A DNA stretch of 24,131 nt from a virus. The stretch spans positions 1 to 24,131 of IMG/VR virus record IMGVR_UViG_3300046492_000284, one strand, 5' to 3'. The position numbers and the translations under genes are program-made. Below, piece after piece: positions 1 to 24,131 of this stretch (position 1 is its first letter; each line of letters opens with the position of its first letter). A model generated the notes under the pieces. The model saw only the letters and a program-made list of their open reading frames with translations, was not told where the DNA came from and ran no database searches.

Positions 1-1
1 G

Positions 2-163
2 CAGTGCGTGGCGGCCCTGCGCGCCGAGGCGACGAAGGTGCTCGCCCGGTTGGCGCTGGCGGAGGCCGAGGGCCGGCTGACCGAGCGGGAGGCCGTGGTG
101 GTGGCGCGTATCCGCGCCCGCATGGCCGCTGAGTCGGTCGGCCAGCAGGCCGACGCCGCCTGA
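2..163 (+). CDS. Unknown protein, 5'-truncated by window edge
   Basis: The open frame enters from the left edge and ends at a TGA at 161-163, leaving 53 codons. The visible part is Ala/Glu/Arg-rich and predicted helical (it contains the runs RLALAEAEGRL and VVVARIRARMAAES), like the C-terminus of a small phage DNA-metabolism or structural protein. High G/C at third positions matches the neighbours and supports a real coding end. No motif allows a function call. It is followed by a 75-nt gap with a hairpin, so it probably ends a translationally coupled gene cluster. Confidence 0.6.
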   Translation, partial: QCVAALRAEATKVLARLALAEAEGRLTEREAVVVARIRARMAAESVGQQADAA

Positions 164-180
164 CCCCTGAAACGAGAAAT

Positions 181-212
181 GGGCCGCGCCCGGCCGGAAC
201 CCGGGGCGGCCC
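181..212 (+). terminator. Intergenic stem-loop after truncated gene
   Basis: Arm 181-187 (GGGCCGC) plus 189-193 (CCCGG) pairs with 201-205 plus 206-212, giving 12 base pairs with G188 bulged and the 7-nt loop CCGGAAC. No T-run follows, as is common in high-GC actinobacteria. The stem ends 26 nt before the GTG start at 239, and the same spacing recurs at four other gaps in the window. It may be a terminator/attenuator or an RNA stabilising or processing element. Confidence 0.5.
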
Positions 213-238
213 CACGACAACCGAAAGGACGGCTGTAC

Positions 239-835
239 GTGACTACTGACAACCAGCCTATCAGCGCCGCCCGCGCGGCCGCGCTGCTGCTGGCCCTGCT
301 GCCTGAGTTGGCGAGGGCGGAGACGTACCCGCAGTGGTCGGACGGTGGTGGTGCCGTGGTGCGCCGGCAGCGGGTGACGCTGTACGACGCGGCGGGCGGC
401 ATCGTCGGCGCGGACCAGGCCGAGCACCGGTCGGTGCTGCGGGTCCTGATGCAAGTGGAGGGCGGCGATTGGGACCGGCCGCAGACGTTCGACGTGGCGG
501 CGGAGGCGCTGTCGCTGACGTATGCGGTGGTGGACGCGGTGCCGTTGTGGGAGTCGCCGTTGGCGGTTGACCCGTACCGGTTGGCGCAGCTGGTCGCGCA
601 GCGGCATGAGCTGGAGGACGATCCGGAGCCGCCGCTGTTGTCGGACGGGGACGTGTCCACGGCGGCGGACTACCCGGATTGGGTGCCGCCGCATACGGAC
701 CCGGCGGCGGACTATGCGGCGTCCGTCGCGGCGGGGCACACGACGCCGGTCGCCTGGGAGGACGCCCCGGTGTGCGAGCCGGTGTTCGTGGAGCGCACGG
801 CCGAGGACGTGCCGGTGCAGGGCGGTGCCCTGTGA
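239..835 (+). CDS. Hypothetical actinophage protein (198 aa)
   Basis: The start is set at GTG 239 because AAAGGA at 224-229 lies 9 nt upstream and because the alternative in-frame ATG at 179 would place a strong hairpin inside the coding region. The protein begins with a helical segment (RAAALLLALLPELARAE) and a short mixed region resembling a small beta sheet (VTLYDAAGG, RVLMQVEGGDW, SLTYAVVDAVPLW), followed by an acidic, proline-rich tail with little predicted structure (from about residue 125). I recognise no family. Its stop overlaps the GTG of the next gene, so the two are translationally coupled. It sits upstream of the recombination gene, which suggests an early-region accessory role but does not show one. 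Confidence 0.75.
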   Translation: MTTDNQPISAARAAALLLALLPELARAETYPQWSDGGGAVVRRQRVTLYDAAGGIVGADQAEHRSVLRVLMQVEGGDWDRPQTFDVAAEALSLTYAVVDAVPLWESPLAVDPYRLAQLVAQRHELEDDPEPPLLSDGDVSTAADYPDWVPPHTDPAADYAASVAAGHTTPVAWEDAPVCEPVFVERTAEDVPVQGGAL

Positions 836-1128
836 GCGCCCTGATCACGGTCTTCATCGACAAGCACGCCGCTGCCCGCGGTACGGCCGCCCTCGGGACC
901 CTGTACTTCTACGCCGACGCCGCGCAGAGCACTTCCGTCACCCTCCAGTTCCCGCACGGCATGGCCATGGACGACCAGGTCAAGGCCGCCGAATCGCTGC
1001 TCGCCGGTGTGCAGCGGTGGCGTGACGACGTGGTGAGGACCGCTGAGGAGCGGCGTACGGCCGTCGATGAGCTGGCCGAGGCCCGTGCGGAGATCGCCCG
1101 GCTCAAGGCCGAGGCAGGTGACGAGTGA
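832..1128 (+). CDS. Hypothetical protein with C-terminal coiled coil (98 aa)
   Basis: GTG 832 overlaps the previous TGA (GTGA). The N-terminal half looks like a small beta-containing fold (ALITVFIDKH, TLYFYADAAQSTSVTLQF). The C-terminal half, from about residue 45, is a charged heptad-rich helix (VDELAEARAEIARLKAEA) likely to form a coiled coil. Function is unknown. The tight overlap on both sides places it in the same early operon as the RecT-like gene downstream. Confidence 0.72.
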   Translation: MSALITVFIDKHAAARGTAALGTLYFYADAAQSTSVTLQFPHGMAMDDQVKAAESLLAGVQRWRDDVVRTAEERRTAVDELAEARAEIARLKAEAGDE

Positions 1129-1412
1129 TGCGCCTGTTCCGTCGCCGCCTGCCTGAGCGGCTGGCCGCCGTCATTGACGAGCTGGCCGCCGCGTTCGTCG
1201 CCGACCCCGTGCGCATGACGCTGCTGCTCCACGACCACGACGGGGCCGTGTTCACGCATGAGGCCCTGGTCATCGACCCCGCGTCGGAGCCGTACGAGAT
1301 CGCCATGGCCCGCTCGGAGGCGGACCTGACCCGGGCGGCGGTGCTGCACCTGTCGCACGCCGCCCAACACCTCACCGACCGCACCCGCACCACGTTGGAG
1401 ACCGACCGATGA
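1128..1412 (+). CDS. Hypothetical protein (94 aa)
   Basis: ATG 1128 overlaps the preceding TGA by one base (TGATG). A GTG at 1125 is an equally coupled alternative start that adds one residue. The sequence starts with a basic stretch (MRLFRRRLPERL) followed by an amphipathic helix. It then has a beta-like segment (MTLLLHDHDGAVFTHEALVI) and a final helix rich in Ala, Leu and His. No recognised domain. The 3' end overlaps the start of the RecT-like gene by four bases. Confidence 0.7.
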   Translation: MRLFRRRLPERLAAVIDELAAAFVADPVRMTLLLHDHDGAVFTHEALVIDPASEPYEIAMARSEADLTRAAVLHLSHAAQHLTDRTRTTLETDR

Positions 1413-2614
1413 CCGTCATGCTCGCCGCCGAGCGCACCGCCACTCCCGCTGTCTACGCCCCGCCGCGCCGCGCGGACGCCCTGTCCCTCACCGAGATGTC
1501 CCCCGCGGACGTGTGGCGCTTCTGCGAGAAGCTGGCCGACACCCCGCTACTGCCGGACCAGTACCGCCGTCAGCCCGCGTCGGTGCTGTGGGCGATGGAG
1601 TACGGCCGGGCGCTCGGCCTGGACGTCGTCACCACCATCAGCACCATCCACGTGATCAAGGGGAAGCCGTCGCAGTCGGCGGACCTGATGCTGTCGCGGA
1701 CGCGGGCGGCCGGGCACCGGGTGCGTGTCCAGCCGGGCGACGGCGAGTGCACCGTCTCGATCTTCCGGGCGGACGACCCGGAGTTCGAGAACCGGATCAC
1801 GTGGACGTACGACGACGCCGTACGGGCCGGGCTGTGCACCATGCGCGACACCGGCCCGTACTCACGCAGCAGCAAGGGTGAGCCGCAGTCGTGGGAGAAG
1901 TACCCGCGGGCGATGCTGCGGGCACGTGCGATCAGCGAGTGCGTGCGGATGGCGTGCCCGGAGGTGCTGCACGGCGCGATCTACACGCCGGAGGAACTGG
2001 GCGCGGTGATCGATCAGGACGGCAACCCGCTGCCGGACGCGCAGCCCTCGTTCGCCCGGCAGGCGCCGCAGCAGGACGCATGGGAGCAGGCGACGCCCGC
2101 GCGGGTGCAGCAGACGCCGCCGGATGTGGTGGCCGCCGGGGCGGCGGACGTGCCCGCCGAGTCGTTGACCCCGGCCGGGCGCGACTACCTCGCCGAGGCG
2201 CACGCCGCGCCCGACCAGGCCGCGGCCCGGCGGATCTACGACGACGCCAAGGCCGAGGGTGCGGTGCCCGCGTACCTCGCGCAGATCGCGCAGGTGGGCA
2301 TGGCCAAGCCGCTGGTGGCGCCGACCGAGCAGGCGCCGGACCCTACCGGGAGCACGGCCGGATCTGGCACGACGGCCGCGCCTGCGACGGCACCTGCCAC
2401 GGCATCCCCCACCCCTGAGCCGCTGCCGGGCCCCCCGGTAGATCGCCTCGACGCGATCCGCCTCATGTACGAAGCCGGGGCCGCCGCCGGGCTGTCGCAG
2501 GTGGAGGTCCGGCAGGTGCTCCTCAACGAGGCCGGGCGGAGCATCGCCGACGCCACGGCGGACGATCTCGCGGCCGTGACCGCCGACTTCCGCGCCGCGG
2601 CAGGTGCCCGATGA
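1409..2614 (+). CDS. RecT-like single-strand DNA annealing protein (probable)
   Basis: The 401-residue protein has the layout of RecT-type annealing proteins, which bind single-stranded DNA and pair complementary strands in phage homologous recombination. Visible hallmarks are the early block LWAMEYGRALGLD (about residues 60-72), the block IHVIKGKPSQSADLML (80-95), a beta-rich centre ending in ITWTYDDAVRAGL, and the block YPRAMLRARAISE followed by CPEVLHGAIYTPEEL (165-197). The last third is a Pro/Ala/Thr-rich linker and then a helical C-terminal module (residues about 345-400, LMYEAGAAAGLSQVEV onward) of unknown role that could bind a partner. It overlaps its neighbours by ATGA junctions at both ends. 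No exonuclease partner is recognisable in the window. The family call is from pattern memory, not a search. Confidence 0.65.
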   Translation: MTVMLAAERTATPAVYAPPRRADALSLTEMSPADVWRFCEKLADTPLLPDQYRRQPASVLWAMEYGRALGLDVVTTISTIHVIKGKPSQSADLMLSRTRAAGHRVRVQPGDGECTVSIFRADDPEFENRITWTYDDAVRAGLCTMRDTGPYSRSSKGEPQSWEKYPRAMLRARAISECVRMACPEVLHGAIYTPEELGAVIDQDGNPLPDAQPSFARQAPQQDAWEQATPARVQQTPPDVVAAGAADVPAESLTPAGRDYLAEAHAAPDQAAARRIYDDAKAEGAVPAYLAQIAQVGMAKPLVAPTEQAPDPTGSTAGSGTTAAPATAPATASPTPEPLPGPPVDRLDAIRLMYEAGAAAGLSQVEVRQVLLNEAGRSIADATADDLAAVTADFRAAAGAR

Positions 2615-3210
2615 CCGAGCAGGACAGGCCGCAGCCGCCGTCGGGCCTGGCCGACGCGATCACCCGGGAGATGGCCCTCAAGGCGCTGCTCGATGAGGTG
2701 AAGGGCGCGTATGAGGAGGCCCGCACGGACGTGCAGTTCGAGTTGGACGCCGAGCAGAAGCGCTCCGGCGGCACCAAGTTCGACGGAGTGCTGCCGGGCG
2801 GCGCGAAGGCCGCCAGTGTCAGCCTCACGGCCGGGGAGAAGGCCGCGAAGGTCACCGACACGGCCGCGTTCGAGGCGTGGGCGAAGGAGGCGTTCCCGTC
2901 CGAGTGGACGGTGCGGATCGTCAAGGAAGTGCGCCCGGCATGGCTGACGCAGGTGCTCGCCGAGATGACCGCGGCGGGCGTCGCGCAGGTGGTCGACACG
3001 GCCACGGGTGAGGTGCACGACGTGCCGGGCGTGGAGATCAAGCCCAGCCGTCCGCGGGGGCATGCGTTGACGTTCGCGCGGAAGTCCAAGGCGCAGCCGC
3101 TCACCGGCCGTGAGCTTGTGGCCGAGGCGTGGCGGTCCGGTCGGCTCGGGCACACGCTGCCCGCGCTCGCCCCGGCGCAGGACGCGGACGCCGAGGGTGG
3201 TGCCGCGTGA
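2611..3210 (+). CDS. Hypothetical protein coupled to the RecT-like gene (199 aa)
   Basis: ATG 2611 overlaps the RecT-like stop. An N-terminal helix (residues 10-55, charged, ALKALLDEVKGAYEEA onward) leads into a small beta region (GTKFDGVLPGG, AASVSLTAGEKAAKV). A central domain follows (FEAWAKEAFPSEWTVRIVKEVRPAWLTQVL), then a basic, proline-containing C-terminal part. The strict coupling to the annealing gene suggests a role in recombination, for example as a chaperone or nuclease partner, but no nuclease motif is visible. I do not recognise the family. Confidence 0.7.
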   Translation: MTEQDRPQPPSGLADAITREMALKALLDEVKGAYEEARTDVQFELDAEQKRSGGTKFDGVLPGGAKAASVSLTAGEKAAKVTDTAAFEAWAKEAFPSEWTVRIVKEVRPAWLTQVLAEMTAAGVAQVVDTATGEVHDVPGVEIKPSRPRGHALTFARKSKAQPLTGRELVAEAWRSGRLGHTLPALAPAQDADAEGGAA

Positions 3211-3737
3211 GCGCCTTCGTCGCCGTCACCCTCCGTGGCCGCCGCTTCCACACGCCCTACTGCGACGCGCAGGAGGCCGGGCGCGGCCTGTGGTGGAACC
3301 GGTACGGCCTGCGGTGGCTCCGCCCCGAGCAGGCCGCCCGCGCGGGCTACACCGCGTGCCGGGTGTGCGTGCCGCCTGCCCTGGCCCTGTCCGCCACCGG
3401 CGAGACGTACGGGCACGAGTCGGTCACCGAGACGGGCTACTACGGCCCGGAGCAGGTGTGCGCCCGCTGTGACCGCATCGGCGCCGCGCCGTACCTGTCG
3501 GCGCTGTGGCCGTGCATGTCGGCCGTCGTCCTCGGCCTGGTCGTGGTCGACGCGGACCGCTGGAACGCCCGCTACCCGGTCGGCACGCCCGTCACCGCCT
3601 ACCCGTGGACGCGCGGCACCGAGCCGCTGCACACGGTCACCCGTACGCCCGCGTGGCGCCTCGGCCACGGCGACAGCGTCGTGTCCGTCGACGGCCACGC
3701 GGGCGGCATCTGCCTCACGCACGTGGACCCGCTGTGA
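3207..3737 (+). CDS. Cys/His-rich hypothetical protein, possible zinc binder (176 aa)
   Basis: GTG 3207 overlaps the previous TGA. The N-terminal 60 residues carry an HTPYCDAQ segment followed about 30 residues later by TACRVCV, then a VCARCDRIG motif. Together these give a C/H set of the type that binds one or two zinc ions, superficially like small Ada-type metal sites. The C-terminal half (SAVVLGLVVVDADRWNARYPVG onward) looks like a beta-barrel-like domain ending in GGICLTHVDPL. Function unknown. It heads a run of five overlapping small genes in which Cys clusters recur. Confidence 0.68.
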   Translation: MSAFVAVTLRGRRFHTPYCDAQEAGRGLWWNRYGLRWLRPEQAARAGYTACRVCVPPALALSATGETYGHESVTETGYYGPEQVCARCDRIGAAPYLSALWPCMSAVVLGLVVVDADRWNARYPVGTPVTAYPWTRGTEPLHTVTRTPAWRLGHGDSVVSVDGHAGGICLTHVDPL

Positions 3738-3886
3738 CCGCCCTGCTCGCGTCCGTGTGGGGCGCCCCCGCCATCGCCGCCGTGTCCCTCGCGGCCGTCA
3801 TCGCGGGGGCCACCCTCGGCGCCACCTGGGACCGCGCCCTCGCCACCGCACGCCACTACTACGCCCCCGGGAGCCACCGGAGATGA
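3734..3886 (+). CDS. Small single-pass membrane protein (50 aa)
   Basis: GTG 3734 overlaps the stop of the previous gene. The 50-residue product has a hydrophobic segment of about 22 residues (WGAPAIAAVSLAAVIAGATL) and a basic C-terminus (HYYAPGSHRR), consistent with one membrane span and a cytoplasmic tail. It ends in an ATGA overlap with the next gene. No family recognised. It is too small and generic to call a holin, and no endolysin lies next to it. Confidence 0.6.
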   Translation: MTALLASVWGAPAIAAVSLAAVIAGATLGATWDRALATARHYYAPGSHRR

Positions 3887-4134
3887 ACGCCGAGACCGCC
3901 GAAGAGCCGTGGGCCGCAACCCGCGATGCCTCCTGGTACAACCGGCCCGACGTCCACAGCGACAAGGCCGTGCACATGGCCGGGCGCACCGTTCTTGAGG
4001 GCGTCATGTCCGCATGCGGTCGGTCGATCCTCGATGAGGACTCGACATGGCGACCCGCCGATGTCCCTGCAGGGCTGCGCTGCCGCTCCAACGGCTGCCG
4101 CCAGGCGTGGCCCACGCCGGGGGTGCCGCAGTGA
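3883..4134 (+). CDS. Hypothetical protein with Cys motif (83 aa)
   Basis: The gene is coupled to its neighbours at both ends (ATG 3883 in ATGA; stop overlapping GTG 4131). The protein starts acidic with Trp-containing segments (EEPWAATRDASWYNR). It has a helix (HMAGRTVLEGVMSACGRS) and ends with a C-terminal C-x4-C stretch (LRCRSNGCRQAW) that, with Cys around residue 45, could bind a metal. Function unknown. Confidence 0.65.
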   Translation: MNAETAEEPWAATRDASWYNRPDVHSDKAVHMAGRTVLEGVMSACGRSILDEDSTWRPADVPAGLRCRSNGCRQAWPTPGVPQ

Positions 4135-4499
4135 CCCCCATGACCCCCGAGCAGCGCGGCGCCGTCACCCTGCACATGCCGTACAAGCACCGCGTTGCGC
4201 CCCCCGAACTGGTCGCCGTCGTGGCCGCATGCGCCGACGGCACCGACCCCCGCAGCCTCGACGCCCACCCCGGCGACGTACGCGCCGTCATCGCCCGCCT
4301 GCTCGACGCCGAGCAGCAGCTCACCACCCTCCGCCGCATCATCGCCACCGCCGTCACCGTCGCCGACGACAACCCCGACTACGGCCTGAGCGCGGGCGAG
4401 CTGCTGCGCCTGCTCACCGGCAGCGGCCTCGACCTCACGCAGGACATCGCCGACGCCGAGCAGCTGCGCGACGCCGAACAGCTGGCAGGCGCCCGATGA
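4131..4499 (+). CDS. Hypothetical helical protein (122 aa)
   Basis: GTG 4131 overlaps the previous TGA; ATG 4140 is an in-frame alternative three codons later. The protein is mainly helical, with a coiled-coil-like stretch in the middle (VRAVIARLLDAEQQLTTLRRIIATAVTVADD) and an acidic C-terminus (LTQDIADAEQLRDAEQ). It has no recognised domain. The 3' end overlaps the next ATG. Confidence 0.7.
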   Translation: MTPMTPEQRGAVTLHMPYKHRVAPPELVAVVAACADGTDPRSLDAHPGDVRAVIARLLDAEQQLTTLRRIIATAVTVADDNPDYGLSAGELLRLLTGSGLDLTQDIADAEQLRDAEQLAGAR

Positions 4500-4726
4500 C
4501 GCCCGCGGCGCTCGCCCGCCTCCGATGGGCCGCCGAGCAGCCGGCGCCGCCCGTGTCGCGCGAACAGCTCGCCATCGAGGTCCCCGCCCCCTGCACCTGC
4601 GCCCGCTCCTGGGGCCTGCACTCAGCCGGCTGCCCCCGGTGGACACCCGGCCACGAACTGGCCGCGCACCCCGAGCCGCTGTTCCCGCTGCCCGTGCCGG
4701 CCCCGGCCGACCGCACCGCCCCCTGA
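4496..4726 (+). CDS. Hypothetical Cys/Pro-rich protein (76 aa)
   Basis: ATG 4496 overlaps the previous stop. The middle contains APCTCARSWGLHSAGCPRW, a C-x-C-x9-C arrangement with a nearby His that may bind zinc. The remainder is Pro/Ala-rich and probably disordered. It is the last gene of the overlapping run and is followed immediately by a 15-bp perfect stem-loop. Confidence 0.62.
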   Translation: MTPAALARLRWAAEQPAPPVSREQLAIEVPAPCTCARSWGLHSAGCPRWTPGHELAAHPEPLFPLPVPAPADRTAP

Positions 4727-4728
4727 CC

Positions 4729-4772
4729 GCGCCCGGGGTGGCGCCGGCCACCAGACCCGCCACCCCGGGCGC
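4729..4772 (+). terminator. Perfect 15-bp stem-loop upstream of the initiator gene
   Basis: Arm 4729-4743 (GCGCCCGGGGTGGCG) is perfectly complementary to 4758-4772, with a 14-nt loop at 4744-4757. It begins two bases after the stop codon at 4724-4726 and ends 31 nt before the TTG start at 4804. There is no T-run. Position suggests a terminator or attenuator between the small-gene cluster and the replication genes, but the remaining 31 nt hold only the ribosome binding site, so downstream transcription must either read through it or start inside it. Confidence 0.6.
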
Positions 4773-4803
4773 AACCCGCCACCACCCGAACGGAGAACCC
4801 TCG

Positions 4804-5799
4804 TTGACCTGGTTCAAGGTGGACGACACCGCACACAGCCACCCCAAGCTGCTGCGCGCCGGCAACGCCGCCATCGGCCTGTGGCTGCGCGCCGGCTCGT
4901 ACGCCGCACAGCACCTCACCGAGGGCACCGTGCCCGGCGTCGTCGTCCAGCTCTACGGCACCACCCCGCAGGCCGCCAAGCTCGTCAAGGCCGGCCTGTG
5001 GCACGACGCCGGGCACACCTGCTCGCGCTGCCCCCAGCCGGCCACCGGCGACTACGTCATGCACGACTACCTGATCTACAACCCGACCCGCGCGCAGGAG
5101 GAATCCAAGCGCCGGGCCGCCGCCGAGAGGCAGGCCCGCGGGCGCGAACGGCAGCGCGCCGAACGAGAAAACGCCGCGGAATCGTCCGCGAAAACGAATC
5201 GTTCCGAAGTTTTTTCGAGTCAAAAAAGAAGTGAAAGTGCTCCGGAAAAAGACGCGTTTCAGGACGGACCCGCAGGTCAGGACGTGCTGTCACAGCGTGA
5301 CGACACGGGGGCGTCACGCTGGTCCCGTCCCGGCCCGTCCCGTACAGCTTCTCCTTACGGAGAAGCTGCTCCTCCTACGGGCAGCAGCAGCGGCCTACCC
5401 GACCCCCTCGCCGACCTGAAACGCGGCATCGCAGCCGCCGGCCTCGCCGGAATCGCCTGGGACCTCAAGGCGTCCGCGTGGGAATACACCCGGCAGGCCC
5501 TCGACCGCGTCGGCGTCCCCGCCATGGTCGCGTTCGCCGTCAACAGCTCCCGCCTCAAAGGCGCCCCAGCCGGCGCATCCGCATGGGTCGGCGGCTGGCG
5601 GTCCCTCGAACCCGCCCCCGCAGCCGAACCCGGCGGCGAAGTCGCATACCTGCCCGCCGCCGCCGGGGCCGCCCCGGTGCTGCCGTTCGCCGGCCCCCTC
5701 ACCCGTCAGCAGCGCGACCAGGCCGCCACCGACGAACTGTTCGGCGCCGCCATGGAACGCGCCCACCTCCGCATGCAGCAGGAAGGAACCGCAGGATGA
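4804..5799 (+). CDS. Replication initiator-like protein (lambda O-type layout, probable)
   Basis: TTG 4804 is chosen as start: GGAG at 4792-4795 is 8 nt upstream and the protein then begins TWFKVDDTAHSHPKLLRAG, the usual beginning of a phage replication-protein winged-helix domain. Residues 1-95 form that domain, with a CSRC pair at about 73-76. Residues 95-195 are a charged, low-complexity linker, and residues 195-285 form a second helical domain (PLADLKRGIAAAGLAG onward; ASAWVGGWRSLE). The N-terminal DNA-binding domain, linker and C-terminal domain order resembles lambda O and other initiators that bind an origin inside their own gene and recruit a helicase loader. The linker DNA (about 5161-5370) departs strongly from local base composition and is repeat-rich. 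It overlaps the next gene by four bases. Function is inferred. Confidence 0.6.
   Translation: MTWFKVDDTAHSHPKLLRAGNAAIGLWLRAGSYAAQHLTEGTVPGVVVQLYGTTPQAAKLVKAGLWHDAGHTCSRCPQPATGDYVMHDYLIYNPTRAQEESKRRAAAERQARGRERQRAERENAAESSAKTNRSEVFSSQKRSESAPEKDAFQDGPAGQDVLSQRDDTGASRWSRPGPSRTASPYGEAAPPTGSSSGLPDPLADLKRGIAAAGLAGIAWDLKASAWEYTRQALDRVGVPAMVAFAVNSSRLKGAPAGASAWVGGWRSLEPAPAAEPGGEVAYLPAAAGAAPVLPFAGPLTRQQRDQAATDELFGAAMERAHLRMQQEGTAG
5164..5368 (+). other. Candidate replication origin inside the initiator gene
   Basis: Within the linker-coding part of the preceding gene, the base composition switches from GC-rich to A/T-rich (about 5164-5260). Two imperfect tandem units start with GAAAACG (5167-5173 and 5190-5196), each containing GAATCGT followed by CCG or TCCG. 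A T6-CGAGTC-A6 element lies at 5210-5227. Inverted repeats are CGCGGA/TCCGCG (5175-5190), a 10-bp pair at 5293-5302 and 5312-5321, and the perfect hairpin CAGCTTCTCC-TTAC-GGAGAAGCTG at 5345-5368. Iterons plus an AT-rich unwinding element in the initiator gene is the known lambda O arrangement. Origin function is inference. Confidence 0.45.
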
Positions 5800-6443
5800 C
5801 CCCCGACGAGACCGTGATGCTCGCCCGCTACGTCAAAGCCCTCTGCCCGCAGCAGGCGTTCGACTCCCACACCCCCGACGCCTGGCACGACGTCCTCGGC
5901 GCGTACCACCTCGACGACGCCCGGCAAGCCGCCGCCAACCTCGCCGGCCGACAGGCGTTCATCGCGCCCGGCGAGATCGTCCCCGAGATCCGCCGCATCC
6001 GCGACGCCCGCATCGGCGACACCACCCCCGCCTACCTGCCGCCCCGCGAAGACGAGACCGGCGCGCAGTACGTCGCCCGCCGCCGAGCCCAGCTCGCCGC
6101 GATCGCCGACGGCCGCGAGAAGCCCGTACCGATCGGCGCCCTCACCGGAGATCCGCACCCCGACGTCGCCGCCCGGTTGCGGCACATCGGCGACATCCCG
6201 CCGGCCGTCCGCGACGCCATGGCCCCCCGCACCCTGACCGTCAAGGACGGCGAACGGGTCAACGGCCCCGAACGACTGCCCCGCGCCGACGCACTCGCCG
6301 TCGACTGCCCCCGCGCCGACTGCCGCGCACAACGCAACCGCCCCTGCCGCCGCCCGTCCGGCAAGGAGCTGCGCGAGACCGTCCACCACCAGCGGCAAGA
6401 CGTCTACGCCGCCGCCCTCGCCAACCAGGAGATGACCGCATGA
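5796..6443 (+). CDS. Zinc-finger phage protein, possible helicase loader (215 aa)
   Basis: ATG 5796 overlaps the initiator-like stop (ATGA). Residues 1-70 form a compact helical domain (VMLARYVKALCPQQAFD; AWHDVLGAYHLDDARQA; IAPGEIVPEIRRIRDAR) of the type seen at the N-terminus of phage helicase loader or inhibitor proteins such as SPP1 G39P. Near the C-terminus, DCPRADCRAQRNRPC followed by an HHQR segment is a typical phage zinc-binding module (C-x4-C-x6-C and His). Its place directly after an O-like gene fits the O/P pairing in which the second protein delivers the host replicative helicase. The loader role is inferred; the zinc finger is seen. Confidence 0.6.
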   Translation: MTPDETVMLARYVKALCPQQAFDSHTPDAWHDVLGAYHLDDARQAAANLAGRQAFIAPGEIVPEIRRIRDARIGDTTPAYLPPREDETGAQYVARRRAQLAAIADGREKPVPIGALTGDPHPDVAARLRHIGDIPPAVRDAMAPRTLTVKDGERVNGPERLPRADALAVDCPRADCRAQRNRPCRRPSGKELRETVHHQRQDVYAAALANQEMTA

Positions 6444-7237
6444 AGGCCACGCCGACCAACCTCGATCTGCCCATGGCGCCGCCCCCCGGCGGCGAGATCC
6501 TGCACCACAGCGCGCGGGCCACGGTCATCTGGGGCGACTGCCGCGACCCAGCTGTCGTCGCATCCGTGCCCAACTGGTACGGCCTGCTCTGCACCGATCC
6601 GCCATACGGCATGCGCTACAACTCCGGCAGGTCCACCACCTTCGCCGAGATCCCCGGCGACGACGGTTCCGTCGACTGGCCGGCCGTCCTAGGGCAGTGG
6701 GTCGGCCCCATGGGCACATTCACCGGCGGTCTCGCCCCGTCCCGGCATGCGTATGTCTTCGGGTACCGGCCCGATCAACTCGCTGGGCCGCTGCGACTTG
6801 GTGGCACCGCCGAACTCATCTGGGACAAGGTTGACATCGGCAGCGGCGACCTCAGCAAGGCGTGGGGACCCAGTCACGAGCCGATTACCTTCGGCGTGCA
6901 CGTCAAACGCCGCAGCGACCGCACTAAGGGCGCCGGCTCACTGTCAGCCCGCCTCCGCCGCGGATCGATCCTCCGATACCAACGCCCCGGCCGAAGCTCT
7001 GCCGCCAAGCACCCCAACGAGAAGCCCGTCCCGCTGATCGCCGACCTGATCGAGTCCAGCACCGTCCGCGGCGACCTCGTGGTCGACCCGTGCGCTGGCT
7101 CCGGAACCACCGGCGTTGCCGCCGTCCTCGGAGGACGCCGAGCGTTCCTCGTGGAGCTCCGCCGCCAAGATGCCGAGCTCGCCATGCGCCGCGTTCAGGC
7201 GGCCGAACGCATCGCTGCTCAGATCGAGTCCGCGTGA
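6440..7237 (+). CDS. DNA methyltransferase, N4/N6 beta class
   Basis: The 265-residue protein carries the amino-methyltransferase catalytic motif TDPPYG (residues 52-57) before the AdoMet-binding motif DPCAGSGT (216-223), with HPNEKP at 191-196. This order defines the beta class that methylates adenine N6 or cytosine N4. The length is usual for a catalytic domain without a separate recognition domain. No restriction endonuclease partner is adjacent, so it is an orphan phage methylase, probably guarding the phage DNA against host restriction. It overlaps the preceding and following genes. Codon use is less biased than in the flanking genes (for example CTA, ACT and GTT codons), which may indicate more recent acquisition. 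Confidence 0.88.
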   Translation: MKATPTNLDLPMAPPPGGEILHHSARATVIWGDCRDPAVVASVPNWYGLLCTDPPYGMRYNSGRSTTFAEIPGDDGSVDWPAVLGQWVGPMGTFTGGLAPSRHAYVFGYRPDQLAGPLRLGGTAELIWDKVDIGSGDLSKAWGPSHEPITFGVHVKRRSDRTKGAGSLSARLRRGSILRYQRPGRSSAAKHPNEKPVPLIADLIESSTVRGDLVVDPCAGSGTTGVAAVLGGRRAFLVELRRQDAELAMRRVQAAERIAAQIESA

Positions 7238-7413
7238 TCCCCGCCGCCGCGCTGGCCGTCGTCGCTGCCGCACACGAGGACGCACGCCGCGCCCACGGCA
7301 GCACCCGCTACGCCGCCACACTCGCCGCCAAGGCGCTCACAGACGCCGGATGGACCATCGCCCCGTCCGCACCCCTGCCGGGCCGTCAGACAGGCACACA
7401 GGACGCCGCGTAG
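7234..7413 (+). CDS. Small hypothetical protein (59 aa)
   Basis: GTG 7234 overlaps the methyltransferase stop. The product is a short Ala-rich helical peptide (AALAVVAAAHEDARRAHGSTRY; TLAAKALTDAGWTI) with a polar Pro/Gly/Gln tail. No domain recognised. The coupling to the methyltransferase supports expression, and it is followed by a 109-nt gap. Confidence 0.6.
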   Translation: MIPAAALAVVAAAHEDARRAHGSTRYAATLAAKALTDAGWTIAPSAPLPGRQTGTQDAA

Positions 7414-7461
7414 AAGCTTCGCCGGACGTTGCACGCGTGATAGCTTCCATGCAAGCAAGAA

Positions 7462-7481
7462 ACGTTCCGGATCAGGAACGT
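7462..7481 (+). promoter_or_regulatory. Inverted repeat in the leader of the HNH gene
   Basis: In the comparatively A/T-rich gap 7414-7522, the arms ACGTTCC (7462-7468) and GGAACGT (7475-7481) form a perfect 7-bp inverted repeat around the 6-nt spacer GGATCA. A second small repeat, GCGCT-GACC-AGCGC (7491-7504), precedes the ribosome binding site. TTGCAC at 7429-7434 is -35-like but I see no convincing -10. The repeat may be an operator or an RNA hairpin controlling the homing-type nuclease. Confidence 0.35.
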
Positions 7482-7522
7482 ACGAACTGAGCGCTGACCA
7501 GCGCCGCACGCAACGGAGACCC

Positions 7523-8086
7523 ATGGCACGCAAGCTGAACCACCCCAAGGCCACCACCGCGTGGCGCGTCTGGTCCCGCGTTGACTTCGCCGGACCGAAC
7601 ACCCTTCGCAAGGGCGCACCCGGCCGCTGCTGGGTCTGGACCGGCCCCACCAACGGCGTCGGCTACGGCCGCGTCACGATCAACGGCCGTCTCCACTACC
7701 CGCACCGCGCGGCGTACGAGATGACCACCGCGCCGATCCCCGCCGGACTCCAGATAGACCACCGCTGCCGCACCCGCAGCTGCCTGAACCCCGCCCACTT
7801 GGAGCCCGTGACAGGCTCCGAGAACGTTCGCCGCAGCACTGCTGCCGACGCCGCCCGCATGCGCGCCGCGCTCGTCACGCACTGCCCTGAGGGCCACAAG
7901 TACGACTCGGCCAACACGTACGAAGGCAGCCACGGCCGCAGGTGCCGCGCCTGTAGCCGAGACCGCTACCGCGAGCGCTACGCCAGTGACCCCGAGTTCC
8001 GTGAGCAGCAGCAGACCGCCGCACGCGAGCGGATGCGCGCTCGCCGCGCCCCCCAGCAGACCAACCCCGAGAGGACGGCTGCCTGA
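7523..8086 (+). CDS. HNH homing-type endonuclease
   Basis: The 187-residue protein contains the HNH_3-type core: YPHRAAYE (around 59-66), QIDHRCRTRSCLNPAHLE (78-94) and the following TGSENVRRS. DH at 79-80, N89, H92 and the Cys pair 82/87 are the metal and active-site residues expected in this family. A second Cys/His group lies at about 120-145 (CPEGHKY and GRRCRACSRDR). GGAGA at 7515-7519 gives the start. Such free-standing nucleases in phages cut cognate DNA and spread themselves. It sits between the methyltransferase block and ssb, behind its own leader, with its stop overlapping the ssb ATG by one base, which fits a mobile gene inserted ahead of ssb. Confidence 0.85.
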   Translation: MARKLNHPKATTAWRVWSRVDFAGPNTLRKGAPGRCWVWTGPTNGVGYGRVTINGRLHYPHRAAYEMTTAPIPAGLQIDHRCRTRSCLNPAHLEPVTGSENVRRSTAADAARMRAALVTHCPEGHKYDSANTYEGSHGRRCRACSRDRYRERYASDPEFREQQQTAARERMRARRAPQQTNPERTAA

Positions 8087-8583
8087 TGGCAGGCGACACG
8101 ATCATCCACATCGAGGGCCACCTCACAGCCCCGCCGGAGCTTCGCTTCACAAGCGGTGGCCACGCCGTCGCGTCGTTCACCGTGGCCAGCACGCCCCGCG
8201 TATACGACAAGGCCACCAGCACCTGGAAGGACTCCGAAACGCTGTTCATGCGCTGCTCGGCGTGGCGGCAGTTGGCGGAGAACATCGCCGAGTCGCTGGA
8301 CAAGGGCGCGGCCGTGATCGTCATCGGCCGACTGCACCAGCGCAGCTTCGAGAAGGACGGCCAGCGCCGCACCGTCATCGAGCTGGAGGCCGACAACGTC
8401 GCCCCCTCGCTTCAGCGGGCCACCGCGCAGGTGACGAAGGTGAACGCGCAGGGCAGCAACAACGGCGGCCAGCAGCAGCGCCCCGCGCAGCAGGGCGGCG
8501 GCTGGGGCACCGCGACCGGCGCGACCACCGCGACCGGCAACGACCCCTGGGCCACGCAAGGCCAGCAGTCCCCGCCGTTTTAG
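8086..8583 (+). CDS. ssb: Single-strand DNA-binding protein
   Basis: The 165-residue protein begins with the canonical SSB OB-fold: a first strand with IEGHLTAPPELRFTSGG, then AVASFTVAST, a TLFMRCSAWRQLAENIAESL block and VIVIGRLHQRSFEKDGQRR, ending near residue 110. A Gly/Gln/Asn-rich linker leads to DPWATQGQQSPPF. It would coat single-stranded DNA during phage replication and recombination, alongside the RecT-like protein. The final PPF matches the SSB tail, but the acidic residues normally just before it are missing, which is unusual. The gene is coupled to the HNH gene, with a GAGAGGA ribosome site inside that gene. Confidence 0.93.
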   Translation: MAGDTIIHIEGHLTAPPELRFTSGGHAVASFTVASTPRVYDKATSTWKDSETLFMRCSAWRQLAENIAESLDKGAAVIVIGRLHQRSFEKDGQRRTVIELEADNVAPSLQRATAQVTKVNAQGSNNGGQQQRPAQQGGGWGTATGATTATGNDPWATQGQQSPPF

Positions 8584-8618
8584 ACCGCCTGACCTGCACG
8601 TTCCCCGCCGCGACCACA

Positions 8619-8635
8619 CGCGACCGCCGGTCGCG
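8619..8635 (+). terminator. Short stem-loop after ssb
   Basis: CGCGACC (8619-8625) and GGTCGCG (8629-8635) pair perfectly around GCC within the 114-nt gap 8584-8697, about 35 nt after the ssb stop. There is no T-run. It could end or attenuate the replication transcript. Further GGTCGC repeats nearby allow alternative folds. I see no clear promoter for the following cluster in the gap. Confidence 0.4.
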
Positions 8636-8697
8636 GCCGGTCGCCCCGCACCCCGCGCGCCTGAACCGCCCCACCCCTTCGACACGGGAGACACGCC

Positions 8698-8994
8698 GTG
8701 AGCAAGATCGTGTTCGAGAACCCGCCCGCCCGCACCGGCGGCCAGAAGCCCCGTTCCAGGGCGCTCGTCACCACCGCTGCCGCGCTTCGGCGGGCGGCGG
8801 GCGAGTGGGCGCGCATCGGCCTGTACCGCAATGCCGCTACCTCCGGGTCGGTGGCCAACCAGATCAAGCGCGGCAAGCTGGCGGCGTTCCGGCCGGCGGG
8901 CGCGTTCGAGGCCGTCTCCCGGACGGTGGACGGGCAGCACCGGGTGTACGCCCGGTACGTCGGCACCGACGCCGCGGCGGGCGGTGAGTCGTGA
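8698..8994 (+). CDS. Hypothetical actinophage protein (98 aa)
   Basis: GTG 8698 has GGGAG at 8686-8690. The protein is basic, with a helical N-terminal half (LVTTAAALRRAAGEWARIG) and a segment SGSVANQIKRGKLAAFRPAG, followed by beta strands (FEAVSRTVDG; RVYARYVG). Short proteins with this layout are familiar from actinophage early regions but have no assigned function to my knowledge. It heads a run of nine genes (8698-11560) that all overlap or nearly touch. Confidence 0.7.
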   Translation: MSKIVFENPPARTGGQKPRSRALVTTAAALRRAAGEWARIGLYRNAATSGSVANQIKRGKLAAFRPAGAFEAVSRTVDGQHRVYARYVGTDAAAGGES

Positions 8995-9263
8995 CGTCCC
9001 TCGCCGCCATGCGCGACGCCCTCGCCGCCCTCGGCCCGGCCGCCGACCACGCCACCGACGGGATGCGCGCCTTCACCACCGCCTACACCGCCCCGCCGTT
9101 CACCCCCGAGCTGCCCCCGGCGACAGCACCGCACGGCCCCGGCGCCGCCCGCCAGGTCGCCCAGACGCTGGCCGACGCCGGGCATCACTCCCACCTCGTG
9201 GCCGACGGCGCCACCGTGTGCCTGTCCGGCTGCGGCCAAACCCCCGGGCAGGTGCTGCTGTGA
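8991..9263 (+). CDS. Hypothetical protein (90 aa)
   Basis: GTG 8991 overlaps the previous stop. The first half is an Ala-rich helix (LAAMRDALAALGPAADHAT); the middle is proline-rich; the C-terminal 35 residues (QVAQTLADAGHHSHLVADGATVCLSGCGQ) look like a small alpha/beta unit with a CLSGC pair. No family recognised. Confidence 0.65.
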   Translation: MTSLAAMRDALAALGPAADHATDGMRAFTTAYTAPPFTPELPPATAPHGPGAARQVAQTLADAGHHSHLVADGATVCLSGCGQTPGQVLL

Positions 9264-9508
9264 CCGCCGCACCCCCGCCCGGACACCTCACCCCCGCCGA
9301 GGCCCGCATCCTCACCGGCGTGGCCTGCGGCGGCTCGTACGCCGACGTCGCCGCCCGCCTGCACCTGTCCGAGGACCGCATCCGCAACGCCATGCACAAC
9401 GCCCGCGTACGACTCGGCGCCACCACCACCGTGCACCTGCTCGCCCTCGCCATCACCGCAGGGGACGTCGACCCCGACTGCGCAGACGGAACGGCGGTGA
9501 CCCCGTGA
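9260..9508 (+). CDS. Stand-alone LuxR/GerE-type helix-turn-helix protein (82 aa)
   Basis: GTG 9260 overlaps the preceding TGA. Residues about 9-65 match the LuxR-type DNA-binding fold: LTPAEARILTGVACGGSYAD, then VAARLHLSEDRIRN as the helix-turn-helix, then ARVRLGATTTVHLLALAI. The family usually carries an N-terminal sensor or receiver domain, which is absent here. The protein may therefore be a constitutively active or dominant-negative DNA binder acting on phage or host promoters. The conserved N-terminal LTPxE and the recognition-helix position (IRNAMHNARVRL) are seen. The target is unknown. Confidence 0.7.
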   Translation: MTAAPPPGHLTPAEARILTGVACGGSYADVAARLHLSEDRIRNAMHNARVRLGATTTVHLLALAITAGDVDPDCADGTAVTP

Positions 9509-9696
9509 TCGGCGTGCTGTGGACGGCCGCGTACCTGGCCGTGGTGGTGCTGCTCGCCGGGCGGGCCACCGGCGCCGGCTGGACCGTCCGCGCAGAGCAG
9601 CCGGACCGCGGCTGGTTCCCCGGCGGCGAGGAAGAACCCGAGCCCGCGCCGCAGCCCGAGAAGGCCGCCCGCGTCCCGTCATGGGCGCGGCCATGA
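9505..9696 (+). CDS. Small membrane protein (63 aa)
   Basis: GTG 9505 overlaps the previous stop. A single hydrophobic segment near the N-terminus (VLWTAAYLAVVVLLAGRA) is followed by an acidic, proline-rich tail (EEEPEPAPQPEKAARV). This suggests one membrane span with an extended polar domain. No function recognised. It ends in an ATGA overlap with the next gene. Confidence 0.65.
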   Translation: MIGVLWTAAYLAVVVLLAGRATGAGWTVRAEQPDRGWFPGGEEEPEPAPQPEKAARVPSWARP

Positions 9697-9971
9697 ACGC
9701 CCGGGAGCGGCTACGCGAGCTGGCGATGTGGGGCGACGACCGCACCGCCGATGAGCTGCTGGACGACTACGCGGTTGAGGTCGCACGCGCCGAGCGCATC
9801 GCCACGTACCGGGCCGCCGCCGACGAGATCGAGGCCGAGCAGCAGCGCATCGAAGCCGCCGAGCGCGCCCGCTTCGGCTTCCTCGACCACGAGACCGAGT
9901 TGCAGGGCGCCGCCGTGTACGCCGTAGCCGCCCGCCTGCGCGCCCGCGCCGACCAGATGGGACAGCAATGA
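9693..9971 (+). CDS. Hypothetical helical protein (92 aa)
   Basis: ATG 9693 overlaps the previous stop. The protein is almost entirely helical and charged (RERLRELAMWGDDRTADELLDD; AERIATYRAAADEIEAEQQR; GAAVYAVAARLRARADQM), consistent with a small coiled-coil or helical bundle. It overlaps the next gene by ATGA. Function unknown. Confidence 0.7.
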   Translation: MNARERLRELAMWGDDRTADELLDDYAVEVARAERIATYRAAADEIEAEQQRIEAAERARFGFLDHETELQGAAVYAVAARLRARADQMGQQ

Positions 9972-11191
9972 CCACCACGCCCGACACCGACCGGCAGGCA
10001 CGCCGCGAGCAGCTGACCGTCCTGCTCGACCGCATGCGCCGCAGCGTCCTCCTGCCCTCCGAACGCGACCTGCTCTCCGCCCAGGTCGCGGCCGAGGTGG
10101 TCGACGGCGACCAGGCCCGCGAGCAGCTGGCCGAGGCCGACCGCGTAGCCGAGCGCACAGCGACCCGCCACGGCCACCATCACCACGCCCTCGCCGACGC
10201 GCTCGACTGGGACCGCAGCATCGAATGGCAGAAGCTGCTGGCCGAGGTTGCGCAGCGCACACGGGACCTGAGCACGGCCCGGCGTGGCGAGGCCGAAGCC
10301 GTCCGCGCCCGCAAAGCCGCCGAGCAGCAGGCCGAAGCGATGACGGCCGCCATGGAGTCGACGGCCGCTGACGCCCTTGCTCACGGAGGCTGCCACCGCA
10401 AGCTGATGGCGCAGTGCCAGCGCGCTGAGAAGGCCGAGCGGGCGGTGAACCTGCTCGCCGACGCCGAACGCAACCGGCAGGCAGCCGACGTGAAGCTCAC
10501 CGCCGTACGCCAGGCCGTCGCCCTCGCGGTGTTGCACGAGAACCCGTTCCAGCCCGCCTGCCCGCAGTGCGCAACCAACCACCTGGCCGCGATCGAGGCC
10601 GCCCTTGGCGACCCGCAGCCGGCCACCGAGCCCGCCGACCCGTGCGCGCACGGCTGCCGCCAGGTCGCCGACGACCTCACCCGCTTCGGCCAGGAGATGC
10701 AGGCCGAACCGCGAGGCGGCATCACCAGCCACACGTACGAGGGCGACGGCGGGCCTTGCGCAGCCGACTTCTACGGCCAGACCTGCGACGCCGCCCGCGA
10801 CGACCACGACCTGATCCAGCCCGCCGATCCGGACCTGATCGACCTCACCGCGCCCGTCGGGCCCCGCGAGTTGGAGCCAGCCGGACGCAACCACCCGATG
10901 TGGGACCTCCGCGACGCGATCGAGGGGCCTCCTCTCCAGCACTACGAGGCCACCCGTCTGATCAAGGCGTACTACGACGCGATCACCAGCGCCCCGCCCA
11001 CCGAGCCTGCCGAGCCGGAGCACACGTGCCCGGACGGCGAACCCTGCCCCACCCCCGGCCACGACGCGCCCGCGCTCGACGGCGCCGCACTGTGGGCCGC
11101 CATCCGCGACCACGCCGCCCGCGACCACCAGTTCTGGACCAACCTCAACCGCCACTACGACCAGCTCTACCGCCGCGGGGTCCGGCTGTGA
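9968..11191 (+). CDS. Large coiled-coil protein of unknown function (407 aa)
   Basis: ATG 9968 overlaps the previous stop. Residues 1-190 are a long, charged, heptad-rich helical region (LLDRMRRSVLLPSERDLLSAQ; RTRDLSTARRGEAEAVRARK; RAEKAERAVNLLADAERNR) likely to form coiled coils, with a HGHHHH stretch near residue 70. A CPQCATNH motif around 200 and further Cys pairs (CAHGC; CPDGEPCPTPGH) suggest metal binding. The remainder is acidic and Pro/Ala-rich and ends with a Trp/Tyr-containing helical segment. I recognise no family. It is the largest gene of the accessory cluster and is unlikely to be structural given its distance from the virion genes. Confidence 0.75.
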   Translation: MTTTPDTDRQARREQLTVLLDRMRRSVLLPSERDLLSAQVAAEVVDGDQAREQLAEADRVAERTATRHGHHHHALADALDWDRSIEWQKLLAEVAQRTRDLSTARRGEAEAVRARKAAEQQAEAMTAAMESTAADALAHGGCHRKLMAQCQRAEKAERAVNLLADAERNRQAADVKLTAVRQAVALAVLHENPFQPACPQCATNHLAAIEAALGDPQPATEPADPCAHGCRQVADDLTRFGQEMQAEPRGGITSHTYEGDGGPCAADFYGQTCDAARDDHDLIQPADPDLIDLTAPVGPRELEPAGRNHPMWDLRDAIEGPPLQHYEATRLIKAYYDAITSAPPTEPAEPEHTCPDGEPCPTPGHDAPALDGAALWAAIRDHAARDHQFWTNLNRHYDQLYRRGVRL

Positions 11192-11391
11192 CCCGGCGTC
11201 GCGGCCCCGCGCTCGTCTACTACGACAGCGCGGGCCACGCCCACCCCGTCGACCGCGAGGCCGTCACCGACCCCCGCGAACGCGCCCTCGCCGGACGCGC
11301 CGACCAGCTCGCCGACAACGCCGACGCCGAACCCGCCGACAAACCGTTCGGCTTCACCCTCACCGCCGACACCACCCGAACCGGAGGCTGA
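11188..11391 (+). CDS. Small hypothetical protein (67 aa)
   Basis: GTG 11188 overlaps the previous TGA. The peptide starts with a short basic beta-like segment (RRRGPALVYYDSAGHAHPV) followed by a charged helix (DPRERALAGRADQLADNADAE). There is no known domain. Its stop lies three bases before the ATG of a very small membrane peptide. Confidence 0.6.
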   Translation: MTRRRGPALVYYDSAGHAHPVDREAVTDPRERALAGRADQLADNADAEPADKPFGFTLTADTTRTGG

Positions 11392-11393
11392 CC

Positions 11394-11489
11394 ATGAGCG
11401 CCCTCGCGTGCCTGCACGCCGCCCTCGCCTGCGACCTCGCCGCCGCCCTCGCGCTCGCCGCCTCCATCATCACCGGCGGCTGGTCATGA
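11394..11489 (+). CDS. Tiny membrane peptide (31 aa)
   Basis: ATG 11394 follows a strong GGAGG at 11383-11387 with 6-nt spacing. The 31 residues are almost wholly hydrophobic (LACDLAAALALAASIITGG), enough for one membrane span. The stop is in an ATGA overlap with a second tiny membrane peptide. The good ribosome site and coupling argue for translation. Function unknown. Confidence 0.55.
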   Translation: MSALACLHAALACDLAAALALAASIITGGWS

Positions 11490-11560
11490 ACGACGCCGCC
11501 CCATACCTGATCACCGGCGCCGCCCTCGCCATCCTCCTCCTCCACCGCAGCCGCAAATGA
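11486..11560 (+). CDS. Tiny membrane peptide (24 aa)
   Basis: ATG 11486 overlaps the stop of the previous 31-residue peptide. The 24 residues contain one hydrophobic run (YLITGAALAILLL) and end in the basic HRSRK, which by the positive-inside rule would place the C-terminus in the cytoplasm. Expression would rely on coupling to the previous gene. Function unknown; the small size makes the call tentative. Confidence 0.45.
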   Translation: MNDAAPYLITGAALAILLLHRSRK

Positions 11561-11594
11561 CCCGCCGCGTCGGCCACACACCCCGAGGGAAACG

Positions 11595-12383
11595 ATGACC
11601 ACCGACACCACCACGGCCGCCGTGACCGCGCTGCGGGCCATCCGCGAGCAGTGGGGCGACCTACTCGCCGCCATCGAGTCCGAGCCGCCCGCCGACTGGC
11701 CGCCCGTCTACGACCGCGCATGGGAGAAACCCGCCGCCGTTGACGGCCCGCAGGTCGGCCGGCTGCCGCTGACCCTGCGCGAGCACCCCGCGCCACTCAA
11801 CCTCGGCGCCCTCGACGCCGCGTGCACCATCGAGCGCGCCCTGTTCGAGCTGGCCGACATCATCGCCGCCGCCGCACAGCACCCCGTCGCCACCACCGAC
11901 TTGACCACCATGGCCGACCCGTTCGCGACCATCGTTGACCCGGTCGACGCCGCCGACATCGACCGGTGGGCTTACGCCTCGCCCACGTCGCCCGGCTCCC
12001 GCCGCAACGGCCTGCACTGGTGCGCGGTGTGGCTGGAGCGCACCCTGTCCGGCCACAACCCGCTGTGCCGCCCCGTCGGCGTCGATGCGGGGCTGATCGC
12101 CACCGAGACGATCGCGGCCGCGCACCGTGTCATGGCCCGCGCGCTCGGCCGGGACGGGCGTGACACGGTCGCCGCCGACCTCTGCCCCTGGTGCCACGGC
12201 ACTCTCACCATGCGCACCACATCCGGTGACCCCAGCGACGCCACCGTCACATGCGACACCGGCCCCACCTGCACCGCCCCCACGGACTACGACGGCCGCG
12301 CCCGCCGCGCCTGGACCGGCCGCGACCAGGTCGGTGCGCTCATCGTCGCCATCCTGCACGCCCGGCAGCGCGCTGCGGCGTAG
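11595..12383 (+). CDS. Hypothetical protein with C-terminal zinc ribbon (262 aa)
   Basis: The start at ATG 11595 is supported by GAGGGA at 11585-11590. Residues 1-175 are mostly helical (AVTALRAIREQWGDLLAAIE; LDAACTIERALFELADIIAAA; WCAVWLERTLSG). Residues about 195-235 hold CPWCHGTLTM and a later CDTGPTC, two Cys pairs of a zinc ribbon that may bind DNA or RNA. The C-terminal helix (RDQVGALIVAILHARQRAAA) closes the fold. I do not recognise the family. The downstream hairpin suggests that it ends a transcript unit. Confidence 0.72.
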   Translation: MTTDTTTAAVTALRAIREQWGDLLAAIESEPPADWPPVYDRAWEKPAAVDGPQVGRLPLTLREHPAPLNLGALDAACTIERALFELADIIAAAAQHPVATTDLTTMADPFATIVDPVDAADIDRWAYASPTSPGSRRNGLHWCAVWLERTLSGHNPLCRPVGVDAGLIATETIAAAHRVMARALGRDGRDTVAADLCPWCHGTLTMRTTSGDPSDATVTCDTGPTCTAPTDYDGRARRAWTGRDQVGALIVAILHARQRAAA

Positions 12384-12402
12384 CCTGAATCCACCAACAA
12401 CG

Positions 12403-12440
12403 CGGCCCCGCAACGGCGATTCCAGCGCCGTACGGGGCCG
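12403..12440 (+). terminator. Two-part stem-loop upstream of the RHH gene
   Basis: Outer arms CGGCCCCG (12403-12410) and CGGGGCCG (12433-12440) and inner arms ACGGCG (12413-12418) and CGCCGT (12426-12431) form a 14-bp stem with a small 2x1 internal loop and the apical loop ATTCCAG. It starts 20 nt after the previous stop and ends 27 nt before the ATG at 12468. There is no T-run. Terminator, attenuator or RNA-stabilising element. Confidence 0.55.
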
Positions 12441-12467
12441 ACTCACCCGGCAGGAGACACCCCCGCC

Positions 12468-12833
12468 ATGGCTACGCCAGACCCTACCCGCACCCCAACC
12501 GCCGTCGGCAAAACCCTCAGCGTCAAGGTCACACAGGCCCTGTACGACGACCTCGCCATCCTCGTACCAACCGCCATCGACCAATCCGACGCCGTACGAA
12601 CCGCCATCCGACAGGCCGCCGACATCTGCCGCACCGCCTACGCCCACGGCGTCTGCCCGCCCGGAACCGCACCCATCGTCGCCGCCTACTCCCTCCGCGC
12701 ACAGCCCGGCTACAAGCCGCCCACCGGCCCGTATGACGCCGACACGGACGCACCCGCACAGCCCATCACACCACCGTCGTACCCGGCAGCCGGGACCACC
12801 CACGCCCGTTCGCGCGAGCCGCTTGCGCCGTAA
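12468..12833 (+). CDS. Ribbon-helix-helix-like regulator (121 aa, probable)
   Basis: ATG 12468 follows AGGAGA at 12452-12457. Residues about 14-55 read as a ribbon-helix-helix unit: a short strand (KTLSVKVTQ), a helix (ALYDDLAILVPT) and a second helix after a turn (DQSDAVRTAIRQAADICRTAY). The C-terminal half is Pro/Thr/Ala-rich and probably disordered. Such proteins bind DNA as dimers with the strand in the major groove, usually on tandem short repeats. Two GTCACAAC copies 11 bp apart lie about 100 nt downstream of the stop and could be a target. Regulatory role inferred. Confidence 0.6.
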   Translation: MATPDPTRTPTAVGKTLSVKVTQALYDDLAILVPTAIDQSDAVRTAIRQAADICRTAYAHGVCPPGTAPIVAAYSLRAQPGYKPPTGPYDADTDAPAQPITPPSYPAAGTTHARSREPLAP

Positions 12834-12852
12834 CCACCCCGTGATCTAAAGT
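12823..12852 (+). promoter_or_regulatory. Weak promoter candidate
   Basis: TTGCGC (12823-12828) and TAAAGT (12847-12852) are separated by 18 bp and overlap the 3' end of the RHH gene. Only three of six -35 and four of six -10 positions fit the sigma-70-type consensus, so this is tentative. A transcript from here would meet the strong hairpin at 12892-12924 after a short distance. Confidence 0.25.
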
Positions 12853-12891
12853 CAGCCGCAGCCCCGGCGTGCCCGAAACCAGACGCCACCC

Positions 12892-12924
12892 GAACGCCCC
12901 GCAGGCCAACGCCGCGGGGCGTTC
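12892..12924 (+). terminator. Strong 11-bp GC stem-loop
   Basis: GAACGCCCCGC (12892-12902) pairs perfectly with GCGGGGCGTTC (12914-12924). Inside the loop, GGC and GCC extend the helix past a bulged A, leaving the 4-nt loop CAAC. This is the most terminator-like element of the window by position: 58 nt after the RHH stop and 84 nt before the next gene, leaving room for a promoter downstream. Confidence 0.65.
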
Positions 12925-12929
12925 CGCAT

Positions 12930-12948
12930 GTCACAACCCCGTCACAAC
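12930..12948 (+). promoter_or_regulatory. Direct repeat GTCACAAC x2, operator candidate
   Basis: GTCACAAC occurs at 12930-12937 and again at 12941-12948, an 11-bp period that places both copies on the same helix face. The repeat lies just after the strong hairpin, in the 84-nt segment upstream of the 13009 gene that begins the packaging/structural region. Tandem short repeats at this spacing are typical targets of ribbon-helix-helix proteins, and a candidate is encoded just upstream. No clear -10 box was found. Confidence 0.35.
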
Positions 12949-13008
12949 GACACGAGCCGCACCCCACCCCTGCAAAGGTGATGCCACCGACACAAGGGGG
13001 CAACCACC

Positions 13009-13272
13009 ATGGGATGGATCAACGACGCCAAGGCGCAGACCGCCGGCAACGAAGCCCGCAAGGCCATCGAGAACGGACAGCGCGTCCTCGTCTACAAGTT
13101 CATCGAGGCCAACACCAACAGCAAGGCCACCGCGCCGATGACCGGCATAGCCGACCAGATCGAGGCCGTCGAAGCCCAGGGCTGGACCATGTACAACATG
13201 GCCGTCGGCGAGGGCAAGGCGCTCAGCGGCGAACGTGTCGCCGTCGTCTGCCTGTTCCGCCGTAACGCCTGA
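13009..13272 (+). CDS. Small hypothetical protein, DUF4177-like look (87 aa)
   Basis: ATG 13009 follows AAGGGGG at 12994-13000. The protein has a helical N-terminus (INDAKAQTAGNEARKAIENG), a strand (RVLVYKFIEA), a helix with IADQIEAVEAQGWTMYNMAVG and a final strand (ERVAVVCLFRR). The 'helix then GW then strands' shape resembles small DUF4177-type proteins of bacteria. That resemblance is an impression, and no function is known. Its place right before the HNH and terminase genes, behind a regulatory gap, makes it the first gene of the packaging/structural operon. Confidence 0.72.
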   Translation: MGWINDAKAQTAGNEARKAIENGQRVLVYKFIEANTNSKATAPMTGIADQIEAVEAQGWTMYNMAVGEGKALSGERVAVVCLFRRNA

Positions 13273-13289
13273 CGCTTCGGAGGTGAGAA

Positions 13290-13574
13290 ATGGCAGGTCG
13301 CCAGGAACTCACCTCCTACGCCTACCGCAAGGTCCGTGCCGCGCTGCTCGCCGAGTCCGACACCTGCCACTGGTGCGGACACGGCGGGGCCGACGCCGCC
13401 GACCACCTCATCCCGCCGAACAAGGGCGGCGCCAAGGTCGACCCCGACAACCTCGCGCCCATCCACGGCGTCAACGGCTGCCCCACCTGCGGCCGCAAGT
13501 GCAACAACGAGAAGTCGGACAAGGTCGGCGCCGCCCGACTGGCCACCTCGGTCGACTGGTACGCCGGACCATGA
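13290..13574 (+). CDS. HNH endonuclease, terminase-associated
   Basis: ATG 13290 follows the strong site GGAGGTGA (13279-13286). The 94-residue protein contains CHWCG (residues 26-30), DHLIPPNKGG (about 38-47), DPDNLAPIHG and a CPTCGRKCNNEK end. This is the full HNH arrangement with two zinc-binding Cys pairs. HNH proteins of this size encoded beside the terminase genes are known in cos-type phages, where they work with the terminase in DNA cleavage and packaging (HK97 gp74 is the type case). The following gap, then the small- and large-terminase positions, fit this. It is distinct from the longer homing-type HNH protein at 7523. Confidence 0.88.
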   Translation: MAGRQELTSYAYRKVRAALLAESDTCHWCGHGGADAADHLIPPNKGGAKVDPDNLAPIHGVNGCPTCGRKCNNEKSDKVGAARLATSVDWYAGP

Positions 13575-13768
13575 GGCAAGCCTTCACCGTAGAAGAACGG
13601 CAAGCCTCTGACCTGCACTGATGCGGTCCGGCAAAGTCGCAGGTCAGAAGGTCGGAAGATTTTTTAGAGGGACCGGCCTGGCAGCCCCACGCCCACCTTT
13701 TCTTTTTCTCCCCCCGGCTCTGACCTGCGCGTATGCGATCCCTGGACGCCTGGGGCGGGAGGTATGCG
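13575..13768 (+). other. Non-coding packaging-site (cos) candidate region
   Basis: This 194-bp gap between the HNH nuclease and the small-terminase position holds TCTGACCTGC at 13607-13616 and 13719-13728, and its reverse complement at 13639-13648. The two direct copies sit in a 24-bp imperfect repeat (13606-13629 and 13718-13741, 20 of 24 identical by eye, exactly 112 bp apart). Between them lie an A/T-rich block (GAAGATTTTTTAGAGG, 13655-13670) and a long pyrimidine tract (about 13695-13715). Cos sites in phages with adjacent HNH and terminase genes often occupy this position. The cleavage point cannot be read from the sequence. Confidence 0.5.
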
Positions 13769-14359
13769 ATGGCTGCGAAGCCCCTGGAGCTCGGCCCGGC
13801 CGGCGCCCATGTGGGTCATGCAGTGGCCCGCGCGCGGGAGGCTCGGGGCTGGGACCAGCAGGAACTGACCAAGCGGCTTACGGCGGCGGGCCGGTCGATG
13901 TCCCAGCCGATCGTCAGTCGGATTGAGGCGGGTGGGCGGCGGGTCGACGTTGACGACCTGGTGGCGCTGGCCGTAGTGCTGGACGTGTCGGTTTTGGCGC
14001 TGCTGCCCGACGACGGACGGCGGTCCTCGGGAGCGGCCCCGCGCCCCGCGGCCCTGGCCGTGGCTCCGGACGTTGGCCCGGTGGAGGGCGCCCTGACCGA
14101 GGACATCGAGGCCTTGGGCGACCTGTCGGGCATGGAGCCGACGTTGGCCGAGGTGGCGTACCGACTGGCCCGGCAGATGGACGGGCAGCGGCCGGTGTCT
14201 TGCGACGAGTGCGGGTGTGCGGTGGATGTGCCGTCTGATCCGCGTCTACTGCCGCAGCTGGCGAAGGAGTTGCGGGCGACGGTGGCTGCGCTGGTTGAGG
14301 GGCGGGGCGCGGATGACGACGACGATGACGACCTCGGAGATTTGGGCGCCCCCGGCTGA
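13769..14359 (+). CDS. XRE-type HTH protein in the small-terminase position
   Basis: ATG 13769 is preferred over ATG 13733 because GGGAGG (13757-13762) lies 6 nt upstream and because the longer form would start inside the repeat. Residues about 15-80 are an XRE/Cro-type helix-turn-helix (VARAREARGWDQQELTKRLT, then MSQPIVSRIEAGGR, then VDDLVALAVVLDVSVLALLP). Residues 105-170 contain a helical part with CDECGCAV. The C-terminus has a helix (LLPQLAKELRATVAALVEG) and a DDDDDDD run. The acidic tail and helix resemble the oligomerisation/terminase-contact end of small terminases. The gene overlaps the large terminase by 47 nt. It could also be a transcription regulator. Confidence 0.6.
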   Translation: MAAKPLELGPAGAHVGHAVARAREARGWDQQELTKRLTAAGRSMSQPIVSRIEAGGRRVDVDDLVALAVVLDVSVLALLPDDGRRSSGAAPRPAALAVAPDVGPVEGALTEDIEALGDLSGMEPTLAEVAYRLARQMDGQRPVSCDECGCAVDVPSDPRLLPQLAKELRATVAALVEGRGADDDDDDDLGDLGAPG

Positions 14360-15860
14360 GTTCGCCGCGCAGTGCTTGGACCTGTACGGGCTGACGTGCC
14401 CGCCTCGGTGGGGTACGCCGCGCCGGCCGGAGTTCCCTTCGCTGGGACCGAAGGCGTGGGCGGTGATGGAGCGGCTGGGGTACCCGCCGATGCCGTGGCA
14501 GAAGTACGTGACCGACGTAGCCTTGGAGATCAACCCGGAGACGGGGCGGTTTGCGCACCGCGAGGTCGGACTGTCAGTGCCGAGGCAGCAGGGGAAGACT
14601 CAGCAGATCCTCGGTGTGCAGGTCCATCGGATCGCCGCGTGGCCGCGGCAGCGGGTGGTGTACGCGGCGCAGACCCGTGGTATGGCCCGCACGCGGTGGG
14701 AGGACGAGTTTGCCGAGACGATCCTGTCCTCCCGGCTGGCCAAACAGATTCGGGTCCGCAAGAGCAACGGCAATGAGGCGATCATTTGGTCCCGCACTCG
14801 CTCGCTCATGGGGATCACGGCAAACACGGAAAAGGCCGGCCACGGGCCGCCACTTGATCTCGGCATCATTGACGAGGCGTTCGCGCACGAGGACGACCGG
14901 CTGGAGCAGGCGTTCAGCCCGGCCATGTTGACGCGCCCGATGGCGCAACTGTGGTGGGCATCCGCGGGCGGAACAGAGAAGTCCGTGTGGCTGAACAAGA
15001 AGCGGCAGGCGGGCCGGGAGCACATCGAGCGGTTGTGGGAGACCGGAGAGCATCCTGCGGTGGCGTACTTCGAGTGGTTCGCCCCGGACGACATGGCGCG
15101 GGATGATCCGGCGACGTGGCGTGCGACGCTGCCCGCGCTCGGGCACACGGTGACCGAGGACATCATCCAGGCCGAGTTGGAGAAGTTGGACCCGGCCGAG
15201 TTTGACCGGGCGTATTTGAACCGGACTCGAAAGGCGACGCCGCCGGACGACCCGAACATCCCCAAACAGGAATGGGCGGGCCTGGTCGGCGAGCTGTGGC
15301 GGCCGGGCGGTGATGTCGCCCTGGCGGTCGACGTGGCCGACAGCCGGGACTATGCCTCGATCGCAATGGCGTCGCTACGTGAGGACGGGCGTACGCATCT
15401 GGAAGTCGTTGACCGGCGGGCGGGCACCGATTGGCTGGTGCCCGCGGTCACCCGCCTGACGCGCCTGTGGCGCCCTGTGGCGGTCGCGGTGGCCGGCCGG
15501 TCCCCGGCTGCCTCACTGGTCGACGAGATGGTGACGGCTGGCCTGCGAACTCCGGGGCAGTCCGATCCGGCCGAGCGCGGCGACCTGGTGGTGCTGCGGC
15601 AGGGCGACGTGATCGAGGCGTGCGGACAGGTCGCTGACGCGATGCGGCAGGGCCGCCTCACGCACATCGACCAAGCGCCGCTGACCGCCGCGGTGAATGG
15701 CGCGCGCACCCGACGGTCGGGTGACGCGTGGACGTTGGACCGGCGCTCGTCGCCGGTGGACATCTCGCCCCTGGTGGCCGTGACGCTGGCCCGCTGGGCG
15801 CTGCTGACCCGCGGTCCGAAGGTGAACGAGGACTACGACCTGCTTGATTCGGTTCTGTAA
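14313..15860 (+). CDS. terL: Terminase large subunit
   Basis: ATG 14313 gives 515 residues, the usual length (ATG 14325 is an alternative). The ATPase domain shows Walker A at about residues 90-97 (PRQQGKTQ) and Walker B at 183-190 (LGIIDEAF). A coupling segment, LWWASAGGTEKS, lies at 213-224. The C-terminal nuclease domain begins near residue 335 with VALAVDVADSRDYASIA, supplying the first metal-binding Asp, and ends before SPLVAVTLARWALL. The enzyme pumps DNA into the prohead and cuts concatemers at the packaging site. It overlaps the preceding HTH gene by 47 nt and is followed 12 nt later by the portal gene. Confidence 0.95.
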   Translation: MTTTMTTSEIWAPPAEFAAQCLDLYGLTCPPRWGTPRRPEFPSLGPKAWAVMERLGYPPMPWQKYVTDVALEINPETGRFAHREVGLSVPRQQGKTQQILGVQVHRIAAWPRQRVVYAAQTRGMARTRWEDEFAETILSSRLAKQIRVRKSNGNEAIIWSRTRSLMGITANTEKAGHGPPLDLGIIDEAFAHEDDRLEQAFSPAMLTRPMAQLWWASAGGTEKSVWLNKKRQAGREHIERLWETGEHPAVAYFEWFAPDDMARDDPATWRATLPALGHTVTEDIIQAELEKLDPAEFDRAYLNRTRKATPPDDPNIPKQEWAGLVGELWRPGGDVALAVDVADSRDYASIAMASLREDGRTHLEVVDRRAGTDWLVPAVTRLTRLWRPVAVAVAGRSPAASLVDEMVTAGLRTPGQSDPAERGDLVVLRQGDVIEACGQVADAMRQGRLTHIDQAPLTAAVNGARTRRSGDAWTLDRRSSPVDISPLVAVTLARWALLTRGPKVNEDYDLLDSVL

Positions 15861-15872
15861 GGGAGGCACCGC

Positions 15873-17060
15873 ATGGGTCCGACACGGGGCCGCTGGGGTC
15901 GCGCCCTCACCGCGCCGTTCCGGTGGCTAGCCGGCGTCTCGAAGCGGGCTATCACGTCCCTGCCATGGGGCTCCGGCGGCCTTCCGGGCACGACCGTATC
16001 CAGCGAGCACGCGATCCGCCTGATCCCGCTGTTCGCGTGCGTGCGGATCATCGCTGACTCGGTCGCGTCGCTGCCGCTACAGCTGTACCGAAAGAACCTG
16101 GACGGCACCCGCGCCTCGATCGACTTCGTGCCGCAATTGCTGTTCGCTCCCGCGGTGCGGGACAACCTCTTCCAGTGGCTCCACAAATGCATGGTGAGCA
16201 TGGCGATGCGCGGCAACGCCTACGGCCTGGTCACCCAGCGGGACGAATTCGGCTTCCCCACGATGATCGAGTGGCTGAACCCCGACGACATGTGGGTCGA
16301 CGAGCTGTATCCGACACGGCCGGTCTACTACTGGCAGGGCCGCGAGGTGCCGCTGAACGACATCGTCCACATCCCGTGGGTGGTGCTGCCGGGAAAGGTC
16401 GTGGGCCTGTCCCCGGTGCAGGCTTTCGCGCGCACGATCGGCGTGGGTCTGTCCGCCACCGAGTACGGGCTGTCCTGGTTCGACAACGGCGGCACCCCGC
16501 CGGCGACGATGAAGAACGCCGCCAAGACGATCACCCCGGACGAGTCGGAGGAGATCTCCAACCGGCTGTCGGCGTCGATGCGGTCGCGCAAGCCCCTGGT
16601 GTTCGGACAGGACTGGGACTTCACCGCGCTGAAGGTGAACCCCGAGGAGTCCCAGTTCATCGAGACGATGCGGCTGAACGCCTCGCAGATCGCCTCGATC
16701 TACGGTGTGCCCCCGACCAAGGTCGGCGGGGACTCCGGCGGCTCGATGACGTATGCCAACGTCGAGCAGGAGGGCATCGACCTGGTGACGTTCACGCTCC
16801 GCCCGTGGCTGGTCCGGCTGGAGTCGAAGTTCTCCGCCCTGATGCCGGGTGGCGAGTTCGTCCGCTTCAACGTCGACGCGATGCTCCGCACCTCGCTGAT
16901 CGAGCGATACACGGCCTACGGCATGGCCCTGGATCAGGGCTGGCGGAACCGCGACCAGGTGCGGGCGCTGGAAGACCTTCCGCCGCTGCCCGACGGGCAG
17001 GGCCAGATCTACGCGCCCGGGGCGTCCGCGCCGGCGCTGCCACGCAAGGAGGCATCATGA
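15873..17060 (+). CDS. Portal protein, HK97 family
   Basis: GGGAGG at 15861-15866 precedes ATG 15873. The 395-residue protein carries HK97-type portal signatures: an N-terminal EHAIRLIPLFACVRIIADSVASLPL segment cut here to its core (RIIADSVASLPLQLYR, about 54-69), GNAYGLVTQRDEFG (112-125), the IEWLNPDDMWV block, FDNGGTPPATMKN (203-215) and ASIYGVPPTKVG with SMTYANVEQEG. It forms the dodecameric ring at one capsid vertex through which DNA enters and to which the adaptor binds. The stop overlaps the protease ATG (ATGA). Length and order are normal. Confidence 0.95.
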   Translation: MGPTRGRWGRALTAPFRWLAGVSKRAITSLPWGSGGLPGTTVSSEHAIRLIPLFACVRIIADSVASLPLQLYRKNLDGTRASIDFVPQLLFAPAVRDNLFQWLHKCMVSMAMRGNAYGLVTQRDEFGFPTMIEWLNPDDMWVDELYPTRPVYYWQGREVPLNDIVHIPWVVLPGKVVGLSPVQAFARTIGVGLSATEYGLSWFDNGGTPPATMKNAAKTITPDESEEISNRLSASMRSRKPLVFGQDWDFTALKVNPEESQFIETMRLNASQIASIYGVPPTKVGGDSGGSMTYANVEQEGIDLVTFTLRPWLVRLESKFSALMPGGEFVRFNVDAMLRTSLIERYTAYGMALDQGWRNRDQVRALEDLPPLPDGQGQIYAPGASAPALPRKEAS

Positions 17061-17743
17061 GCACCGCAGAGCGACGCTTCACGCGTGGCCTGGTCGAGGT
17101 CCGCGCCGAGGACGGCGAGCAGGGGATGCGGATCGGCGGGTACGCCGCGAAGTTCAACAAGCTGTCGCGGAACCTGGGCGGATTCGTCGAACGGATCGAC
17201 CCCGGGTTCTTCGCCAAGTCCGAGGGCGACGGCTGGCCCGAGGCGATGGCCCGGTACAACCACGACGACAACCGCCTGCTGGGCACGACCGCGGCCGGGA
17301 CGTTGCGCTTGTCCGTGGACGGCACCGGCCTGGACTACACCGCGGACCTGCCCAACTCGCGCGCTGACGTGTTCGAGCTGGTGCAGCGCGGCGACGTCCA
17401 GCGTTCCAGCTTCGCGTTCTACACGTTCACCGACGACTGGGGCATGACCGAGGACGGGTTCCCGATGCGGACTCTGCTGTCGGGGCAGCTTGTCGACGTC
17501 GCCCCGGTGAATACCCCCGCCTACATCGACACCAACACCGGGCTCCGGTCGCTGGCCGACCGTGCGGGCGCGGACGTTGAGGAAGTGCGGGCTGCGGCCG
17601 GCCGCGGGGAGCTGACGAAGTTCATCAGCGCCGACGGCACGGTCATCGATCTTGCGTCACAGCGCGGGCAGGGCGAACCCCACCCGCTGCTGACGTTGCG
17701 GCAGCGGCGCGCCGAGCTCAACCGGCGCCGCACCACCTTCTGA
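17057..17743 (+). CDS. Prohead maturation protease, HK97 gp4 type
   Basis: ATG 17057 overlaps the portal stop. The 228-residue protein shows the S78/U35 prohead protease pattern: RIGGYAAKFNKLS (25-37), a catalytic His in RYNHDDNRLLG (His69), a nucleophile in RSSFAFY (Ser117 or Ser118) and QLVDVAPVNTPAY (144-156). It cleaves the delta region of the capsid protein and itself during head maturation. The C-terminal part after residue 165 is a polar tail. An 18-bp direct repeat lies at its 3' end and just after it (17667-17684 and 17744-17761). Confidence 0.93.
   Translation: MSTAERRFTRGLVEVRAEDGEQGMRIGGYAAKFNKLSRNLGGFVERIDPGFFAKSEGDGWPEAMARYNHDDNRLLGTTAAGTLRLSVDGTGLDYTADLPNSRADVFELVQRGDVQRSSFAFYTFTDDWGMTEDGFPMRTLLSGQLVDVAPVNTPAYIDTNTGLRSLADRAGADVEEVRAAAGRGELTKFISADGTVIDLASQRGQGEPHPLLTLRQRRAELNRRRTTF
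17667..17684 (+). repeat. 18-bp perfect direct repeat, copy 1
   Basis: GGCAGGGCGAACCCCACC lies inside the protease gene near its 3' end. An identical copy occupies 17744-17761, right after the stop codon, 77 bp away start to start. It may reflect a local duplication or an RNA-level element. No function known. Confidence 0.7.
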
Positions 17744-17761
17744 GGCAGGGCGAACCCCACC
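17744..17761 (+). repeat. 18-bp perfect direct repeat, copy 2
   Basis: This is the second copy of GGCAGGGCGAACCCCACC (copy 1 at 17667-17684). It begins at the base immediately after the protease stop codon (17741-17743), in the gap before the capsid gene. Confidence 0.7.
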
Positions 17762-17776
17762 TCGACACCCATTCAC

Positions 17777-17805
17777 CCCTCACACCCCCGGCTTGGCCGT
17801 GAGGG
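17777..17805 (+). terminator. Stem-loop between protease and capsid genes
   Basis: CCCTCAC (17777-17783) pairs with GTGAGGG (17799-17805), and GGC-TTG-GCC (17790-17798) can stack inside. It ends 26 nt before the capsid ATG. There is no T-run. With the hairpin after the capsid gene it brackets that gene. Likely an attenuator, processing or stabilising element rather than a full stop, since the capsid must be made abundantly. Confidence 0.45.
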
Positions 17806-17831
17806 TGCCGTTGCCATGCCCAGGAGGGCAC

Positions 17832-19085
17832 ATGCCTGCCGAGTTCATCAAGCGCCTTCAGGAGCGCCGCCAGAGCGTCTGGGAGCAGACGAAGGCGCTG
17901 CTCGACGCCGCCGAGGCCGACAAGCGCGACCTGACCGCCGAGGAAGACCAGACGTACGTCCGTCTGAACGCGGACCTCGACCAGATCGACGCCCGCGTCA
18001 AGGACCTGGTGGGCGCCGAGCAGCGCGCCAAGGACGCCGAGGCGTCGTTCGCCGCGCTGCTGGACAAGCCCGCCGACGCCCGGAAGAAGGCCGACGACAT
18101 CTCGGCCGATCTGCGGTCGTTCTTCACCGGCGAGTCCGGGAAGCGCGCGTTCGAGATCCGCCCGGACGCGACCACGCCCCACGACCTCCGGACCCTGTCG
18201 AAGCTGACCGCAGCGGCCGGTGCGAACACCGTGCCGATCAGCTTCTACAACAAGCTGGTCGAGCACATGATCGAGGTGTCGGGCGTCCTGCAGACGAACC
18301 CGACGCTGCTGCGGACCGCTTCGGGTGAGCAGATGCAGATCCCGAAGACGACTGCGCACTCCACCCCGTCCGGGGCGCCGATCGCTGAGGCGGCCACGCT
18401 CGCGTCCTCCGACCCTACGTTCGGTCAGGTCCCGCTCGACGCGTACAAGTACGGCATCCTGCTGCAGGTCTCCCACGAGCTGCTCACCGACACCGGTGTG
18501 GACCTCGCGGGGTACCTCGCACGGCAGGCCGGCCGGGCGATCGGCAACTGGTTCGGTGGTCACCTGGTCACGGGCACCGGCACCAACCAGCCCAACGGCG
18601 TCATCACCGCGGCCACCTCCGGTGTCACCGGCGCGACCGTCGCCGGCGGCGCGGCCGTCATCGGAGCGTTCACCGGGGACAACCTGATCGACCTGTTCTA
18701 TTCGGTCATCGCGCCGTACCGGAACAGTTCCTCGTGCGCGTGGCTGATGAAGGACTCGACCGTGGCGACCGCCCGGAAGCTCAAGGACACCACGGGCCAG
18801 TACATCTGGGCGCCGGGCCTGACGGCGGGCGCTCCGGACAGCATCCTGGGCAAGCCGCTGTACACGGACCCGAACGTGGCCGCGGTCGGTTCGGGTGCGA
18901 AGTCCGTTGTTTTCGGCGACTTCTCGACGTACTTCGTGCGGCAGGTCGAGACGCTGCGCTTCGAGCGGTCCGACGACTACGCCTTCAACACCGACCTGGT
19001 CTCGTACCGGGCGGTGCTGCGCGGTGACGGCGACCTGGTCGACGTGACCGGGTCCATCAAGTACCTGACCGGCAACACGGCCTGA
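17832..19085 (+). CDS. Major capsid protein, HK97 fold
   Basis: ATG 17832 follows AGGAGGG at 17822-17828; the upstream in-frame ATG 17793 lies inside the hairpin and is rejected. The 417-residue protein has an N-terminal charged, coiled-coil scaffold-like delta region (residues 1 to about 105: FIKRLQERRQSVWEQTKALL; EDQTYVRLNADLDQIDARVK). The HK97 capsid domain follows, with IPKTTAHSTPSGAPIAEAA, FGQVPLDAYKYGILLQVSHELL, GTGTNQPNGVIT and FGDFSTYFVRQVETLRFERS. The delta region would be removed by the protease encoded just upstream. Hairpins lie on both sides of the gene, consistent with a separately stabilised high-abundance message. Confidence 0.95.
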   Translation: MPAEFIKRLQERRQSVWEQTKALLDAAEADKRDLTAEEDQTYVRLNADLDQIDARVKDLVGAEQRAKDAEASFAALLDKPADARKKADDISADLRSFFTGESGKRAFEIRPDATTPHDLRTLSKLTAAAGANTVPISFYNKLVEHMIEVSGVLQTNPTLLRTASGEQMQIPKTTAHSTPSGAPIAEAATLASSDPTFGQVPLDAYKYGILLQVSHELLTDTGVDLAGYLARQAGRAIGNWFGGHLVTGTGTNQPNGVITAATSGVTGATVAGGAAVIGAFTGDNLIDLFYSVIAPYRNSSSCAWLMKDSTVATARKLKDTTGQYIWAPGLTAGAPDSILGKPLYTDPNVAAVGSGAKSVVFGDFSTYFVRQVETLRFERSDDYAFNTDLVSYRAVLRGDGDLVDVTGSIKYLTGNTA

Positions 19086-19090
19086 TCCAC

Positions 19091-19119
19091 CGGGCGGGGC
19101 CACAAGTTGGCCCCGCCCG
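19091..19119 (+). terminator. Perfect 12-bp stem-loop after the capsid gene
   Basis: CGGGCGGGGCCA (19091-19102) is perfectly complementary to TGGCCCCGCCCG (19108-19119), with the 5-nt loop CAAGT. It begins 5 nt after the capsid stop and ends 27 nt before GTG 19147. It would protect or terminate the capsid message. It lacks a T-run, so readthrough into the tail genes is expected. Confidence 0.6.
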
Positions 19120-19146
19120 CCCCTCATCTGCGAGAGGAGAACTCCC

Positions 19147-19383
19147 GTGCGCGTGCGCATGAAGATCGCCATTTCCGGCACCCGGAACGGTCAGGACTGG
19201 CCGCCGGCCGGCGGCACCATCGACCTGCCCGACAACGAAGCCACCCAGCTCATCACCGCCGGCATCGCGGCCGACCCTAGCGCCGACGAGCAAGAGGTCG
19301 CCGTCGGTGAAAGCCCCGAGACGGCCACCGCTCCGGACACTGCGGAGAAGCGCGGCCGTGGCCGCCCCCGCAAGCAGGAGTGA
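19147..19383 (+). CDS. Small protein with C-terminal AT-hook (78 aa)
   Basis: GTG 19147 follows AGAGGAGA (19133-19140); ATG 19159 is an alternative start. Residues 1-40 are a small beta-like unit (MKIAISGTRNGQDWPPAGG; IDLPDNEATQLITAGIAAD). An acidic linker follows (residues 41-66), then KRGRGRPRKQE, a textbook AT-hook (R-G-R-P core) that binds the DNA minor groove at A/T-rich sites. Small proteins of this kind directly after the capsid gene are common in actinophages and are usually left unnamed. It may be a head-associated DNA binder or a head-tail joining accessory. Confidence 0.75.
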   Translation: MRVRMKIAISGTRNGQDWPPAGGTIDLPDNEATQLITAGIAADPSADEQEVAVGESPETATAPDTAEKRGRGRPRKQE

Positions 19384-19389
19384 GGCGCC

Positions 19390-19986
19390 GTGGCCACCGA
19401 GTACACCGACCTGGCCACCATCAAAGCCGCGCTGAACGTCCCGGAGGACGACACCAGCCGTGATGCGCTGCTCAGCAACGCGATCTCGGCAGCCTCGCGC
19501 GGCATCGACCGGGACACCGGCCGGCGCTTCTGGCTCGACCCGGACCCGGTTACCCGCACCTTCGACCCCGTCCGCAGGGTGGTGTGTGACGACTCCGGTG
19601 ACCGGCTGCTCGTGGACGACATCGGCGACGCAACCGGATTGACTGTGGAGTCCGGCTTCTCCGGCGCCTACTCGCCCATCACCACCTTCGAGACCGGACC
19701 GGACAACGCCATCCTGCGCGGCCGTCCGGTGACGTCGCTGCTGCTGACCGCAGGCGTGTGGGGGTACCGCAACACCCGCGTGCGGGTCACCGCCCGCTGG
19801 GGCTGGCCCGAAGTACCCGAGGAAATCGCGCAGGCCGCGCAGATCCAGGCCATGCGCCTGTACCGGCGCAAGGACTCCCCCGAGGGTGTCACCGGCTCCG
19901 CAGAGTGGGGCGTGGTGCGCCTGGCCAGGGTCGACCCGGACGTGTATGCGCTCATCAAGCACTTCGTACTACCTGGCTTCGGATAG
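19390..19986 (+). CDS. Head-tail adaptor (connector), HK97 gp6-like
   Basis: GTG 19390 follows AGGAG (19376-19380). The 198-residue protein begins with the adaptor signature (YTDLATIKAALNVPEDD; LLSNAISAASRGIDRDTGRR). A beta-rich centre ends in VTARWGWPEVPEEIAQAAQI (about 135-155), and a C-terminal helix carries MRLYRRKDSPEG. Such proteins form a ring under the portal and provide the docking surface for the neck. The length is somewhat above HK97 gp6 but usual for actinophages. Confidence 0.85.
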   Translation: MATEYTDLATIKAALNVPEDDTSRDALLSNAISAASRGIDRDTGRRFWLDPDPVTRTFDPVRRVVCDDSGDRLLVDDIGDATGLTVESGFSGAYSPITTFETGPDNAILRGRPVTSLLLTAGVWGYRNTRVRVTARWGWPEVPEEIAQAAQIQAMRLYRRKDSPEGVTGSAEWGVVRLARVDPDVYALIKHFVLPGFG

Positions 19987-19994
19987 GGGGCGCC

Positions 19995-20447
19995 GTGGAC
20001 ATCTTCGCTGTGCGCGGTGCCATCGCTGACGCGGCCCGCGCGGTCGTGATGCCGACAGGCACCGCCAAGCTGACCGCCACCGGGTACGCCACCGACGCAG
20101 TGACGGTGCCGCACTTCTACGTCGGCGACTACACGATCGACTTCGACAAGACCTTCAAGCGCGGCCAGGACGACATCGAGTTCACGTGCGCGGTGCTGGT
20201 CAGCCGGTCCGATGACCTGTCGGGTCAGAAGACCCTCGACTCGCTGCTGTCCGGGAGCGGCCCGACGTCGCTGAAGGTCGCCATCGAGGTCGCCCGGGGC
20301 GCCCCGGGGCAGGCCGCGCTCGGCGGCCTGGCCGACGACCTGCACGTCACCCGCGTGCAGTCCTACCGCTTCTACGAGGTCGCCGGCATCCAGTACCTCG
20401 GCGCCGAGCTGGTCGTGCGCGTCATCGGAGAAGGGGACACCTCATGA
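19995..20447 (+). CDS. Tail terminator-like protein (150 aa, probable)
   Basis: GTG 19995 follows AGGGGG (19985-19990). The small alpha/beta protein (VDIFAVRGAIADAARAVV; VPHFYVGDYTIDFDKTFKR; IEFTCAVLVSRSDDLSGQK; YLGAELVVRVIGEG) has the length and position of tail terminator proteins, which cap the tail tube and join it to the neck. It lies between the adaptor and the first tube-like gene, whose ATG overlaps its stop. Family call by position and fold impression. Confidence 0.6.
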   Translation: MDIFAVRGAIADAARAVVMPTGTAKLTATGYATDAVTVPHFYVGDYTIDFDKTFKRGQDDIEFTCAVLVSRSDDLSGQKTLDSLLSGSGPTSLKVAIEVARGAPGQAALGGLADDLHVTRVQSYRFYEVAGIQYLGAELVVRVIGEGDTS

Positions 20448-21181
20448 CCAAAATGGTCCTGCTCGACTGCAGGCTGTTCGCCGGCGGCGCCGACCTGTCG
20501 GGGAACTCCGCCAAGGCGGAGATCACCGCGGAGTTCGAGGACAAGGACGCCACGAACTACCGCAGCGGGGGCTGGAAGGAAGTCCTCGCAGGACTCGCCT
20601 CGTCCGCGGTTAACGCCGAAGGGCAGTGGGAGGCCGGCGACCCCGGCAAGGTCGACGATGCCAGCTGGGCGCAGCTCGGCGGGGTCGCCCCGTGGACGGT
20701 CTGCCCGACCGACTCCACCGTCGGCGCGCTGGCGTACTTCACCAACGCCCTGCGCTCGTCGTACAAGTTGGGCGACCAGGTCGGTGAGGTCGCTCCGTGG
20801 ACAGGCAAGGCCACCGGGTCCTGGCCGGTCGCCCGCGGGCAGATCGCCCACCCGCCGGGCACCGCCCGCACCGCCACCGGAACGGGCACCTCGATCCAGC
20901 TCGGCGCGATCCCTGCTGGGAAACGCCTGTACGCCGCGGTGCACGTCCTGTCCGTGTCCGGCACCGCCACACCCACCATCACCGCCCGGGTCGAGTCCGA
21001 CGACAACACCGGCTTCACCTCGGCCACCACGAGGGCCACGTTCGCCGCGGCGACCGCCCCGGGCGGGCAGATCCTGCGCACCGACGGGTCGGCCATCGCC
21101 GACGACTGGTTCCGGATCGCCTGGACGATCACCGGCACCACCCCGAGTTTCTTGTTCGCCGCCGCACTCGGCATCGCATAA
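20444..21181 (+). CDS. Tail tube-like protein A, long form (245 aa)
   Basis: ATG 20444 overlaps the previous stop, with GGAG at 20427-20430. Residues 1-90 are clearly related to the next gene product: both begin M-x-KMVLL, share GG-x-DLS, KAE-x-T-x-E-x-E-x-KD and GWKEVL-x-GL in the same order. Residues about 110-245 add a domain absent from the second copy, a Thr/Ala/Gly-rich beta sandwich-like part (TSIQLGAIPAGKRLYAAVHV; TITARVESDDNTG; WFRIAWTITGTTPSF). Tail tube proteins often carry an extra Ig-like or carbohydrate-binding-like C-terminal domain exposed on the tail surface. This copy may be the decorated tube subunit or a specialised minor subunit. Confidence 0.72.
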   Translation: MTKMVLLDCRLFAGGADLSGNSAKAEITAEFEDKDATNYRSGGWKEVLAGLASSAVNAEGQWEAGDPGKVDDASWAQLGGVAPWTVCPTDSTVGALAYFTNALRSSYKLGDQVGEVAPWTGKATGSWPVARGQIAHPPGTARTATGTGTSIQLGAIPAGKRLYAAVHVLSVSGTATPTITARVESDDNTGFTSATTRATFAAATAPGGQILRTDGSAIADDWFRIAWTITGTTPSFLFAAALGIA

Positions 21182-21193
21182 GGGAGGCACCAG

Positions 21194-21604
21194 ATGCCCA
21201 AGATGGTCCTGCTGGCCGAGTTCGTCTCGATCGGCGGAAACGACCTGTCCACCTACGCCAACAAGGCCGAGGTCACCGTCGAGGTTGAAGAGAAGGACAT
21301 CACCACCTACGGCAGCCTCGGCTGGAAGGAAGTCCTCGGCGGCCTGAAGTCCGGAAACGTGGCCCTGGAGTTCAAACAGGACTTCGCCGCCACCAAGCTC
21401 GACAGCATCATGTGGCCCCTGCTCGGCACAGTCGTGCCGTTCGAGTTCCGCGCCGACCAGGGCACGGTGAGCACCTCGAACCCGAAGTACACCGGGAACC
21501 TGCTGATCAAGGCGTGGAACCCCATCACCGGGTCGGTGGGCGACGAGGCGAGCGTGTCCGTGTCGTACCCGACGTCGGGCGTGGTGACCCGGGCCACGGC
21601 CTGA
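21194..21604 (+). CDS. Tail tube-like protein B, short form (136 aa)
   Basis: ATG 21194 follows GGGAGG (21182-21187), stronger than the site of the long form. The 136 residues are a compact beta-rich tube fold (LLAEFVSIGGNDLSTY; EVTVEVEEKDITTYGSLGWK; NVALEFKQDF; FEFRADQGTVSTSNPKYTG; VSVSYPTSGVV). The end, a strand followed by a short tail, is typical of major tail proteins. Its N-terminal part is paralogous to the preceding gene. Given its compact domain and better ribosome site it is a good candidate for the main tube subunit, but which of the two builds the tube is open. Confidence 0.72.
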   Translation: MPKMVLLAEFVSIGGNDLSTYANKAEVTVEVEEKDITTYGSLGWKEVLGGLKSGNVALEFKQDFAATKLDSIMWPLLGTVVPFEFRADQGTVSTSNPKYTGNLLIKAWNPITGSVGDEASVSVSYPTSGVVTRATA

Positions 21605-22110
21605 TGGCCGACCCGTCACCGATCGAGATGTCAGTGTCCGTCGAGGGCATCCAGTCCCTCGGCCGGGCATTGTCCGCGGAGGCCGACGGCAAGGCCCTGC
21701 GGAAGGAGCTGGCGGCGAACCTGCGCGCAGCGCTCAACCCGGCAGCCGACATGGCCAAGAGCGGCATCATGTCGATGCGCTCCGACCACGGCGCCGGCGG
21801 CGGCCCCGGGCTCCGGCAGGCCATCGCCAAGAAGATCAGGCCCGAAGTCAAGCTCGGCGGCCGTTGGACCGGCGCCCGCGTCAAGGCGAAGAAGACCCAG
21901 AACATCCGCGGCTTCCCCAACGCGCCCAAACGCACACAGAAAATCGGCGGCTTCCGGACCACGGACTGGAACGGGAACTGGCGCGTCCAGGTCGGCAAGT
22001 TCGACTGGTTCGACCGGGCCATGGCCGGCCGCAACGAGACCTACAAGCGGGCCGTCCACGAAGCGATGGAAGCCATGGCGCAGCGGATCGCGGATCGCGC
22101 CGGAGAGTAG
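21604..22110 (+). CDS. Neck/tail completion protein, gp10-like (168 aa, tentative)
   Basis: ATG 21604 shares its A with the previous TGA. The basic protein begins with a strand and helix (EMSVSVEGIQSLGRALSAEA; LRKELAANLRAALNPAADMA), has a Gly-rich loop, a Lys-rich middle (ARVKAKKTQNIRGFPNAPKR), a strand pair (WNGNWRVQVGKFDWFDRAM) and a C-terminal helix (VHEAMEAMAQRIADRAGE). This helix-loop-strand-helix layout resembles HK97 gp10-type neck proteins, but those usually precede the tube gene. Alternatively it is a minor tail protein. Confidence 0.6.
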   Translation: MADPSPIEMSVSVEGIQSLGRALSAEADGKALRKELAANLRAALNPAADMAKSGIMSMRSDHGAGGGPGLRQAIAKKIRPEVKLGGRWTGARVKAKKTQNIRGFPNAPKRTQKIGGFRTTDWNGNWRVQVGKFDWFDRAMAGRNETYKRAVHEAMEAMAQRIADRAGE

Positions 22111-22121
22111 GAGAGCACCCC

Positions 22122-22532
22122 GTGTACCTGGTGTATCAGCCCGAAGGCTCCGACGAGCCGACCCGCTGGAAGTACAACCCCCGCAAGCTCATGAGCGCGG
22201 AGCGGGAGGCCATCGAGAAGCACACCGACCGGCCGTTCGCGGAGTTCACCCAGGACGTCATGAAGGGCAGCAGCGTCTGCCGGCGCGCGCTGTTGTGGGT
22301 GATGCTCAAGCGCGACCACCCGACGACGAAGTACGGCGACGTCGACTTCGCGTGGGACGAGCTGCGGCTGGAGTTCAGCCGGCAGGAGTACGCGCAGATG
22401 ATGCGCGACGCCGAAGAGAACCTGTCCGGCGAGCAGCTGGCACAGACCCTGAGCGGTCTGCAGGCGGAGCTGGACACCGCCGAGGACGACCCGGAGCAGG
22501 AGGGAAAAGTCCTGCCGCCAGTCGTCGTCTGA
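22122..22532 (+). CDS. Tail assembly chaperone, gpG-like (0-frame product)
   Basis: GTG 22122 follows AGGAGA at 22108-22113. The 136-residue protein is acidic and helical (LMSAEREAIEKHTDRPFAEF; RRALLWVMLKRDHPTTKYGD; FSRQEYAQMMRDAEENLSGE), with a conserved-looking RALLWVMLKRDHP segment typical of gpG-type chaperones, which coat the tape measure protein during tail assembly. The GGGAAAA slippery site lies eight codons before its stop, and a second frame continues the protein. Its position immediately before the tape measure gene is diagnostic. Confidence 0.85.
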   Translation: MYLVYQPEGSDEPTRWKYNPRKLMSAEREAIEKHTDRPFAEFTQDVMKGSSVCRRALLWVMLKRDHPTTKYGDVDFAWDELRLEFSRQEYAQMMRDAEENLSGEQLAQTLSGLQAELDTAEDDPEQEGKVLPPVVV

Positions 22533-22678
22533 GCCACCTGGGAAACGCCGCCCACCTGCTGGGCGTGCGGCCCGACGACTGGGCGGCCTACACGGTCGAG
22601 GAGACCGACCACCTGCTCGACTGGCTCGACCAGTACGACAAAGACCTGAAGGCCCAAGAGGCCGAGCTGAAGGGGTGA
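22122..22678 (+). CDS. Tail assembly chaperone, gpGT-like -1 frameshift fusion
   Basis: A -1 shift at G-GGA-AAA (22502-22508) joins the 0-frame chaperone to a second frame ending at TGA 22676-22678. The fusion has 129 residues from the first frame plus 56 from the second, 185 in all. After the shift it reads SPAASRRLSHLGNAAHLLGV, then a Trp/Asp-rich helix (DDWAAYTVEETDHLLDWLDQ) and a Lys/Glu-rich end. The second frame has no usable ATG or GTG with a ribosome site after the 0-frame stop, so frameshifting is the natural route. The gpG/gpGT ratio is known to matter for tail assembly in lambda and is conserved in long-tailed phages. Confidence 0.88.
22502..22508 (+). other. Programmed -1 ribosomal frameshift slippery site
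   Basis: GGGAAAA is in phase as G GGA AAA in the upstream frame (start 22122), the canonical X-XXY-YYZ form. A -1 slip gives GGG AAA and enters the frame that runs open to 22678. The nearest strong downstream hairpin (CGCCCA/TGGGCG, 22549-22565) is about 40 nt away, farther than a classical stimulator. Confidence 0.88.
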
Positions 22679-22681
22679 GTC

Positions 22682-24131
22682 ATGGCGTCGGATACGTCGC
22701 TGGTGTTCAACCTGGTAGCCCGGGACCGGGCGTCCGAGACCGTCGGCCGGATGAAGGAGAAGTTCACCACCGCCGCCACCGCGGTGTCGGCCGGTGTGGC
22801 CGGGGCGTTCGCGGTCGGTGTGACCGCATCCCTGGACATGTCCAGCGCGAGCAGCAAGCTGCAGGCGCAGCTGGGCCTGGGGCCGGCGAAGGCCGCCGAG
22901 CTGTCGAAGACCGCGGCGAAGGTCTACTCGCAGGCCTGGGGCGAGAGCCTCGGCGAGGTCGACGAGGCCGTGAAGGGCGTGTACCAGCAGATCGGCGACG
23001 TCTCCAAGGTCCGCGGCGGCCTGCAGGGCGTCACCACGGACGTGATGGCCCTGGCCAGCACATTCGATCAGGACTTGGGTGGGGTAACGGCCGCGGTCGG
23101 GCAGATGATCAAGACGGGGCTGGCCAAGGACGCCGGGCAAGCGCTCGACATCCTCACCAAGGGCTTCCAGTCCGGCGCTGACAAGGCCGGGGACCTGCTC
23201 GACACGATGAACGAGTACGGGACCCAGTTCCGGAAGTTCGGCATCGACGGGCAGATGGCCACCGGGCTACTCAGCCAAGGGCTCAAGGGCGGCGCGAGGG
23301 ACGCCGACCTGGTCGCCGACTCGATCAAGGAGTTCTCGATCCGGGCGATCGACGGATCGACGACGACCGCGGCGGGCTTCAAGGCGATCGGCTTGAACGC
23401 CAAGGACATGGCCCGGCAGATCGGCAAGGGCGGCACCGACGCGTCCGCCGGCCTGGACACCGTGCTGGACAAGCTCCGCGGTATCCAGGACCCCGTCAAG
23501 CGCTCTCAGGCCGCGGTCCAGCTCTTCGGGACCCAGGCGGAGGACTTGGGGCAGGCGTTGTACTCCCTCGACCCGTCTACCGCCGTGCAGGCCCTCGGGC
23601 AGGTCGGCGGGGCCGCCGACAAGATGGCCAAGACCGTCGGGAGCAATCCCGCATCGGCGCTGGAGTCGTTCAAGCGGCAGGCGCAGCTCAAGCTGGCTGA
23701 GATCAGCGGGCACTTCATCACGTTCGCGATGAACAACCAGCAGTACGTCAAGCCCCTGGCGATGGGCCTCGGTGCGATCGCAGCGGTCATCCTCGCGATC
23801 CGGGCCGGACAGATCGCGTGGACCGCGGCCACGACCGCCTGGACGGCGGTGACGACGATTGCGACCGGTGTGCAGTGGCTCTACAACGCCGCCCTGTCCG
23901 CGAACCCGGCCGTGCTGATCGTCCTGGCCATCCTCGCACTGATCGCCGTGATCGTGGTGATCGCGACCAAGACGACCTGGTTCCAGCAGCTCTGGCACGC
24001 CGCCTGGGGTGCGATCACCAGCGCGGCCAAGGGGACCTGGAACTGGCTGAAGAAGAACTGGCCGCTGATCCTGGGCATCCTCACCGGACCGGTCGGCCTG
24101 GCTGTGCTGTTCGTCGTGAAGAAGTGGGACT
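22682..24131 (+). CDS. Tail tape measure protein, 3'-truncated by window edge
   Basis: ATG 22682 follows AAGGGGTGA (22670-22678). The frame is open for 483 codons to the window end. The N-terminal helical part (VGRMKEKFTTAATAVSAGVA) is followed by a minor-tail-protein domain with the typical blocks FGIDGQMATGLLSQGLKGG, SIKEFSIRAIDGSTTTAAGF and VQLFGTQAEDLGQALYSLD (about residues 180-300). Hydrophobic segments, probably membrane-inserting, begin near residue 357 (LAMGLGAIAAVILAIRAG), then ANPAVLIVLAILALIAVIVV and WPLILGILTGPVGLAVLFVV. The protein sets tail length and is ejected ahead of the DNA. Trp-rich repeats near the cut end are typical. Confidence 0.93.
   Translation, partial: MASDTSLVFNLVARDRASETVGRMKEKFTTAATAVSAGVAGAFAVGVTASLDMSSASSKLQAQLGLGPAKAAELSKTAAKVYSQAWGESLGEVDEAVKGVYQQIGDVSKVRGGLQGVTTDVMALASTFDQDLGGVTAAVGQMIKTGLAKDAGQALDILTKGFQSGADKAGDLLDTMNEYGTQFRKFGIDGQMATGLLSQGLKGGARDADLVADSIKEFSIRAIDGSTTTAAGFKAIGLNAKDMARQIGKGGTDASAGLDTVLDKLRGIQDPVKRSQAAVQLFGTQAEDLGQALYSLDPSTAVQALGQVGGAADKMAKTVGSNPASALESFKRQAQLKLAEISGHFITFAMNNQQYVKPLAMGLGAIAAVILAIRAGQIAWTAATTAWTAVTTIATGVQWLYNAALSANPAVLIVLAILALIAVIVVIATKTTWFQQLWHAAWGAITSAAKGTWNWLKKNWPLILGILTGPVGLAVLFVVKKWD

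Follow-up and report, generated by a model that had tools for sequence, protein, structure and literature searches.

In iteron plasmid origins, repeated binding sites for the initiator lie beside an A/T-rich unwinding element. In lambda and the lambdoid phages the origin lies in the middle of gene O, with the initiator-binding repeats beside an A/T-rich unwinding element, and the helicase-loader gene P follows directly downstream of O (PMC7466680). For SPP1, the published account places oriL inside gene 38, where direct repeats and an A/T-rich region are found, gives gp39 as the loader and gp40 as the helicase, has gene 39 starting within the end of gene 38, and describes a second origin, oriR, outside gene 38 (PMC6316719). 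In the extrachromosomal mycobacterial prophages of the Miko type the origin is suspected to lie within or next to repA, the product of which is described as kin of mycobacterial plasmid RepA, and no repeated motifs were identified there (PMC7157519).

The stretch of DNA analysed here (the window) is a linear virus record of 24,131 bp, with an early region and siphophage structural genes. An earlier note on this DNA had proposed that a replication origin is embedded in the linker of an initiator-like gene; given the conservation seen among homologues, an intergenic copy of the module at one locus (L156, described below) and the disorder predicted for the linker, the proposal now stands as a strong candidate. 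The linker-coding part of the gene, about 5161-5368, is likely to be the phage replication origin, embedded in the initiator gene in the manner of lambda or SPP1. The features concerned are as follows.

4804-5799, plus strand: initiator gene (331 aa), carrying the module in its linker; profile matches to phrog_30000 and phrog_2447.
5161-5250, no strand assigned: A/T-rich patch, candidate DNA unwinding element; lowest 90-bp GC of the record, the dip being kept in homologues.
5167-5206, no strand assigned: two imperfect iteron-like units, GAAAACGCCGCGGAATCGT / GAAAACGAATCGT, with GAATCG at 5179 and 5196.
5210-5227, no strand assigned: T6-N6-A6 within the A/T-rich patch.
5271-5279, plus strand: CGCAGGTCA block, near-invariant in aligned Streptomyces-phage relatives.
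5289-5321, no strand assigned: GTCAC and inverted repeat CAGCGTGACG/CGTCACGCTG, candidate initiator box of GTGACG type, kept in relatives.
5324-5341, minus strand: C-tract CCCGTCCCGGCCCGTCCC, with four G3 runs on the minus strand forming a G-quadruplex (G4) motif.
5345-5368, minus strand: perfect 10-bp hairpin with minus-strand loop c(GTAA)g, predicted to fold as DNA on that strand.
5796-6440, plus strand: candidate helicase loader gene, overlapping the 3' end of the initiator gene; same place as the loaders in Eastland and Clarkson.
8086-8583, plus strand: single-strand binding protein (SSB) gene of the same replication module (PF00436, E 3e-25).

The parallel with lambda O drawn in the earlier note is borne out to the extent that the candidate origin elements (5161-5368) lie mid-gene within 4804-5799, with the A/T-rich patch adjacent and a candidate loader gene downstream. 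However, the repeats are different from those of lambda, the module adds the C-tract/G4 motif and GNNA-loop hairpin on its 3' side, and the initiator is without detectable similarity, in sequence or in fold, to any solved structure. The overlap of the loader-like gene at 5796 with the end of the initiator gene is reminiscent of SPP1, whereas no mention of a G-tract or hairpin like those of the window occurs in the passages of the SPP1 account consulted (PMC6316719). With the Miko-type prophages the window shares an actinophage initiator with a suspected origin in or beside its gene, but their RepA is plasmid-related and repeats were not found (PMC7157519). The module also differs from iteron plasmid origins, in that it lies inside coding sequence and the protein belongs to a different family.

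The gene order RecT/ERF, initiator, overlapping loader-like gene, HNH and SSB is common to the window and Streptomyces phages (e.g. Cumberbatch, Ignacio), and the adjacent RecT/ERF, loader-like and SSB genes are among the grounds for favouring an origin here. At the position equivalent to 5796-6440, Eastland has an annotated ‘DnaC-like helicase loader’ and Clarkson a ‘helicase loader’, while in Appa a DnaB-like gene adjoins the initiator. The 5796-6440 product carries a zinc finger (PF24623) at its C-terminal end; a fold search with it gave no match and a sequence search of the PDB nothing informative, so that its putative role as a loader is assigned from position.

Profile searches match the N-terminal domain and linker of the initiator to phrog_30000 (E 7e-84) and to phrog_2447, ‘replication initiation protein’ (E 1e-46), and relatives of the family occur in 570 phage records of Mycobacterium, Gordonia, Arthrobacter, Streptomyces, Microbacterium and Propionibacterium. 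There was no relevant Pfam match and no informative match in the PDB, either by sequence or by fold; fold matches are to actinophage HTH proteins, with weak similarity to models of phage ‘replisome organizer’ and DnaD-like proteins. In the AlphaFold model a confident N-terminal fold is accompanied by a long basic helix (residues 96-134), followed by disorder over about 135-200 and then by a helical C-terminal part, and the module thus maps to the end of the helix and to the disordered stretch after it. That the encoded stretch is a linker between two domains, as had been suggested, agrees with this model, in which a disordered stretch separates two folded domains at that place.

The A/T-rich character of the segment against a GC-rich background, noticed at the outset, emerges clearly in the numbers. 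At a GC content of 0.456, positions 5161-5250 are the lowest 90 bp in the 24,131-bp record and form its sole cluster at or below 0.50, and by nearest-neighbour energy the least stable 80 bp (rank 1) are 5190-5269, at -1.37 kcal/mol per step where the mean is -1.67. The unusual codon use reported for the linker segment is equally evident, GC3 being 0.38 at residues 119-152 as against 0.97 at residues 1-118; when the peptide was recoded with the codon usage of the window the mean GC was 0.66, and none of 5000 simulations was as low as the observed 0.48. A GC dip near initiator residues 120-135 is seen in many homologues, and in Anatole no other 90 bp of the genome are as low in GC as the module element. 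The T6-N6-A6 element is present at 5210-5227 as had been described, and was not seen in the aligned Streptomyces-phage relatives. The second least stable duplex of the record is at 13590-13669, upstream of an HTH gene at 13733, and the minimum of the cumulative GC skew falls near it; among six complete phages, GC skew gave no minimum tied to the initiator and placed no origin there or elsewhere.

Turning to the repeats, the two units beginning GAAAACG that had been emphasised in the earlier note are indeed present, at 5167 and 5190, but the best conserved parts of the module are instead the C-tract and 3' hairpin, and in near Streptomyces phages the repeated unit is GAATCGTC-like rather than GAAAACG (repeats of this type being significant in relatives L002 and L109). 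The short direct repeats of the window itself are at most modestly or marginally above chance: 7-mer repeat pairs give P = 0.013 when judged by synonymous shuffling, but P = 0.16 if the recoding draws on the codon pool of the window, and the window is absent from the individually repeat-significant genes among the 84 tested upstream of the tract. The case for the module rests on the homologues, where repeats upstream of the tract are significant in 42 of 84 genes, as against 9 of 84 in an N-terminal control. Both of the 10-bp inverted repeats that had been noted (5293-5321 and 5345-5368) are present and perfect. In many relatives the iterons are of the GTGAC class, and the CGCAGGTCA block recurs in the linkers of L003, L032 and a Saccharopolyspora pogona plasmid.

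Repeat families differ by phage group (GTGAC, AGCAA, GTTCGG, TGTCC, GTTAC and GAATCG), and there is a correlation between the type of repeat and the type of basic helix in the initiator, examined over loci L001-L103, L105-L117 and L238-L246. An initiator helix containing GG goes with AGCAA repeats (Fisher P 1e-6, for a class picked post hoc), while an unsupervised partial Mantel test of helix type against repeat type gave r 0.42 (P 0.001), a correlation to which physical linkage of neighbouring sequence could contribute. Within residues of about 96-125 the helix classes pair as AG.GG with AGCAA, RERMR with GTTCGG and RERQRRAR with GTGAC. Judged from sequence, this pairing of helix class and repeat class looks like a recognition code.

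In homologues the order of the module is repeats, A/T-rich patch, CCCGW-type tract and, often, a perfect hairpin, and the tract and hairpin (5324-5368 in the window) are its most consistent part. A CCCGW-type tract is present in 70 of 98 homologue linkers, compared with 22 matches in 879 kb of flanking sequence. The corresponding minus-strand G4 motif occurs in 72 of 100 non-redundant initiator genes, where 20.9 would be expected under synonymous codon shuffling; plus-strand G4 motifs number 4 in the 100 genes, with 0.044 per kb in the flanks. The tract unit varies (CCCGA, CCCGT, CCCCT, CCCGTA, CCCAAA), as do the peptides it encodes (PVPVP, PNPNP, RPDPTRP); it is therefore the minus-strand G runs that are kept, and not the peptide. 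The codon phase of the C-tract is uninformative, as a 5-bp unit cycles through all frames. Among 13 complete phages the 17-bp form of the tract lies in the initiator linker in 10, and in nine of these there is no other copy, the module thus being single in most of the complete phages checked; Raleigh has one looser additional match, SF3 and Anatole have no match to the 17-bp form, and VWB has one unrelated match. When IMG/VR was scanned for four CCCGW units, at least 127 sites were listed, at least 57 of them inside an initiator ORF and at least 4 immediately next to such an ORF and in its orientation. As about half of those listed lie in other settings, a tract by itself is not specific. Among the tracts outside initiators, those at L147, L163, L170, L185 and L193, several of which are followed by AGATCTAGATCC or similar, apparently belong to a distinct repeated element that shares this pentamer.

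As for the hairpin, the region is predicted to fold as DNA on the minus strand with z -2.9, and hairpins with a stem of at least 9 are found in 39 of 100 genes as against 2.3 expected under synonymous shuffling. The loops c(GNA)g, c(GNNA)g and c(TTTA)g are unusually stable in DNA. One or other of these is found on the minus strand in 30 of 43 linker hairpins and in none of 70 flank hairpins, a comparison in which the contrast with the flanks, and not the raw fraction, is the evidence, since the loop classes were named after inspection of the data. A perfect hairpin is lacking in many relatives that do carry the tract, and in five such Gordonia and Mycobacterium phages (L035, L040, L116, L238, L239) a GGTTAC/GGTCAC-like stretch followed by AGGGGG lies 3' of the tract, which is perhaps an alternative 3' structure. 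A search for the composite of tract and loop-class hairpin over 2.66 Mb found 53 elements in initiator ORFs with L156 as the sole exception, a result not to be read as a genome-wide rate since these sequences were chosen for holding initiators or tracts; the composite was likewise present in the initiator of the S. pogona plasmid and in four of the initiator ORFs from the IMG/VR tract scan.

The earlier note had held that DNA repeats conserved where the linker peptide is not would speak for an origin, and nine Streptomyces-phage relatives bear this out: over residues 153-192 amino-acid identity is about 0.55, as against 0.82 in the N-domain, whereas the codons of identical 4/6-fold residues agree at a rate of 0.80-0.86, as against 0.63 in the N-domain. 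The A/T-rich part (residues 119-152) showed no excess of codon conservation in the same nine. Recurrence in homologues, also anticipated, extends to the GC dip and the downstream elements in many of them, but the module is missing from VWB, SF3, Lilac, Crossroads and ArV2, although these phages do possess the initiator, implying another origin or layout in them.

The arrangement differs in L156, where a complete module (8344-8504) occupies the gap between divergent genes, about 6 kb from an initiator gene (1526-2203) in which the N- and C-terminal parts are joined almost without a linker and there is no tract. Here origin and initiator gene would seem to have come apart. The same locus bears on the possibility that the module, rather than being an origin, controls the initiator gene from within, by autoregulation or through RNA-hairpin pausing or termination, as might be thought from its position inside that gene; initiators often autoregulate, and transcription is open to influence from hairpins and from C-rich RNA. 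This seems unlikely, however, as the L156 module lies far from the initiator between two other genes, the GNA/GNNA/TTTA loop rule applies to the minus strand, which is not the one represented in the mRNA, there is no match to an Rfam family, and 4600-6000 contains no plus-strand terminator, a scan for promoters and terminators having given nothing above chance.

In the Propionibacterium phages Anatole, E6 and G4 (L117, L265, L264), as well as in L125, L126 and L216, the reading frame of the initiator closes ahead of the tract. Since an ORF in the +1 frame (E6 gp51) runs across the element in the Propionibacterium phages, the element can be described there simply as outside the initiator's frame. 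Anatole and E6 carry a different repeat type from G4 ahead of the same tract position. The 86-kb plasmid of S. pogona (L261 / NZ_CP031143.1) has an initiator linker with a CCCCT tract and a c(GTTA)g hairpin, and looks like a phage-plasmid in view of its ParA and phage structural genes. As a clean plasmid replicon neither candidate served, the S. pogona match being phage-like and that in Streptomyces NBC_01177 having no tract.

Phages with this initiator differ in how N-domain, repeats and C-terminal part are put together, and boundary sequences are known in mosaic phages. The module might on these grounds be taken for a sequence of recombination or site-specific exchange, either a boundary for domain shuffling or an integration site, but this is highly improbable: it would leave the A/T-rich patch beside iteron-like repeats and the loop class unexplained, and in Cumberbatch, Raleigh and Darolandstone the serine integrase is about 5-6 kb from the initiator gene. 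That the module is a by-product of protein-level selection, i.e. of a proline/arginine-rich disordered linker together with composition bias or a recent A/T-rich insertion, is scarcely credible, for although the linker is disordered in the model and P/R-rich peptides favour C-rich codons (enough for the G4 motif to survive shuffling in the proportion given above), the observed excess of motif and hairpins, codon conservation above that of the N-domain, the differing tract peptides and the intergenic module of L156 all stand against it.

If the linker-coding module is indeed the replication origin, its operation might be envisaged as follows. The N-terminal fold and basic helix of the initiator would bind the iteron-like repeats, among which the GTGACG inverted pair is probably to be counted, and the A/T-rich patch beside them would melt; on the minus strand so opened, the G-rich tract and GNNA-loop hairpin could fold and either keep the strand single or act as a structural signal; the loader encoded by the adjoining gene would then bring the host replicative helicase, with priming and the start of replication to follow. 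More tentatively, though as a serious possibility, this may be an undescribed origin architecture spread over many actinobacterial genera, in which the minus-strand G4 tract and GNA/GNNA hairpin hold the origin open or place the helicase or primase, beside swappable iterons read by a matching initiator helix. What would be new is the addition of the 3' G-tract and hairpin to a layout like that of lambda or SPP1; in the literature searched, which covered few subscription papers, no description of the module or of its tract and hairpin was found, and the exact tract strings are absent from the phage papers in it.

The module is conserved in many viruses of Streptomyces, mycobacteria and their relatives, and very probably marks the point at which copying of the genome starts. 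In the literature searched no mapped origins came to light for the 570 records that have this family of initiator, and for many of these records the module provides an origin candidate recognisable from sequence. It could also supply small replicons for actinobacteria, while the pairing of repeats with initiator helix, taken together with the G-tract and GNNA hairpin, raises the question of what structure in single-stranded DNA contributes to the initiation of replication where genomes are rich in GC.
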